DNA of 64,000 bases from Hufsiella arboris (GTDB taxonomy: Bacteria; Bacteroidota; Bacteroidia; Sphingobacteriales; Sphingobacteriaceae): the NCBI RefSeq assembly GCF_009834875.1, contig NZ_WVHT01000001.1, forward strand, positions 62,001 to 126,000. Reading direction: 5' to 3'. Positions 1 through 64,000 of the stretch are shown one piece after another. A program made the translations under genes and the position numbers. Position 1 is the first letter of the stretch, and each line of letters starts with the position of its first letter. Under the pieces are notes generated by a model. That model saw nothing but the letters and a program-made list of their open reading frames with translations, was not told the DNA's origin and did no database searches.

Positions 1-164
1 ACGCTGCAAGTTCCATTGATAATAGCGTTGAGCTTTGGAAGAAAAAATGTAAATGACGGCAGGACCGTTGGCGCAGGTATAACTTTCCTGTTAAGTATCA
101 CAACCACTAAAAAAACTACAATTGAGATAATAGTTACGAGCCTGAATATGAGTTTATCGTTCAT
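1..164 (-). CDS. DUF420 family membrane protein (N-terminal part, cut by window edge)
   Basis: The minus-strand reading frame opens with ATG at 164 and runs open to the window edge (54 codons), starting MNDKLIFRLVTI. A hydrophobic segment covers about residues 7-22, followed by a motif (FFLPKLNAIINGTC) that I recognise from DUF420, a small multi-span membrane family found next to cytochrome oxidase assembly genes in Bacteroidota. It follows the SCO gene by 22 bases and is probably the last or a late gene of the respiratory operon. The function of DUF420 is unknown; a role in oxidase assembly is inferred from position alone. The C-terminus lies outside the window. Confidence 0.75.
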   Translation of the reverse strand, partial: MNDKLIFRLVTIISIVVFLVVVILNRKVIPAPTVLPSFTFFLPKLNAIINGTCS

Positions 165-186
165 GCGTTTAATAAAACACCAGGAA

Positions 187-900
187 TTACCTGATAGTTA
201 CCGGTTCCTTTATATTCCGAAGCTCTTCGGCGATAAGGACCTTAATTTCATCTGTAAGTTTGTCAACCTGTTCAGGAAGATTCGAATCATAATAACCGCG
301 AATCCTTCGTTTCGGGTCGATTAGTACCAGCATCGGTGAATGAATAATATTATTTTCCGTAAGAGTGTCTTTTACAGCATCAAGCAAAAAGTCATCTTTG
401 GCCAACGAATAGATAAGTGACTTGTCGCCCGTTACAAAATCCCATTTACCGGCCTTCGCCTGATAACTATCAGCGTATTTTTTTAAGACGGCTGGCGAAT
501 CATAGTCGGGGTCGACGCTGATTGACAAAAAAGTAAGTAAATGATTACGGCTGTAAGTATCTACAACGCGTTTAAGTTGCTGGTTCATGTTACGGCAAAA
601 CGACGGACAACGGGTGTAAAAGAAATTTACAACAGTAATCTTACTCGTGTCTGCCGCAAATTTCAGCTGGTTGCCTGCTTGATTAGTCAGCTGAAATTCG
701 CGTACCTGGTGGTAAATGGTGTCAGACACAAGCTTGCCTCGGACTTTATGAAACGTTGGCGCAACTTTTTTCGGACCGAAATAGCTTAACGGCCTGTACC
801 TATTTTTACCCTTTTCGGTTAGTAAATAATAACAAAATCCTGGCAGCGCTAAAACGACAACCAGGATCACTAATTTTTTTAATGAAAATTTTTGTTTCAT
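187..900 (-). CDS. SCO1/SenC family copper chaperone for cytochrome oxidase
   Basis: This 237-residue thioredoxin-fold protein belongs to the SCO1/SenC family, which delivers copper to the CuA site of oxidase subunit II. The copper-binding motif CPSFC is at residues 98-102 and the distal histidine ligand is at about 187. A single hydrophobic segment at residues 9-26 anchors it in the inner membrane with the fold in the periplasm. The ATG at 900 overlaps the last base of the upstream subunit IV gene, which points to translational coupling. It sits at the end of the act-cta operon, close to the CuA subunit it should serve. Confidence 0.93.
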   Translation of the reverse strand: MKQKFSLKKLVILVVVLALPGFCYYLLTEKGKNRYRPLSYFGPKKVAPTFHKVRGKLVSDTIYHQVREFQLTNQAGNQLKFAADTSKITVVNFFYTRCPSFCRNMNQQLKRVVDTYSRNHLLTFLSISVDPDYDSPAVLKKYADSYQAKAGKWDFVTGDKSLIYSLAKDDFLLDAVKDTLTENNIIHSPMLVLIDPKRRIRGYYDSNLPEQVDKLTDEIKVLIAEELRNIKEPVTIR

Positions 901-1253
901 TAATTCGCCATATGTATATGCAAATATGACCCTTCGGTAAGTAGCAAAACGATAAAATAAACAATGAATATCAATGCAACAACAATTGACGTCTTGAATG
1001 CCACACGTTCAAATTTGAGGTGCATAAAATAAGCCACAATGTAAAATGCTTTCACAAGTGTTAAAATAATGTATGAAAAGTTACCAATTCCGTGATTCAA
1101 TATTCCTTTTGGCAACAAGTATAACGCAATAAAAAACTCTACCGCAGTAATTCCTAAAAGGATAAAAAATACTCTCCAAATTTTTGACTTCGTCATTGTC
1201 TCATGCTCTTCGGCATGAGCAGCATGATCTGTTGTATATTGTTCAGTAGCCAT
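900..1253 (-). CDS. cytochrome c oxidase subunit IV (prokaryotic COX4 type)
   Basis: This 117-residue protein has a histidine- and acid-rich cytoplasmic N-terminus (about 25 residues) and three predicted membrane spans at roughly 26-46, 57-77 and 85-105. The pattern and the segment AFYIVAYFMHLKFE are typical of the small subunit IV of bacterial heme-copper oxidases. It is nine bases from the subunit III gene upstream and overlaps SCO by one base downstream. Subunit IV is an accessory subunit that stabilises the CuB-containing core; nothing catalytic is expected in it. Confidence 0.88.
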   Translation of the reverse strand: MATEQYTTDHAAHAEEHETMTKSKIWRVFFILLGITAVEFFIALYLLPKGILNHGIGNFSYIILTLVKAFYIVAYFMHLKFERVAFKTSIVVALIFIVYFIVLLLTEGSYLHIHMAN

Positions 1254-1262
1254 GTGGTCTGA

Positions 1263-1955
1263 TTAAACTAAGTAAAAGAAAGTAAATACAAATACCCAAA
1301 CAAGGTCTACAAAGTGCCAGTACAAGCCAACTTTTTCAACCATCAAATAACTTCCGCGTTTCTGGAATACATTAAATACCGTCATCAATAAAATTATGAT
1401 ATTGATGAGTACGCCACTAAATACGTGGAACCCGTGAAAGCCGGTTATCGTAAAAAACAGGTTAGCAAATTGCGTCGCTCCGATTACGTCCACACCGGAA
1501 TAAAATGATGGAATACTTCCCCACCAGTAACCTTCGTGATGCAAATGGCTCCACTCTCCCGCCTGGCAGCCTAAAAATGTTAAACCTCCAATGATGGTAA
1601 AAATCATCCAGATAACCACTTCTTTTTTCGCCATCCGGTGACCAGCTTCAACGGCTAGCACCATTGTAACCGAACTCAGGATCAGGATAAATGTCATAAT
1701 ACCAACAAATACAAGCGGGTATCCATGATCAGCAATTCCAGGTATTGATTGAAAAACTTCATCCGGATCAGGCCAGCTCATTTTACTGAACCGCTGCGCT
1801 CCGTAATAAATCAAAAAAGCAGAGAATGTGAATGCATCAGATAACAGGAAAAACCACATCATAATCTTGCCGTACTCAATCTCGAACGGAGATCTTCCGC
1901 CATCCCAGGCTCCGGTTTTTACCTCATCTAATTGTGATACAGTGGTAGTACTCAT
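1263..1955 (-). CDS. cytochrome c oxidase subunit III
   Basis: The 230-residue product is a heme-copper oxidase subunit III with about five to seven membrane spans. Family features include WFFLLSDAFTFSAFLIYYG near residue 35, GFHGFHVFSG near 175 and a final WHFVDLVWVFVFTFFYL. Subunit III has no redox centre; it supports proton uptake and stability of subunit I. A second, shorter subunit III homologue lies ten bases upstream, so the operon encodes two members of this family. The two are clearly different in sequence and not a recent duplication. Confidence 0.92.
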   Translation of the reverse strand: MSTTTVSQLDEVKTGAWDGGRSPFEIEYGKIMMWFFLLSDAFTFSAFLIYYGAQRFSKMSWPDPDEVFQSIPGIADHGYPLVFVGIMTFILILSSVTMVLAVEAGHRMAKKEVVIWMIFTIIGGLTFLGCQAGEWSHLHHEGYWWGSIPSFYSGVDVIGATQFANLFFTITGFHGFHVFSGVLINIIILLMTVFNVFQKRGSYLMVEKVGLYWHFVDLVWVFVFTFFYLV

Positions 1956-1965
1956 TTAAGTGAAA

Positions 1966-2556
1966 TTATTGGTTCAAAAGTAAGAAAACATATAAATAAA
2001 TCCATAGGATATCGATAAAATGCCAGAATATAGAAGTTGTCTCCAGCCTGAACATATTGCGTACTTGGGCGATATTCCGGATGTTGCCAAGCAGAGCTCC
2101 TAAAACCATCATCAAACCCGCAAAAATGTGCACAAGATGAAATCCTGTAAAGACATAAAGAAAAGATTGAGACGCGTTATTATTTATAAAATATACACCC
2201 TGATCGACGAAAGTCTTCCATGCCTGCAATTGCAGAATGAAAAATAATATTCCAAGGGCCATTGTTAAGATCAGATAGATCTTTTCCTGCTTAAACTTTA
2301 AACGCTTACCGCTCAGATACGCCATATGCATTGTTACGCTGCTAAGAATTATCACAGCAGTGCTGTAAATAAAGACGTGCGGCAATAACGTTTTAATGCC
2401 GCGATTTGGATTACCAGCTGTGTATACAATAAACCCGCTTGTTAATCCGGCGAACAGAATAAATGAGGATACAATAAATAACCACACCAGAAACTTCTTC
2501 GCCTTCAAATTTGTCCGATCCTGCTCTGCAGAAGATTGTGCCATCGTTAAAATCAT
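1966..2556 (-). CDS. second cytochrome c oxidase subunit III-like protein
   Basis: This 196-residue multi-span protein also belongs to the subunit III family: it has the paired motifs GFHLVHIFAG (near residue 140) and FWHFIDILWIYLYVFL at the C-terminus. It is shorter than the neighbouring subunit III and differs at its N-terminus. The ATG at 2556 overlaps the TGA stop of ctaB in an ATGA arrangement (2553-2556), which supports this start over the internal ATG at 2544. Pairs of subunit III genes are common in Bacteroidota oxidase operons; how the two are divided between complexes is not visible here. Confidence 0.88.
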   Translation of the reverse strand: MILTMAQSSAEQDRTNLKAKKFLVWLFIVSSFILFAGLTSGFIVYTAGNPNRGIKTLLPHVFIYSTAVIILSSVTMHMAYLSGKRLKFKQEKIYLILTMALGILFFILQLQAWKTFVDQGVYFINNNASQSFLYVFTGFHLVHIFAGLMMVLGALLGNIRNIAQVRNMFRLETTSIFWHFIDILWIYLYVFLLLNQ

Positions 2557-3422
2557 TTTACAATAAAATCAAATAATAAAGCAAGCTGCACTACCGGCAA
2601 GTAAAAAAACGAACCGAACATAACTTTTTGTGCAGATTTAATATCAAGCTTAACAACAAGCTGATAAGCAAAAAAACAAAAGACCAGTCCCAGGATTAAT
2701 GAAAGACCGCCTAAAACATAACCGCCGAAACCCATGATAGTTGGCAGTAAACTCACCGGAATCAGGATAATTGTTGCCAAAAAAGTCATTACCGCACTTA
2801 TTCGGTCTCTTTTCGTAGTTGGCAACAAACGGAAACCAGCTTTTTTATAGTCATCGTCAAGTACCCAAGCAATACCCCAAAAATGCGGAAACTGCCATAC
2901 AAATTGGATCAAAAATAGAATAATCGGAATCCAGGATATTCTTGGATTATCAAACGCAGCAAAGTACCCGATAAGAGGGGGCAAAGCTCCCGGGAAGGCG
3001 CCTATAAACACCGCGATAGGCGATTTTCGTTTCATCGGTGTATAAAGAAACGCGTAAAGAAAAATCGAAAATACCGAAAGCACTCCCGTCAGGAAGTTCA
3101 ATTTTACTAAAATTAAGGTGCCCGCCAATCCCATGAATAAACTAAGTACCAAGGCTTGGCCTGTTTTCATTCTTCCGGAAGGAATTGGTCTGTCGCTGGT
3201 CCGCGTCATTAACTTATCCAGATCTTTTTCAATGATCTCATTAAATCCGTTTGCCGCCCCAGTAACCAGAAACCCGCCAACGGTAAGAATAACCCAATTT
3301 ATCCAATTGATTGCGCCTTGTTCCCTGCTTCCAATAAGAAAGGACACTGATGCAGAAAATACTACCAGGAAAGTAAGCCTCAGCTTTATTAATTTTTTAA
3401 AATCTGATATAAAATCTTTCAC
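2553..3422 (-). CDS. ctaB: protoheme IX farnesyltransferase (heme O synthase)
   Basis: CtaB (289 residues) transfers a farnesyl group to heme b to give heme O, the first step towards heme A. It is a UbiA-type prenyltransferase: the first polyprenyl/Mg binding motif is NEIIEKDLD at residues 61-69, followed by TRTSDRPIPSG, and a second acidic motif (WVLDDDYKKAG) lies near residue 190. Eight or nine membrane spans are predicted. The start is GTG at 3422, two bases after the ctaA stop; no in-frame ATG fits better. The 4-base overlap with the next gene suggests coupled translation. Confidence 0.95.
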   Translation of the reverse strand: MKDFISDFKKLIKLRLTFLVVFSASVSFLIGSREQGAINWINWVILTVGGFLVTGAANGFNEIIEKDLDKLMTRTSDRPIPSGRMKTGQALVLSLFMGLAGTLILVKLNFLTGVLSVFSIFLYAFLYTPMKRKSPIAVFIGAFPGALPPLIGYFAAFDNPRISWIPIILFLIQFVWQFPHFWGIAWVLDDDYKKAGFRLLPTTKRDRISAVMTFLATIILIPVSLLPTIMGFGGYVLGGLSLILGLVFCFFAYQLVVKLDIKSAQKVMFGSFFYLPVVQLALLFDFIVK

Positions 3423-3424
3423 CC

Positions 3425-4492
3425 TTATCTCGCTAATTTCCTGTAAAGTTTGTTTCGCTTTAACAAAAGCAACAAATACAGCTGTGCCCCGAAAAGCAAC
3501 GTTGCTAAAAAAATATGTATTGCCTGTGCGACTGCCGGCAAAGCAAGATATGCTAACACGATACCTGTAATTATTTGCAATAGTAGAACAAGCATAATAA
3601 CCGACGCATACCTGAACTGCATCCCATTCAACACATACCTTCCCCTGATCATAAAAAATGTTACGCTATTTAGTATAAAAACCAGTAGCGCTAAATCACG
3701 ATGCACATTAAAAACCGTTCCCACCTTAGCTACCCATTCGGATCGGTTAAACTGCCCCATTGAATCTGCAATCGCATCGATACTTTCCCTCACTTCTGAC
3801 CCTAAAATAATCTGAATAATCGTCACAGCAAATGCTGCTATAGCAAATACCCGTACATTTTTAGCTGGTTTGCTAGCCAGTAAGTTCCTGTCGCGAAGCA
3901 TGCGTGCCTGAAAAAACGTATAAATACTTATGCCGATAATTAACAAAGCCAGCAGCATATGCACCGTTACAACCCAGGCAAGCAAATTTGTTGAAACTAC
4001 GATGGAACCCAACCATCCCTGAAAGCCTACCAAAATCAGGTTTGCGAAGCTTAAAAGAAATATTCGTTTTCTTGATTTAAGATAGGTTACCGAAAATATC
4101 AGACAAGCAATTAAAAATAGACCGCTTAACGCTCCCACTAATCGATTCACATATTCCGTCCAGGTTTTACCAGCATTAAAAGCTTCCGGCTCGAGAATAC
4201 TCTTGTCATCTCTTATTCGTTGAGCAAGTTCCCGGTATCCAAACATGTCTAGCATCTTGGCAAAGCGATTGTTCTTTGCGACCCTCTTCGCAACATACCG
4301 TTCTTTGTATCCTTCGGGCAGCTGTTCGATTGATGTTGGCGGAACATACCGGTCAAAACATTTAGGCCAGTCCGGACAACCCATACCAGACCCTGAACTT
4401 CGTACAATTCCGCCAGCTAAAATCACCAAAAAAAGAGAAATGATAGCCAGCATATTAACTATCAAAAACCTCTTTTCACTTGATGGATACAT
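3425..4492 (-). CDS. ctaA: heme A synthase (COX15/CtaA family)
   Basis: CtaA (355 residues) oxidises the C8 methyl of heme O to a formyl group, giving heme A for oxidase subunit I. About eight membrane spans are predicted. Near the N-terminus it has GSGMGCPDWPKC, the conserved cysteine pair segment of the family, and histidine-containing spans (for example TVHMLLALL and NVHRDLALLVF) that would hold heme. It is separated from ctaD by 71 bases that hold a strong terminator-like hairpin, and only two bases separate its stop from ctaB, so ctaA may head a sub-transcript of biogenesis and small-subunit genes. Confidence 0.95.
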   Translation of the reverse strand: MYPSSEKRFLIVNMLAIISLFLVILAGGIVRSSGSGMGCPDWPKCFDRYVPPTSIEQLPEGYKERYVAKRVAKNNRFAKMLDMFGYRELAQRIRDDKSILEPEAFNAGKTWTEYVNRLVGALSGLFLIACLIFSVTYLKSRKRIFLLSFANLILVGFQGWLGSIVVSTNLLAWVVTVHMLLALLIIGISIYTFFQARMLRDRNLLASKPAKNVRVFAIAAFAVTIIQIILGSEVRESIDAIADSMGQFNRSEWVAKVGTVFNVHRDLALLVFILNSVTFFMIRGRYVLNGMQFRYASVIMLVLLLQIITGIVLAYLALPAVAQAIHIFLATLLFGAQLYLLLLLKRNKLYRKLAR

Positions 4493-4504
4493 ATTTTTAA
4501 TAAA

Positions 4505-4545
4505 ATGGGGTATCTGTAAGTAAAAACTTACGGCAGATACCCCAT
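4505..4545 (-). terminator. Strong hairpin with U-rich tail between ctaD and ctaA (intra-operon terminator or attenuator)
   Basis: Seen in sequence: a perfect 12-base inverted repeat, ATGGGGTATCTG at 4505-4516 and its complement at 4534-4545, with an inner TAAGT/ACTTA stem (4517-4521, 4526-4530). In the minus-strand transcript it is followed by TTTTATT and then the ctaA ATG at 4492. It resembles a Rho-independent terminator placed inside a same-strand operon, so partial read-through is likely rather than full stop. Confidence 0.75.
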
Positions 4546-4563
4546 GAATTGTTTTATAATAAT

Positions 4564-6453
4564 TTAGTTAATCCGCTCTGCCACATGTTCCTTTTCCCAC
4601 TCAAGTTGAATACGTTCAGCTTCAGTGTTACCTTCGAAATCATGAGGTAAGTTGGAACTCATAGTTTCAGAGAAAGGCGTTGTTTGAGGAATAAAATCTT
4701 CATAATGTCCAGGCTTGCTGTAATCATACGGCCAGCGATAAACTGTTGGAATCTCTCCAGGCCAGTTGCCATGAAGGTGTTCTACTGGAGTAGTCCATTC
4801 CAATGTATTCGACTGCCATGGATTTTGTGACGCCTTTTTACCATAGAAGATTGAGTAAAAGAAGTTCCATAGAAATGCTATCTGGCCCAAACCTGCAACG
4901 ATAGCAGCCCATGATATAAATTTATTCACCGTTAACCACTCCTTCATGAATTCAAATTCAGTGAAAGCATAGTAACGACGCGGTACGCCATCTAATCCCA
5001 TAAAGTGCATTGGGAAGAAAACAAGATAAGCTCCAATAAACGTTACCCAAAAATGCAGGTATCCAAGCTTCTCGTCCATCATTCTCCCAAACATTTTAGG
5101 GAACCAATGATAAACTCCGCAAAGCATACCGAAGATCGCAGCCGATCCCATTACAAGGTGAAAGTGAGCAACCACAAAATAAGTATCATGCAATGGAATA
5201 TCTAACGCGGCGTTTCCAAGGAAAATACCTGTCAAACCACCAGAGATAAAGAACGACACTAAACCAATACCGAACATCATCGCTGGTGTGAAACGAATGT
5301 TTCCGCGCCAGAGCGTAGCAAGGTAGTTAAAGGTTTTAACCGCAGAAGGAACCGCAATAATCAATGTTGTAATCATAAATACTCCGCCCAGGAATGGATT
5401 CATCCCTGTAACGAACATATGGTGACCCCAAACGATAAAGGATAATACCGCAATACCAATTAACGAATAAACCATCGCGTGGTAACCAAAGATCGGCTTA
5501 CGTGAATTTGTAGCAATAACCTCTGATGTAATACCCAATGCAGGCATAATAATGATATAAACCTCGGGGTGCCCTAAGAACCAGAACAAGTGCTGGAACA
5601 AGATCGGACTACCACCTTGATTTGGCAGTACCTGCCCGGAAAGCACGATATCTGATAAATAGAAGCTGGTACCAAAGCTACGGTCGAATATTAACAATAC
5701 CACACCGGCAACTAAAACCGGGAATGATAATACGCCTAATACCGCAGTCAGGAAAAACGCCCAGATTGTAAGCGGCATCTTCCACATATCCATACCTTTT
5801 GTACGCATGTTTAATACAGTACTGATATAGTTCAAAGATCCAATCAGGGATGAAGCTATAAACAGAACCATACTAACCAGCCAAAGGGTCATACCTGTTC
5901 CTGACCCGGATATCGCTTTTGGCAATGCAGAAAGTGGCGGATAAATCGTCCAACCCGCACTCGCTGGCCCGCTTTGCACGAAAAATGACGAAATCATAAT
6001 CACACTGGAAATAAAGAATAACCAGTATGAAAGCATATTCAAAAACGGCGACGCCATATCACGGGCGCCAAGTTGCAACGGAATTAGCAAATTACTAAAT
6101 GTACCACTTAGACCGGTTGTCAATACGAAGAAAACCATGATGGTACCGTGAATAGTAACCAATGCTAAATAGAAATCCGGCTTTATACGCCCGCCTTCAG
6201 CCCATTTACCTAAAAATGTTTCTAATAAAGGAAAAGTTTTATCAGGCCAGCCTAACTGGATACGGAACAGGATCGATAAAAACATTCCGATAAGTGCCAT
6301 GATAATCCCTGTGATCAGGAACTGCTTGGCAATCATTTTGTGATCCTGGCTAAAGATGTATTTGGTTATAAATGTCTCTTTATGGTGGCCATGATCATCA
6401 TGATGACCATGATGCTCTAATGTATGTTGATGTTGCATTGTTGTGCTTGACAT
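4564..6453 (-). CDS. ctaD: cytochrome c oxidase subunit I (aa3-type)
   Basis: Subunit I (629 residues, about 12 core spans) holds heme a and the heme a3-CuB centre where oxygen is reduced. The HPEVY motif of the His-Tyr crosslink lies near residue 290 (FLGHPEVYIIIMPALG), the paired CuB histidines occur in WGHHMFVTG, and HDTYFVVAHFHLVMG carries the heme a/a3 ligands. The tyrosine in HPEVY is the A-family hallmark. The N-terminus is unusually histidine-rich (HQHTLEHHGHHDDHGHH). It follows ctaC by 13 bases in the act-cta operon, so the enzyme is expected to accept electrons from alternative complex III. Confidence 0.97.
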   Translation of the reverse strand: MSSTTMQHQHTLEHHGHHDDHGHHKETFITKYIFSQDHKMIAKQFLITGIIMALIGMFLSILFRIQLGWPDKTFPLLETFLGKWAEGGRIKPDFYLALVTIHGTIMVFFVLTTGLSGTFSNLLIPLQLGARDMASPFLNMLSYWLFFISSVIMISSFFVQSGPASAGWTIYPPLSALPKAISGSGTGMTLWLVSMVLFIASSLIGSLNYISTVLNMRTKGMDMWKMPLTIWAFFLTAVLGVLSFPVLVAGVVLLIFDRSFGTSFYLSDIVLSGQVLPNQGGSPILFQHLFWFLGHPEVYIIIMPALGITSEVIATNSRKPIFGYHAMVYSLIGIAVLSFIVWGHHMFVTGMNPFLGGVFMITTLIIAVPSAVKTFNYLATLWRGNIRFTPAMMFGIGLVSFFISGGLTGIFLGNAALDIPLHDTYFVVAHFHLVMGSAAIFGMLCGVYHWFPKMFGRMMDEKLGYLHFWVTFIGAYLVFFPMHFMGLDGVPRRYYAFTEFEFMKEWLTVNKFISWAAIVAGLGQIAFLWNFFYSIFYGKKASQNPWQSNTLEWTTPVEHLHGNWPGEIPTVYRWPYDYSKPGHYEDFIPQTTPFSETMSSNLPHDFEGNTEAERIQLEWEKEHVAERIN

Positions 6454-6466
6454 AATCTCTCCTGTA

Positions 6467-7786
6467 TTAATTTTTTAATGCAATTTTATTTTCAGACCCG
6501 GCCGCTGATTTAGCAGCTGCCATTTGAAGCTCCTTCTTAACATCATCATTATAGAATAATGATTGCTTTGTTAACCATGCTTCATATTCCTTTTCGCTAA
6601 CCACCGTAACTTTGACCTGCATGTTGTAGTGACCTGCTCCACAAATTTTAGCACACAGTAACGTGTAATTGTAAGTAGGGTTGTTACGTTTGATCCTAAT
6701 TTCTTCCGTGGTGAAACGAGGAGTAAACTGGAAGTAAGTTGGCATACCCGGAACAGCATTGATCTGCGCCTTCATGTCAGGAATATAAAAACTATGCAAA
6801 ATATCTTTGGAATTGATAGTAAAGCGAACAGGTCTGTTAACCGGAAGCACAATTTCGCCACCTAATTTATCATCCCAGCTATTCTTATCTTTGTAGTCAA
6901 TACCGAGGTTATTTGTAGCCTTGATCAGTTTATAATTTTTAATACCCAGTTTATTATCGGCACCTGCGTAACGAATGTTCCATTTGAATTGCTCACCTGT
7001 TACTTCTATGCTGATTGCTTTTTTCTGATCAGCCTCAGAAATATTGGTGATACTTCTCCAGGTAATGAATCCGTAAAGTACTAAAACCGCGAGTACGATT
7101 GCAGGAACAATTGTCCAGATACGCTCGATGGCATTGTTATGCGGGTAATAATATGCATTACGTTTATCTGATCCTTTATATTTATATGAGAATCCGAACA
7201 GCAAAATATGTGTTAACACGAAAACAATACCTGTAATAATTGCCGTGATGTTAAACATGCTGTCAAGACGTGCGCCATGAACCGATGCAGTTTCGTGGAT
7301 ACTCATCGCACCTTGCACTTTAAACGACCAGTAGGCGCCATATAATCCTGCTATCAGCATTACCGCGAACAAAGTTCCCTGTATACGGTTCCAATTAATC
7401 TTTGAAGGTTTGTTATTGATATCACCCGTTAGCTCATAAACTCTGAGCACTTTTCCTACGATGCCAAGGAACACACAGAATAAAAAGAATAAAAGGAAAT
7501 AATAACCTGCCGATTTGTAAACATCTGAGTTATCAACTTCCGGCCTTGGAGCGTCTACGCCACCACCTGTCCATGATAACATTGTTGTATCAACATCTGT
7601 ACTTATTAATGGAGCAGACATAGGTGCCTTTTGTACAGAGTCAGTAGCTGCTGCTATGGCGCCGCTTGTTGAGGCCTTGGCAGTAGAATCAGCTTGCTGA
7701 GAATATGCCGGTTTACTTGTGGCAATTGCACAAATTACCAGCAGCGTAAAAATTGGCTTGATATTTAAAACTTTACTTAAACCCAT
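6467..7786 (-). CDS. ctaC: cytochrome c oxidase subunit II (CuA subunit) with extra N-terminal membrane spans
   Basis: This 439-residue subunit II carries the dinuclear CuA site: H331, then C378, C382, H386 and M389 in CAKICGAGHYNM. A signal peptide (1-30) precedes a low-complexity stretch rich in Ala, Ser and Thr. Four hydrophobic segments are visible, at about 95-114, 136-156, 180-202 and 224-244; the usual subunit II has only the last two. There is no CXXCH, so no fused cytochrome c as in caa3 oxidases. Electrons must come from a separate heme domain, probably ActA or ActE encoded just upstream. Length and extra spans are larger than in the classic family. Confidence 0.95.
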   Translation of the reverse strand: MGLSKVLNIKPIFTLLVICAIATSKPAYSQQADSTAKASTSGAIAAATDSVQKAPMSAPLISTDVDTTMLSWTGGGVDAPRPEVDNSDVYKSAGYYFLLFFLFCVFLGIVGKVLRVYELTGDINNKPSKINWNRIQGTLFAVMLIAGLYGAYWSFKVQGAMSIHETASVHGARLDSMFNITAIITGIVFVLTHILLFGFSYKYKGSDKRNAYYYPHNNAIERIWTIVPAIVLAVLVLYGFITWRSITNISEADQKKAISIEVTGEQFKWNIRYAGADNKLGIKNYKLIKATNNLGIDYKDKNSWDDKLGGEIVLPVNRPVRFTINSKDILHSFYIPDMKAQINAVPGMPTYFQFTPRFTTEEIRIKRNNPTYNYTLLCAKICGAGHYNMQVKVTVVSEKEYEAWLTKQSLFYNDDVKKELQMAAAKSAAGSENKIALKN

Positions 7787-7832
7787 TTCTTTATTATCGA
7801 ATACGTATTACCGTAATTTATCTTTGCTCTAT

Positions 7833-9035
7833 TTAAATATGATGATGCAAGCTTTCGTCCAGGAACGGATGATTAACAGGCACTAATGACTTTTTGCTCA
7901 AAGCGTTAAGCATCAGGAATGAGAATAATCCAACAAAACCTATAGCTGTACCTATTTCAACGATTCCGAAAGTGCGTTCAGATGCTACAGTTCCAGGCAT
8001 GATCATCATATAATAATCTAACCAGTGACCACACAATAACAGGATGGCAACGAACAACAACATACCTTCTTTACGTTTTGCATCCCTGGTCATTAAGATT
8101 AAAACAGGCGATACAAAATTGATAATAATATTTAACCAAAACCATGGCTTATATTCCGGCTCCCAGCGCTTATAAAAATACACGGTTTCTTCCGGCATGT
8201 TAGCGTAGTAGATCAACAGGAACTGTGAGAACCAAACGTATGTCCAGAAGATTGAAAAAGCGAACATAAATTTACCAAGATCATGTAAATGGTTGTCATT
8301 GATCCAGGTTAGATGACCAGAACGTTTTAACAGGATTACGGTAATAGTAATTGCACTTAAACCGCTAACCCACATCGCTGCAAAATTATACCAACCGAAC
8401 ATAGTAGAGAACCAATGAGCTTCTAGTGACATAATCGTGTCAAATGCCCAGATCGGTGTCGTAAAGCCAAATACAACTAAAAATGCTGCAGACAATGCGA
8501 AGCTTTTGTTGTAATTTTTCATACCTCCCTCTAAATCCTCATTGTTAGAATATTTTGTAAGGAAATAACCAAAAATGCAATAAGCACCCAGGAAAACTAC
8601 TAAACGGGTTAAAAAGAACGGAACATTCAAAAAGCTTGATTTTCCTATGATAACCGGATCATGAGCTGCTTCTTCACTGTGCCAGTGATGATATAAGTTA
8701 TGCGTGAATAAACCTGAAGCGCATATAATGATTAGTATCAAAGCTGCAATAGGCAAAACCTTTGCAAATGCCTGCGGAATACGAAGTAAGCCTGCTGACC
8801 ATCCGGCTTGTGCCATATATTGCACGGCGCAAAAGAACAATCCTGCCGCGCAAACACAGGTAAAGTAATATCCCATCAATAACAAGTTGGCGAAAGTGCG
8901 CTCTGCATGGTTTGTTAAAAAACCATAGGCAATAGCCAAAACGCCGATAACGATGGCGATCAGACTCCAGGATTTAGGTTTTCCTGTAAAGTAAAATCGT
9001 TCTGAGAAATTATGTGTATGATTATGAGTTCCCAT
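7833..9035 (-). CDS. actF: alternative complex III subunit ActF (membrane subunit)
   Basis: ActF (400 residues, about ten membrane spans) is one of two NrfD/PsrC-related integral subunits of alternative complex III, the quinol:cytochrome c oxidoreductase that replaces the bc1 complex in many Bacteroidota. Spans are regularly spaced, with the conserved FGFTTPIWAFDTIMSLEAHW segment near residue 190 followed by WFSTMFGWYNFAAMW. The start is histidine-rich (MGTHNHTHN). It follows actE by 17 bases and precedes ctaC by 46, consistent with a supercomplex whose parts are made from one transcript. ActF carries no cofactor motif. Confidence 0.92.
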   Translation of the reverse strand: MGTHNHTHNFSERFYFTGKPKSWSLIAIVIGVLAIAYGFLTNHAERTFANLLLMGYYFTCVCAAGLFFCAVQYMAQAGWSAGLLRIPQAFAKVLPIAALILIIICASGLFTHNLYHHWHSEEAAHDPVIIGKSSFLNVPFFLTRLVVFLGAYCIFGYFLTKYSNNEDLEGGMKNYNKSFALSAAFLVVFGFTTPIWAFDTIMSLEAHWFSTMFGWYNFAAMWVSGLSAITITVILLKRSGHLTWINDNHLHDLGKFMFAFSIFWTYVWFSQFLLIYYANMPEETVYFYKRWEPEYKPWFWLNIIINFVSPVLILMTRDAKRKEGMLLFVAILLLCGHWLDYYMMIMPGTVASERTFGIVEIGTAIGFVGLFSFLMLNALSKKSLVPVNHPFLDESLHHHI

Positions 9036-9052
9036 CTGGTTATAGCAATTTT

Positions 9053-9649
9053 CTACTGTAATTTTTGTAATTCATGTACGTACAGAACAATTTTCCAACG
9101 CTCCGAAGGTGTTAACTGGTAACGGTGTGGGCCCATCAGGTTTACACCATAGGTAATTGTATGAAAAATCTTTCCGTCTGTTAAGTCTCTCATTGCACCA
9201 CCCCGGGAAGAATTTCCCTTTGAGTATGACGGAGGAGCAGGGAACTTGCCCATAGCAACTATTGATCCGTCACCTTGCCCGGTTAATCCATGGCATTGTG
9301 TACACATGCGCAGGAAAAGCATTTTTCCTTCCTCTAAGTTTGCCTGGCTTGCCGGAACAGGATTTCTCATATTCTTGCTTGCTGTTTCGTAACCTTCAAG
9401 TGTATTCGGGTATTCAGTTTCCGGTTCGTCAAAACCTACTGGCATCGTGTGAGCCGGCGGCGTTTGAGCCGTTTGCCCGTTTCTGAAATTTTTATTTGGT
9501 TGATCCGGGTTATAAGCAATCGGATCATACATATTACGGGCGTATTCAATGCCTGTACTGCGTTTATCAGAACATGAAGATATCACTGCTGCAGCTGCAA
9601 CCGTAACCAAAACGGCACCTACTATTCTGAGCTTATTCATAACTAACAT
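9053..9649 (-). CDS. actE: alternative complex III subunit ActE (monoheme cytochrome c lipoprotein)
   Basis: ActE (198 residues) is a periplasmic monoheme cytochrome c. It has a lipoprotein signal with the modified cysteine at about residue 26 (VISSC), a spacer, the heme motif CTQCH at 116-120, and a probable axial methionine in NLMGPHRY near 172. In the known complex ActE passes electrons towards the oxidase. Two in-frame ATG codons, at 9649 and 9640, are possible. I chose 9649 because AAAGGAAA lies just upstream; 9640 would shorten the overlap with actD from 17 to 8 bases without changing the mature protein. Confidence 0.92.
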   Translation of the reverse strand: MLVMNKLRIVGAVLVTVAAAAVISSCSDKRSTGIEYARNMYDPIAYNPDQPNKNFRNGQTAQTPPAHTMPVGFDEPETEYPNTLEGYETASKNMRNPVPASQANLEEGKMLFLRMCTQCHGLTGQGDGSIVAMGKFPAPPSYSKGNSSRGGAMRDLTDGKIFHTITYGVNLMGPHRYQLTPSERWKIVLYVHELQKLQ

Positions 9650-10169
9650 ATTTCCTTTCGTTGTGCTTAATTTCTACAGCACCAGCTTCTTTTAAAAGGT
9701 TATCAATTTTTTCCGGATAAGGATTTTTATGTGCGTCAATCGCAATTACAAAGCGATCATCTGTTGCCCTTAAATCCATTACCCTCGGTGCACGCCCCGG
9801 GAACAGGTGGTTCTTAAAGAAGAACGTAAAACACATACCATATGATCCAAACAGCACCGTTAACTCAAACATAATCGGCACAAAATCCGGCATTGCAAAT
9901 GCTGGCTTACCACCAATGTTCATTGGCCAGTCATACACAAGGCAAAAGTATAGTAAGCTAAAGGCTGTAATTGTTCCTGTTAATCCAAAACAAAAAGCAG
10001 CAATTGGCAGGCGTGAACGTTTGTATCCGAGTTTCGACTCTATACCATGGATAGGCATCGGAGTAAATACATCGTAGATGCCAATGTTATTTTCCTGCAG
10101 TTTATCGATCCCGTGCATCATATCATCAGGATCTTCAAAATGACCTAAAATATATTTTGTATTGCTCAT
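9633..10169 (-). CDS. actD: alternative complex III subunit ActD (DUF3341)
   Basis: ActD (178 residues) is the DUF3341 subunit of alternative complex III. It has two central membrane spans (about 55-78 and 98-120) joined by a short loop, with soluble ends on the same side; GYKRSRLPIAAFCFG and the PGRAPRVMDLRATDD region are typical. No cofactor is known. It lies six bases after actC and overlaps the start of actE, fitting the standard act gene order. Confidence 0.92.
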   Translation of the reverse strand: MSNTKYILGHFEDPDDMMHGIDKLQENNIGIYDVFTPMPIHGIESKLGYKRSRLPIAAFCFGLTGTITAFSLLYFCLVYDWPMNIGGKPAFAMPDFVPIMFELTVLFGSYGMCFTFFFKNHLFPGRAPRVMDLRATDDRFVIAIDAHKNPYPEKIDNLLKEAGAVEIKHNERKYVSYE

Positions 10170-10175
10170 TTTCTA

Positions 10176-11645
10176 TTAATTAACAGCTTCAACCTCCGCG
10201 ACGCTATCGTACTTTTCTAATGATTCAAGGTAAAACTCTGCTTGTTCCGGCTTAACTTTTCCTTCACGGATCAGCTTTTGTTTAGCCTGATCACTTGAGC
10301 TCTTCAGCAACAGCTTCACCTCTGCCATTGCAATTGCCGGTAAAACACGAAGGAACAATAAGAATAAGGTAAAGAACAAGCCAATTGAACCGATGAACAC
10401 GCAAACATCTACTACCGACGGGTAAAACATCACCCAGCTCGATGGAAGAAAATCACGGTGCAGGGAGGTCACGATAATTACAAATCGTTCAAACCACATA
10501 CCGATATTCACTACGATAGACAATACCCATGAAGCTGGTATGCTTGTACGGATTCTTTTAAACCAGAATAACTGAGGAGAAATTACGTTACAAGTCATCA
10601 TGCTCCAGTAAGCCCACCAGTATGGTCCGCTTACACGGTTAAGGAAAGCATATTGCTCATATTCGGCACCTGAATACCAGGCGATGAAAAGCTCTGTTAA
10701 ATACGCTACACCCACAATTGATCCTGTTAAAGTGATGATTTTATTCATCGACTCGATATGGAACATCGTGATGTAATTTTCAAAACCCATTACCTTACGT
10801 ACAACCAATAAAAGCGTTTGTACCATCGCGAAACCTGAGAAAATTGCACCCGCAACGAAGTATGGAGGAAAAATAGTTGTATGCCATCCCGGCTCTAACG
10901 ACGTAGCAAAGTCCATAGATACGATGGTGTGTACAGACAATACTAATGGGGTCGAAACACCCGCAAGTATCAACGATACAGCCTCAAACCGTTGCCATGT
11001 TTTAACCGATCCGTTCCAACCGAAAGAAAGGGTAGAATATATTTTACGGCGTAAACCAGTTGCACGGTCGCGGATAGACGCGATATCCGGCAGCAAACCA
11101 GTATACCAGAAAACCAATGATACCGAGAAATATGTTGAGATCGCGAATACGTCCCAAACCAGCGGAGAGTTAAAGTTAACCCAAAGTGATCCGAATTGGT
11201 TTGGAAGCGGTAACGGCCAGTAAGCTAACCAGGGACGGCCCATGTGTGATACAACGTAAGTTGCCGCACAAATTACCGCGAAAATGGTCATTGCTTCCGC
11301 AGACCGGTTAATTGAGTTACGCCAGTTCTGACGGAACAGCAACAATACCGCCGAAATTAGTGTTCCGGCGTGACCGATACCTACCCACCACACGAAACCG
11401 GTAATGTCCCATGCCCAGCCAACTGTTTTGTTCAGGCCCCATGCTCCGATTCCCGTCCAAAACGTATAACCAACAGCCCCAACCCACAATAAAGCACCAA
11501 GGGAAGCGATAGTGAACCCTATCCACCATGCTTTATTAGGTTTCTTTTCAACAGGAACTAATACTTCATTCGTTACCCTGGCGTAGGTCATATTCTCGCC
11601 GGTAACTAATGGTTCCCTTAATATCGATTCGTGATGAGATGACAT
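10176..11645 (-). CDS. actC: alternative complex III subunit ActC (NrfD/PsrC-type membrane subunit)
   Basis: ActC (489 residues) is the larger NrfD-like membrane subunit, with about ten spans. It is thought to hold the quinol site near the ActB iron-sulphur subunit. Family features include WWVGIGHAGTLISAVLLLFR near residue 90 and HTIVSMDFATSLEPGWHTT near residue 240, both normal for ActC. Twenty-one bases separate it from actB and six from actD. No departure from the family is visible. Confidence 0.94.
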   Translation of the reverse strand: MSSHHESILREPLVTGENMTYARVTNEVLVPVEKKPNKAWWIGFTIASLGALLWVGAVGYTFWTGIGAWGLNKTVGWAWDITGFVWWVGIGHAGTLISAVLLLFRQNWRNSINRSAEAMTIFAVICAATYVVSHMGRPWLAYWPLPLPNQFGSLWVNFNSPLVWDVFAISTYFSVSLVFWYTGLLPDIASIRDRATGLRRKIYSTLSFGWNGSVKTWQRFEAVSLILAGVSTPLVLSVHTIVSMDFATSLEPGWHTTIFPPYFVAGAIFSGFAMVQTLLLVVRKVMGFENYITMFHIESMNKIITLTGSIVGVAYLTELFIAWYSGAEYEQYAFLNRVSGPYWWAYWSMMTCNVISPQLFWFKRIRTSIPASWVLSIVVNIGMWFERFVIIVTSLHRDFLPSSWVMFYPSVVDVCVFIGSIGLFFTLFLLFLRVLPAIAMAEVKLLLKSSSDQAKQKLIREGKVKPEQAEFYLESLEKYDSVAEVEAVN

Positions 11646-11666
11646 ATCTTGTATTAATTCTTATGA

Positions 11667-14600
11667 TTAAGCCTCAACTGTATTTCTAACTTTAACCTGG
11701 TAACCAACTCCTGGCTGTACATTTAATTCTTCAAGTACGTAGTAAGTACGCTCGTTCTTCAATGCTTTTGATACTTCTGAATCCGGATCGTTCGCATCGC
11801 CGAAAATGATTGCATTTGCTGTACAAGCCTGCTGGCAAGCCATTTTAATTTCACCGTCTTTCAACTTACGTTTTTCAATCTTGGCAGTAAGTCTTCCTGC
11901 CTGAATACGTTGAATACACATAGAGCATTTTTCCATAACACCACGGAAACGTGTTGTTACATCAGGATTCAACACTAATTGCGTGAATTCGTTATTCAAA
12001 TAGTTATCAAAACGTGAATCGTTCCAGTAATTAAACCAGTTAAAGCGACGTACTTTATATGGACAGTTGTTCGCGCAATAACGTGTTCCTACGCAACGGT
12101 TGTAAGCCATATGGTTTAAGCCATCGGAAGAGTGAACGGTAGCAAGTACCGGACAAACTGTTTCACATGGCGCGTGATCGCAATGCTGACAAAGCATCGG
12201 CTGGTGAACAACTGTTACATTATCAAGATTCTCAAGATTATTGATCTCAGATTCTTCTGATAATGATTTTCCTTCTTCAACAAAACTGTAATAGCGGTCA
12301 ATACGCAACCAATGCATTTCGCGGCGGCGGCGTACTTCGTCACGGCCCACAACCGGAACGTTATTTTCGACATTACAAGCTACGATACATGATCCGCAAC
12401 CTGTACAGGCATTTAGATCAATTGCCATAACCCAGTTGTGACCAGGTTTGTCATGATCATTCCAAAGATCGTATTCTTTTGAATCTATCTTTTTACCTGA
12501 ACCTGCTCCCGGGTTTTTCGCATATTCCTTGAAAGTAGTTTCGCGGATGATATTACGCCCTTCGAATGAGTGGTGAGTTTGTGTCTGGGCAAGTTCGTAG
12601 GTGTCGCCGGTTTTCGATATCGTAACCGTTGAGGTATATTGTTTGGTTCCGTTGCTTAAAGTAATAAACGGATAAGCGTTTTTACCCACGTTATTACCAG
12701 CCTTACCTGCTTTAGTACGGCCGTATCCAACGGCTATTGATACAGTGCCTTGTGCTTGTCCAGGCTGAACAAGAACCGGAAGAACCACTGAGTAACCATT
12801 AGCTGCTTTTACTTCGACCAAGTCAAATTCCGTTACGCCGATCTTTTCAGCAAACTTCGGAGCGATAGAAACGTAATTATCCCAGGTTACTTTAGAAACC
12901 GGATCAGGAAGCTCCTGCAGGAACGCGTTATTGGCATGCTTGCCATCACGCATTGACACGCTTTCGTATACCTGAAGTTCGATATCTTTAGCCAGGGTTT
13001 TGCTTTGATTTACCACGCTCGCAACAACCGGGCTTAAATCAAAATTAAACGTATAAGCACTGGCAGGTTTCGCGCCTGTAAAGATAAATCCTGTTTGAAG
13101 AACGTCTTTCCAAGTCTTACCAGTAGCTGCCAGAACTGTTTTTTCCCAGCCTGTACGCACGTATTGATAATAATCCTTTACCGGAGCATCAATCCATGTC
13201 AATAAGCTTTCCTCTGCCTGACGTGAATCATTTACAGGATTGATCGTTGGCTGTACAACTGAATAATAACCTTCAAAGGCATTCTGATCACCCCATGATT
13301 CAAGATAGTTATGGTTGATCGCGATCACATTACACAATGAAGCGGTTTCATCTTCTCTGTCAGAGAAAGAAACTTTTAATTTAACCTTCGCCAATGCGTC
13401 AGTAAATGCTTTCGGGTTGATATAATCGTACGCAGGATTTGTATTTAGGAAGAAAACCGCATCAACTTCGCCGCGGTTCATCTCGGCAACGAACTCAACA
13501 ATTTCGGCGTCATTACCAAGATATTGGTTTGACGGATTGTCAAGATCTATTGTAGTTCCGTAGCTTCCTAATGCAGAATTGATCGCATTTACAATTATTT
13601 GTGTCGACACATCGTTTGAACCTGCAACAACTAATGCACGGCCTTTTGCAGCAACAAGCTCTTTTGCAGCGAGTTTAACTGCTTTATCGGCTATTACATT
13701 ATTCGAAAGCGGCTGCGTTCCAGGCAACACAGTTCCGGTAATTGCATTATATAAAGCAACCACAGCTAATCCAGCCTCTGACGGCTTTACCGGAATACGC
13801 GAATCTGCGTTAGTTCCTGTTAAACTCATACCAGTTTCAAACTGGATATGACGTGACATTTTTTTGCTGGCTAGTGATTTCGCGTTACGATTGCTAACCC
13901 ACTGCTTCGTATATTCTTCCGGAGTAATCCAAGTGCCTAAAAAGTCGGCGTCAAAGCTTACTATAACATCAGCGTTATCAAACCGGTAGCGAGGAAGCAC
14001 AGCTTTACCAAAACTATTTCCGTTTGCTTTTATGATGCCTGTATAAGATACAGCATCGATATTAATGTGTTTAGTATTAGGATATTTAGCAACAAAGTCC
14101 GCAACTACACTTTTTGTCGAAGGGCTATTAACGGTAGAAGATACGATACGTATCTTTTTCCCGCCAGCTTGAATTTTGTTCAGCTCACCACGAACAAAAC
14201 TGTCAACACTGCTCCATCTTGCATTAGCGCCATTCAGTTTTGGCCCTCTTAATTTTGAAACATCATATAAATCAAGAACAGAAGCCTGAGCCTGAGCATC
14301 AGTACCACCATTTCCTAATAATCCTGCCGGATTACCTTCAATTTTAATAGGACGGCCTTCGCGTGTTTTAACTAAAATACTTTGGCCGTTAAAAGTTGAT
14401 ACGTAATAATTGGGAATACCGGGAACAACCTCTTCAGGTTTTACTAAATAAGGAATTGATTTGATTACCGGAGCTTTTTGGCACGCAGCTAAACTTACGG
14501 CACCTAATCCAAAACCAAGGGCCTTTAAAAAGTCGCGTCGAGGAGTAGCAGTACTTAAGCCCGCTCCATTCAGAACTTCCTCGATAGGAAGGTCCTCTGA

Positions 14601-14684
14601 AAATTCGTTTTTGTTATTTTCAACAAACTCAGGCGTTTTCTGTAGCTCTTCTAAACCTTTCCAGTATTTTTTATTGCTTTCCAT
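11667..14684 (-). CDS. actB: alternative complex III subunit ActB (Fe-S, molybdopterin-oxidoreductase-like)
   Basis: ActB (1005 residues) is a fusion of a molybdopterin-oxidoreductase-like domain and a ferredoxin-type domain. The C-terminal part holds four cysteine groups: CTGCGSCIVAC (760-770), CQHCDHAPCETVC (832-844), CVGTRYCANNC (864-874) and CSMC plus CQQAC (920-923, 950-954), enough for three or four iron-sulphur clusters. In characterised ActB proteins the large domain has lost the molybdenum cofactor, and no obvious cofactor motif is seen here. Near residue 48 the sequence PRRDFLKALGF followed by LAAC looks like a twin-arginine signal with a lipobox, placed after a 45-residue N-terminal extension, as is usual for this family. 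Confidence 0.95.
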   Translation of the reverse strand: MESNKKYWKGLEELQKTPEFVENNKNEFSEDLPIEEVLNGAGLSTATPRRDFLKALGFGLGAVSLAACQKAPVIKSIPYLVKPEEVVPGIPNYYVSTFNGQSILVKTREGRPIKIEGNPAGLLGNGGTDAQAQASVLDLYDVSKLRGPKLNGANARWSSVDSFVRGELNKIQAGGKKIRIVSSTVNSPSTKSVVADFVAKYPNTKHINIDAVSYTGIIKANGNSFGKAVLPRYRFDNADVIVSFDADFLGTWITPEEYTKQWVSNRNAKSLASKKMSRHIQFETGMSLTGTNADSRIPVKPSEAGLAVVALYNAITGTVLPGTQPLSNNVIADKAVKLAAKELVAAKGRALVVAGSNDVSTQIIVNAINSALGSYGTTIDLDNPSNQYLGNDAEIVEFVAEMNRGEVDAVFFLNTNPAYDYINPKAFTDALAKVKLKVSFSDREDETASLCNVIAINHNYLESWGDQNAFEGYYSVVQPTINPVNDSRQAEESLLTWIDAPVKDYYQYVRTGWEKTVLAATGKTWKDVLQTGFIFTGAKPASAYTFNFDLSPVVASVVNQSKTLAKDIELQVYESVSMRDGKHANNAFLQELPDPVSKVTWDNYVSIAPKFAEKIGVTEFDLVEVKAANGYSVVLPVLVQPGQAQGTVSIAVGYGRTKAGKAGNNVGKNAYPFITLSNGTKQYTSTVTISKTGDTYELAQTQTHHSFEGRNIIRETTFKEYAKNPGAGSGKKIDSKEYDLWNDHDKPGHNWVMAIDLNACTGCGSCIVACNVENNVPVVGRDEVRRRREMHWLRIDRYYSFVEEGKSLSEESEINNLENLDNVTVVHQPMLCQHCDHAPCETVCPVLATVHSSDGLNHMAYNRCVGTRYCANNCPYKVRRFNWFNYWNDSRFDNYLNNEFTQLVLNPDVTTRFRGVMEKCSMCIQRIQAGRLTAKIEKRKLKDGEIKMACQQACTANAIIFGDANDPDSEVSKALKNERTYYVLEELNVQPGVGYQVKVRNTVEA

Positions 14685-14731
14685 TTAAGCTTTATATAAC
14701 TGTATTTCTGTGTGAGTTTTTACTTAATATA

Positions 14732-16006
14732 TTAATAGTGGCATTTACCGCACTCGGTACCACCCATTACCGCGGCAGTAACTTTTTCACCTTTTTTAAT
14801 CTTGTCGTGCGCTGCGATCATGTTATCATAATATGCATTGCCTTTGTACTTAACTTCTGTTTCACGGTGGCAATTGATACACCACTTCATCGTTAAAGGC
14901 GAATACTGATAAATTTCCTGCATTGTTTGAACCGGACCGTGACATTTTTGACATGCTACGCCAGCTACTTTTACGTGCTGTGAGTGATTAAAATAAGCAA
15001 AGTCAGGAAGATTGTGAATACGAACCCACTCTACCGGCTTAGGATTATCTCCATACTTTTTAGTGTCAGGATTGTAATCAAGCGCTTTATAAATCTTCAT
15101 GATCTCCGGAGAAGTCTGCCCGTTATATTTATCTGAAGCTGTTACATAGTTGTGGCAGTTCATACAAACATTCAATGACGGGATAGACGCGTTCTTCGAT
15201 TTATAAGCACCACTGTGGCAATACTGACAGTCGATTTTATTAATTCCGGCATGTAATTGGTGTGAAAATTTAATTGGCTGCTCAGGCTGATAACCTGTAT
15301 GAACGCCAGTATTCCACATTCCCATCCAGCCTGCTGAACCAAGGAAGATCACCAGCAACAACACTACGAAGAACACGAATTTCTTGTTCTTAAGAAGCTT
15401 TTTATAAGCAGGAACACCAGGTTCTGCTGCTACTATTTCTTCCTCCTCAAGAAGCCCCTGTTTTTTTAACGATACCTTTTCAAGTGATTTGATAACGCGG
15501 TTTAAAACCAACACAACACCCAAAGCAATAAGAATAATGACAACTATGCTTCCAAGCATTACATCACTAACCTCGTCTTTGGCTTGAGCCCCTTGTCCGC
15601 CTTCGACACCGCCAGCAGCACCCGCAGCAGGCTTATCACCTTCTTTGATGTAAGCAAGAATGCTCTTGATATTGTCATCAGTCAGCTCAGGAAATGGCGT
15701 CATCGCCACCTTGTTATTCTCGTTAAAAAGCTTAACAGCTTCTGGATTTCCGGCAGCAACCAACGCCTGGGAGTTTTTAATCCATTTTAACAAAAACTCT
15801 TCTTTGTGACGGTCATTTACACCTTTTAGCGCCGGGCCAACCACCTTTTGGTTTAATGCATGGCAAGAAGTACATTTTTGTTTAAAAAGCGTAACCCCCT
15901 CAGCCGCACTCTGAGCATATGACACAGATGAGCATGCAAAACTTAAAGAGAGAAATAGGAGTGAAGATTTAACAAAACTTTTAAAAGTCAATGAGATTCT
16001 CCTCAT
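14732..16006 (-). CDS. actA: alternative complex III subunit ActA: multiheme cytochrome c with added N-terminal monoheme domain
   Basis: This 424-residue protein has a signal peptide (to about residue 31) and six CXXCH motifs. The first (45-49) lies in a separate monoheme cytochrome c domain with a possible Met ligand near 102. A Gly/Ala-rich linker and two membrane spans (about 150-169 and 210-229) follow. The remaining five hemes (260-264, 281-285, 352-356, 376-380, 419-423) form the pentaheme ActA domain proper. It is the first gene of the operon, 48 bases ahead of actB, with a good promoter about 80 bases upstream. The extra heme domain is discussed as a finding. Confidence 0.93.
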   Translation of the reverse strand: MRRISLTFKSFVKSSLLFLSLSFACSSVSYAQSAAEGVTLFKQKCTSCHALNQKVVGPALKGVNDRHKEEFLLKWIKNSQALVAAGNPEAVKLFNENNKVAMTPFPELTDDNIKSILAYIKEGDKPAAGAAGGVEGGQGAQAKDEVSDVMLGSIVVIILIALGVVLVLNRVIKSLEKVSLKKQGLLEEEEIVAAEPGVPAYKKLLKNKKFVFFVVLLLVIFLGSAGWMGMWNTGVHTGYQPEQPIKFSHQLHAGINKIDCQYCHSGAYKSKNASIPSLNVCMNCHNYVTASDKYNGQTSPEIMKIYKALDYNPDTKKYGDNPKPVEWVRIHNLPDFAYFNHSQHVKVAGVACQKCHGPVQTMQEIYQYSPLTMKWCINCHRETEVKYKGNAYYDNMIAAHDKIKKGEKVTAAVMGGTECGKCHY

Positions 16007-16086
16007 ATTGAGTATTTTATGCTATATTTTGAATGTAAAACATGAAAAATTTGCCCAGTGTACCACTGCTCATCATTTTCGATTGG

Positions 16087-16119
16087 CAAAAGTATAATTA
16101 ATTCAGCTATGGCTGACAA
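16087..16119 (-). promoter_or_regulatory. Bacteroidota-type promoter of the act-cta operon
   Basis: On the minus strand, TACTTTTG (16094 down to 16087) is an exact TAnnTTTG box, preceded by TTG at 16119-16117 with 22 bases between. This is the primary-sigma promoter form of Bacteroidota. Transcription would start near 16080, giving a 5' leader of about 75 bases before actA. No other candidate is as good in the 250-base gap. Confidence 0.7.
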
Positions 16120-16256
16120 TTAAATGACTGTTAAAATCAATTTATAATCGTTCTAAATAAATCAAAAATCGTTGATTTGACTTATTCAGAAGGCTTTTTA
16201 GAAGCTTCTCACAAGAAAAGTGTTATAACCTATTTTGCAAAATCGAAATCAATTTC

Positions 16257-17234
16257 TTATTGTCTTAATACCCACGCAAAGATCAGTGGTGCTACGATTG
16301 TCGCGTCAGATTCTACGATAAACTTTGGCGTATTAACATCCAACTTGCCCCAGGTAATTTTTTCGTTTGGAACGGCCCCTGAGTATGATCCGTAGGATGT
16401 GGTAGAATCAGAGATTTGACAGAAATAGCTCCAAAAAGGTATATTTTCCATCTCCATATCCTGATAAAGCATAGGAACCACGCAAATCGGGAAGTCGCCG
16501 GCAATGCCCCCGCCAATCTGGAAAAACCCGATTCCTTTTCCCTCTGAATTTTTAACATACCAATCAGCTAACCAAGCCATATATTCGATGCCACTCTTCA
16601 TGGTTGTAGCTTTTATTTCGTTCTTAATTACGTAAGAAGCAAAGATGTTGCCCATTGTTGAGTCCTCCCAGCCCGGAACCACGATCGGCAAGTTCTTTTC
16701 GGCAGCTGCAAGCATCCAGGAGTTTTTGGGGTCGATTTCATAATACTGCTCGAGCTCTCCGCTCAAGAGAATCTTATACATGAACTCATGTGGGAAGAAA
16801 CGTTCGCCAGCAGTGTCAGCATCTTTCCAGATTTTATAAATGTGTTTTTGCAATCTGCGAAAAGCTTCTTCTTCGGGAATACAGGTATCCGTTACACGGT
16901 TATAATGATTTTCTAACAAATCCCATTCGTCCTGCGGACTTAGATCGCGATAATTCGGCACCCTTTTGTAATGCGAATGGGCGACCAGGTTCATGATATC
17001 CTCTTCAAGATTCGCTCCGGTGCACGATATTATCGAAACTTTATCCTGCCGGATCATTTCCGCAAGTGAAATTCCTAACTCAGCCGTACTCATTGCGCCA
17101 GCCAGTGTTATCATCATTTTTCCACCTTCATCCAGGTGAGTTTCGTATCCTTTGGCAGCGTCAACCAAAGCTGCGCCGTTAAAATGCAAATAATTCTTCT
17201 CGATAAACTGAGAGATTGGGCCCCTGTTGCTCAT
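16257..17234 (-). CDS. deoxyhypusine synthase-like protein (catalytic lysine absent)
   Basis: The 325-residue product matches the deoxyhypusine synthase fold along its length: LAGAMSTAELGISLAEMI (44-61), the NAD-site stretch SIISCTGANLEEDIMNLV, and the C-terminal SWGK-like ITWGKLDV (near 293-300). In eukaryotic and archaeal enzymes a lysine in GGGxxKHH forms the reaction intermediate with the butylamine group; here the same place reads GGGIAGD (241-247), with Gly246 where the lysine should be. Bacteria lack eIF5A, so the substrate must differ from the eukaryotic one. Bacterial relatives have been linked to polyamine metabolism, but the reaction here is unknown. It is a single gene with its own promoter. 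Confidence 0.85.
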   Translation of the reverse strand: MSNRGPISQFIEKNYLHFNGAALVDAAKGYETHLDEGGKMMITLAGAMSTAELGISLAEMIRQDKVSIISCTGANLEEDIMNLVAHSHYKRVPNYRDLSPQDEWDLLENHYNRVTDTCIPEEEAFRRLQKHIYKIWKDADTAGERFFPHEFMYKILLSGELEQYYEIDPKNSWMLAAAEKNLPIVVPGWEDSTMGNIFASYVIKNEIKATTMKSGIEYMAWLADWYVKNSEGKGIGFFQIGGGIAGDFPICVVPMLYQDMEMENIPFWSYFCQISDSTTSYGSYSGAVPNEKITWGKLDVNTPKFIVESDATIVAPLIFAWVLRQ

Positions 17235-17829
17235 TACTTTAAAATTAGAACGGCAAAAATAGACAATAAAACACTAACCAGAAATCACAGTGTAAACTAA
17301 ACTATATAAGAAACTATAATAAGGCGACGAAAAGGTTAGGTAGACGAAAGGATTCAAAAAAAAATCGCCTTGTTAATATTCCGTATCACGTGCTTTTCGC
17401 GTAAACGCAAAACCTATCTGTAAATCAACTATTTACACTTGGGCAATATTGCTATTTAAACGATGCAAAATCTCTTATTGACTTTTATGTTTTTGGAATA
17501 TACCTTAGGACCCCTCCATAACCAATTATTCTTTTTACTAACCAAATCACATTAGACAAAATATGTGAGTCAGACAAAGCGTAAGCAATGCCTGAAAAAA
17601 GTATTTTTCCAATATGATCGTTAAACTATTAGATATTCCCCTTGCTGTAAAACGCTATTAAAGCGTCATATCGGTCACAGCGTTTATAATTGTGGTTGTA
17701 AATTTATTCGTTTACATGTTAAAACAAAAAGAACGACAAAGCAATTATGTGGATTGCTGCTTTCCAGCCTCGTTTACGGGCAGCAGATTTGCCGATCTAA
17801 AATGATTATGCGCATCTTAGCAAACTTTT
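17235..17829. other. AT-rich intergenic region of 595 bases, no gene seen
   Basis: No convincing coding frame lies here. It separates divergently transcribed genes and contains several dyads: AAGGCGA at 17321-17327 with TCGCCTT at 17365-17371; a small hairpin GCGT-AA-ACGC flanked by TTTT and AAAA (17394-17412); and ACGCT-N5-AGCGT (17652-17666). These could be operators or parts of a small RNA, but no clear promoter-terminator pair can be assigned. Confidence 0.5.
17254..17261 (-). promoter_or_regulatory. -7 box upstream of the deoxyhypusine synthase-like gene
   Basis: TATTTTTG on the minus strand fits TAnnTTTG and lies 19 bases before the ATG at 17234. No TTG is found at the normal -33 distance (TTT instead), so the match is partial. 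Confidence 0.45.
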
Positions 17830-18972
17830 ATGAAGAAAACACTTACCGCAACCTCACTCCTCTCGCTTTTTCTATTTGCCACAACTTGTTACGGCCAGAA
17901 AAAAATGATCGAAAAGCTCTTATCGAATCAAAAAGATACAACCCGCTCATCATCTTTTTTAATACTTCCGGCGCTGGGCTACGCACAAGAAACCGGCTTT
18001 GAATTCGGAGTTGGTTCAATATATTCCTTTTACGCCGATAAATCAGATACTACAACACGGAACTCGACTCTTTTGGGCGGTGTTTCGGTAACTACAAAAG
18101 GCCAGTTTAATTTTAAAATTCAGCCTGACATCTGGACCAAAGGAAATAAATATCACTACATGGGCGAATTGCGCTACCGTAATTTCCCTTTTAATTTCTA
18201 CGGAATCGGCGACGAAACCAATGAGGCCGATAAGGATGTGCTTGTCCAAAAACTGTTCAGGCTCGAAGGCTCGGTTGAAAAGAGATTTGCGAAACATTAT
18301 TACGGCGGCCTAAATCTTAGTTATGAAAACTACCGGTATAGAGATAAAGAAGCTGGCGGCATTTATGACGCACCAGATCCAGCCTTTACCGGACGCAGTG
18401 GAGGCAACGTGATTTTTGCTGGTATATCTCAAATTCTGGATACACGAAATACGAATACATACACCACAAAAGGATTTTATTTAAAATTAAACTATTCATA
18501 CGCTCCCGATTTTTGGGGCGGTGAAAACTACTCGGGAAGTAAAATTGAAGCGGATTTAAGGAACTTTAACACAATTGCCCGGAATTTAGTACTAGGCTTA
18601 AACGCAAATTTCCAGGCGCTGCCAGGAAAAAACCCACCATTTTATTTGCTGCCACAATTAGGTAATGACCAGATTATGCGCGGTTATTACGGCGGCCGCT
18701 ATCGTGACGAAAATCTTCTAGCTGCACAAACTGAATTACGCTATAAGTTATCTCAGCGAATTGGAATCGTTGGGTTTGCAGGTTTAGGGACAGTATATGC
18801 CGACAAGAGCCTGGATTTTGACAATTTAAAGCCGTCTTATGGCGGTGGGCTAAGATACTTTTTTGACCTGGCAAGAAACCTGAGCGTTCGTTTTGACTAT
18901 GGTGTTGGCGAAAAACGCGAAAACGAAAAACGTCAGACTGGGTTTTATTTTTCGTTTGGAGAGGCTTTCTAA
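17830..18972 (+). CDS. Omp85/D15-type outer membrane beta-barrel protein without POTRA domains
   Basis: The 380-residue protein has a signal peptide ending near AFFA-like residues 20-22 (TTCYG) and then alternating beta-strand sequence to the terminal aromatic residue (GEAF), typical of an outer membrane barrel. The motif MRGYYGGRYRDENLLA near residue 282 matches the RGY loop of the Omp85 (bacterial surface antigen D15) barrel. No POTRA repeats precede the barrel, so this is a short family member and not BamA or TamA. What it carries or inserts is unknown. Its stop lies one base from the stop of the convergent methyltransferase gene. Confidence 0.82.
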   Translation: MKKTLTATSLLSLFLFATTCYGQKKMIEKLLSNQKDTTRSSSFLILPALGYAQETGFEFGVGSIYSFYADKSDTTTRNSTLLGGVSVTTKGQFNFKIQPDIWTKGNKYHYMGELRYRNFPFNFYGIGDETNEADKDVLVQKLFRLEGSVEKRFAKHYYGGLNLSYENYRYRDKEAGGIYDAPDPAFTGRSGGNVIFAGISQILDTRNTNTYTTKGFYLKLNYSYAPDFWGGENYSGSKIEADLRNFNTIARNLVLGLNANFQALPGKNPPFYLLPQLGNDQIMRGYYGGRYRDENLLAAQTELRYKLSQRIGIVGFAGLGTVYADKSLDFDNLKPSYGGGLRYFFDLARNLSVRFDYGVGEKRENEKRQTGFYFSFGEAF

Positions 18973-18973
18973 G

Positions 18974-19759
18974 CTAAAATCGAATTTTAAAATGTTCCTT
19001 TCGCTGGCGGCCTTTAAAAAACACCAGTCCGATCCAAAACAGATCGACAGTCACAGTTACCTGTGGATTGTTTTTAACTTCAGTCCAGGCCTGCTTCATA
19101 CCTTCGCTCCAGTAAATATCATCAAATATCAGTACAGAGTTTTCGTTGACTTTTGGCAGGCACGCGTTGAAGTAGTTCAACGTTGCGTCTTTACGGTGAT
19201 TTCCATCGATAAAAACAAAATCCAGGAACTCGCTTTCATCAACAAGTACCGGAAAAAGCTGGTCGAAATTTCCGACTAGTTGCTTCACATTCTTTGCATC
19301 AGCATTTTTTAACGTTTCTGAAGCGATACCTGCTGTTCGAGGGCAACCTTCGATGGTTGTAACCTGCGCATCCGGAGCAGCTTTCGAAAGGTAAACGGAT
19401 GTTGTACCAAGGCATGTTCCCAGTTCAATAACATTCCTGGGTTTAAAATACCTTACCAACCTGAAAAGTAATTGAGCCAGCTTCGGTGATTTCAATGCAT
19501 TTTTAGCAATCGTACCAACTGACTTTTCAAGGTTGCTGTTAAGATGCGAACCAGCGCCCAGATCGGTTACTGTTATTTTTCTCGTATCGCCTTTAAGCTT
19601 ATTTCTAAGACTTTCAACCTCAAGACAAATGTCGGCATCGGCATCAGCATAAATTACTTCATCAACAAGCTTATACACAAATGGAGAATGAACTCCATGC
19701 CTGGTTTTTGACGTAAAACGATGCTTAATGTAATCTGCAACGAACCGGAAATCTATCAT
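18974..19759 (-). CDS. class I SAM-dependent methyltransferase
   Basis: The 261-residue protein carries a Rossmann methyltransferase core: motif I ELGTCLGTTSVYLSKAAP (near 110), an acidic TTIEGCP for the SAM ribose, FVFIDGNHRKDATLNYF and VLIFDDIYWSEGM, resembling the Methyltransf_24/O-methyltransferase group. The substrate cannot be told. The N-terminal 75 residues (DYIKHRFTSKTRHGVHSP) are typical of Bacteroidota members. The ATG lies just five bases after a TACTTTTG box, so the mRNA is probably nearly leaderless. It is convergent with, and almost touches, the barrel gene. Confidence 0.85.
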   Translation of the reverse strand: MIDFRFVADYIKHRFTSKTRHGVHSPFVYKLVDEVIYADADADICLEVESLRNKLKGDTRKITVTDLGAGSHLNSNLEKSVGTIAKNALKSPKLAQLLFRLVRYFKPRNVIELGTCLGTTSVYLSKAAPDAQVTTIEGCPRTAGIASETLKNADAKNVKQLVGNFDQLFPVLVDESEFLDFVFIDGNHRKDATLNYFNACLPKVNENSVLIFDDIYWSEGMKQAWTEVKNNPQVTVTVDLFWIGLVFFKGRQRKEHFKIRF

Positions 19760-19764
19760 GCGGG

Positions 19765-19772
19765 CAAAAGTA
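19765..19772 (-). promoter_or_regulatory. -7 box (TACTTTTG) directly before the methyltransferase gene
   Basis: TACTTTTG fits TAnnTTTG exactly and is followed by CCCGC and the ATG at 19759. The same TTTGCCCGC-ATG junction occurs at prfB. A TTG at the -33 distance is not evident (TTT only). Confidence 0.5.
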
Positions 19773-19865
19773 TTAAAATTATTACCCGGTTAAACCAGCT
19801 TGTTTTTGAATAGTTTGACAATAATTCAAGAATGAAATTTGTTATAAATAGTAAATTAGCAATAC

Positions 19866-20729
19866 ATGATTGACACTAACGAAATAAATTCACTCATAAA
19901 ATTACTGGATGACCCCGACCATGAGATTTTTGGACATGTAGAAGACAAGCTTTTTTCTTACGGAAACGAGGTGATAACTTATTTAGAAAGTGCCTGGGAA
20001 AATTCATTTGATGCGATATTGCAGCAGCGGATAGAAAACCTGATACACCGTATCCAGTTCGAAAATGTTAAACAGGAGCTTAATCTCTGGCAGCTGAGCG
20101 GAGCATTTGATTTGCTGCAGGGCGTACTGATTATTAATAAATATCAATATCCGGATCTCGACGAACAAAAACTTATCAACCAGATTGAGGACATAAAACG
20201 AGAAGTATGGCTGCAGCTGGTTTATGACATGAGCGCCATCGAAAAAGTAAAACTTTTAAATCATGTTTTTTATGGCATCCATGGATTTTCGGGAAATACT
20301 CAAAACCACCAGGATCCGCAAAATTCATATCTAAATAACGTTTTATCAAGCAAGAAAGGTAACCAAATATTACTAGCGACCATCTACTCAGTAATTGCGC
20401 AAAAGCTTGATATTCCTGTTTACGGTGTCAACCTGCCACAGCACTTCATCCTGGCTTATGTGGACGAAAGTGAGGAAACCGAATTTACCGGTGGCGTTTT
20501 ATTTTATATAAATGCCTTTAATAAGGGATTTATATTCGGCCGGCGCGATGTGGATTCGTTTTTGAAACAACTGAATTTATCTCCCGACAAACAGTTTTAT
20601 GAACCTTGCAGCAATTCAGAAATTATCAAACGGATTTTACGCAATCTGATAAGTTCATACGAAAAACTCGGGGCGGAAGAAAAAGTTAATGAATTAAAAG
20701 ATTTGTTAGATATTTTTCATTCGGAGTAG
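19866..20729 (+). CDS. SirB1/transglutaminase-like protein (Transglut_core2)
   Basis: The 287-residue protein has an N-terminal helical region resembling HEAT-like repeats (about 1-80) and a Transglut_core2 region: YLNNVLSSKKGNQILLATIY followed by VYGVNLPQHFILAYV near residues 155-205. This is the SirB1 family, widespread in bacteria and without a settled function. A short C-terminal helical region may be part of a TPR. There is no signal peptide, so it acts in the cytoplasm. It stands alone on the plus strand and converges on prfB. Confidence 0.83.
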   Translation: MIDTNEINSLIKLLDDPDHEIFGHVEDKLFSYGNEVITYLESAWENSFDAILQQRIENLIHRIQFENVKQELNLWQLSGAFDLLQGVLIINKYQYPDLDEQKLINQIEDIKREVWLQLVYDMSAIEKVKLLNHVFYGIHGFSGNTQNHQDPQNSYLNNVLSSKKGNQILLATIYSVIAQKLDIPVYGVNLPQHFILAYVDESEETEFTGGVLFYINAFNKGFIFGRRDVDSFLKQLNLSPDKQFYEPCSNSEIIKRILRNLISSYEKLGAEEKVNELKDLLDIFHSE

Positions 20730-20798
20730 GATAAGAGACAAAAAGACAAAGGCATAAGATGTAAATCCCTGCCCTTTATCTTTCCTCCTTTTTACCCG

Positions 20799-21876
20799 TT
20801 AAAATTCCATAAGATAAGCCTTCAGAAACTCATTCAGGTCACCATCAAGCACGGCCTGCGCGTTCGATGTTTCGTAATTCGTCCGGATATCTTTTACGAG
20901 TTTATACGGATGTAAAACATAATTCCGGATCTGCGAACCCCACTCGATCTTTTTCTTATTTCCTTCAATAGCGGCTGTGGTCTCCTGCCTTTTTCTCAGC
21001 TCTATTTCATAAAGCTGCGATTTAAGCAACTTAATGGCATTTTCTTTATTCTGAAGCTGAGAGCGTGATTCCTGGTTTTTGATAATGATACCAGACGGCT
21101 TGTGATATAAACGTACCGCTGTTTCAACCTTATTCACATTTTGTCCGCCGGCACCGCCAGAACGGAACGTTTCAAACTCAATATCCGCCGGATTAACTTC
21201 AATATTTATTGTATCATCAATCAAAGGGTATACATAAACTGAAGCAAATGAAGTATGGCGTTTAGCATTCGAATCGAACGGAGAAATACGCACCAGTCGG
21301 TGAACGCCATTCTCCCCTTTCAGATAGCCATAAGCAAAATCGCCTTCAAATTGAAGTGTTACCGATTTAATTCCCGCAACATCTCCTTCCTGCGAATCCT
21401 GCTCCGTGACTTTATAGCCATTCTTCTCGCCCCACATAATATACATTCGCATGAGCATAGAAGCCCAATCGCAGCTTTCTGTTCCTCCGGCCCCTGCCGT
21501 AATTTGCAACACCGCATTAAGCTGATCCTCCTCTGAGCTGAGCATATTCTTTAACTCAAGCTCTTCAACTTTCGAAGATGCTGCCTGGTATTGTTCGTCC
21601 ATTTCATCCTCAGAAGCGTCTCCGGATTGGATAAATTCAAACATAACACCGGCATCATCAACGGCCGAAGTAGCCTCAGCATAAGCGTCGGTCCAATTTT
21701 TTTTGATTTTAATTGCGTGAAGTGCCTTCTCAGCGGCTTTAGAATCGTCCCAAAATGTGGGTTCAAGCGTTAAACGTTGTTCGTAATCTAATTCATCGAG
21801 TTTTTTATCGATGTCAAAGATACCTCCTCAGAGACGTTAACCTGTCTCTTAAATCCTGCAGTTGTTCTTTGGTCAT
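20799..21876 (-). CDS. prfB: peptide chain release factor 2, made through a programmed +1 frameshift
   Basis: RF2 recognises UGA and UAA stops. The gene is read in two parts: 20 codons from ATG at 21876 to a TGA at 21816-21814, then the +1 frame from GAC at 21815 to the stop at 20799. The joined product is 358 residues. The stop-recognition tripeptide SPF is at about 198-200 and the peptidyl-hydrolase motif GGQ at about 243-245, both at the positions expected for RF2 (RF1 would have PxT). The break in frame is therefore regulation and not a mutation: low RF2 slows reading of the UGA and favours the shift. The promoter lies right against the start codon. Confidence 0.96.
21813..21828 (-). promoter_or_regulatory. 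prfB programmed +1 frameshift site
   Basis: Minus strand, 21828 downward: AGG AGG TAT CTT TGA C. The internal Shine-Dalgarno-like AGGAGG, three-base spacer, slippery CTT and UGA followed by C match the classical prfB element of other bacteria position by position. Confidence 0.95.
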
Positions 21877-22466
21877 GCGGGCAAAGATAGTAAAGCGGCG
21901 GCAAGTAGCAAGCTGGATGATTGTTATTTTACGGTTGAAACTAAAAGTGACCTGTTAAAGATGAAAAGGTTTAAGTGGTATATTGAAAAACGAGGCAAAC
22001 GATTAATAACTGAAGGAAGATTGCGTTGGAATCAAAGGTATAAGAGATTTGCAAAGCAAGTTCCTGTAACAATCGGTGCCGATAGTCCCGCTAACGTTAC
22101 AAGCTTAAAGTGAACGTCAGTAGTTCTCGATCGATTCTACAGCTTTAAGGCTTTTCACTCATATCGGGTTTAATCCGTTAAGATATTGCTGCTATTTATA
22201 GGATAGCACGGTCGCTTTCGCCGATGTAACATAAGTTCGAGTGCAATAAACCTGATCGAATTGAAAAGCTTTTTTGCGATACAATCAGATGATATTGCAG
22301 ATGCTCTCACAAAAAACTTGTAAAGAAGAGCAGGGCTGCAGGTGCCAAAAGATTAAAACGTTCGTTTCAAAAAATCAGTTTATCTCTATCTACAGATCAC
22401 CTGATTTTTGCAATTTGTCAAATGCTTAACTTGCTAGAGCCATCGAATGACTTACAAAGCTGTCGA
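21877..22466. other. Intergenic region of 590 bases with the prfB promoter and no convincing gene
   Basis: Apart from the prfB promoter at its left edge, the only open frame is a short plus-strand one (21961-22113, 50 codons, very basic, starting MKRFKWYIEKRGKR), which I do not recognise and hold at low confidence. An inverted repeat, AAAAATCAG near 22370-22378 with CTGATTTTT at 22401-22409, has a 22-base loop and could be a weak terminator or operator. Confidence 0.4.
21882..21911 (-). promoter_or_regulatory. prfB promoter
   Basis: TTG at 21911-21909, 19 bases, then TATCTTTG at 21889-21882: a full match to the Bacteroidota promoter. Only five bases separate it from the ATG at 21876, so the transcript should begin at or next to the start codon. 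Confidence 0.75.
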
Positions 22467-24633
<2,167 letters not shown>

Positions 24634-24645
24634 AGTTAAATTAGA

Positions 24646-24670
24646 AAGGCGCCTAATCGGCGCCTTCTTT
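24646..24670. terminator. Bidirectional terminator between pgi and the cyclotransferase gene
   Basis: AAGGCGCC (24646-24653), a 5-base loop and GGCGCCTT (24659-24666), then CTTT on the plus strand. It lies between two convergent stops (24633 and 24672). Confidence 0.8.
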
Positions 24671-24671
24671 G

Positions 24672-25733
24672 TTATTTTGCTGCAGTCGCCTCTTTCGGTG
24701 TGACTTTGATTTCGAATAACTTATCCCATTTTTTTCCAGTTACAAACAAGCGCTTACCCACCTTGTCATACGCGATTCCGTTCAATACATCAGCATTGAT
24801 ATTTCTTTTTTCCAGTGGATACAGATCGCTCAAATCAATATTCCCTTCAACAGCTCCCGTTTTTGGATCGATGATCACGATGCGGTTAGTCTGCCAGATG
24901 TTTGCATAGATTTTCCCGTCGATCATTTCCATTTCGTTGAGTTGATTAACAGGTCCTTTATCATCATAAACATCAAGGTCGCCAACTTTTTGATAGGAGT
25001 CTTTATTTAAAATATGAATTTCGTTTGAGCCACCGTTTGTAAGAATTTGGTCTCCGTCAAAATACATTCCCCAGCCCTCGGCGCCGGCCTGGTAATTGAA
25101 CTCGGATAGTTTTTTAAAGGTGTTTTTGTCATACACAAACCCAACATGTTCCTGGTATGTAAGCTGAATAATTTTATCGCCGATAATGGTGATACCCTCG
25201 CCAAAATATTTAGAATCGAGATCAATTTTTTTAATAGCTTTTCCGGTAGTTAAATCAACTTTTTGAAGGGTGGATTCGCCATATTCGCCAGTACTTTCAT
25301 ACAAAAACCCGTCATGGTATTCAAGGCCCTCGGTAAATGACGCGGTATCATGCGGAAAAATGTTAACGACCTTAAAAGAATATTCGACAGGCGCTTTTGA
25401 TGCAACTACAACAATATTAGATCCTGCCTCTTCAGTTGTTCCGTCAGCGAAAACCTTCGCAGTAAGCAAATGATTGCCAAGCTTTAAATCAGTGGTTTTT
25501 AGATCGGCAGACGCCGTTTCGCCACTTGTTTTTCCAACCTTCGCCAAATCCATGAAATAAACAACTGAATCGGGCTTCTTCCCGGCAAGGTCCAGCTCGG
25601 CTTTAAATGTCGTATCGGCCTTTATAACGCTTCCCGCCTCGGGGCTGACAAAAGATACCGACAGGTTTTTATTCGTTTTGCATGCGGCCAATGAAAACAG
25701 AGCCGCTAAAGGAATTATAAATTTTCTATTCAT
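24672..25733 (-). CDS. glutaminyl-peptide cyclotransferase, lipoprotein
   Basis: The 353-residue protein resembles the beta-propeller type of glutamine cyclotransferase, which converts N-terminal glutamine to pyroglutamate. The N-terminus is a lipoprotein signal with LAAC (Cys19), followed by an Ig-like region (about 25-110), then the cyclotransferase propeller (about 115-345) with FTEGLEYHDGFLYESTGEYG, EGWGMYFDGDQILTNGGS and LNEMEMIDGKIYANIW. It should sit on the periplasmic face of the envelope. It is the last gene of a minus-strand run from secA; only five bases separate it from yraN. Confidence 0.9.
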   Translation of the reverse strand: MNRKFIIPLAALFSLAACKTNKNLSVSFVSPEAGSVIKADTTFKAELDLAGKKPDSVVYFMDLAKVGKTSGETASADLKTTDLKLGNHLLTAKVFADGTTEEAGSNIVVVASKAPVEYSFKVVNIFPHDTASFTEGLEYHDGFLYESTGEYGESTLQKVDLTTGKAIKKIDLDSKYFGEGITIIGDKIIQLTYQEHVGFVYDKNTFKKLSEFNYQAGAEGWGMYFDGDQILTNGGSNEIHILNKDSYQKVGDLDVYDDKGPVNQLNEMEMIDGKIYANIWQTNRIVIIDPKTGAVEGNIDLSDLYPLEKRNINADVLNGIAYDKVGKRLFVTGKKWDKLFEIKVTPKEATAAK

Positions 25734-25738
25734 TGTGT

Positions 25739-26101
25739 TTAATCAAACCAAAAGGCATCTTCAATGTGCCGCAATTTATAACTTCCGTTCTTATCAAACA
25801 AAATAGCGATAATGTCGAAACGGATCTCGCCTTGAAAATTCATCAGGTAAATGTATTCGTCTGCGGCCTGCCTCATCAGGCGTTGTTTGGAAGGGTTTAC
25901 AAAATCTTCTGGCTGGCCGAATCCTGAGCTACTCCTTGTCTTAACTTCAATAAAGACGATCTTACTATCGCGATAGGCAATCAGGTCGACTTCAGCTTTT
26001 CCTGAAACCCAGTTCTCGTCCATAATTTCGTAGCCGGATGCCTCGATAAATTGTTTTGCTATGGCCTCGCCCGTTTGTCCGAAGATATTGTGCTGTGCCA
26101 T
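25739..26101 (-). CDS. yraN: YraN/UPF0102 family protein (endonuclease-like fold)
   Basis: The 120-residue protein has the UPF0102 pattern: GQTGEAIAKQFIEASGYEIM near the start, EVDLIAYRDSKIVFIEVKTR near 38-57 with the PD-(D/E)xK-like Asp and Glu-x-Lys residues, and a short C-terminal domain. The fold is related to restriction and Holliday-junction nucleases, but activity of this family is not well defined. It is packed between dnaG (10 bases) and the cyclotransferase (5 bases). Confidence 0.92.
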   Translation of the reverse strand: MAQHNIFGQTGEAIAKQFIEASGYEIMDENWVSGKAEVDLIAYRDSKIVFIEVKTRSSSGFGQPEDFVNPSKQRLMRQAADEYIYLMNFQGEIRFDIIAILFDKNGSYKLRHIEDAFWFD

Positions 26102-26111
26102 TAAACAGATT

Positions 26112-28028
26112 CTATTTTACGATAACCGAACCCAGGAACCCGGAAATACCTTTTTCAACTTCTTTTACCCGAAGATATCGTTGCATCAAAATCATTTGGT
26201 TATCATTATCCGTTTCATGCTGAATTTCATTCCGGATATTTTGTAGAATGCGTTCAACCTTGCGTTTTTTCAGGTGGAAAATCCCTCCGAGGATGGTGGA
26301 CCTTAGATTTTCCGATTCGTTTTTTACATAAATTTTCCGCTTGGCGTACCAGTTTTCGCTCAAAATGTATGGCGAAGAGATTAATGAGACGGCTAGATCA
26401 GCGATTTGCCTGTCTGAGTGCTTAATGAATTCCTGTTCGGAAGGCAACTCACCTTGTTCGAGACGCTTTTTGTATTCTTCAATAATGGCCTTACTTCCGG
26501 GATGATCAAATTCCACGTCACTCAAATTAGCAATGACATAAGGCGCTATGTAAGTATCAGTAATGCCATCCCAGTGAACGAGTTCATGTCCATAATTAAG
26601 GAGCAACCGAACAATTTCCTTTTCCTGGTTTTCATCGGTTGCGGCAGCTGTTTCATCAGCAAACAAGTCGGGTGGCGGCAACTCTTCTGGCGCTGACTGA
26701 ACTTGCTGAGGTTCCTTTTTTTGTTTTCCTAACCTGATTTTATTTAACTCGGAAATTAGAGCGCGCTCATCGATCTGCATCAGCGAACTACATTCCCTGA
26801 CGAACACCGAAGCTTTAATCTGATCAGGAATTTTGGCGATGCTTTCGACCACTTCACGAATTAAACCTGCCTTTTTAATCGGATCATTGCCTGCATCCTT
26901 TAATAGAATTGAGGTCTTATAAAGAATGAAATCCTTCTGGCTTTTATCGATGTACGTTTTGAAATCTGATGCTCCAACCAATTTAGCGTAAGAATCAGGA
27001 TCGTGACCATCGGGAAACAGAACAACTTTTACATTAAGCCCTTCCTCCAAAATCATATCTAAGCCGCGCAACGAGGCCTTTATACCGGCCTGATCGCCAT
27101 CATATAAAATCGTGATGTTCTTAGTAAAGCGGGCAATCAGCCTTATTTGTTCCGTTGTAAGCGAAGTTCCGGATGATGCTACGACGTTTTCAATGCCGGC
27201 CTGGTTAACAGAAAGCACATCGGCATAACCTTCAACCAGATAGCAGTTGTCTTCATCGCGAATGGATTTTTTAGCGAAAAACAAGCCATACAAAACGTTC
27301 GACTTATGATAAATTTCGCTTTCGGGCGAATTAACATATTTTGGAACGCTCTTTTCAGTTTTAAGCGTACGTCCGCCAAATCCAATCAGACGGCCTGTAA
27401 AACTATGTATCGGAAACATCACCCGGCCGCGGAAACGATCGTACAACTTGCCTTTATCGTTCCGGATAGCCAAACCAGTCTCCTCCAGGAACTGCTCCTT
27501 GTAACCTTCTTCAATCGCTTTGGCAGTTAAGGCATCCCATCCTTCCGGTGAATATCCTAATCCAAATTTCCTGATGATGTCTTCACGGAAACCGCGTTCA
27601 CGAAAATAGCTAAGTCCTATCGACTGACCTTCCTGCGTGTCGAACATTGACTGCTGAAAAAATTTCGCCGCCCACTCGGAAATTATAAACAGGCTTTCGC
27701 GTTTGCTGTCGGCTATCTGCTGCTCAGGAGAAAGCTCCTTTTCCTCAACTTCAATATTGTACTTATTGGCAAGATATTTTAAAGCTTCCGGGTAGGAATA
27801 CTTTTCATGCTCCATGATAAAGTTGACACTGTCGCCACCTTTACCACATCCGAAGCATTTGAAAATTCCCTTGTTTACAGAAACGTTGAATGAGGGTGTT
27901 TTTTCATTATGGAACGGGCATAAACCGATCAGACTGGTTCCACGCCGTTTCAAATGCACGAAATCGCCGACGACTTCCTCAATACGAGCAGCTTCTAAAA
28001 TCTTGTCGACGGTTTCTTTTAAAATCAT
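26112..28028 (-). CDS. dnaG: DNA primase
   Basis: DnaG (638 residues) synthesises RNA primers for DNA replication. The N-terminal CHC2 zinc-binding domain has CPFHNEKTPSF and FKCFGCGKGGD (about 37-64). The RNA-polymerase core follows with KFGLGYSPEGW and FRGRVMFPI, and the Toprim domain with VEGYADVLSVNQAG, the catalytic Glu being in that motif, plus LYDGDQAGIKA. A C-terminal helicase-binding domain follows a Pro/Glu-rich linker near residue 445. No departure from the family is seen. Confidence 0.97.
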   Translation of the reverse strand: MILKETVDKILEAARIEEVVGDFVHLKRRGTSLIGLCPFHNEKTPSFNVSVNKGIFKCFGCGKGGDSVNFIMEHEKYSYPEALKYLANKYNIEVEEKELSPEQQIADSKRESLFIISEWAAKFFQQSMFDTQEGQSIGLSYFRERGFREDIIRKFGLGYSPEGWDALTAKAIEEGYKEQFLEETGLAIRNDKGKLYDRFRGRVMFPIHSFTGRLIGFGGRTLKTEKSVPKYVNSPESEIYHKSNVLYGLFFAKKSIRDEDNCYLVEGYADVLSVNQAGIENVVASSGTSLTTEQIRLIARFTKNITILYDGDQAGIKASLRGLDMILEEGLNVKVVLFPDGHDPDSYAKLVGASDFKTYIDKSQKDFILYKTSILLKDAGNDPIKKAGLIREVVESIAKIPDQIKASVFVRECSSLMQIDERALISELNKIRLGKQKKEPQQVQSAPEELPPPDLFADETAAATDENQEKEIVRLLLNYGHELVHWDGITDTYIAPYVIANLSDVEFDHPGSKAIIEEYKKRLEQGELPSEQEFIKHSDRQIADLAVSLISSPYILSENWYAKRKIYVKNESENLRSTILGGIFHLKKRKVERILQNIRNEIQHETDNDNQMILMQRYLRVKEVEKGISGFLGSVIVK

Positions 28029-28069
28029 TTCTTAAAGTTAAATGCTGACCTGTTATTAACCAATAGAAA

Positions 28070-29017
28070 TCATTTATATTGTTTTTGAAGCACCAAGAAG
28101 CTTGATCGCTCTTCTTTTTTAAACGGCACATTCCAGTTTCCCTGATAAGAAACTTTTGCCGGAACCAAGGTTTCGCTGTCACCAACATACTGCAGTTCGA
28201 TGTTCATCTGGACGTCGAAATCAAACATCATATTACTATACTTCATGTCGACATAACGACCCAGTATCTGCATATTCCGTTTATCAAAGATTGTTGTCAG
28301 CTCTTTAATCATTATACCGTCTTTCGACCAACCTGAGAGGTCTTTTTTCTCGGTTACCTTAAACCGATAAACCGGTATCGAATCGAGATAAGTGCCGGAA
28401 TAAAAGTTGTAATCATAATATTGCCGCATATTAGCGCTGAATATCTCCGTCTTACTTCCGATAAATGGAATGCCAGGAACCGGTCGCCCCGGACTGAAAA
28501 TGAGCGTTTTTAACTTGTCTTTATATGATTCGTTGCTTCCACCACCGACGGGAGATTTTCCACCCTCGATATAATTCGATTTATAGGCATTCATGAAAAC
28601 GTAATCGAACATTTCCATGGTATATAGCTGGTATTTGCCGTTCTTCTTAAATAAATTCCCGCTGTCTCTTTTTGCCAGGAACTGAATTTTATCACCTTTG
28701 TCGTGATGAATCAATTTTCGGTAAAGCTTACCGATTACTTTGTTTTTCTTATCGTAAGTGTAAAACTGATTCTCGGCAACGAAGTCGTATTTTTTCATTT
28801 GCCGGAAAGCTTCGTAGAAACTGGTATCCTGGATAATTTCCTGGATAAACATTTCGGAGCTTAGCTTTTTGGCTTTGATATTAATGGCCGAGTCAATTAC
28901 GACCGTTAAAACTGTATCGGGATTAAATCTCGGAATCTGCTGCGCAAATCCGTTGACAAAGAAAAGAAGGAAAACTGCCAGAGAGAAAATCCTGGTAAAA
29001 CAACGTGGTTTTATCAT
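28070..29017 (-). CDS. secreted protein of unknown function
   Basis: The 315-residue protein starts with a signal peptide (to about residue 25, FVNGFAQ) and then mixed alpha/beta sequence. I do not recognise a family. A central segment rich in Lys and Tyr (IGKLYRKLIHHDKGDKI, YYDYNFYSGTYLDSIPVYRF) and KKEERSSF near the end suggest a soluble periplasmic or outer-membrane-associated protein. It sits between dnaG and an M20 amidohydrolase on the same strand, but that arrangement says little about its role. Confidence 0.7.
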   Translation of the reverse strand: MIKPRCFTRIFSLAVFLLFFVNGFAQQIPRFNPDTVLTVVIDSAINIKAKKLSSEMFIQEIIQDTSFYEAFRQMKKYDFVAENQFYTYDKKNKVIGKLYRKLIHHDKGDKIQFLAKRDSGNLFKKNGKYQLYTMEMFDYVFMNAYKSNYIEGGKSPVGGGSNESYKDKLKTLIFSPGRPVPGIPFIGSKTEIFSANMRQYYDYNFYSGTYLDSIPVYRFKVTEKKDLSGWSKDGIMIKELTTIFDKRNMQILGRYVDMKYSNMMFDFDVQMNIELQYVGDSETLVPAKVSYQGNWNVPFKKEERSSFLVLQKQYK

Positions 29018-29042
29018 TCGCTATAAACGCTCGTTTTTAAAC

Positions 29043-30227
29043 TTAATTACCTAATCGTTTCAAGGCAATATAAGCCATCAAACCAGTCGACGTTTCCAGC
29101 GCCTTTTCATCAATATCGAATGTTGGAGTATGTACAGAAGAAGTGATGCCGCGTTCCTCGTTCCTGATACCAAGGCGATAAAAACATGCATCGGCAACCT
29201 GCGAGTAATAGGCAAAATCTTCGGCTGCCATCCATATATCCAGGTCTAATACGTTTTCTTCACCCAGATAATCTTCGGCAAAACCGCGAACCTGATTGGT
29301 AAGATTTTCTTCGTTAATTAAAAATGGATAACCATTCATGATGTTAAAGTCACAGCTTCCGCCCATGCTTTCGGCTATGCCTTCAGCCATTTTCTTCATC
29401 CGCTTATGCGCTTCTGCACGCCAGGTTTCGTCAAGCGTCCGGAATGTGCCTTCCATATAAACTTCATTCGGAATCACATTCGTCGCTCCGTTGGCAATTA
29501 CCTTTCCGAATGATAAAACTGACGGAAGTTTAGGATCAGCTATGCGGCTGACTATTTGTTGCAGGGCTACAATGATATGCGCTGTAATAACAACCGGATC
29601 AATATTTTGCTGAGGTTGCGCGCCGTGCCCACCTTTGCCTTTAACCGTTACATAAAGTTCATCTGTAGAAGCCATGTATTTACCTGCACGGAAGCCGACT
29701 TTTCCAGCATCAATAAGTGGCATTACATGTTGGCCGATTACGGCATTGGGCTTCGGATTTTCCAGCACGCCTTCCTTTATCATTAAGCTAGCACCTCCGG
29801 GTAATTTTTCCTCAGCGGGCTGAAAAAGTAACTTGACCGTTCCGCCAAACTGTGATTTCACCTTACTTAAAATTAAAGCGGCGCCGAGTAACGATGATGT
29901 ATGGACATCATGTCCGCATGCATGCATCACACCTTCATTTTTTGATTTGTAAGGAACATCATTTGCTTCGAGAATCGGCAACGCATCCATGTCGCCCCGC
30001 AAAGCGATAACAGAATCCGATGGCTTATCGCCTTTAATTATCGCCAGAATTCCCGTGTCAGCTTTCGCTTCGTAGGAGATTCCAAGCTTATCGAGTTCAG
30101 ATTTCACGAACTTTGAAGTTTCATATTCATGGAATGACAGCTCGGGATTTGCGTGCAAATGTCGGCGGATAGCAATAACTTCTTCCTGAATTTGAGAAGC
30201 CAGTTGCTTTACTTTTTCTTTAAGCAT
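29043..30227 (-). CDS. M20 family amidohydrolase (N-acyl-amino-acid or hippurate hydrolase type)
   Basis: The 394-residue enzyme is a metal-dependent M20 amidohydrolase. Metal-site motifs are HACGHDVHTSSLLGA, QPAEEKLPGGASLMIKEG and IWMAAEDFAYY, with RRHLHANPELSFHEYET near the N-terminus. Members remove acyl groups from amino acids or cleave hippurate-like compounds; the natural substrate here is not known. I use ATG at 30227; a TTG further out would add nine residues that do not fit the family. No signal peptide is present. Confidence 0.92.
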   Translation of the reverse strand: MLKEKVKQLASQIQEEVIAIRRHLHANPELSFHEYETSKFVKSELDKLGISYEAKADTGILAIIKGDKPSDSVIALRGDMDALPILEANDVPYKSKNEGVMHACGHDVHTSSLLGAALILSKVKSQFGGTVKLLFQPAEEKLPGGASLMIKEGVLENPKPNAVIGQHVMPLIDAGKVGFRAGKYMASTDELYVTVKGKGGHGAQPQQNIDPVVITAHIIVALQQIVSRIADPKLPSVLSFGKVIANGATNVIPNEVYMEGTFRTLDETWRAEAHKRMKKMAEGIAESMGGSCDFNIMNGYPFLINEENLTNQVRGFAEDYLGEENVLDLDIWMAAEDFAYYSQVADACFYRLGIRNEERGITSSVHTPTFDIDEKALETSTGLMAYIALKRLGN

Positions 30228-30284
30228 AATGTTCGGAACAAAAATCGCTGCCAATCTACGGATAATGAGCCGGAGGCGAAGCGA

Positions 30285-30662
30285 TTAATTGATGTGTTTT
30301 TGAATAAGCTCGATCAGTTGATCTATCTCAAAAGGTTTTGACAAATAAGCGTCTACGCCAACTTCCTGAGCGATCTGCTCTATATCGCGATTAGCGGAGA
30401 CGATGAGAATAGGAATGTTTTTAGTTTGCTCCTGGCTTTTTAGATGGCGGCAAATCTCGCGGCCATCTTTTCCAAGCATCCAGATGTCGATCATGTACAA
30501 ATCTGGCAATGCCCCGGAAGTGCTCAATAAGGTTTCACCCGTTGATGTTTCCACTTCATAACCGGCATCTTCCAGAATAATAGACACAACTTCCAGTATT
30601 GCCGGATCATCGTCAGCAACAAGGATCTTTTTGCCCTTAATTTTCACTTCCTGTATACTCAT
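30285..30662 (-). CDS. single-domain response regulator (CheY-like receiver)
   Basis: The 125-residue protein is one receiver domain: acidic triad DDD at 17-19, phosphoacceptor Asp59 (YMIDIW), Ser89 (VSAN) and Lys109 in SKPF. There is no output domain, so it must work through a partner, as CheY or Spo0F-like proteins do. No histidine kinase is in the window. The start is ATG at 30662. It follows secA on the same strand after about 100 bases and precedes the M20 gene. Confidence 0.9.
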   Translation of the reverse strand: MSIQEVKIKGKKILVADDDPAILEVVSIILEDAGYEVETSTGETLLSTSGALPDLYMIDIWMLGKDGREICRHLKSQEQTKNIPILIVSANRDIEQIAQEVGVDAYLSKPFEIDQLIELIQKHIN

Positions 30663-30765
30663 CAATTGCCTAAGCAATATTGCTTTCTATTAACTTATAG
30701 GATAAAGCAGTTATATCAAATATGAGAAAAAATTATGTCAAAAACAATGTAACTTGTTTGATATG

Positions 30766-33700
30766 TTAAACTAAGCCAACTCCATGGCAATTTTTATACT
30801 TCTTACCACTTCCACACGGGCAAGGGTCGTTTCTTCCGATTTTGTTCTCAACCCGTACAGGCTGCGTCTTTTGAATTTCACGTGTATCTTCAACAGGAGC
30901 TCCATTAGTAGCATGTGCAAGCTCTGGTTTTGAAACCTTCAACTTACTAAGATCCTGCTGTGGTTGAGGTTTGGCTTCACGCACTTCTTCTGCTTGTTGA
31001 TTTGGAATTCCGCCTTTAAACAGAAAGCTTACAACGTCTTTATTCACCGTTGCCAGCATTTGTTTAAACAATTCAAACGCCTCAATCTTGTAAACGATAA
31101 GCGGATCTTTTTGCTCGTAAACGGCGTTTTGAACTGACTGTTTCAATTCATCCATTTCGCGCAAATGCTCTTTCCAGGCTTCGTCGATCAGCGCAAGTAT
31201 CACTGTCTTTTCGAAAGTCTTAAATACTTCGCGACCCTCTGTTTCTACAGCTTTTTTAAGATTTGCAGCAACCTGGATGCCGCGAATGCCGTCTGTAAAC
31301 GGTACAACGATCTGTTCGATATATTCGCCGCGTTCGTGCAGCACATCTTTCAGCACTGGCAACGTTTGACGGGCAATAGCTTCGGATTTACGATGGTAAA
31401 ATTCTGTAACCTCGTGAAATAGCTTGTCGGTAAGTTTAACGACTGATGAGCTGTTAAACTCGTCTTCTGCTATTTCCGGATCAACCGAGAACAACCTGAT
31501 TACTTCTAACTGGAAGCCTTCGAAGTTCGCTTCTGTTTTATACTCAGTTACAACGTCTTCAACAACATCGAAAATTGTGTTGTTCAAATCAACGTCGAGG
31601 CGCTCTCCGAATAAAGCATTCTTACGTTTCGCGTAAATCACCGTACGCTGAGAGTTCATTACGTCATCATATTCGAGCAAACGCTTACGAATACCAAAGT
31701 TATTTTCCTCAACTTTCTTCTGTGCACGTTCAATCGATTTCGTGATCATCGAGTGCTGAATTACTTCACCCTCCTCGATGCCCATGCGAACCATAATATT
31801 GGCGATACGTTCAGATCCGAACAAGCGCATCAGATCATCTTCAAGCGACACAAAGAACTGGGAAGAACCCGGATCTCCCTGCCGTCCGGCACGTCCGCGC
31901 AACTGGCGGTCAACACGCCGCGATTCATGTCTTTCTGTACCAACGATTGCCAAACCTCCGGCTTCTTTTACTCCGGCACCCAGCTTAATGTCAGTACCCC
32001 GACCAGCCATGTTTGTGGCGATCGTTACTGTTCCTGACTGACCTGCTTCCGCAACAATATCTGCTTCCTTCTGGTGAAGTTTAGCATTTAAAACGTTATG
32101 CTTGATTCCGCGAAGCTTAAGCATACGGCTCAATAATTCGGATATTTCAACTGAAGTTGTACCAACCAGAACCGGGCGTCCGGCTTGGGTGAGCTTAACG
32201 ATTTCATCAGCAACAGCATTATATTTTTCGCGCATGGTTCTGTAAACCATGTCTTCCATATCCTTACGCTGTGTCTGAACGTTGGTTGGAATTTCAACAA
32301 CGTCAAGTTTATATATTTCCCAAAGTTCACCGGCTTCGGTAGTCGCCGTACCGGTCATACCGGCAAGCTTATGATACATTCTGAAATAGTTCTGAAGCGT
32401 GATAGTCGCATAAGTTTGAGTTGCATCCTCAACTTTTACATTCTCCTTCGCTTCGATCGCCTGGTGCAAACCATCCGAATAACGGCGGCCTTCCATGATA
32501 CGGCCGGTTTGCTCATCTACGATCTTTACTTTTCCTTCGTCGATAATGTATTCAACGTCCTTTTCAAAAAGCGTGTAAGCTTTAAGCAACTGGTTTACCG
32601 AATGGATACGCTCAGATTTAATTGAAAAATCACGCATTAATTCGTCTTTCTTCGCAATCTTTTCATCAGTGCTTAACGAAGATTTTTCTAATTCAGCGAT
32701 TTCAGTACCAACGTCGGGCATTACAAAGAAATGAGGATCTTCTCCAGACGCAGTGATCAGCTCAATACCTTTTTCTGTAAGCTCAACCTGGTTATTTTTT
32801 TCGTCGATAACAAAGAATAGCTCTTCATCAACTTTTGGCATTTCCTTGCTTTGATCCTGCATATAGTAATTCTCATTTTTCGTAAGAATTTGCTTTACGC
32901 CAGTTTCACTTAGGAATTTTATTAAGGCTTTATTTTTTGGCAAACCACGGTGTGCTCTTAATAAAGCCAGACCGCCTTCGTTAGGGCCGGATTTACCGTC
33001 GTTAATTTGCTTCTTTGCTTCATTTAGAACTCCGGTTATGAAATTCTTCTGCGCAGTTACCAATCGTTCGATGCGCGGCTTAAGCTCATAAAATTCGTGT
33101 TCGTCTCCTTTTGGAATCGGACCAGAAATAATCAGCGGCGTACGTGCGTCGTCAACCAACACTGAGTCAACCTCATCCACCATTGCGAAATGCAATTTAC
33201 GCTGCACCAGGTGCTCAGGCGACTGAGTCATATTGTCACGCAGGTAGTCAAATCCGAACTCGTTGTTTGTTCCAAATGTAATATCTGCCAGATAAGCTTT
33301 ACGACGAGCCTCTGAATTCGGCTCATGTTTATCGATACAATCAACGCTTAATCCATGGAATTCGAACAACGGGCCATTCCACTCCGAGTCACGACGTGCA
33401 AGATAGTCGTTCACCGTTACGATATGGACACCCTGGCCGGAAAGTGCATTTAAATATGCAGGAAGTGTACCCACTAAAGTTTTACCCTCACCGGTTGCCA
33501 TTTCGGAAATTTTACCCTGGTGTAAAACCGCACCACCGATTAACTGAACATCGTAATGAACCATGTTCCAGGTAACTTCTGTACCGGCGGCAAGCCATGT
33601 ATTATGGTGAATAGCCTTATCGCCGTTGATAATAACGTTTGGCTTTCTTGCCGCAAGTTCACGGTCAAATGAAGAAGCTGTAACTTCAATCGCTTTATTT

Positions 33701-34068
33701 TCACTGAAACGACGGGCCGTTTCTTTCACCACCGCAAACGCTTCGGGTAAAATGGCCAATAAAACCGTTTCAAGTTCTTTATCGCGATCTTTTCCTAATT
33801 TATCTATCTGATCGTAAAGCTCAGTTTTTTCGTGGATATCCATATCCGGCGTTTCAGCCTTTGATTTCAAGTCTGAAATTTCCGAATCGATTTCAGCAAG
33901 CGCTTCTTTAATCCTCGTTTTAAAATCTATGGTTTTTGCGCGAAGTTCATCATGAGATAATGATGATAACTTGGCATACTCTTCTTTCGTTTTTTCAACC
34001 AGCGGCTGAATTATTTTTATATCTCGTTCCGACTTACTTCCGAATAATTTACTTAAAAAACCTAACAT
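30766..34068 (-). CDS. secA: preprotein translocase ATPase SecA (long Bacteroidota form)
   Basis: SecA (1100 residues) drives export of unfolded proteins through SecYEG. Visible features are Walker A GEGKTL (near 190), the Walker B-like region [34 protein letters not shown], and a zinc-binding tail [14 protein letters not shown] at the C-terminus that docks SecB or the ribosome. The protein is about 200 residues longer than the E. coli enzyme; much of the extra length lies in the preprotein cross-linking region (about 330-480). It has a promoter about 80 bases upstream. Confidence 0.97.
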
Positions 34069-34150
34069 GTTAATTGGTTAAAATAAAACCCTACTTACTC
34101 AACAATTAAGCCATGGGAATACCATAAGCCAAATTGACACAAACGCGGCG

Positions 34151-34184
34151 CAAAGCTAAGAAAAATTATAAGGACTTATTACAA
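34151..34184 (-). promoter_or_regulatory. secA promoter
   Basis: TTG at 34184-34182, a 23-base spacer and TAGCTTTG at 34158-34151 match TTG/TAnnTTTG. The predicted leader is about 78 bases. Confidence 0.6.
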
Positions 34185-34233
34185 GAACACCTCTAGCGAG
34201 GGACCTGACTGAACAAAATGTCATTAAATAAAG

Positions 34234-34262
34234 AAGCCGGCTTAATAGCCGGCTTACTAATC
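34234..34262 (-). terminator. Terminator downstream of the secreted unknown gene at 34.3 kb
   Basis: AAGCCGGCT (34234-34242), a 4-base loop and AGCCGGCTT (34247-34255), followed on the minus strand by CTTTATTTA. It closes the gene ending at 34277. Confidence 0.8.
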
Positions 34263-34276
34263 GATAAGTTATTAAC

Positions 34277-34906
34277 TTATTTTGAATAGGGAAAATTACG
34301 AGAGACTTTTCTCATCATGTGCTCAACTAAATCATCAGATGATGTGGTAATATTATCGTCCAGTGTTTTGAAGAATCTCCAAAGCAGGTCTCCGGTAGCA
34401 CCATCATTTAATGTAAGAGTAAGTGTGCCCGTTCCTGTTTTGCCTCCAAAACCTCCCATAATAATAGTGGAAGCGATTGCGCCAGCTTCTGATTTCGTTT
34501 GTTCGACCTCATACTTTCCTCCGAGAACAGCGTCTACTCCAAGTATTTTAGCAAGCTCGTCTTTAGTCATCTCATCTAACTTATCTACTATCCCTGCCTT
34601 TTTTAACAAAATGTTTGTCTTATCTACATCTTGTATTTGCACACGATAGTCATCTCTTTTTCTCAACAAAAAAGTATAGAGGCTGGATTGTATTGATTTA
34701 GACAAAGTTTTTTCCTGATCCCGGTTAGCCTCAGCACTGAAGTTTTTAGGTTGCTTTTTGTAAGTAATCTTGGCATCGAAAGGAATGATTGCTACTAATT
34801 TTTGTTTAGAAACTGCTTCTTTTAAATTTGGACTTTCAAAGGTTTGCTTTTGAGCTTTTGCATAAAATGAAAACAATACAAAAGATAATAATAGAAATTT
34901 TTTCAT
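34277..34906 (-). CDS. secreted protein of unknown function (CsgG/GNA1162-like flavour)
   Basis: The 209-residue protein starts with a signal peptide (MKKFLLLSFVLFSFYAKA). KLVAIIPFDAKITYK, DVDKTNILLKKAGI and ELAKILGVDAVLGGKYEV recall the small periplasmic domains of CsgG- and GNA1162-like lipoproteins that report or build envelope structures, but this is a loose resemblance and not an assignment. A glycine-rich stretch (IMGGFGGKTGTGTLTLTL) follows. It has its own terminator, so it is likely a single-gene transcript. Confidence 0.65.
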   Translation of the reverse strand: MKKFLLLSFVLFSFYAKAQKQTFESPNLKEAVSKQKLVAIIPFDAKITYKKQPKNFSAEANRDQEKTLSKSIQSSLYTFLLRKRDDYRVQIQDVDKTNILLKKAGIVDKLDEMTKDELAKILGVDAVLGGKYEVEQTKSEAGAIASTIIMGGFGGKTGTGTLTLTLNDGATGDLLWRFFKTLDDNITTSSDDLVEHMMRKVSRNFPYSK

Positions 34907-35008
34907 TGTGTTGTGATATGGTTTAAGCGGCTAAACTAAATAAATCTATAAAACAAAAAAATACCTTTTAAAGATTATCTCATTTCATGCCACATCTTCT
35001 GAATGTTC

Positions 35009-35016
35009 TATCTTTG
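35009..35016 (+). promoter_or_regulatory. -7 box directly before purD
   Basis: TATCTTTG ends four bases before the ATG at 35021. No clear TTG is found at -33, so the promoter is partial, but the position would give a nearly leaderless purD mRNA. Confidence 0.5.
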
Positions 35017-35020
35017 CCTC

Positions 35021-36295
35021 ATGAATATCCTGTTACTTGGTTCGGGCGGGCGTGAAAGCGCATTCGCGTGGAAACTATCCCAAAGTGAAAAATGCTCGCA
35101 ATTGTTTATCGCACCGGGCAATGCCGGTACATCTGCGTTTGGCAAGAATGTAAATATAAAAGCTACCGACTTCGCAGCTATAAAAACATTTGCGCTTAAT
35201 AACGATATCAACCTGATTTTGGTAGGTCCTGAAGAACCCCTTGTAAGAGGTATTCACGACTTCTTTCTTGAGGATGAAGAAATACAACACATACCGGTAA
35301 TAGGGCCACAAAAACTTGGCGCCACGCTCGAAGGAAGCAAAGATTTTTCGAAAGAATTTATGCTGCGCCATCAAATACCGACGGCCTCTTACAAATCATT
35401 TACCAGGGGAACTCTTAGCCAGGGAATTGAATATTTGGAAAATCATTCCTTACCTGTTGTATTAAAAGCCGACGGCCTGGCCGCTGGCAAAGGCGTATTA
35501 ATTTGCCAAAGTCTTGACGAAGCGCAAACGGAATTAAAAGCAATGCTTGAAGATTCTAAATTTGGCGAAGCCAGCAATACTGTTGTCATTGAGCAGTTCC
35601 TAAAAGGAATTGAGCTTTCTGTTTTTGTGCTGACAGATGGAAAATCCTATAAAATTTTACCTGAAGCAAAAGACTACAAACGCATCGGCGAAGGCGATAC
35701 CGGGCTAAATACTGGTGGAATGGGCTCTATTTCACCTGTTCCTTTCGCGGATGAAGCTTTCATGAAAAAGGTAGAAGAACGGATTGTTATACCCACGATA
35801 AACGGTTTAAAAAAGGATGAAATTCCTTATAAAGGTTTCATTTTTATCGGGCTGATGAATGATGCCGGCGAGCCGCATGTTATCGAGTATAACGTCCGCA
35901 TGGGCGACCCGGAGACCGAGAGCGTTATGCCTCGTATTGAATCCGATTTTGTTGAGCTGCTCGAAGCAGTCGCCAACGAAACATTGGATCAGCTCGAATT
36001 GAAAATATCAGACAAAACTGCAGCCACCATTATGCTGGTAGCAGGTGGATACCCCGGCGAGTATTTGAAGGGCAAAACCATAACAGGCCTGGAAAATGTT
36101 CATGAATCGTTTTTATTTCATGCCGGAACGGAATCCGAAAACGGAATCGTTAAAACAGCCGGCGGAAGAGTACTAGCGGTGACATCTTTACAGGATACCA
36201 TGTTTAATGCTGTCCAGCAGGCTGTCGCCGATGCCGGCAGAATCTATTTCGACGCCCGATACTTTAGAAATGATATCGGATTTGATTTACTGTAA
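35021..36295 (+). CDS. purD: phosphoribosylamine-glycine ligase
   Basis: PurD (424 residues) joins phosphoribosylamine to glycine with ATP, the second step of purine synthesis. ATP-grasp features are visible: NILLLGSGGRESAFAWKL at the N-terminus, KADGLAAGKGV near residue 150, GDPETESVMPRI near 300 with the metal-binding Glu, and VRMGDPE. The reading frame extends six codons further upstream, but ATG at 35021 fits the family start. No other pur gene is nearby. A strong bidirectional terminator follows. Confidence 0.97.
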   Translation: MNILLLGSGGRESAFAWKLSQSEKCSQLFIAPGNAGTSAFGKNVNIKATDFAAIKTFALNNDINLILVGPEEPLVRGIHDFFLEDEEIQHIPVIGPQKLGATLEGSKDFSKEFMLRHQIPTASYKSFTRGTLSQGIEYLENHSLPVVLKADGLAAGKGVLICQSLDEAQTELKAMLEDSKFGEASNTVVIEQFLKGIELSVFVLTDGKSYKILPEAKDYKRIGEGDTGLNTGGMGSISPVPFADEAFMKKVEERIVIPTINGLKKDEIPYKGFIFIGLMNDAGEPHVIEYNVRMGDPETESVMPRIESDFVELLEAVANETLDQLELKISDKTAATIMLVAGGYPGEYLKGKTITGLENVHESFLFHAGTESENGIVKTAGGRVLAVTSLQDTMFNAVQQAVADAGRIYFDARYFRNDIGFDLL

Positions 36296-36301
36296 CTCTT
36301 A

Positions 36302-36338
36302 AACAAGAAAAGCCGGCTATCCACCGGCTTTTCTTGTT
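36302..36338. terminator. Bidirectional terminator between purD and the TlpA-like gene
   Basis: A perfect 15-base stem (36302-36316 with 36324-36338) around a 7-base loop. The outer ends are A- and T-rich, so it would stop transcription from either side. Confidence 0.85.
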
Positions 36339-36353
36339 AGCAATATTATCTTT

Positions 36354-37502
36354 CTACATATTCTTTGTCACCTCTTCCAGCTTGGCCTCCAATTCCTCGC
36401 CGCGAAGGTTTTTTCCAATTATCTTACCTGCTGGATCGATAAGGTAATTCTGAGGAATTGAACGGACCCCATACATTACCGCTACTTCATTATTCCAGAA
36501 TTTCAGGTCTGATACCTGAGTCCAGGCGAGGCCATCATCTTTAATGGCTTTCAGCCAGGCTTCTTTGCCGTTCGGCCTGTCAAGCGATATACCCAGAACA
36601 GTGAAATTTTTGTCCTTAAATCGGTTATAAGCTTTCACCACGTTAGGATTTTCCTGTCGGCAAGGTCCGCACCAGGATGCCCAAAAATCGACCAGAACAT
36701 ATTTGCCTTTGAAATCTGAAAGTTTTACAGGCTTTCCATTACTATCGTTCTGAGTAAAATCCATTGCTACCGCTCCTACTCCTGTTTTTGCTTCAGCGTC
36801 AATTAACGTTGCAAACTGCTTACCTAAATCCGTTGACTTAAGATCGGCGGACAAGCTTTTAAATAACGGACCAATTTCGGCAACATCTGGCTGGCCGCCG
36901 GCAATACTAGCTAAGGCAACAAGGCTTACATAGCTAGACGGATTTTTTTGAATAAACGCTTTTGACGATGCCTTTAGCTGATCGACCGCTTCATTATAAC
37001 GCTTTTCCAGTTTATCAGAAAATTCTTTCGACTGCTTTTGCTCCGGAGTCGCACTCATATACTCCTGGTTAATCGCCTGGATTTTAGCAGTTGCAGGCTT
37101 TAACAAAGCCTGGTATTGCTGCCCGTCTTCGTTAACTTTAGTACCTGAAATTTTTGCGTTCAACAATGAATCAGCCGATGTTACAGACGTGGTACCATTA
37201 GCAAGATATACTGAAAGCACGTCTTGCTTAGCTTTTCTATCCAGATTAGCTATACCGACACCTTTATAATCGACCACTAAAGCAGCCTGAGTAATATTTT
37301 GAACAGTTCCCTTAAACTCAAAAGACCCATCTTTTAATAATGCCGAATCAACTTGGCGTTCGCCACTTTCGCTATAGGTCAGAAAAAGCTTCGACGGAGA
37401 ATTTAGCTTTCCGACCTTACCCTTAAGAACGTAGTTCTGCTGGGCCAGCAAAACAGATGGAACGAGCACTAAGGCAGGAACTAATACTTTGAAAACATTC
37501 AT
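36354..37502 (-). CDS. TlpA-like thiol:disulfide oxidoreductase with N-terminal DUF4369
   Basis: The 382-residue exported protein has a signal peptide (to about 20), a DUF4369 beta-rich N-terminal domain (about 22-120), a helical linker and a C-terminal thioredoxin domain with WASWCGPC (Cys278, Cys281), then SIPQNYLID as the cis-proline region. Such proteins reduce disulphides in the Bacteroidota periplasm. ATG at 37502 is used; a GTG two codons earlier is less likely. It follows the arginase-family gene by 24 bases on the same strand and they probably share a transcript. Confidence 0.9.
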   Translation of the reverse strand: MNVFKVLVPALVLVPSVLLAQQNYVLKGKVGKLNSPSKLFLTYSESGERQVDSALLKDGSFEFKGTVQNITQAALVVDYKGVGIANLDRKAKQDVLSVYLANGTTSVTSADSLLNAKISGTKVNEDGQQYQALLKPATAKIQAINQEYMSATPEQKQSKEFSDKLEKRYNEAVDQLKASSKAFIQKNPSSYVSLVALASIAGGQPDVAEIGPLFKSLSADLKSTDLGKQFATLIDAEAKTGVGAVAMDFTQNDSNGKPVKLSDFKGKYVLVDFWASWCGPCRQENPNVVKAYNRFKDKNFTVLGISLDRPNGKEAWLKAIKDDGLAWTQVSDLKFWNNEVAVMYGVRSIPQNYLIDPAGKIIGKNLRGEELEAKLEEVTKNM

Positions 37503-37526
37503 AAACACATTGAAATTTACACGAAG

Positions 37527-38708
37527 TTACACTAATTTTTGATACGTACGCCACCACAAATCCGGCATCTCACCTGACACGGCGACCTGATAATCTTCAT
37601 ATTGGCAGGGCACCAAATGGAATCGCTCGTTTTTTGACACACCCACCGGGTAAGGTACCTGCATCCACCATCGATCCGATTTTTTGCTCTTTACAAACAC
37701 CAGTTCATGCTGGTTATTTTTTAGTGATGTTTTATAAATAAGATACTGCGACTTAGGCTGCAGCGGAAAGTCTTTCTTCCTATTATAGTAACCGTCTGTC
37801 AGGTACCAAAGCATTTGTGCGAGCAATGTCGCCGTTTGCCCGTTTTGATCAAATGCCGGATTAAATTCATAGAGGCCAATAGAGGACAATTTATCGCTCA
37901 TGCCGGCATAACGCATTATTTGACAGGCTTCTTCGCCATAAAAACCATTCGGTGTCGCATTGCCGTTCGCACAAGCATCCGAAGAACGGATGGCCGATAT
38001 ATCGAAACTGATCAGGTTGGCATTTCGGATGATTGGCTCCGCAATGTGAACTTTTCCGCTAAAATCCCCAAGCCTGTGAACGTCAAAATACAACTTCTCC
38101 ATTACCCGGAGGCTGTCCTGGTTAACGAAATAAGTTTGATAACCGATATTACTGTAATTAAACAAGTAGTTAGGCTGATGCAGAAATATTTTATTCAGGT
38201 AATTTCCAGATGTCGCCTCAATTGAGTCTTCATCGGTTTCATCGAGATCAAAATGCGAATCAATAACTACCAGGTCGACTTTCTGCTCCAGCTTTTCATA
38301 TGCCAGGTATTGCGCATAGGTGATATCCTGGCCTCCACCTAAAATGACGGGCATGATATTTTTTCTTACTAGGTCTGAAACCACAAGTTTCACAGCCGCA
38401 TACGTATCCGACACCTTTTCGCCGGCTTTTATATTTCCGAGGTCTGCAATTTTTACCTGGTAAGGCCCGGAATACAATGAATAGAATTTTTCACGGATAT
38501 AATCAGGACTCAGTGCACAACCCTGGTTATTTTGAGCATGCCGGTCGTCGAGTATTCCTATTAACGCTATGTCCGGTGTCTGACCTTCGATATCCGGAAA
38601 ACTGGCACTATGTATATCAATTAAATTACCTAACTGGCTTGAATAAAAGCCTGCTTTGGGAGTTAGTTTATCCAGATTAACCGGACTAAAGAAATCTGCT
38701 AACGACAT
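37527..38708 (-). CDS. arginase/formimidoylglutamase-family protein with altered metal site
   Basis: The 393-residue protein has the ureohydrolase fold: GGGQDITYAQY (124-134), VVIDSHFDLDE (147-157) and SFDISAIRSSDA (234-245). Active arginases bind two manganese ions through His in GGGHD, Asp-x-His-x-Asp, and Asp-x-Asp. Here D150, H152 and D154 are kept, but the His is Gln127 and the second Asp of the last motif is Ser238. Two of six ligands are therefore lost or changed. It could be a pseudoenzyme, use one metal, or act on another substrate. Relatives with the same changes occur in Bacteroidota and are called formimidoylglutamase; the activity is untested here. Confidence 0.8.
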   Translation of the reverse strand: MSLADFFSPVNLDKLTPKAGFYSSQLGNLIDIHSASFPDIEGQTPDIALIGILDDRHAQNNQGCALSPDYIREKFYSLYSGPYQVKIADLGNIKAGEKVSDTYAAVKLVVSDLVRKNIMPVILGGGQDITYAQYLAYEKLEQKVDLVVIDSHFDLDETDEDSIEATSGNYLNKIFLHQPNYLFNYSNIGYQTYFVNQDSLRVMEKLYFDVHRLGDFSGKVHIAEPIIRNANLISFDISAIRSSDACANGNATPNGFYGEEACQIMRYAGMSDKLSSIGLYEFNPAFDQNGQTATLLAQMLWYLTDGYYNRKKDFPLQPKSQYLIYKTSLKNNQHELVFVKSKKSDRWWMQVPYPVGVSKNERFHLVPCQYEDYQVAVSGEMPDLWWRTYQKLV

Positions 38709-38758
38709 GTATTTGTTTTAATTTGCCGGCAACATTTCACCCTCCGGCAAGCTCATCT

Positions 38759-38794
38759 TTTGCACCAAATATCCACTTTAAAAATTTACTTTTG
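38759..38794 (+). promoter_or_regulatory. promoter of the SDR-serB-type operon
   Basis: TTTG at 38759-38762, a 24-base spacer and TACTTTTG at 38787-38794. The -7 box fits exactly, the spacer is slightly long. The leader to the ATG at 38813 would be about 15 bases. Confidence 0.5.
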
Positions 38795-38812
38795 AAAGCA
38801 TTTTAAAATTCC

Positions 38813-39787
38813 ATGGTTTTAGTTACCGGAGGTACAGGATTTCTTGGTTCAGAATTAATTAGCCAGTTGCTGAAAAAAGGCTATCCTATCCGTGCCATCA
38901 AAAGAAACACCTCACAAATCCCAGCATCGCTTTCCGAAAAGAATATCGAATGGCTGGACGCAGACATACTGGATTACGATTCGCTGGCACTTGCCCTTGA
39001 CGGTATTGACAAGATATACCATTGTGCGGCTTTTATCTCGTTTGATCCTTCAGACAAAAAAAAACTGGTTAAAATTAACGCAACCGGAACCGCAAACATA
39101 GTAAATGCCTGCCTCGAGCATGGACAGGTAAAGCTCGTCCATGTCAGTTCGATAGCCGCTATTAGCGATGGAAAACCTGGTCAGTTGATAACCGAAAACG
39201 ATTATTGGGAATTTAATAATAGTCAAAACGCTTACGCCATTTCAAAATACGAAGCCGAAATGGAAGTCTGGCGCGGCATCGCCGAAGGCTTAAACGCGGT
39301 GATTGTAAATCCGTCATTGATAATTGGAAGCGCTGCGGGAGAAAAGGGAAGTGGGCAGCTTTTCACGACAGTACGTGACGGCCTCAAATTTTATACTGAT
39401 GGCTCGTGCGGATTGGTGGACGTGGAAGATGTTGCGTCAATCATGATAAGCTTAATGGAAAGTGACGTTACCTCCGAACGCTTTATCGTGAATTCTGAAA
39501 ATTTATCCTACAAGGAACTTTTCTCGGAAACGGCGCGTGGATTTTCTATGAAGCCGCCGCCTATCGAAGCTAAGCCCTGGATGCTTGGCCTGGCCTGGCG
39601 CTTCTCGAAGCTGACCTCTCTGCTGTCCGGCAAAACGCTTGGCCTAACCAAAGACACTGCCCGAAGCGCTTTTAAACATCAGAATTATTCAAATGCTAAA
39701 ATCAAGTCGGCTTTGCCGGGCTTTGAATTCAAACCTTTGTCACGCTCCATCAAGGAAATATGCGCAACTTTGCAACCGAAAAAATAA
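38813..39787 (+). CDS. NAD(P)-dependent epimerase/dehydratase-type SDR
   Basis: The 324-residue protein is an extended short-chain dehydrogenase: GGTGFLGSELISQLL (6-20) for the cofactor, DKIYHCAAFISF, VSSIAAI and the catalytic pair YAISKYEAE. Members reduce or epimerise sugar nucleotides and many other compounds. The exact substrate is unknown; the C-terminus (about 250-320) resembles dihydroflavonol-reductase-type SDRs. It precedes the SerB-SerA fusion gene by nine bases, so they are co-transcribed. Confidence 0.88.
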   Translation: MVLVTGGTGFLGSELISQLLKKGYPIRAIKRNTSQIPASLSEKNIEWLDADILDYDSLALALDGIDKIYHCAAFISFDPSDKKKLVKINATGTANIVNACLEHGQVKLVHVSSIAAISDGKPGQLITENDYWEFNNSQNAYAISKYEAEMEVWRGIAEGLNAVIVNPSLIIGSAAGEKGSGQLFTTVRDGLKFYTDGSCGLVDVEDVASIMISLMESDVTSERFIVNSENLSYKELFSETARGFSMKPPPIEAKPWMLGLAWRFSKLTSLLSGKTLGLTKDTARSAFKHQNYSNAKIKSALPGFEFKPLSRSIKEICATLQPKK

Positions 39788-39796
39788 CCGCTTAAC

Positions 39797-41089
39797 GTGA
39801 AGAACTACTATATCATTGATTTTGACAGCACTTTCACTCAAGTAGAAGCTCTTGATGAGTTAGCCAGGATTTCGCTAAAAAAACATCCTCAGCGCGATGA
39901 AATCTATAAAAAAATTGAAGATTTAACTAACGCAGCAATGGAGGGCAAGCTCTCTTTTCGCGAAAGTTTGACTGGCCGCGTTCAATTACTCGATGCAACC
40001 CGCGAGCACCTTGATCTTTTGGTTAAACATCTTAAGAAAAAAGTTTCCGCTTCGTTTTCGCGCAATAAAACATTCTTCAAAAAACATGCTGACGATGTGT
40101 TGATCGTCTCGGGTGGTTTTAAAGAATTCATCACGCCGGTGGTACTCGACTATCATATCAAAAAGGAAAATATTTATGCCAATACCTTTGTTTTTAACGA
40201 CGAAGGCAAAATAATAGGCTACGATGACAGCAATCCACTTTCTCAGGAAGGCGGAAAGGTTAAGCTATTAAAGGAGCTTCAGCTTCCCGGTGACATTTAC
40301 GGCATCGGCGACGGACATTCGGATTTCCAGCTGAAGGAATTTGGAATGATCAAAAAATTTTTCGCTTATACTGAAAACATTGAGCGTAAAACAGTGGCGG
40401 CAAAAGCGGATCATGTTACCCCGAGTTTTGACGAGTTCCTGTATCTTAATAATTTGCCGCGCGCGATTTCCTATCCCAAAAACCGCATTCTTTGCCTGCT
40501 GATCGGCGATGTTTCGGAGCAAGCAATCCAGATTTTAAAACGCGATGGCTTCTCTATTCGTCATAAACAGTCATTTGAAGAGAAATATGTGGCTGATGCT
40601 GGCATGATAATCCTTGCGAATGGAGAGATCATCACAGATGACCAGCTGCAACGGGCCGCTAAACTTAAAACGATTGGTTATTTAGGTAACAGCCGTAATA
40701 AGTTTTCGCATGAATTATGTACAAAACAAGGCATCGTCGTTTTCGATGATACAAAAAACAACCCGAGAAACACGGAATTTATTCCGAAACGTGTAGCTTC
40801 TTTCATCAACAATGGGGATACTTATCTAAGCTGCAACTTTCCCAACCTGCAGCTTCCAAAAGTGGACAATGCACACCGGCTTATCCATATTCATCAGAAC
40901 GTACCGGGAATTATGGCGAAGATCAACCAGGTATTCGCAAAAAATAATATCAATATTGTCAGTCAGTTTTTGATGACAAATTCGTTCATCGGATATGCAA
41001 TTACTGATGTAAATACGGAATATGACAAGCAAATTTTAAAGGAGCTGAAGCAAATAGAACACACGGTGAAATTCAGGATTTTATATTAA
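39797..41089 (+). CDS. phosphoserine phosphatase fused to a truncated SerA with ACT domain
   Basis: The 430-residue protein joins two serine-pathway proteins. Residues 1-212 are a HAD phosphatase of SerB type: DFDST (8-12), SGG (105-107), GDGHSD (171-176). Residues about 228-330 resemble the substrate-binding lobe of phosphoglycerate dehydrogenase (SerA), and 347-430 match the SerA ACT domain closely (NFPNLQLP, HIHQNVPGIMAKINQVF). The NAD-binding lobe that lies between these parts in SerA is missing, together with its catalytic Arg, Glu and His. The protein should thus be a phosphatase with a serine-binding regulatory part. Start is GTG at 39797. Confidence 0.85.
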   Translation: MKNYYIIDFDSTFTQVEALDELARISLKKHPQRDEIYKKIEDLTNAAMEGKLSFRESLTGRVQLLDATREHLDLLVKHLKKKVSASFSRNKTFFKKHADDVLIVSGGFKEFITPVVLDYHIKKENIYANTFVFNDEGKIIGYDDSNPLSQEGGKVKLLKELQLPGDIYGIGDGHSDFQLKEFGMIKKFFAYTENIERKTVAAKADHVTPSFDEFLYLNNLPRAISYPKNRILCLLIGDVSEQAIQILKRDGFSIRHKQSFEEKYVADAGMIILANGEIITDDQLQRAAKLKTIGYLGNSRNKFSHELCTKQGIVVFDDTKNNPRNTEFIPKRVASFINNGDTYLSCNFPNLQLPKVDNAHRLIHIHQNVPGIMAKINQVFAKNNINIVSQFLMTNSFIGYAITDVNTEYDKQILKELKQIEHTVKFRILY

Positions 41090-41117
41090 TAAATGCCTCT
41101 AATTGCATCAAATCTTC

Positions 41118-41125
41118 TATTTTTG
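41118..41125 (+). promoter_or_regulatory. -7 box upstream of ilvE
   Basis: TATTTTTG fits TAnnTTTG, 22 bases before the ATG at 41148. A TTG at -33 is not at a normal spacing, so confidence is limited. Confidence 0.4.
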
Positions 41126-41147
41126 TAATTCCTCAATATACAAACCG

Positions 41148-42218
41148 ATGAACGCAACAGACACCCTGGACATACAGATAACGAAAGTTGAGCATTCAAG
41201 ATTATCAGAAACCAGTTTTGAAAACCTTGTTTTTGGAAAAATCTTTACAGACCATATGTTTTGCGCTGACTACGAGGATGGTGAATGGAAAAACTTCCAG
41301 ATCCTTCCCTATGGTGAATTGCCTTTAAGCCCGGCTATCTCTGCATTACATTATGGCCAGGCTTTTTTTGAAGGCTTAAAAGCATATAACTTTCCAAACG
41401 GCAAAGTCGGAATTTTCCGCCCCGACAAAAACGCAGAACGATCGAATAAATCAGCCGAGCGTTTAAGTATGCCTCACTTACCGGAAGATATTTTTGTACA
41501 GGCGATAGCTGCTTTGGTAGATATCGACCGCGCATGGATTCCAAGCAAGCCCAATCATGCTTTATATATCCGGCCGTTTATGTTTGCAACAGATCCTGCT
41601 TTGGGTGTTCAACCATCCAAAACATATAAATTCATGGTGCTTACCAGTCCGGTTGGGCCGTTCTTTGCAAAACCATTGAAGGTTAAAATTGAGACTGATT
41701 TTTCTCGTGCCTGCGAAGGAGGCTTCGGCTATGCAAAAGCAGCCGGCAATTACGCCGGTTCACTTTTACCTGCCAGAGAAGCGGCGAAACAAGGTTACGA
41801 CCAATTAATCTGGACAGATTCGAAAGAACATGCGTATATCGAAGAATTAGGCGCCGCGAATATCATGTTCATCATTGAAGGTAAATTGGTCACTCCATCA
41901 ACACGTGATACGATCTTAAAAGGGATTACCCGCGACAGTGTTATTCAGCTCGCTAAAAGCTGGAACATCCCCGTTGAAGAACGACGTATTTCCGTATCTG
42001 AAGTTGTTGAAGGAATAGAATCCGGAAGAGTTACCGAGGCTTTCGGCGTGGGAACCGCCGCCACCATTATTCCGATTGCTGAAATAGGCTATAACGAAAA
42101 GTTGTATAAATTGAATGAATCTTCGCCTCGCGAATTTTCTAACAGAATGAATAAAGCATTAAACGATATTCGAAGCGGCCTGACTGAGGATCAGTTTGGC
42201 TGGAATTATATCATTTAG
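41148..42218 (+). CDS. ilvE: branched-chain amino acid aminotransferase
   Basis: IlvE (356 residues) transfers the amino group between glutamate and the 2-oxo acids of Leu, Ile and Val. It is a fold IV PLP enzyme. The PLP lysine is in FGYAKAAGNYAGSL, followed by the IEELGAANIMFII segment, TPSTRDTILKGITR and EAFGVGTAATIIPI. The frame is open 15 codons upstream, but ATG at 41148 gives the usual N-terminus (QITKVEHSRLSE). It follows the SerB-type gene by about 60 bases, both serving amino acid synthesis. Confidence 0.95.
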   Translation: MNATDTLDIQITKVEHSRLSETSFENLVFGKIFTDHMFCADYEDGEWKNFQILPYGELPLSPAISALHYGQAFFEGLKAYNFPNGKVGIFRPDKNAERSNKSAERLSMPHLPEDIFVQAIAALVDIDRAWIPSKPNHALYIRPFMFATDPALGVQPSKTYKFMVLTSPVGPFFAKPLKVKIETDFSRACEGGFGYAKAAGNYAGSLLPAREAAKQGYDQLIWTDSKEHAYIEELGAANIMFIIEGKLVTPSTRDTILKGITRDSVIQLAKSWNIPVEERRISVSEVVEGIESGRVTEAFGVGTAATIIPIAEIGYNEKLYKLNESSPREFSNRMNKALNDIRSGLTEDQFGWNYII

Positions 42219-42237
42219 TTTTTTTAATAATTTATAG

Positions 42238-42266
42238 GAGCATGCCTGTTTAAGCATGCTCTTTTT
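42238..42266 (+). terminator. Terminator after ilvE
   Basis: GAGCATGC (42238-42245), an 8-base loop and GCATGCTC (42254-42261), followed by TTTTTATTT. It ends at the stop codon of the convergent gene at 42265. Confidence 0.85.
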
Positions 42267-44055
42267 ATTTGTTTGCCTTTTTCATCCTGCGTTCCTCCCT
42301 GCGCTGTTTTCTTTCTTCTTTACGCTTTTCCTTTCTACTTTCCTTAACCTGCACTTTATCGACATCGTCCAATGTAACGCCGACGCTTTCCTTTACTCCG
42401 TTAAAAACACTCTTCCACATCAGGTTAAAAAAGGAGCCGGAATTATCGCGTGTTGCAATGGTTTTGCCAATTCTAAGTTTGCCGTCTTTATCAGGATTAT
42501 CGTTTTTTACCAACAGCGCGTTAGCCAGCGTTGAAAGAAATCCCTTTTTCTCAATCTTATTCGTTTCCTCATCTTTTTTAAGGATATTAACCTTCAGATT
42601 GTTGTAATACAATCTTAGCTCACCTGTAGATGTACGTAAATTTCCGGAAACGTTGAACAGCGCTTTTTGAATAACGCCGGATTGAATTTCTGCCAATGAC
42701 ATGTTCCTGGTAAGTGAATTTAGATCAGTCATGTCCATTTTTCCCAGTACTCCGTTGAAATTAAAGGCAGCGTCTTTTGCAATAAGATTTAAATTCAAGT
42801 TCACGTTTAGCAGTGCTTTGCCCATTAACATGGTTGAAATCTGCGCCCTTGCCCAGTGGTTCTTTTTTAAACTGGCAGGATCATTGGTCACGTTTAAGAT
42901 CTGTGCCTTAAAGTTTTTGAATGAAACAGTTCCTACTCTGCCCGACTTCGGGTTATATTCGGAGTAACTGATTGCAGTATTTCTGATTAAAACTGTATCG
43001 ACTTTGGTGTCAATCTTCAATCGCCGCAAAGCCATATGCGGGTAATTACGGCCTTTATCAAACGTAACCGGGGGTAACTCACGGCTCATAAACACTTTAA
43101 TACTTGCCCCGTTAATGATCAACGCTCCTGCATGGATTTTTTCTTCAAAATTTATTTTGGCGACATCGACATGGTTAAAAATGACGTCTTTAAAGAACAT
43201 ATCATAGCGATCATGCTGAAATTTAAATTTCCTTGCAAATTGCAGTTCCTGGTACCTAGGCTTAACGCGCAAGTTTTTCAATCTCACATATTGATCTTTT
43301 ATCGATGATGTAACTTCGCCAACCCTGATGGTATAAAGCCCATTTTTGGTATTAAACTGGTGGTTTTTTAGTGATAAAAAAATGTCTTTTGTGTAATAAA
43401 TCCGGCTTTTATCTTTATCTGCGGCCGAATCAACCAAGATGTCTGTAATTTTTATTGAGAGGTTTTTCAATCCTCTTTGCCTGGCAGTTTTTTGCGTTCT
43501 GTCGATATAGTTAAAGTCGGCCTCATCAATAACAATGGACCCGATTTTAATCGATTTCAGCGTTTTAGAAATACGTTGATAGAGAGTTTGACTATCTTTA
43601 AGTGAATCGCCCTTTACTTTGACATCGCGATAGATCATTTTAACTACCGGCTTTTCAATCACGATAGATTTGATATCTAGCTCCTTGTTTTTATAGATAT
43701 TCCATGGATGGATGTTATTAAGCAAAAGCCCGTAAAGATCGAGCTCGAAAATATGTTTAGGCGCTTCCATTTGGGCCCTTAATTTTTCATAAACCTGGTA
43801 ATTGGGCTTCAAAGTAAGTTTGCTGAAACCAACATTTCCAGTGAAAATGTTAATTGATACATCCTGGTAAGCTACATCATACAAGCCTTTGCTTGCGATC
43901 TTGACCGTTGATTTGATCTTTTCAGTAATGATCGGCTTCCAATGAATGTTAATATAAAAATAAATTCCGCCTAAGATTGCGATTATAACTAACAGCATAC
44001 CCGCCAGCCATTTCCAGATCCTGCTAACAGGTTTCTTGTTATTTGTCAACTGCAT
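42265..44055 (-). CDS. AsmA-like inner-membrane-anchored protein
   Basis: The 596-residue protein has one N-terminal membrane span (about 12-34) and a long periplasmic region of repeated beta segments with alternating polar and hydrophobic residues, typical of AsmA/DUF748-like lipid-transfer proteins (for example FELDLYGLLLNNIHPWNIYK and FSKLTLKPNYQVYEKL). These proteins are thought to bridge inner and outer membranes and move lipids. The C-terminus ends in an unusual run of Lys, Arg and Glu (KESRKEKRKEERKQRREERR) of about 25 residues. It is divergent from miaB, with 79 bases between start codons. Confidence 0.72.
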   Translation of the reverse strand: MQLTNNKKPVSRIWKWLAGMLLVIIAILGGIYFYINIHWKPIITEKIKSTVKIASKGLYDVAYQDVSINIFTGNVGFSKLTLKPNYQVYEKLRAQMEAPKHIFELDLYGLLLNNIHPWNIYKNKELDIKSIVIEKPVVKMIYRDVKVKGDSLKDSQTLYQRISKTLKSIKIGSIVIDEADFNYIDRTQKTARQRGLKNLSIKITDILVDSAADKDKSRIYYTKDIFLSLKNHQFNTKNGLYTIRVGEVTSSIKDQYVRLKNLRVKPRYQELQFARKFKFQHDRYDMFFKDVIFNHVDVAKINFEEKIHAGALIINGASIKVFMSRELPPVTFDKGRNYPHMALRRLKIDTKVDTVLIRNTAISYSEYNPKSGRVGTVSFKNFKAQILNVTNDPASLKKNHWARAQISTMLMGKALLNVNLNLNLIAKDAAFNFNGVLGKMDMTDLNSLTRNMSLAEIQSGVIQKALFNVSGNLRTSTGELRLYYNNLKVNILKKDEETNKIEKKGFLSTLANALLVKNDNPDKDGKLRIGKTIATRDNSGSFFNLMWKSVFNGVKESVGVTLDDVDKVQVKESRKEKRKEERKQRREERRMKKANK

Positions 44056-44108
44056 TTTAAAAAATATATTTATAAAGCTGACAAACTGTCATTTTGTTTA
44101 AATTTTAG

Positions 44109-44116
44109 TATTTTTG
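44109..44116 (+). promoter_or_regulatory. -7 box upstream of miaB
   Basis: TATTTTTG fits TAnnTTTG and lies 18 bases before the miaB ATG at 44135. The TTG inside it at 44114 should not be read as a start codon. Confidence 0.45.
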
Positions 44117-44134
44117 CCATCCAAATTTATCGAG

Positions 44135-45553
44135 ATGTTTAATACCGGGATTAGTGAAAAAGAGCACGATGAAGCGCGTCAGGGAGAAGCGTTAATGCTT
44201 GAAATCGACGCTGAAAAGACTGTTAGCCGCAAATTGTACATAGAAAGTTATGGTTGCCAGATGAACTTTTCAGACAGTGAAATCGTGGCTTCTATCATGT
44301 TGGACAATGGCTTTGAAACCACGAAAGATTATAAGCAGGCCGATGTTGTTTTTATAAATACCTGCTCGATCCGCGAAAATGCGGAACAGCGTGTTCGCAA
44401 CCGGTTAAAAGAATTTGGCGCCGCAAAAAAATCCAACCCAGGTATGACCATCGGAGTGCTCGGTTGTATGGCCGAACGCCTGAAATCGAAATTTTTGGAA
44501 GAAGAAAAGCTTGTTGATGTGGTTGTTGGACCGGATGCTTACCGCGATCTACCAAACCTTATCGACCAGGTTGATGATGGCGCGCGTGCCGTTAACGTTC
44601 TTCTTTCAAGAGAGGAAACATATGCTGACATCAGTCCCGTCCGCTTAAATTCTAACGGCATCACAGCATTTATATCGATCATGCGTGGCTGCGATAATAT
44701 GTGCTCGTTCTGCGTAGTTCCTTTTACACGTGGCCGCGAGCGTAGCCGCGATGTGCATTCTATACTTGACGAAGCACGCCAGTTATTTGCAGAAGGCTAC
44801 AAAGAGGTGACGTTACTGGGACAGAATGTTGATTCATACAAATGGACGGACGAAACAACCGGCGAACATGTAAACTTCGCCCGTTTACTGGAGTTGGTAG
44901 CACTTGTTGATCCTAAGCTCAGGGTACGGTTTTCAACCTCACATCCGAAAGATATTACTGACGAAGTTCTTTATGTGATTGCCAAATACGACAATATCTG
45001 TAACTATATTCACCTGCCGGTACAATCGGGAAGCAGCCGTGTACTGGATATAATGAACCGTACATACGACCGTGATTGGTATATGGATCGGGTTAATGCA
45101 ATCAGGCGGATTATTCCGAACTGCGCAATTTCAACGGACGTTATTTCTGGTTTTTGTACCGAAACCGAAGAGGAACATCAGGAAACGTTAAGCATGATGG
45201 AGTTCGTAAAATACGATTACGCATATATGTTCGCTTACTCTGAACGACCGGGCACATTAGCTGCAAAACGGTACCCGGACGATATTCCGGAAGAGGTAAA
45301 AAAACGCCGTCACACCGAGGTAATGAATCTTCAGCGCGAACATTCACACTATCGCCTGCAACAGCAAGTTGGCAAAGAACATGTTGTTTTGATCGAAGGC
45401 TTATCAAAAAAATCAGATCAGGACTTCTGCGGAAGAAACGATCAGAATGCGATGGTTGTATTTCCGAAAGCAGGTGAATTTAAACCAGGCGATTATGTTA
45501 CGGTACTTGCTGAGTATTGCACTACTGCAACGCTGATCGGCAGAATTATTTAA
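44135..45553 (+). CDS. miaB: tRNA-2-methylthio-N6-dimethylallyladenosine synthase
   Basis: MiaB (472 residues) is a radical-SAM methylthiotransferase acting on i6A37 of tRNAs that read codons starting with U. The N-terminal cluster uses Cys41, 77 and 111; the radical SAM motif CDNMCSFC has Cys186, 190 and 193. A TRAM domain forms the C-terminus ([30 protein letters not shown]). The ATG at 44135 is chosen over a TTG seven codons earlier that overlaps the promoter. It opens the plus-strand run leading to groEL. Confidence 0.96.
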
Positions 45554-45616
45554 ACCAATTTATCAGATGCGGCTTTGCCGGTCGTCATCTGGATTCTTAA
45601 AAATACTTGATTTTTA

Positions 45617-46855
45617 ATGGATATTCAGGATATCAAAAACCGGTTCGGCATTATAGGAAACTCGCCCTTATTAAACAGGGCAATTGATATTGCGCGCCAG
45701 GTTGCACCAACGGATATTTCAGTATTAATAACCGGTGAAAGCGGCAGTGGTAAAGAAGTTTTTTCGCACATTATTCATTCATTAAGCTCACGAAAACATG
45801 GGCCTTTTATCGCGGTAAACTGCGGTGCAATTCCGGAAGGAACTATTGACTCCGAGCTTTTCGGTCATGAAAAAGGTTCATTTACCGGCGCTCATGAGGC
45901 ACGTAAAGGCTATTTTGAAGTTGTTGACGGAGGCACTATCTTTCTCGACGAAGTTGCCGAGCTTCCTTTGGGTACACAAGCCCGGCTCCTGCGTGTTTTA
46001 GAAACCGGCGAATACTTACGTGTGGGGTCTTCAAAAGTGCAAAAAACTAATGTAAGGGTTATCGCCGCAACAAACGTTGATGTTTACGATGCTGTTAAGG
46101 ACGGAAAATTCAGGGAAGATTTGTATTACCGGCTGAACACCGTTCCGTTACGCATTCCGGCTCTTCGCGACAGGAAGGAAGACATTTACCTGATCTTCAG
46201 GAAATTCATCGCTGACTTTACTGATAAATATCGCAGCCCAAACGTTCAGCTCGACGAATCTGCGCAGCAGGTTTTAATGAATTACAACTGGCCGGGAAAT
46301 GTGAGGCAACTGAAAAACATCGCCGAACAAATCGCAGTGTTAGAGCGTGAAAGGAATATTACCGCGCAGATATTGGCAAATTATATTCCGACTGACGGAC
46401 GCTCCAACCTGCCCATGCGTATTAGCCAGCCCGGTTCACATGCTGAAGATTTGTCTGAACGGGATATACTTTACAAAGTGCTGTTCGATATGAAACGCGA
46501 CATGGTTGAGCTGAAAAAATTGGTCGCAGAAATTATTCAAAGTGGCGGAAATGCTGCCGAGATTTCTAATCCTCAATTGATCAACCAGCTTTATCGCGAC
46601 ATAGAACTTCCTTCGACAGAAACTCCTCAGCCAACGCTCACTATTCATCAGCCAAGTCAGCCAACGACAACAAATTTTGACATTACGCATCACGCCGAGG
46701 AATTTGAGGAATCCCTGTCATTAATAGATAAAGAATCTGACCTTATAAAAAAGGCGCTGAAAAAACATCGTGGCAAACGGAAACTGGCAGCGCAGGAACT
46801 CGGGATTTCAGAGCGTACTCTTTATCGTAAAATCAAAGAGCTGAATTTAAATTAA
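45617..46855 (+). CDS. sigma-54-dependent transcriptional activator without receiver domain
   Basis: The 412-residue protein has an AAA+ domain (about 10-240) with Walker A GESGSGKE (40-47), the sigma-54 contact loop GSFTGA (86-91; usual GAFTGA) and Walker B GGTIFLDEVAE, and a C-terminal Fis-type helix-turn-helix (about 370-410, ending GISERTLYRKIKELN). There is no N-terminal sensor, so activity may be set by a partner or by expression. Between the two lies a Pro/Gln/Thr-rich linker. In Bacteroidota this gene is found next to lptE and secG. Confidence 0.92.
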   Translation: MDIQDIKNRFGIIGNSPLLNRAIDIARQVAPTDISVLITGESGSGKEVFSHIIHSLSSRKHGPFIAVNCGAIPEGTIDSELFGHEKGSFTGAHEARKGYFEVVDGGTIFLDEVAELPLGTQARLLRVLETGEYLRVGSSKVQKTNVRVIAATNVDVYDAVKDGKFREDLYYRLNTVPLRIPALRDRKEDIYLIFRKFIADFTDKYRSPNVQLDESAQQVLMNYNWPGNVRQLKNIAEQIAVLERERNITAQILANYIPTDGRSNLPMRISQPGSHAEDLSERDILYKVLFDMKRDMVELKKLVAEIIQSGGNAAEISNPQLINQLYRDIELPSTETPQPTLTIHQPSQPTTTNFDITHHAEEFEESLSLIDKESDLIKKALKKHRGKRKLAAQELGISERTLYRKIKELNLN

Positions 46856-46864
46856 CGTTTGATA

Positions 46865-47380
46865 ATGACTGCCATTTCAAAGAAAATATACCTGGCACTT
46901 TTGCCATTACTTTTTATTGCACAAAGCTGCGGCGTATACAATTTTACCGGGGGATCCATTCCCGAAAACATGAAAACTGTTTCTATTCAGTTTTTTGAAA
47001 ACAATGCGCCTTTGGTTGTTCCGAATCTAAGCCAATCGTTTACAGAAGCACTGAAAGAGCGTGTAAGGAATCAATCGAGACTAAGCCTGGTACGTGGTGA
47101 TGCCGATGCCAACTTCGAAGGCCGTATCACTGATTATAATATCAAGCCTGTTTCCATCACCGGGAATTCTACTGCAGCACAAAACAGGCTGACCATCACG
47201 GTCAGCGTAAAATATACCAATACTTTAAAACAGGAGGATAGTTTTGAACAAACTTTTTCGCGTTTTAAAGATTTCTCGTTAAACGACGGTTCTGTACAAA
47301 CCCAGGAACAACCGTTGATACGGGCGATAAATCAAATGCTTACCGAAGATATTTTCAATCGTGCTTTTGCCAATTGGTAA
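46865..47380 (+). CDS. lptE: LptE-like LPS-assembly lipoprotein
   Basis: The 171-residue lipoprotein has a signal ending in LFIAQSC (Cys at about 22). GVYNFTGGSIPENMKTVSIQFF and FEGRITDYNIKPVS resemble the Bacteroidota LptE family, which plugs the LptD outer-membrane LPS exporter. I take ATG at 46865; the TTG two codons earlier is less likely. It starts nine bases after the activator gene and overlaps the next frame if that begins at GTG 47361. Confidence 0.85.
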   Translation: MTAISKKIYLALLPLLFIAQSCGVYNFTGGSIPENMKTVSIQFFENNAPLVVPNLSQSFTEALKERVRNQSRLSLVRGDADANFEGRITDYNIKPVSITGNSTAAQNRLTITVSVKYTNTLKQEDSFEQTFSRFKDFSLNDGSVQTQEQPLIRAINQMLTEDIFNRAFANW

Positions 47381-48857
47381 TGATTTCGTAGTTTCAAAAC
47401 CTGAAGAAAAAGATTTGGAGCAGCTAACCAGAAAAGACCAGTTTACTAAGATATTATCCGCTTTCGCAGATAATGTCAACAAGCCTGAAATCGATCCGAC
47501 AGAATTGGAGGAACTGGTTAACCAATATCCATATTGCCAGCCCCTGAAAATGATCCGGGCGGCCGCCAGCAAATCAACAGGTAACGGCTATAACGAAATT
47601 TTACCTTTAGCAGCTATTTATAGTCCTGACCGTAAGCTGCTAAAACGGTTAATTGAACAACCGGAATTCTTTTTCAATCAGGCATCTACCGAAAGTGTTT
47701 CCGCCGAAATATTATCAGGCTCAAATCTTCCGGTTGACAATCATGATTTCGAAATAGTTGCTGACAACCATATTGAGCCACAAGAGCAAATTGGCGAGAC
47801 GCTGGAAGATCTATATGAACAAACCTCTGAGATACCAGCCGCAGTTGAAGATGCTATAGACGAAGAGGTTGAATCAACCGAAATCCAGGACAGCTCTTTA
47901 TTTGTGGCTGAGAATGAAAATGCTAAACCAAACACCGAGTCGGAGGAAGATATATTTTCGTCTGAAGTTATGGAAGCGGCAACGTTGGAAGTTAGTTTAC
48001 CACCGGAAGAAGATCCCGACCTGGCTGCAACTGAGGTTGTGTCTGACACCACGGAATATTTACCAGAAACTGTAATTCCAGACCTGGAACTCGAGGTAGA
48101 GGAAAACAGCGATGCGGAACTGGAAGAGAAATATCTCTCGCATGTTGAAAATCAGGTTACCGAAAAAACTGAGGAAGCGGAAAAACAGGAAATTCCAAAT
48201 GTCATAGAGGTAGAAAAGAGTCCGTTGGTATTCGACAATATTGCAGGAGCTGATTACTTTGTTTTTGACCGATCGGCCGTAGACCCGTTAAAAGAAACCA
48301 GAAACCTTCCTGCCGAACAGAAAGTTTCAGAGCCGGTAACCAAATATCATGACGAGAAGATGCCCTATACTTTTTTATGGTGGCTTCAAAAAACCCGTAA
48401 TGAACATGCTGATACTTATCAGCCATATGCCAATCCAACGTTTTCACCGGCAAGTGTTACAGTAAAAAAAAACTCTGCTACTGAACTGAACCAGCAGATC
48501 ATTGAAAACATATTCCACCTTCAGGAACCCCATCTCACGGAAGATTCGCCCGAAAACAACACACAAACCGTACAATTTGAAACGAAACATAAAGAGCAGG
48601 CGATTATAGAAAAATTTATAACGGAAGAACCCCAGATTAAACCACCCAAACCGGAAAAAATCGACACGGAGAACAAAGCAAGAAAGAGTTCTGAGGATTC
48701 AGGTGATATCATATCGGAAACGCTCGCGCAGATTTATACCGATCAGATGCTATATCACAAAGCCATTGATACTTACAAAAAATTAAGTTTGAAATTCCCG
48801 GAAAAAAAACCTTACTTTGCCGACCGAATTTCGGAAATTGAAAAGAAAATAAATTAA
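47361..48857 (+). CDS. acidic protein of unknown function with TPR-like C-terminus
   Basis: The reading frame codes for up to 498 residues. It has no ATG near its beginning: candidate starts are GTG at 47361 (overlapping lptE by 20 bases) and TTG at 47415, which follows a purine-rich stretch and gives MEQLTRKDQFTKIL. The N-terminal 80 residues are mixed helices; a long low-complexity middle (about 120-320) is rich in Glu, Ser and Thr; the C-terminus (about 450-498, AQIYTDQMLYHKAIDTYKKL) resembles a tetratricopeptide repeat. The function is unknown. It lies between lptE and secG, a conserved position, so a role in the envelope is possible. Confidence 0.65.
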   Translation: MLLPIGNDFVVSKPEEKDLEQLTRKDQFTKILSAFADNVNKPEIDPTELEELVNQYPYCQPLKMIRAAASKSTGNGYNEILPLAAIYSPDRKLLKRLIEQPEFFFNQASTESVSAEILSGSNLPVDNHDFEIVADNHIEPQEQIGETLEDLYEQTSEIPAAVEDAIDEEVESTEIQDSSLFVAENENAKPNTESEEDIFSSEVMEAATLEVSLPPEEDPDLAATEVVSDTTEYLPETVIPDLELEVEENSDAELEEKYLSHVENQVTEKTEEAEKQEIPNVIEVEKSPLVFDNIAGADYFVFDRSAVDPLKETRNLPAEQKVSEPVTKYHDEKMPYTFLWWLQKTRNEHADTYQPYANPTFSPASVTVKKNSATELNQQIIENIFHLQEPHLTEDSPENNTQTVQFETKHKEQAIIEKFITEEPQIKPPKPEKIDTENKARKSSEDSGDIISETLAQIYTDQMLYHKAIDTYKKLSLKFPEKKPYFADRISEIEKKIN

Positions 48858-48870
48858 GAAAAATTAAGAT

Positions 48871-49203
48871 ATGTATATCGCACTTGTTATTCTGGCCATT
48901 ATTGTGTGTTTTTTGCTGGGACTGTTTGTATTAATCCAGAATCCAAAAGGCGGTGGCCTGGCTTCCGGTTTTGCGGGATCAAACAATGTTATGGGCGTTC
49001 AGCGTACCGGTGATTTTCTTGAAAAAGGAACCTGGGTATTAACGATCGCATTAATGGTTATCTGCCTGCTAATTAACGTAAGCATCCCAAAAGGTGGTGA
49101 CCGTAATAACGAAAATGACGAAATTCAAAAGCAGATTAATAAGCCAGCTGCTTCGGCTCCGATCATGTCGCTGCCAGCTTCGAAAGACACCACTAAAAAA
49201 TAA
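48871..49203 (+). CDS. secG: preprotein translocase subunit SecG
   Basis: SecG (110 residues) is a small SecYEG subunit with two membrane spans at about 1-20 and 52-72. FVLIQNPKGGGLASGFAGSN is the loop between them, as in other SecG proteins; the C-terminal tail is Asn/Lys-rich. It follows the acidic protein gene by 13 bases and is closed by a terminator before groES. Confidence 0.93.
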   Translation: MYIALVILAIIVCFLLGLFVLIQNPKGGGLASGFAGSNNVMGVQRTGDFLEKGTWVLTIALMVICLLINVSIPKGGDRNNENDEIQKQINKPAASAPIMSLPASKDTTKK

Positions 49204-49220
49204 ATCAGTTTTAAGATTGT

Positions 49221-49252
49221 CAAAAGCTCCTTCCGGGAGCTTTTGTTATTTT
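49221..49252 (+). terminator. Terminator after secG
   Basis: CAAAAGCTCC (49221-49230), a 5-base loop and GGAGCTTTTG (49236-49245), then TTATTTT. It separates secG from groES. Confidence 0.85.
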
Positions 49253-49370
49253 AAGCCTAACCTGTCCACACTGACACGATGACACCGATATATTAAGTTA
49301 GTGTTAACTCCAAGACATATTAAGTGAAAATTTGACAATGAACCGGCCAGTTACAGCAGAATGAGCTGAT

Positions 49371-49386
49371 TGGCATAATTACTGAG
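49371..49386 (+). promoter_or_regulatory. Possible sigma-54-like -24/-12 site upstream of groES
   Basis: TGGCATAATTACTGAG matches the -24 element TGGCA exactly and the -12 element except that GC is GA. The groES ATG at 49423 is about 25 bases past the predicted start. No TAnnTTTG box is visible in this gap. Speculative. Confidence 0.25.
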
Positions 49387-49422
49387 AATAACTAGCAAAT
49401 TAAAAACTAATAAATCCATACT

Positions 49423-49698
49423 ATGGCATTGAATATTAAACCTATTGCAGACAGAGTGGTAGTTGAAGCCGCTCCTGCTGAAGAGAAAACAGCTTCAGGC
49501 CTTTACATTCCTGATACTGCTAAAGAAAAACCTCAAAGTGGAACTGTAGTAGCCGTTGGCGAAGGTAAAAAAGACGAGCCTCTTACCGTTAAAGTTGGCG
49601 ACCAGGTATTATACGGAAAATACTCAGGTACAGAAATTACCTATGAAGGTAAAGAGTATTTGATTATGCGTGAATCAGATATTTACGCTGTATTATAA
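49423..49698 (+). CDS. groES: co-chaperonin GroES
   Basis: GroES (91 residues) caps the GroEL ring and closes the folding chamber. The sequence holds the mobile loop [18 protein letters not shown] (about 19-36) and the roof segment VVAVGEGKK. It lies 73 bases ahead of groEL. No CIRCE element (TTAGCACTC-N9-GAGTGCTAA) is seen upstream, so HrcA control is not supported by sequence here. Confidence 0.97.
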
Positions 49699-49771
49699 AC
49701 CAATTGATTGAAGCGGACGCTTCGATTCTCATCAATGATCTGATCATTAAAATTTAAAATTCTATTAAAAC

Positions 49772-51409
<1,638 letters not shown>

Positions 51410-51429
51410 TTTCAACCATTAATATTTTT

Positions 51430-51465
51430 AAACCCTGTTCAGTAAAATGGACAGGGTTTTTTGTT
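51430..51465 (+). terminator. Terminator after groEL
   Basis: AAACCCTGT (51430-51438) and ACAGGGTTT (51451-51459) with a loop of 12 bases, followed by TTTGTT. Confidence 0.8.
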
Positions 51466-51535
51466 AGATCTTGTTTTAAGCAGCAATAACGGTGATTCAT
51501 GTTGATGGCATAATTTTTACTATTAACAGGTCATT

Positions 51536-51625
51536 ATGAAGAGGCATTATCAGTTAACACGAACGCACTTATTTGAATGGATGGTCTTGGAAGCACCTAA
51601 ATTGCTTGCATCACTAATCGTTTGA
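51536..51625 (+). CDS. Possible small ORF (29 codons) abutting mscS
   Basis: ATG at 51536 opens a frame ending at TGA 51623-51625, one base before the MscS start. The product, MKRHYQLTRTHLFEWMVLEA plus nine residues, is not recognised. It could be a leader peptide or chance; there is no homology or codon evidence I can test. Confidence 0.2.
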   Translation: MKRHYQLTRTHLFEWMVLEAPKLLASLIV

Positions 51626-51626
51626 T

Positions 51627-52412
51627 ATGAACCTGAACAAATTTTACGACAAGAGCTACGACTGGATTTTAGCTCATGGCCCGAACATCATTCTGGCCTT
51701 TTTCGTTTTAATCGTTGGCTTATGGGTTATCAGGCTAATAAAAAAATGGCTTGGCGGGCGAATGCATCACCATGAATTTGACCCATCTTTAAGGCCTTTT
51801 TTACAAAGCATTTTGATAATTGCGCTTCAAGTAATGCTTGTGCTGGCAGTAATGCAGATACTCGGTCTGCAACTAACCATTTTTACAACTATTATTGGCG
51901 CGTTTGGTGTTGCAGCAGGCCTTGCACTGTCAGGCACATTGCAAAACTTTGCCAGCGGAGTTCTTATACTGATTTTAAAACCGTTCAGAGTTGGCGATAA
52001 TATCATCGCGCAGGGCCAGGAAGGAACCGTCACAACAATACAAATTTTTTATACAGTAGTAACTACTTACGATAATAAGACCGTTATCTTTCCTAACAGC
52101 AAATTATCTAACGAAGTGATTATTAATATCAGTCGCCAGGGGAAGCGAAGGTTAGATATCGAATTCAAGTTTAGTTTCGGAGAAAGCTCAGAAAACGTGA
52201 AAACGATCATTTTAAAATCGCTTTCTGATATGAAATTATGTATGAAGAAGCCTGAGCCACGCGTCGGTGTCTTAACTCTTGAGCCAGACGGGTTCCGGTT
52301 GGGTGTAAACGTTTGGGTAAATGCTCATGGCTTCCAGGACAGCAAATTAGCTATCCAGGAAAAGCTCATGAATGACTTAAAGAGCGCAGGAATTAAGCTC
52401 CCTGGTACCTGA
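51627..52412 (+). CDS. small-conductance mechanosensitive channel (MscS family)
   Basis: The 261-residue channel has three membrane spans (about 17-40, 62-83 and 88-112) followed by the MscS beta domain. The pore helix GAFGVAAGLALSGTLQNFASG and the loop GDNIIAQGQEGTVTTI are clear. It opens when membrane tension rises and lets out solutes on hypo-osmotic shock. Its TGA stop is directly next to the stop of the convergent gene (TGA-TCA at 52410-52415), so the two transcripts must overlap. Confidence 0.93.
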   Translation: MNLNKFYDKSYDWILAHGPNIILAFFVLIVGLWVIRLIKKWLGGRMHHHEFDPSLRPFLQSILIIALQVMLVLAVMQILGLQLTIFTTIIGAFGVAAGLALSGTLQNFASGVLILILKPFRVGDNIIAQGQEGTVTTIQIFYTVVTTYDNKTVIFPNSKLSNEVIINISRQGKRRLDIEFKFSFGESSENVKTIILKSLSDMKLCMKKPEPRVGVLTLEPDGFRLGVNVWVNAHGFQDSKLAIQEKLMNDLKSAGIKLPGT

Positions 52413-53285
52413 TCAGGTAAGACTTAACAGTTTCGTTTTTAAATAACCTGCACTTTTTGTAATACTCTCGTAAGCATCGATATTTTTGAAATTTTCCTGC
52501 TCAACGAAAGCTTGTTCCAGCCCGGCCAGTTTCGCGTTTTTGAAAATCGACACAAAATCGATTGAGCCGTTTCCAATTTCTGTATTTAACTCCTTATTGG
52601 CCCTGTCCATATCTTTCACATGCCACATTGCAAACCTGCCGGGATGTTTCTTGAAAAGTGCTACAGGATCATTACCACCCCGTACAACCCAGTAAATATC
52701 CATCTCAAACTTAACAAGGTCCTTGTTGGTTTCACTTAGTAAAATTTCATAACCGCTTGTATCACCAAACTTCGCAAACTCGTGGTTATGATTATGATAA
52801 GAGAGTTTTAAACCAGATTTACCGCAGATTGCAGCGGCCTCGTTCATTTTGGCGGCAAGTGCCTTGAAATCACTTTCCGTCTTAACTCCCGAATATGGAA
52901 TGGTGATATATTTCTGTCCAACAGCTTTTGCAGCATCAATGCACCATTTGAGATTATCTGCGTTGTTCTTTAACAAATAATCATCCAGACCATAATGGCC
53001 GCTAAAAGATGAAAGTCCATTATCCTTCAAAACCTTGGCGAATGCTGCCGGCTCCAAGCCCCAAAATTTATCTTTCGGACTGTAACCATAAGTTTCTACC
53101 TGCTGGTAGCCGGCTTTTGACACTTTACTTAAAACCCCTTTCACATCTTTTCCGATGTATTCACGCAATGAATAAAGCTGTAACCCAGCCTTACCTAAAG
53201 GTTTTGCCCAACCCAATTTAGGGCCGATAACAACAGCCGCCGACAAAAGTCCGGCCTGCTGTAAAAATTTTCTTCTTGTAGTCAT
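52413..53285 (-). CDS. TIM-barrel sugar isomerase/epimerase-type protein, exported
   Basis: The 290-residue protein belongs to the xylose-isomerase-like TIM barrel (AP_endonuc_2) superfamily, which includes sugar isomerases and epimerases. The N-terminus TTRRKFLQQAG is twin-arginine-like, followed by a hydrophobic stretch ending near GWA, so it is probably exported. Metal-binding positions appear in KLSYHNHNHEFAKFG (about 160-174), KFEMDIYWVVRGG and MWHVKDMD. The substrate is unknown. It is the last gene of the sugar operon, nine bases after the DUF1080 gene. Confidence 0.85.
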   Translation of the reverse strand: MTTRRKFLQQAGLLSAAVVIGPKLGWAKPLGKAGLQLYSLREYIGKDVKGVLSKVSKAGYQQVETYGYSPKDKFWGLEPAAFAKVLKDNGLSSFSGHYGLDDYLLKNNADNLKWCIDAAKAVGQKYITIPYSGVKTESDFKALAAKMNEAAAICGKSGLKLSYHNHNHEFAKFGDTSGYEILLSETNKDLVKFEMDIYWVVRGGNDPVALFKKHPGRFAMWHVKDMDRANKELNTEIGNGSIDFVSIFKNAKLAGLEQAFVEQENFKNIDAYESITKSAGYLKTKLLSLT

Positions 53286-53293
53286 ACCAAAAT

Positions 53294-54016
53294 TTATAAT
53301 TCCCTAATCCATATATTGCGATAGCTTACCGGATTGCCATGATCCTGCAGGCGAATTGGCGCAGCACCATGAGCCTCAACTTTCGGCTGTCCGATGTATT
53401 CTGTTGTTCCCCTGATCTCTGTTCCGTTTTGAACCAAAACGCCATTTTGCAGAACAGTTACACGGGCCTTCACAATCAAATCACCATTTTTTCCAAAAAC
53501 AGGCGCGGTGTAAATCACGTCGTAGATTTGCCACTCACCCGGAGGAAGACAAGCATTTACTAATGGCCTGGATTGTTTATATATGCTTCCTGCTTGTCCG
53601 TTAGTATATGTTTTGTTGTTGTAATTGTCGAGCACCTGCAACTCATACCGATCCTGTAGGAATATACCGCTGTTACCACGTTGCTGGCTTTCTCCTTTTA
53701 CTTCTGCTGGAGTGCGCCACTCAATATGCAATTGAAAATTGGTAAACTTTTGTTTGGTCTGGATGTCGCCTTTTGATACGGTTACAGCCTTATCTGCCAT
53801 GGCCCATGCAGCTGGCTTTCCGTCTTTAGTTTCCCAGTTTTTTAAATCGGTACCGTCGAATAACACAACTGCATCAGACGGCGCGGCTGTCCCTTTTCCC
53901 GGTGTAACCACGTTCGGAACAGGTGTCAAATATTCAGTATCTTCCGGTTTATGATTTTCCTGTGCGCTTGCTCCCATTGCCATTAAACAAATAATCACAC
54001 TTAAATATTTTCTCAT
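53294..54016 (-). CDS. DUF1080 protein (3-keto-disaccharide hydrolase family), exported
   Basis: The 240-residue protein has a signal peptide (to about 18, GASAQ) and a concanavalin-like beta sandwich of the DUF1080 family: SDAVVLFDGTDLKNWETKDG and GNSGIFLQDRYELQVLDNY, with HGAAPIRLQDHGNPVSYRNI at the end. DUF1080 proteins are now linked to hydrolysis or cleavage of 3-keto-glycosides. It lies ten bases from the neighbouring Gfo/Idh/MocA gene. A second, divergent DUF1080 protein is encoded in this cluster at 57.5 kb. Confidence 0.88.
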   Translation of the reverse strand: MRKYLSVIICLMAMGASAQENHKPEDTEYLTPVPNVVTPGKGTAAPSDAVVLFDGTDLKNWETKDGKPAAWAMADKAVTVSKGDIQTKQKFTNFQLHIEWRTPAEVKGESQQRGNSGIFLQDRYELQVLDNYNNKTYTNGQAGSIYKQSRPLVNACLPPGEWQIYDVIYTAPVFGKNGDLIVKARVTVLQNGVLVQNGTEIRGTTEYIGQPKVEAHGAAPIRLQDHGNPVSYRNIWIREL

Positions 54017-54026
54017 AGCTGTCCTG

Positions 54027-55346
54027 TTAAGACTTTGGTAGTTTCCAACTGTTATGATATTGAGCCTTCAAATAATCGTTGGCTTTTGAATTATTAAATT
54101 TTTGTTTACCCGCATCCCAGTAAATACGTTCACCCGTTTTATAGGCGATATTGCCAAGGTGCGAAATCAATGCAGCATTGTATCCAATTTCAATCGGGCA
54201 GTTAAGTTTCGATAAATCCCGCGATTTCATCACATCGATAAAATTCGTTGTGTTTAAATCCAGGCCGTTGTCACTTGGCTTTATCAGACTTACCGCTTCC
54301 ATCTTTTTAGCTTCAGGAATTACTTCCCAGCCGCCCCTATTGAGAATGAGCGTTCCATTATCGCCGATGTATGCAATACCGTGATCTCTGCCGTAGTTGC
54401 CACCGCCGATTCCCATTGCATGCTCCCATAAAATGGAAAAGCCACCGAAATCATATATCGTCTGCAAAGTATCCGGCGTTTCCTGTGCGTCATTCGGGTA
54501 AGCATATTTTCCGCCTAATGCAACTATTGACTTCGGATCTTTAACATTCATCCCATAGATGGCGTAATCAAGTAAATGCACACCCCAATCGGTCATGAGG
54601 CCGCCGGCATAATCCCAAAACCATCGGAAATTAAAGTGGAAGCGATTAATATTAAACGGCCGTTTTTGTGCCGGACCAAGCCACATGTTATAGTCAACGC
54701 CTGCCGGAACAGGTTCATCAGGTGCAACAGGAATAGATTTTTTCCAGCCGATGTATGACCATGCTTTCACCAGGCGGATGTTACCTAACTTTCCGGAATG
54801 AACAAAGGCTACTGCATCATTAAAATGCTTCATGCTGCGCTGCCATTGCCCGACCTGCACAACTTGTTTGTGCCGTTTTACCGCGTTTAGCATAATATTC
54901 GCTTCCTCTACGGAATTTGCAATCGGCTTTTCACAATACACGTCTTTGCCTGCTTCCAGGGCATCTATTAGTATGAGGCAATGCCAGTGATCAGGCGTAC
55001 CGATAATAACGGCGTCAATGTCCTTATTTTCCAGAAGCTTTCGGTAATCTGTGTACCAAACGGGCTTTTTTATCCCGGCCTTTTCCAGGTCGGCGGTTTT
55101 TGTCGCTAAAACACGCTCATCAACGTCACATAAAGCAACAACAGATACTTCGCTATTTTTCAGGATCGAGGTTAGATCTGAAAACCCCATTCCGTTACAA
55201 CCTATTAAGCCAACGTTAATCCGGTCATTCGGAGAAACCGTCTTCCGGAGGCTCGCCAAAGCTTCCAGCGGAAAAACGGAAGATAGTCCTAAGCCCGCAA
55301 GATAAATTGAACCGTTTGCTAAAAACTTTCTTCTATTAAGACTCAT
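54027..55346 (-). CDS. Gfo/Idh/MocA oxidoreductase, exported (first of three)
   Basis: The 439-residue protein is an NAD(P)-dependent sugar oxidoreductase: VGLIGCNGMGFSDL (about 46-58) for the cofactor and YCEKPIANSVEEA with the conserved EKP lysine near residue 135, then HLLDYAIYG. The start LNRRKFLANGSIYLAG is twin-arginine-like, so it is probably exported with its cofactor bound, as glucose-fructose oxidoreductase is. The C-terminal domain (about 170-430) should carry the sugar site. The substrate is unknown. Confidence 0.9.
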   Translation of the reverse strand: MSLNRRKFLANGSIYLAGLGLSSVFPLEALASLRKTVSPNDRINVGLIGCNGMGFSDLTSILKNSEVSVVALCDVDERVLATKTADLEKAGIKKPVWYTDYRKLLENKDIDAVIIGTPDHWHCLILIDALEAGKDVYCEKPIANSVEEANIMLNAVKRHKQVVQVGQWQRSMKHFNDAVAFVHSGKLGNIRLVKAWSYIGWKKSIPVAPDEPVPAGVDYNMWLGPAQKRPFNINRFHFNFRWFWDYAGGLMTDWGVHLLDYAIYGMNVKDPKSIVALGGKYAYPNDAQETPDTLQTIYDFGGFSILWEHAMGIGGGNYGRDHGIAYIGDNGTLILNRGGWEVIPEAKKMEAVSLIKPSDNGLDLNTTNFIDVMKSRDLSKLNCPIEIGYNAALISHLGNIAYKTGERIYWDAGKQKFNNSKANDYLKAQYHNSWKLPKS

Positions 55347-55355
55347 CAGCGAACT

Positions 55356-56237
55356 TTAAATGTCACAAATCTGGACGGCCTTTTTTAGCGAAGCCAGTTT
55401 GTCCTTCTGTACAGGTATAAATTCCTGAGCTACATATCCCTTAAATCCGGTTTTAAGAATAGCCTTCATAATAGCGGGATAGAATAATTCCTGCGTATCA
55501 TCGATTTCATGCCTGCCGGGAACACCTGCAGTATGATAATGAGCGATGTATTGATGATAATCGTTGATATTCCGAATTACATCTCCCTCATCAATTTGCA
55601 TGTGGTAGATATCGTAAAGAAGTTTGAAGTTTTCAGAACCCAGGCGTTTTGCAAGTTCCGCGCCCCACCAGGTACGATCGCACTGGTAATCTTTATGGTC
55701 GATTTTACTGTTAAGCAATTCCATCACCAGCACGACCTTATGTTTTTCGGCAAGCGGGAGAAGCTTTTTCAAGCCTGTAACGCAGTTCTTCCAACCTGTT
55801 TCGTCATCAAGCCCTTTTCGGCTTCCACTAAAACAGATCAGGTTTGTGTAACCATTTTTTGCGACCAGTGGAATCATTTCCGAATAATTCTTGATAAGCT
55901 GATCATGATATTCAGGATGGCTGAAGCCGTCAGTCAGGTTTATCTCAGCACCATTACACATCGGAGAATCAAGCCCGTATTTCTGCAGTGTAGGCCAGTC
56001 CTTTGGACCGACAAGGTCAATTCCTTTTATTCCGATCGATTTTGCGTATTTGCACAGCTCGTCAACAGACAAATCATTGAAGCACCAGCGGCAAACCGAC
56101 TGCCTGATATTTCCCTGCAATTTATATCCTAACTCCTTTTCAGAACCTGTGAATGATGATAACATAGTGCTTGTAGTAATGGCCGCCGCACCAGTAAGCA
56201 TACTTTTCACTGCATCTCTGCGATTTTGCTTTTGCAT
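55356..56237 (-). CDS. hydroxypyruvate isomerase-like TIM-barrel protein, exported
   Basis: The 293-residue protein resembles the Hyi branch of the sugar-isomerase TIM barrel: VVLVMELLNSKIDH (about 175-188), LLYDIYHMQIDEGDVI and AHYHTAGVPGRHEID carry the metal-binding Glu, Asp and His residues. The N-terminus QKQNRRDAVKSMLTG followed by a hydrophobic stretch is twin-arginine-like, suggesting export. Hydroxypyruvate itself is unlikely to be the substrate of an exported enzyme; a keto-sugar is a better guess from the neighbours. Confidence 0.82.
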   Translation of the reverse strand: MQKQNRRDAVKSMLTGAAAITTSTMLSSFTGSEKELGYKLQGNIRQSVCRWCFNDLSVDELCKYAKSIGIKGIDLVGPKDWPTLQKYGLDSPMCNGAEINLTDGFSHPEYHDQLIKNYSEMIPLVAKNGYTNLICFSGSRKGLDDETGWKNCVTGLKKLLPLAEKHKVVLVMELLNSKIDHKDYQCDRTWWGAELAKRLGSENFKLLYDIYHMQIDEGDVIRNINDYHQYIAHYHTAGVPGRHEIDDTQELFYPAIMKAILKTGFKGYVAQEFIPVQKDKLASLKKAVQICDI

Positions 56238-56251
56238 ACTAATGTTGTTTA

Positions 56252-57493
56252 TTAGGCTACGACTGTTTCGGTATCCTTAACTTTCTCCTGTTTGAATAAC
56301 ACGCTAAATAACAAGAATACCGCTGCAGCAATGATCGACGGAATCAGCCAAACCATCTTCCAGTCGATAGTAGTTTCTGATGTTTTATAAGTATCGGTTA
56401 TCCAACCAGCAACTTCAAACCCGATGAGCATCCCTACACCATAAGTTGCCAGCGTGATCAGCCCCTGAGCTGAACTTTTGTAACGTTCACCTGCTTTAGC
56501 GTTGGTATAGATCTGTCCGGACACAAAGAAGAAGTCATAGCAAACGCCATGAAGCGCGATTCCGATCAGTAACATAAAACTTAATTCTCCCGAATTGCCA
56601 AATGCGAACAAAACGTAACGAACAGCCCATGCAAGCATACCTACCAGGATCGTTGTTTTAAATCCGTAGCGTTTGAAAAATACCGGAATCAGTAATATGA
56701 ACAAAGCTTCCGAAATCTGTCCGATCGCCATTTTGCCGGTTGGATTCTCTACCCCGATACTCGACAAAAACGGATGTGCATTCTGATAGTAAAATGCCAA
56801 CGGAATACAAATAAGGACAGACGAAATGAAAAATATAGCGAAGTTTTTATCCTTCAAAAGGTTCAAAGCGTCTAATCCCAGCATCTCTTTAACATTTACC
56901 TTTTCTGAAGAAGATACTTTCGGCGGAGTTTTAGGCAAAGCAAAGCTTAGTAAGCCCAATGCCAATGAAGCAATTGCGGCTAACATAAATGTATTCTTTA
57001 ACATTCCTTTTGCCAATGCTTCAGGAGAATCCCAATGAAAAAGATAGCTGATGGCCAATCCGGCAACAATCCAACCAATGGTACCCCAAACACGGATATT
57101 TGAAAATTCCTTTTCCGGATCTTTCATCTGGTTAAAAGAAACCGAATTAACCAGAGCCAGAGTCGGCATGAATAAGATCATGTAACTTAACACGTAAGGA
57201 TAGAAAACGGAAACATCCGTAGCATTATACATCTGGTACATTAAAACAGCGCCAATTAAATGCAGCACAGCCAGAATTTTCTCAGCGTTGAAAAACCTGT
57301 CGGCAATAAGCCCGATAATGAACGGAGCAATAATAGCGCCCCATGACTGCGTTGAAAATACTGAGGCACTTTGTGAACCAGATGCAGATAAATTTTTGTC
57401 GAGGAAAGTACCTAAGGTTACAAACCAGGCGCCCCAGATGAAAAACTCCAGGAACATCATGGTAGAAAGCTTGAAGCGGTTAGTTGTTGTCAT
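56252..57493 (-). CDS. NupG-type MFS transporter
   Basis: The 413-residue protein has twelve predicted membrane spans and matches the nucleoside:H+ symporter (NupG) group of the major facilitator superfamily: MMFLEFFIWGAWFVTLGTFL at the N-terminus, WGAIIAPFIIGLIADRFF and RVWGTIGWIVAG. Bacteroidota clusters often carry such a permease for a sugar or nucleoside. In this operon it should import the product of the periplasmic steps. No regulator is beside it. Confidence 0.87.
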   Translation of the reverse strand: MTTTNRFKLSTMMFLEFFIWGAWFVTLGTFLDKNLSASGSQSASVFSTQSWGAIIAPFIIGLIADRFFNAEKILAVLHLIGAVLMYQMYNATDVSVFYPYVLSYMILFMPTLALVNSVSFNQMKDPEKEFSNIRVWGTIGWIVAGLAISYLFHWDSPEALAKGMLKNTFMLAAIASLALGLLSFALPKTPPKVSSSEKVNVKEMLGLDALNLLKDKNFAIFFISSVLICIPLAFYYQNAHPFLSSIGVENPTGKMAIGQISEALFILLIPVFFKRYGFKTTILVGMLAWAVRYVLFAFGNSGELSFMLLIGIALHGVCYDFFFVSGQIYTNAKAGERYKSSAQGLITLATYGVGMLIGFEVAGWITDTYKTSETTIDWKMVWLIPSIIAAAVFLLFSVLFKQEKVKDTETVVA

Positions 57494-57519
57494 TGATTAG
57501 TTTAAGGTTATTGGTTGGT

Positions 57520-58239
57520 TTATAATTCTTTGATCATAATATTGCGGAACCATACAGTATCACCATGATCCTGCAAAGCAAATTTTCCGGACTTGAAGGT
57601 ACCGAAGCCTGGCATGTCTTTGAATTTACTTCCGGCAACCAACTTTTCCCAGCTAGCATCCCACATGGTTGTCGAAACTACCTTGGTACCATTTAGAAAG
57701 AATTCCAGTTTCCCATTATTTGAAATTATTTCAGCTTTATTCCACTCGCCTACCGGCTTCACAGTTTTTTTGCTGCAGGGAACCAAATCGTATAAATCCG
57801 CAGCCTGGTGCTTGAAAATTTTACCGTCAGGATGGCCTTCATTGTCAACTACCTGCATTTCGGGGCCGCTACTATATGTGCTGTGAAACTTCGCCGGATC
57901 TTCATGAACGTAGAATATCAGACCACTGTTACCTTTTTCTGAAATTTTCCACTCATACTTAAAATCAAAATTGGAATATTCCTTGTTTGTAACGAGATCG
58001 CCGCGACCTTCCTTTGAGCTGCCATCAAGATAAATAATACCGTCCTGGACTTTCCACGCGCTTCCGGCATTTTCTTTTCCATAGGTGTGCCAGCCTGCAG
58101 TCGACTTGCCATCAAATAACTTTACCCATTCTGCCTTTTGCTTAGCCGGATGATTTGCAGGCTTATTTACGGAAAAACTACTACTTACTAATCCAACCAC
58201 CGCTGCTATTGAGACGGCAGAAAAAATATTCTGAATCAT
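57520..58239 (-). CDS. second DUF1080 protein, exported
   Basis: The 239-residue protein has a signal peptide (to about 22, SSSFS) and the DUF1080 core: WVKLFDGKSTAGWHTYG, EWKISEKGNSGLIFYVHED and GPEMQVVDNEGHPDGKIF, ending GKFALQDHGDTVWFRNIMIK. It shares the fold but little detail with the DUF1080 protein at 53.3 kb, so the two probably differ in substrate. It lies seven bases after the cytochrome gene. Confidence 0.9.
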   Translation of the reverse strand: MIQNIFSAVSIAAVVGLVSSSFSVNKPANHPAKQKAEWVKLFDGKSTAGWHTYGKENAGSAWKVQDGIIYLDGSSKEGRGDLVTNKEYSNFDFKYEWKISEKGNSGLIFYVHEDPAKFHSTYSSGPEMQVVDNEGHPDGKIFKHQAADLYDLVPCSKKTVKPVGEWNKAEIISNNGKLEFFLNGTKVVSTTMWDASWEKLVAGSKFKDMPGFGTFKSGKFALQDHGDTVWFRNIMIKEL

Positions 58240-58245
58240 ACCTAA

Positions 58246-58698
58246 CTATTTAATTGATAACACATAACGAACCATTTCCTTCGCATCAGCCTCGCTTACC
58301 TGTGGGTGTGCTGTCATTGGAACCTCGCCCCAAACGCCTTTTCCACCCTCAATAATCTTCTTGGCGAGCAAGCCAATATTGTCCTCGTTGTTTGTATATT
58401 TTTTTGCAACGTCTGCATACGCTGGTCCGACCAGTTTGTCGTGTTCGCGGTGGCAGGTCAAACAATCCGATTTTTCGATCAGTGCTTTGCCGGCTTCACT
58501 GCCTGAAGAGGTTACACCAGCATCTTCATGCCTGTCGGTTCCGATATTATTTGCTGTCGTATCAGCGTCTGATTGTTGCGATTTGGCACTTTGGTCTTGT
58601 GAGTAGCTGCTGTCAGTTCCTGAACTTTGTTCTGACGAATTGTTGTTACAAGCCCAAACAACCATACAAAAGCCTGCAATGACGAATAGTTTTTTCAT
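58246..58698 (-). CDS. c-type cytochrome lipoprotein
   Basis: The 150-residue protein has a lipoprotein signal with modified Cys17 (VWAC), an Asn/Ser/Asp-rich linker (about 18-70) and a monoheme domain with CLTCH (79-83) and axial Met128 in VPMTAHP. It is close to GMC oxidoreductase, gluconate-dehydrogenase-like and DUF1080 genes and most likely takes electrons from the sugar dehydrogenase. Eight bases separate it from the isomerase gene upstream. Confidence 0.9.
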   Translation of the reverse strand: MKKLFVIAGFCMVVWACNNNSSEQSSGTDSSYSQDQSAKSQQSDADTTANNIGTDRHEDAGVTSSGSEAGKALIEKSDCLTCHREHDKLVGPAYADVAKKYTNNEDNIGLLAKKIIEGGKGVWGEVPMTAHPQVSEADAKEMVRYVLSIK

Positions 58699-58706
58699 AT
58701 TTTAAT

Positions 58707-59762
58707 TTATTTTAATCCTAGTATTTGAGCGTTTAAATCCTTATCAGAACCGGCAGATGCAAAATCATCAAAGGCTTTTTCTGTTACCCTGATAATGTGA
58801 TCCTTAATAAACCGGGCGCCTTCCCGAGCGCCGTCTTCCGGATGTTTTATTGCACACTCCCATTCTAAAACGGCCCACCCTTTATAATCATATTCGGCCA
58901 TCTTGCTGAATATTGCGTTAAAATCTACTTGTCCGTCGCCTAAGGAACGGAACCGTCCGGCTCTTTTCAGCCAATCCTGGTAGCCTCCATAAACACCTTG
59001 TTTACCGGTGGGATTAAATTCGGCATCTTTAACATGGAACATTTTAATTCGCTCATGATAAAAGTCGATGTATTCGAGGTAATCCAGGCATTGCAAAATA
59101 AAATGCGACGGGTCATATAACAGACAGGCACGTGAATGATTGTTCACCTTCTCCAGAAACATCTCGTAGGTGATGCCGTCATGGAGATCCTCACCAGCAT
59201 GAATTTCATAACACAGATCGACGCCCACTTCATCAAATTCATTCAATATAGGCGTCCACCTGTTAGCTAATTCGGTAAAGCAATCGTCTACAAGACCTGC
59301 CGGACGCTGTGGCCACGGGTAAACAGTATGCCACATCAGCGCTCCGCTAAAAGTAACATGCGCGTCTAATCCCAGGTTTCGGGATGCTTTCGCTGCATAT
59401 TTTAGCTGCTGAACAGCCCATTCCTGTCTCGCCTTGGGATTATTTTTTACCGCGTCAGGTGCGAAAGCGTCAAATAACTTATCATAAGCTGGATTTACAG
59501 CGACCAGCTGACCCTGAAGGTGAGTAGATAGTTCGGTAATTTCCAGACCGTAGCTATTGATCAGACCCTTGTAGTCATCTGCATAAGTTTTGCTTTCTGC
59601 AGCTTTCTGGATATCGAAATAAGAAGTATCGTTTGTCGGGATCTGGATGCCTGCAAATCCAAGGTCTTTTGCCCATTTGCAAATCGACTCGATAGTATTA
59701 AATGGTGCCTGGTCACTTACAAATTGTGCTAAAAAAATTCCCGGGCCTTTTAGTGTTGTCAT
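58707..59762 (-). CDS. TIM-barrel sugar isomerase/epimerase-type protein, cytoplasmic
   Basis: The 351-residue protein is an AP_endonuc_2-type TIM barrel without a signal peptide, so it acts in the cytoplasm. Likely metal-site residues are in DLCYEIHAGEDLHDGITYEM (about 213-232), LLYDPSHFILQCLDY and MFHVKDAEFNPTG. It is followed by the cytochrome gene and preceded by a cytoplasmic Gfo/Idh/MocA gene (9 bases), an arrangement typical of inositol- or keto-sugar-type pathways. Confidence 0.86.
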   Translation of the reverse strand: MTTLKGPGIFLAQFVSDQAPFNTIESICKWAKDLGFAGIQIPTNDTSYFDIQKAAESKTYADDYKGLINSYGLEITELSTHLQGQLVAVNPAYDKLFDAFAPDAVKNNPKARQEWAVQQLKYAAKASRNLGLDAHVTFSGALMWHTVYPWPQRPAGLVDDCFTELANRWTPILNEFDEVGVDLCYEIHAGEDLHDGITYEMFLEKVNNHSRACLLYDPSHFILQCLDYLEYIDFYHERIKMFHVKDAEFNPTGKQGVYGGYQDWLKRAGRFRSLGDGQVDFNAIFSKMAEYDYKGWAVLEWECAIKHPEDGAREGARFIKDHIIRVTEKAFDDFASAGSDKDLNAQILGLK

Positions 59763-59771
59763 ACGGTAGTA

Positions 59772-60923
59772 TTAAAAGTCTGTCCATTTATTATCCGATT
59801 CGCCGGATTCTATTACTTTTTCAATAAAGGTCATTCCTCTGATTCCCTCTTCAATGCCTGGATAATCCAGCCATTGTGCTTCGGGCTGCTTATTTTCTTT
59901 TCTCGCATTAAGCGTTAACGCGAAATTGCGATACAGGTTAGCAAATGCTTCCAGGTAACCTTCAGGGTGTCCGGATGGTGTGCGTGAATTATGAGCAGCG
60001 AACGCGCTCACATACCCGGTACCGGTCCGCCATATTTCCGCAGGTTTATCCAGCCATTTCAGCTGCAAAGTATTTGCATCAACCTGTTGCCACTCGATTC
60101 CGCCTTTTTCACCAAAAACCCGTACTTTAACGTTATTCTCTTCCCCGGCGGCAATCTGCGTTGCAAAAAGAACGCCACTCGCGCCATTGTTGAATTTCAG
60201 CAGCGCAGCTCCGTCATCATCCAGCTTCCGGCCTTTTACAACAATATTGATATCAGCGCATAACTTTGTAACCTGCAATCCGCTGACATACTCGGCCAGG
60301 TTGAATGCGTGTGTTCCGATATCTCCCATAGCGCCTGCTTTGCCGCTTTTCGACGGATCGGTGCGCCAGGCAGCTTGTTTATTGTCCTTATCTTCTTCAA
60401 ACGTACTTAACCAGCCCTGCGGGTATTCAACATACACTTTACGGATAGCACCTAATTTTCCCGAAGCGACGATTTGACGCGCTTCTTTAACCATCGGGTA
60501 CCCGGTATAAGTATGGGTCAGGCATAACAGGCGACCGGTTTCTTCAGCAACCTTCTTCAAATCCAAAGCTTGCTGAAGTGTAAGGGTCATCGGCTTATCC
60601 AGGATAACATCAAAGCCTTTACGCATCGCTTGTGCAGCAGGGTCGAAATGAACATGGTTTGGTGTAACGATACTGACAACCTCCATTCTTTCTGATTCAG
60701 GAAGTTTGCTTTCAGTATCAAACATTTGTTCATAAGACTCATAAACACGGGATGGATTCAAACCTAATGAAGAACCGCTTTCGCGGGATTTCGCCGGATC
60801 ACTGCTAAATGCACCGCAAACCAGCTCGTACTCATCGTCAATTCTGGCGGCAATACGATGAACGGCACCTATAAATGCACCTTTCCCACCGCCGATCATT
60901 CCTAATTTTAGCTTTTTCTTCAT
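59772..60923 (-). CDS. Gfo/Idh/MocA oxidoreductase, cytoplasmic (second of three)
   Basis: The 383-residue protein has an N-terminal NAD(P) site (LGMIGGGKGAFIGAVHRIAA) and the active-site segment VILDKPMTLTLQQA, where the usual EKP is DKP; the lysine is kept. No export signal is present. It could oxidise or reduce the imported keto-sugar. Eight bases separate it from the gluconate-dehydrogenase-like subunit gene upstream. Confidence 0.9.
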   Translation of the reverse strand: MKKKLKLGMIGGGKGAFIGAVHRIAARIDDEYELVCGAFSSDPAKSRESGSSLGLNPSRVYESYEQMFDTESKLPESERMEVVSIVTPNHVHFDPAAQAMRKGFDVILDKPMTLTLQQALDLKKVAEETGRLLCLTHTYTGYPMVKEARQIVASGKLGAIRKVYVEYPQGWLSTFEEDKDNKQAAWRTDPSKSGKAGAMGDIGTHAFNLAEYVSGLQVTKLCADINIVVKGRKLDDDGAALLKFNNGASGVLFATQIAAGEENNVKVRVFGEKGGIEWQQVDANTLQLKWLDKPAEIWRTGTGYVSAFAAHNSRTPSGHPEGYLEAFANLYRNFALTLNARKENKQPEAQWLDYPGIEEGIRGMTFIEKVIESGESDNKWTDF

Positions 60924-60931
60924 AGCAATTC

Positions 60932-61501
60932 TTAGGTAGCCCAGGCCTTATCTCCTTTTTTGTAAGGCATACAACCATCGTATCTTCCAGGAACTGCCGA
61001 ATAGCGAAGCGCCTGTGTACAGCCAATTTCCGACGTGAAGTAACCCAGCAAGGTTAATTCCTTCATCATACGGAAATAGTGATTTGCTTCTTCGGGTTTC
61101 TTTTTCGACTGATAATCTTTTTGCTCTTTATCCAACTGGACTAACAGCTCAGTTTTTTGCTTCGGATCCAATTCCACGAATTTCTTCGAGAACTTTTTAT
61201 CCGATGCATTGTCAAGCTCCTTAATGCCTTTTTCGAATACTTTTTGATCCTCCGGCGTATAGCAATCCTGAACCATAAGCGCCATAAACGCGCCTACTTT
61301 CGCTGCCTTTGCACCCGGAGTGCTTGTTGTTGGTAAAATTGTGTCAGCAACTTCATCCAGGAACGCTACCTGGTCTACATCGAATTCGTTGTTGAACTTT
61401 TTAGCTTTAGGCTTGCAACTCATATCAACAAACAAGTTGGCACCTAATACGGTTCCGCCAAGTAACCAGGCTACTTTTGTTACGGCTTCTCTTCTGTCCA
61501 T
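60932..61501 (-). CDS. gluconate 2-dehydrogenase subunit 3-family protein
   Basis: The 189-residue protein starts with the twin-arginine-like MDRREAVTKVAWLLGG and continues with VAFLDEVADTILPTTSTPGA, the family signature near residue 44. Members are the small partner of FAD-dependent GMC sugar dehydrogenases and help export or assemble the flavoprotein. The GMC gene lies two genes upstream, so they probably form one complex (GDH large subunit, this subunit, cytochrome). Confidence 0.9.
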   Translation of the reverse strand: MDRREAVTKVAWLLGGTVLGANLFVDMSCKPKAKKFNNEFDVDQVAFLDEVADTILPTTSTPGAKAAKVGAFMALMVQDCYTPEDQKVFEKGIKELDNASDKKFSKKFVELDPKQKTELLVQLDKEQKDYQSKKKPEEANHYFRMMKELTLLGYFTSEIGCTQALRYSAVPGRYDGCMPYKKGDKAWAT

Positions 61502-61521
61502 AATTATTTCATTAGTTGAAA

Positions 61522-62982
61522 TTAAACACCGAGGCTCCAGCCTTTGCGGTATTCGCGTTTAACATATTGGTTAGCTTCGTCAAAATTGGTAACGCGCATA
61601 TTAGCGTTATCCCATAATAATTTAATGTATCGGCCAGGATAGTCAAAGCCGCCTTGCGGACGTGGCTTTTTAACATCGAAACCGCGTATTGCCAGGTTAG
61701 CCATCAACAACGCTTCCGTTAGCGGGCCGGCGATTTCAAACGGAGAGCTTAGTTCATTCTTGCCATAGCCGGCAATACAAGCCTCTACCCATTGTCCGTA
61801 ATGACCTTCGGCCTGTCCGGGAACACGTTTATATTTTTCTGCGACCTGGATGTTTTCATTTCGGCTGAGTGGCAGCAATCTTGGGTTGTCACTATAAGTA
61901 CTACACATCAGTTTGCCTTTTGTGCCAATAAATAAAGTACCGTTTCCTCCATCTCCAAAAACGTCGTTTGCACCTAACTCTTCTGGTCTTTCAGGTTGGA
62001 TACCTCCATCCATCCAGTGGAGAGTAACAGGTCCTTTTGTTTTATCTGTCTTAGGGAAAGTCAGGGTAACGTGACTTGACGGCGGGCAGCTTTCAGGGAA
62101 ATATCCGCGCTTAAACTCATCCACATAAACGGAACCAACACTGGCTTGCACGTCTGTAGCGTACTTTAAGTTCAAAACACTAAACGGGGCTTCAATCAGG
62201 TGACAGCCCATATCGCCGAGTGCTCCGGTTCCATAATCCCACCAGCCACGCCAGTTAAACGGAACCAGTTTGTCGACGTACTCCTTATAAGGCGCTGTAC
62301 CGAGCCATAAATCCCAATCGAGTTCGGCAGGAACACTGCCTTTTGTTCCAGGCCATGGAATACCCTGCGGCCAAACGGGACGGTCGGTCCAGGCATATAC
62401 CGTATGAACATCGCCGATGAGGCCGGCGTCATACCATTCTTTCATTTTACGCGGACCGTCGTTCGATGCCCCCTGGTTACCCATCTGGGTGACAACCTTG
62501 TACTTTTTTGCAGCTTCGGTTAAGGCTCTCGCTTCGTAAATATCATGTGTTAACGGCTTTTGAACGTATACATGCTTTTTCTGTTGCATGGCAGCCAGCG
62601 TGATAATGGCATGGTTATGATCAGGCGTTGAAACAGAGACAGCATCAAAGTGCTTGTGTTCCTTATCAAACATTTTGCGCCAGTCCTTATAATATTTAGC
62701 CTGTGGAAATGCTTTAACGGAAGCTGCCGCACGGCGATCGTCGACATCGCAAAGGAATGCAATTTCAGCTTTACCGCTCTTGTAAAAATTTGCGATATCG
62801 CTCTGCCCTTTTCCGCCTACGCCTACTCCGGCGATAATCAGTTTATCGCTCGGGGCTGTGTAACCCTTGCCGCCTAAAACATAGCGCGGGACTATCATAA
62901 AACCAGCAGCCGCTATGGCTGCAGATTTTACAAACTCTCTTCTGGATGTACCGTCTCCATGAGAGATCTTTTTGTCTTCCAT
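61522..62982 (-). CDS. Gfo/Idh/MocA oxidoreductase, exported (third of three)
   Basis: The 486-residue protein starts with TSRREFVKSAAIAAAGFMIV, twin-arginine-like, and has the NAD(P) motif AGVGVGGKGQSD and VYVQKPLTHDIYEA, where the usual EKP is QKP; the lysine is kept. The C-terminal half is long (about 170-480). Eleven bases separate it from the GMC gene. It is likely the periplasmic partner in keto-sugar handling, but its substrate and direction are unknown. Confidence 0.9.
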   Translation of the reverse strand: MEDKKISHGDGTSRREFVKSAAIAAAGFMIVPRYVLGGKGYTAPSDKLIIAGVGVGGKGQSDIANFYKSGKAEIAFLCDVDDRRAAASVKAFPQAKYYKDWRKMFDKEHKHFDAVSVSTPDHNHAIITLAAMQQKKHVYVQKPLTHDIYEARALTEAAKKYKVVTQMGNQGASNDGPRKMKEWYDAGLIGDVHTVYAWTDRPVWPQGIPWPGTKGSVPAELDWDLWLGTAPYKEYVDKLVPFNWRGWWDYGTGALGDMGCHLIEAPFSVLNLKYATDVQASVGSVYVDEFKRGYFPESCPPSSHVTLTFPKTDKTKGPVTLHWMDGGIQPERPEELGANDVFGDGGNGTLFIGTKGKLMCSTYSDNPRLLPLSRNENIQVAEKYKRVPGQAEGHYGQWVEACIAGYGKNELSSPFEIAGPLTEALLMANLAIRGFDVKKPRPQGGFDYPGRYIKLLWDNANMRVTNFDEANQYVKREYRKGWSLGV

Positions 62983-62993
62983 AGATCCAAAGA

Positions 62994-64000
62994 TTAAGAG
63001 AAGTTCATTTTTTTCAATTCTTTCACCGCATGGTCAACAGCACGTGCTGTCAAGGCCATATAGGTTAAGGAAGGATTTTGACACGCTGAAGAAGTCATCG
63101 CGGCACCATCGGTTACATAAACATTTTTCGCATCCCAAACCTGGTTAAACTCGTTCAAAACCGAGGTCTTTGGATCACGTCCCATACGTGCCGTTCCCAT
63201 TTCATGGATACCCATTCCCATGGTATAACCTCCATCGTAAGTATGAACATCTTTAACACCCGCTGCTTCAAGCATTTCCGCAGCATCGGCCATCATATCC
63301 TTACGCATTTTGTGCTCGTTATCTCTGATTTCGCAATCGATGTTGAGAACAGGGAGACCCCATTTATCTTTTTTAGTCTTATCTAAAGTGATCTTATTAT
63401 CGTGATAAGGAAGTGTTTCCCCGAAGGCACCAAGTCCCATCGACCAGTGACCGGGTTCTGTCAGTGCATCCTTAAACTCGCCGCCGATATTCATCTCAGC
63501 GATGTCACGACTCCAGTTTTCTCTGCTGGAACCGCCTTGATATCCGAAACCGCGGATATAGTCGCGTTTTTCGCCGTTAAGATTTCTGAAGCGCGGAACA
63601 TACACGCCATTCGGGCGTCGGCCATAGTAATATTTATCATCATAACCTTCAACCCGTCCGGCTGCGCCGCAGCGGAAATGGTGGTCGATCAGATTGTGGC
63701 CGAGTTCTCCGCTGCTGCTTCCTAATCCGCCGTCCCAAACATCAGTTGCCGAGTTCATTAATAACCAGGCTGAGTTTAGTGCTGAAGCGTTCACAAAAAT
63801 CACTTTCGCGAAATACTCATAAGTTTTATTTGTTTCCGCGTCAATGATTTCAACTCCTTTAGCTAGCTTGGTATCCTTATCGTAAATAATACTTTTTACA
63901 ATTGAGAACGGGCGCAACGTTAAATTACCTGTCGCTACGGCAGCTGGCAAAGTTGATGATTGCGTACTGAAATACGCTCCGAAAGGGCAACCCAGCCAGC
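62994..64000 (-). CDS. GMC family oxidoreductase, FAD-dependent sugar dehydrogenase (N-terminal part outside window)
   Basis: The frame continues past the window edge; the visible part is the C-terminal 335 residues. It begins with the CPFGAYFSTQSSTLPAA stretch and contains the GMC C-terminal features: FVNASALNSAWLLMNSATD, HDNKITLDKTKKDKWGLPVL and, near the end, DGAAMTSSACQNPSLTYMAL (the FAD-binding NPxxT segment). This is the large subunit of glucoside 3-dehydrogenase or gluconate dehydrogenase type. It is the first gene seen of the sugar run and sits next to its probable partners. Confidence 0.9.
   Translation of the reverse strand, partial: WLGCPFGAYFSTQSSTLPAAVATGNLTLRPFSIVKSIIYDKDTKLAKGVEIIDAETNKTYEYFAKVIFVNASALNSAWLLMNSATDVWDGGLGSSSGELGHNLIDHHFRCGAAGRVEGYDDKYYYGRRPNGVYVPRFRNLNGEKRDYIRGFGYQGGSSRENWSRDIAEMNIGGEFKDALTEPGHWSMGLGAFGETLPYHDNKITLDKTKKDKWGLPVLNIDCEIRDNEHKMRKDMMADAAEMLEAAGVKDVHTYDGGYTMGMGIHEMGTARMGRDPKTSVLNEFNQVWDAKNVYVTDGAAMTSSACQNPSLTYMALTARAVDHAVKELKKMNFS

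Follow-up and report, generated by a model that had tools for sequence, protein, structure and literature searches.

The 430-residue protein encoded at positions 39797 to 41089 of the window (the whole stretch of 64,000 nucleotides analysed, from Hufsiella arboris) consists of a HAD phosphatase joined to a type II SerA that lacks its NAD-binding lobe. In our reading, to which we give a probability of roughly two in three, it is a phosphoserine phosphatase that uses the degraded SerA as a connector and serine sensor, so that feedback has moved from step 1 of serine synthesis to step 3. Comparison with relatives also makes it reasonably probable that this happened twice independently, the catalytic lobe of a bifunctional enzyme being cut out and the allosteric half kept, with the serine sensor of SerA now governing SerB and feedback falling on the final instead of the initial step of the pathway. 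If true, nature would have turned an enzyme into an allosteric module more than once.

Domain composition and predicted fold

The gene (39797..41089; this and the features below lie on the forward strand) is one open frame of 430 codons with a GTG start and its stop at 41089. Pfam assigned HAD to residues 7–179 (32.8 bits, cut-off 27), 2-Hacid_dh (PF00389) to residues 234–324 (24.8 bits, barely over the cut-off of 24.6) and ACT_AHAS_ss to residues 362–425 (44.3 bits, cut-off 27), and found no match in the protein to the NAD-binding 2-Hacid_dh_C domain up to E=1. The NCBIfam model for E. coli-type SerA, PRK11790, matched two separate stretches of the second half (E 1.3e-43, 149 bits), and its score below the cut-off of 404 is expected of a partial SerA. 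In a phmmer search of the PDB, residues 224–326 aligned with residues 4–112 of the E. coli SerA chain 1yba and residues 331–430 with 310–410; the jump from 112 to 310 indicates that about 200 residues are missing from the middle of SerA.

An AlphaFold model, built from an alignment of 45 sequences taken from the window and from related loci, had a mean pLDDT of 84 and a pTM of 0.66. Residues 227–430 overlay residues 7–410 of E. coli SerA with the NAD lobe skipped (Z 26.4–26.9, 203 residues, rmsd 1.7–2.0 Å), and when the SerA chains from Brucella and the enzyme Ser33 are taken together with those from E. coli, the overlay of residues 222/228–430 gave Z 25.6–27.3 over 201–207 residues (rmsd 1.7–2.5), the matched E. 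coli range starting at residue 6 or 7. Residues 1–226 overlay the phosphoserine phosphatases of Francisella and human (Z 19.5–20.6). The order given in the initial annotation, a HAD phosphatase followed by a SerA-like substrate lobe and a SerA ACT domain, is thus borne out by Pfam, NCBIfam, phmmer and the model; the structure prediction that it proposed as a check returned a SerA substrate lobe plus ACT fold for residues 227–430, and the stretch of about 228–330, whose relatedness to SerA it had left for checking, aligned with E. coli SerA both by phmmer and by structure overlay.

The joint between phosphatase and lobe (residues 191–230) had block pLDDT values of 52–64, and the model therefore does not fix the placement of the putative sensor relative to the enzyme. 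In a whole-chain fold search of the PDB many SerA rows superposed poorly (rmsd over 20) and the realigned list was used; probably the two halves are loosely joined. A chance open frame or a misreading of the domains was ruled out by Pfam, NCBIfam, phmmer, the AlphaFold model and the fold overlay, and the same build in 37 of 41 genomes of the own family (Sphingobacteriaceae) argues that the architecture is not due to chance. A frame error hiding an NAD lobe was also ruled out, the build being shared by these 37 genomes and by 80 named ones.

The phosphatase half

A HAD-IB phosphatase domain occupies residues 1–215 (39797..40441), as judged by NCBIfam and by alignment to human PSP (PDB 1nnl). 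In that alignment D8, D10, T12, E17, R61, S105, K154, D172 and D176 correspond to human D20, D22, T24, E29, R65, S109, K158, D179 and D183, and all nine residues are identical in 80/80 named relatives (the best 80 of 576), which also all carry the DxDxT, S, K and GDGxxD motifs of HAD-IB. We take human D20, D22, E29, R65, S109, K158, D179 and D183 to be catalytic and substrate residues, of which E29 and R65 presumably have a role in substrate binding. The score for the HAD-IB subfamily TIGR01488 was 64.4 bits, above the cut-off of 45, and that for the SerB equivalog TIGR00338 was 64.7 bits, below the cut-off of 144.15; a TIGR00338 match over cut-off is likewise absent from 7 of 14 control genomes. 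From its sequence, the gene would appear to encode the phosphoserine phosphatase of the cell, which performs the final step of serine synthesis.

The remnant lobe and the excision junction

The substrate lobe spans residues 227–339 overall. Its first segment, residues 227–325 (40475..40771), was delimited by Pfam, phmmer, alignment and structure overlay, and its second, a tail helix of residues 325–339, is followed by a linker to the ACT domain (helix and linker at 40769..40867, from the alignment and the AlphaFold model). Between them, at about residues 322–327 (40760..40777), alignment with the full-length fusion described below reveals the excision junction, where some 200 NAD-lobe residues of the full fusion are absent between NNPRN and EFIPK.

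The R60-S61-R/K62 substrate-binding motif of SerA reads A-N-G in the 430-residue protein. Across stripped forms the R60 position is occupied by A, G, D or Q and by R in 0/38, and S61 is S in 2/38. The NAD lobe, R60, R240, H292 and E269, the last of which we take to be a catalytic position of E. coli SerA, are absent from 38/38 stripped rows; with the NAD lobe and the catalytic positions gone, the protein is derived from SerA but is no SerA. In E. coli SerA, residues R60, K141', R240 and H292 serve in substrate binding or catalysis, according to excerpts of PMC6300728. Full fusions, aligned from 22 of 29 genomes, keep R60, S61, K62, GxGxxG, R240, E269 and H292 in 22/22, together with a lysine at K141 that was assigned by motif. 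Pfam, NCBIfam, phmmer and the AlphaFold overlay hence establish that the lobe comes from SerA and that no NAD lobe is present; with the alignment of stripped rows, they uphold the earlier statement that the nucleotide-binding lobe is missing with its catalytic residues.

The ACT domain and its predicted serine ligands

A SerA-type ACT domain was found at residues 358–430 (40868..41086) by Pfam, NCBIfam, phmmer and structure overlay. The serine site of E. coli SerA consists of H344, N346 and N364' in the excerpts of PMC6300728, and the phmmer alignment places H366 (40892..40894), N368 (40898..40900) and N386 (40952..40954) at these positions. H366 is accordingly predicted to be a ligand of the serine carboxylate, N368 of the amino group, and N386 of the amino group from the partner subunit. 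All three equivalents are kept in 80/80 named relatives (the best 80 of 576), as well as in 37/37 stripped and 22/22 full rows and in L035 and L065. The same source describes the ACT domains as the serine-binding interface between SerA subunits, at which bound serine turns the unit of substrate lobe and ACT domain relative to the NAD lobe in the E. coli enzyme (PMC6300728, in part). The C-terminal ACT domain is probably a serine sensor that would switch off serine synthesis at its last step. The initial annotation took the SerA part to be retained solely for serine sensing, which may be right; the serine ligands are conserved.

The serine pathway in the own genome and in relatives

The genome (4.8 Mb, 99.97% complete) contains no other convincing SerB in searches with TIGR00338 and the HAD-IB profiles: the other TIGR00338 match reached 22.8 bits over 58 positions, and no other HAD-IB match exceeded 32.3 bits (cut-off 45). 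Nine NAD-lobe matches were found, six over cut-off and three above 150 bits. One of these three lies directly after serC, in the gene of a 316-residue SerA-type protein (L056) with NAD and substrate domains and no ACT match, on a different contig from the 430-residue gene. ACT-less (type III) SerA is not serine-regulated (PMC6300728, in part), so that among the three serine-pathway proteins found the phosphatase alone carries an ACT domain.

In tallies that rest on best matches, second matches being left out, a separate SerA was present in 34 of the 36 own-family stripped-form genomes tested, each time 10–228 bases after the serC match (a further carrier of the stripped form, G026, was outside the 36). 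G049 has a separate SerA alongside the stripped form, on another contig. Two genomes carrying the gene, G009 (71% complete) and G031 (92% complete), gave no separate SerA at E≤1e-40; nor did G319 at this threshold, which has a 389-residue SerA-type protein beside serC without a Pfam ACT match. Of 29 full-fusion genomes, 12 have a separate SerA, each after serC, and 17 have none at E≤1e-40, so that in the latter the full fusion should be the dehydrogenase. A second SerA may thus be a permissive condition for stripping, as a correlation over few independent events. As a side observation, full-fusion genomes without a serC-serA pair (families f15, f29, f30 and f67, and G037) matched TIGR01364 weakly at best in those tested (best E about 1e-6 to 1e-32), so that their phosphoserine aminotransferase is probably of another type.

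Distribution of the stripped form

In a set of 60 near relatives that included the own genome, 41 gave some match; 37 of these belong to the own family, and 33 of them carry the 430-residue form; a wider survey added 4/4, which gives the 37/41 quoted above. In 395 Bacteroidota genomes 214 matched at E≤0.001, many through the ACT or phosphatase part alone, and several further Bacteroidota families have frames of about 630–690 residues that contain both parts. The named relatives (the best 80 of 576), whose open frames are 422–431 residues long when trimmed to the aligned start, are mostly Pedobacter, Mucilaginibacter, Sphingobacterium, Parapedobacter, Olivibacter, Arcticibacter and other Sphingobacteriaceae. 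The same best 80 of 576 include three Chitinophaga (L151, L172 and L180; 69–71% identity) and a record titled Flavobacteriaceae (L121; 75% identity) that carry the stripped form. In G319 (L035, G319:C1:14347-18630), which belongs to another family, the stripped form nests inside the own-family clade; its presence there and in the three Chitinophaga is a probable case of horizontal transfer, G319 having been placed in the tree and the Chitinophaga records not.

Four own-family genomes (G010, G023, G024 and G032) are without the gene, and since all have serC-serA, the gene can evidently be lost. No SerB of the 430-residue kind was detected in them; three gave no HAD-IB family match at E≤0.001, and G024 gave one weak match, in a 763-residue frame. 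At L075 (G415:C92:13000-17500) serB (235 open codons) and a type II serA (412) occupy separate stop-to-stop frames with an overlap of 46 bases, an arrangement that is possibly the unfused, ancestor-like state.

Origin by excision from a full-length fusion

The full SerB-SerA fusion (about 628 residues, e.g. L036 and L037) has the same order of SerB, substrate lobe and ACT domain as the 430-residue form, shares the SYPKNRI joint with it in the rows compared, and is 42–49% identical over query residues 1–326 in the rows listed; unlike it, the fusion still has its NAD lobe as well as the catalytic positions of SerA. These alignments, together with the trees, indicate that the 430-residue form descends from such a fusion by excision of the NAD lobe.

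Trees were computed on the phosphatase and ACT columns, the first from 17 of 39 stripped rows and 22 full fusions and the second from the same rows plus two partial ones. The own-type stripped forms group in a single clade (bootstrap 100), to which two full fusions of family f67 are together the sister (support 91/95 and 86/96 in the two trees). The stripped form of family f14 falls instead among full fusions of f4, f10, f12 and f26 (100/98 in both trees), and 0/200 bootstrap trees grouped all stripped rows. A single origin of the stripped form was rejected by the AU test (p 0.0226 when one row represented the second lineage, 0.00869 with two partial rows added), with the caveat of the second lineage's long branch, about which the tool gives a warning. 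Between shared flanks, the f14 protein L065 (FASPTTLAGKLIDYINKG) has seven residues fewer than the 430-residue protein (FDDTKNNPRNTEFIPKRVASFINNG). With the same long-branch caveat, the NAD lobe appears to have been excised at least twice, at different junctions. The initial annotation had an old SerA gene joined to SerB; the relatives support a SerA so joined and later stripped, in the sharper form that joining and stripping were separate events, since full-length fusions with intact SerA residues persist in related families, and that stripping occurred at least twice.

The NAD lobe is absent in 3/3 f14 genomes, of which one has an unbroken gene, G445 a frame-split one and G446 one split over contigs. 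In the single-contig genome G445 the gene lies in two frames (L196 and L199, G445:C1:2463440-2464701), by sequencing error or as a pseudogene.

Rates of the three domains

Estimates of dN/dS were mostly saturated (3, 40, 59 and 37 usable pairs of 347 for the four stripped-form regions), and tree lengths were therefore used, on one fixed topology of 16 own-type stripped rows, L065 and 22 full fusions. For HAD, lobe, tail plus linker and ACT they were 3.49, 8.21, 6.27 and 4.66 in the stripped clade, 8.31, 4.65, 7.36 and 6.19 in the full fusions, and 0.68, 3.13, 2.40 and 0.63 on the L065 tip. The lobe-to-HAD ratio thus rises from 0.56 in full fusions to 2.35 in the stripped clade and 4.6 in L065, and the ACT-to-HAD ratio from 0.74 to 1.34 and 0.93, which suggests that after each excision the lobe lost most constraint and the ACT domain little. 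The faster ACT relative to HAD in stripped (1.34) than in full forms (0.74) nevertheless counts against the sensor reading. Mean identities in stripped versus full forms were 0.540 versus 0.669 for the lobe, 0.757 versus 0.542 for HAD and 0.701 versus 0.642 for ACT (37 stripped rows, L065 and L035 being left out).

Proposed regulation and alternative readings

In the mechanism that we propose, an ancestral bifunctional SerB-SerA lost its NAD lobe, the substrate lobe becoming a connector and the ACT domain remaining a serine sensor. Two chains would pair through their ACT domains and bind serine at the ACT-ACT interface through H366, N368 and N386', as in E. coli SerA. The substrate-lobe/ACT unit would have survived whole, its counterpart now being the phosphatase instead of the NAD lobe, and a movement of this unit, or altered pairing, would be relayed to the phosphatase and lower its activity. 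Dehydrogenation would fall to the separate ACT-less SerA beside serC, and feedback would thereby act at the end of the pathway instead of at its first step.

The lobe and ACT domain could instead be a mere scaffold that keeps the phosphatase a stable dimer, with no serine sensing. The role of ACT domains as an interface between SerA subunits (PMC6300728, in part) and the fast drift of the remnant lobe fit this reading, as does mammalian SerA, which keeps ACT domains without a serine response; however, excerpts of the same paper also give altered ACT residues for the mammalian enzyme (PMC6300728). The serine-contacting residues are the same in 80/80 named relatives (the best 80 of 576) and in L065, which a dimer interface alone would not need, and we regard the scaffold as rather unlikely. 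It is improbable that the sensor acts in trans, the lobe-ACT part docking on the separate ACT-less SerA and lending it serine inhibition, or forming a SerA-SerB complex. That SerA has no ACT match in the own genome and co-occurs with the stripped form (34/36 own-family genomes tested, plus G049), as docking would have it, but within the phylum it seems to predate the stripping (12/29 full-fusion genomes have one), the two genes lie on different contigs in the own genome, and the remnant lobe evolves fast.

Quite improbable, too, is a phosphatase acting on another phosphate ester such as histidinol phosphate, which would make serine control irrelevant. The SerB equivalog cut-off is not reached, and PSP-like HAD proteins have been proposed as histidinol-phosphate phosphatases (PMC5764234, in part); yet in the own genome a HisB N-terminal domain scores above its threshold (158.4 bits, cut-off 140) and no further convincing SerB was found, E17 and R61 (E29 and R65 of human PSP) are kept, and the phosphatase domain was ancestrally fused to SerA. 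That the C-terminal half is simply being lost from a degenerating gene is hardly credible: the lower lobe identity of stripped forms (0.540 against 0.669) and the split frame of G445 in the second lineage point that way, but about 430 residues are open in 37 own-family genomes and 422–431 in 80 named relatives (the best 80 of 576), and mean ACT identity among the 37 is 0.70.

Relation to known systems

Type II SerA of E. coli (1psd/1yba) shares with the 430-residue protein the lobe fold and an ACT domain with the H344/N346/N364 site, but the latter is without the NAD lobe, R60, R240, E269 and H292, and should therefore not be a dehydrogenase. The phosphatase domain resembles those of the PSP-like protein of Francisella (3kd3, 29–32% identity) and of human PSP (1nnl/6hyy, 25–28% identity), which differ in being chains of about 220 residues without ACT. 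A fused SerA/SerB in Echinicola is reportedly among the re-annotations of the Fitness Browser. The initial annotation considered a phosphoserine phosphatase under a SerA-derived ACT domain unusual outside this phylum; our survey covered Bacteroidota. Mycobacterial SerB2 (ACT1-ACT2-PSP) is also a phosphoserine phosphatase with ACT domains; excerpts of PMC10564941 describe its inhibition by serine and indicate that serine can inhibit such an enzyme via ACT domains. SerB2 differs in having two ACT domains, the serine residues E33, R103 and T136, and no SerA lobe (PMC10564941, in part), so that its route of regulation differs as well.

No description of the SerB-SerA fusion or of its stripped form was found in titles and abstracts of the open-access literature, and the fusion is not mentioned in the excerpts of GapMind (PMC7311316) and of PMC5764234; a different fusion, of SerA with an aminotransferase, is described for oomycetes in part of PMC2705460. 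ACT-regulated biosynthetic enzymes are already known, and what is unusual here is the repeated origin by excision, regulatory domains usually being explained as add-ons recruited whole. Likely intermediates coexist in one phylum, namely adjacent unfused genes, the full fusion as apparent sole SerA, the full fusion with a second SerA, and the stripped form (twice), which makes the re-routing of an allosteric signal to a new catalytic domain experimentally testable. Feedback on the last step would let phosphoserine accumulate, and why this is tolerated is likewise a testable question.

Genomic context

Upstream of the 430-residue gene, the stop of an epimerase-type gene lies 9 bases before the GTG; downstream, a class IV aminotransferase gene has its likely ATG at 41148, 58 bases after the gene. 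Further upstream, a 393-residue frame on the reverse strand (window positions 37527–38708) has, by eye, the look of an arginase/formimidoylglutamase-type protein.
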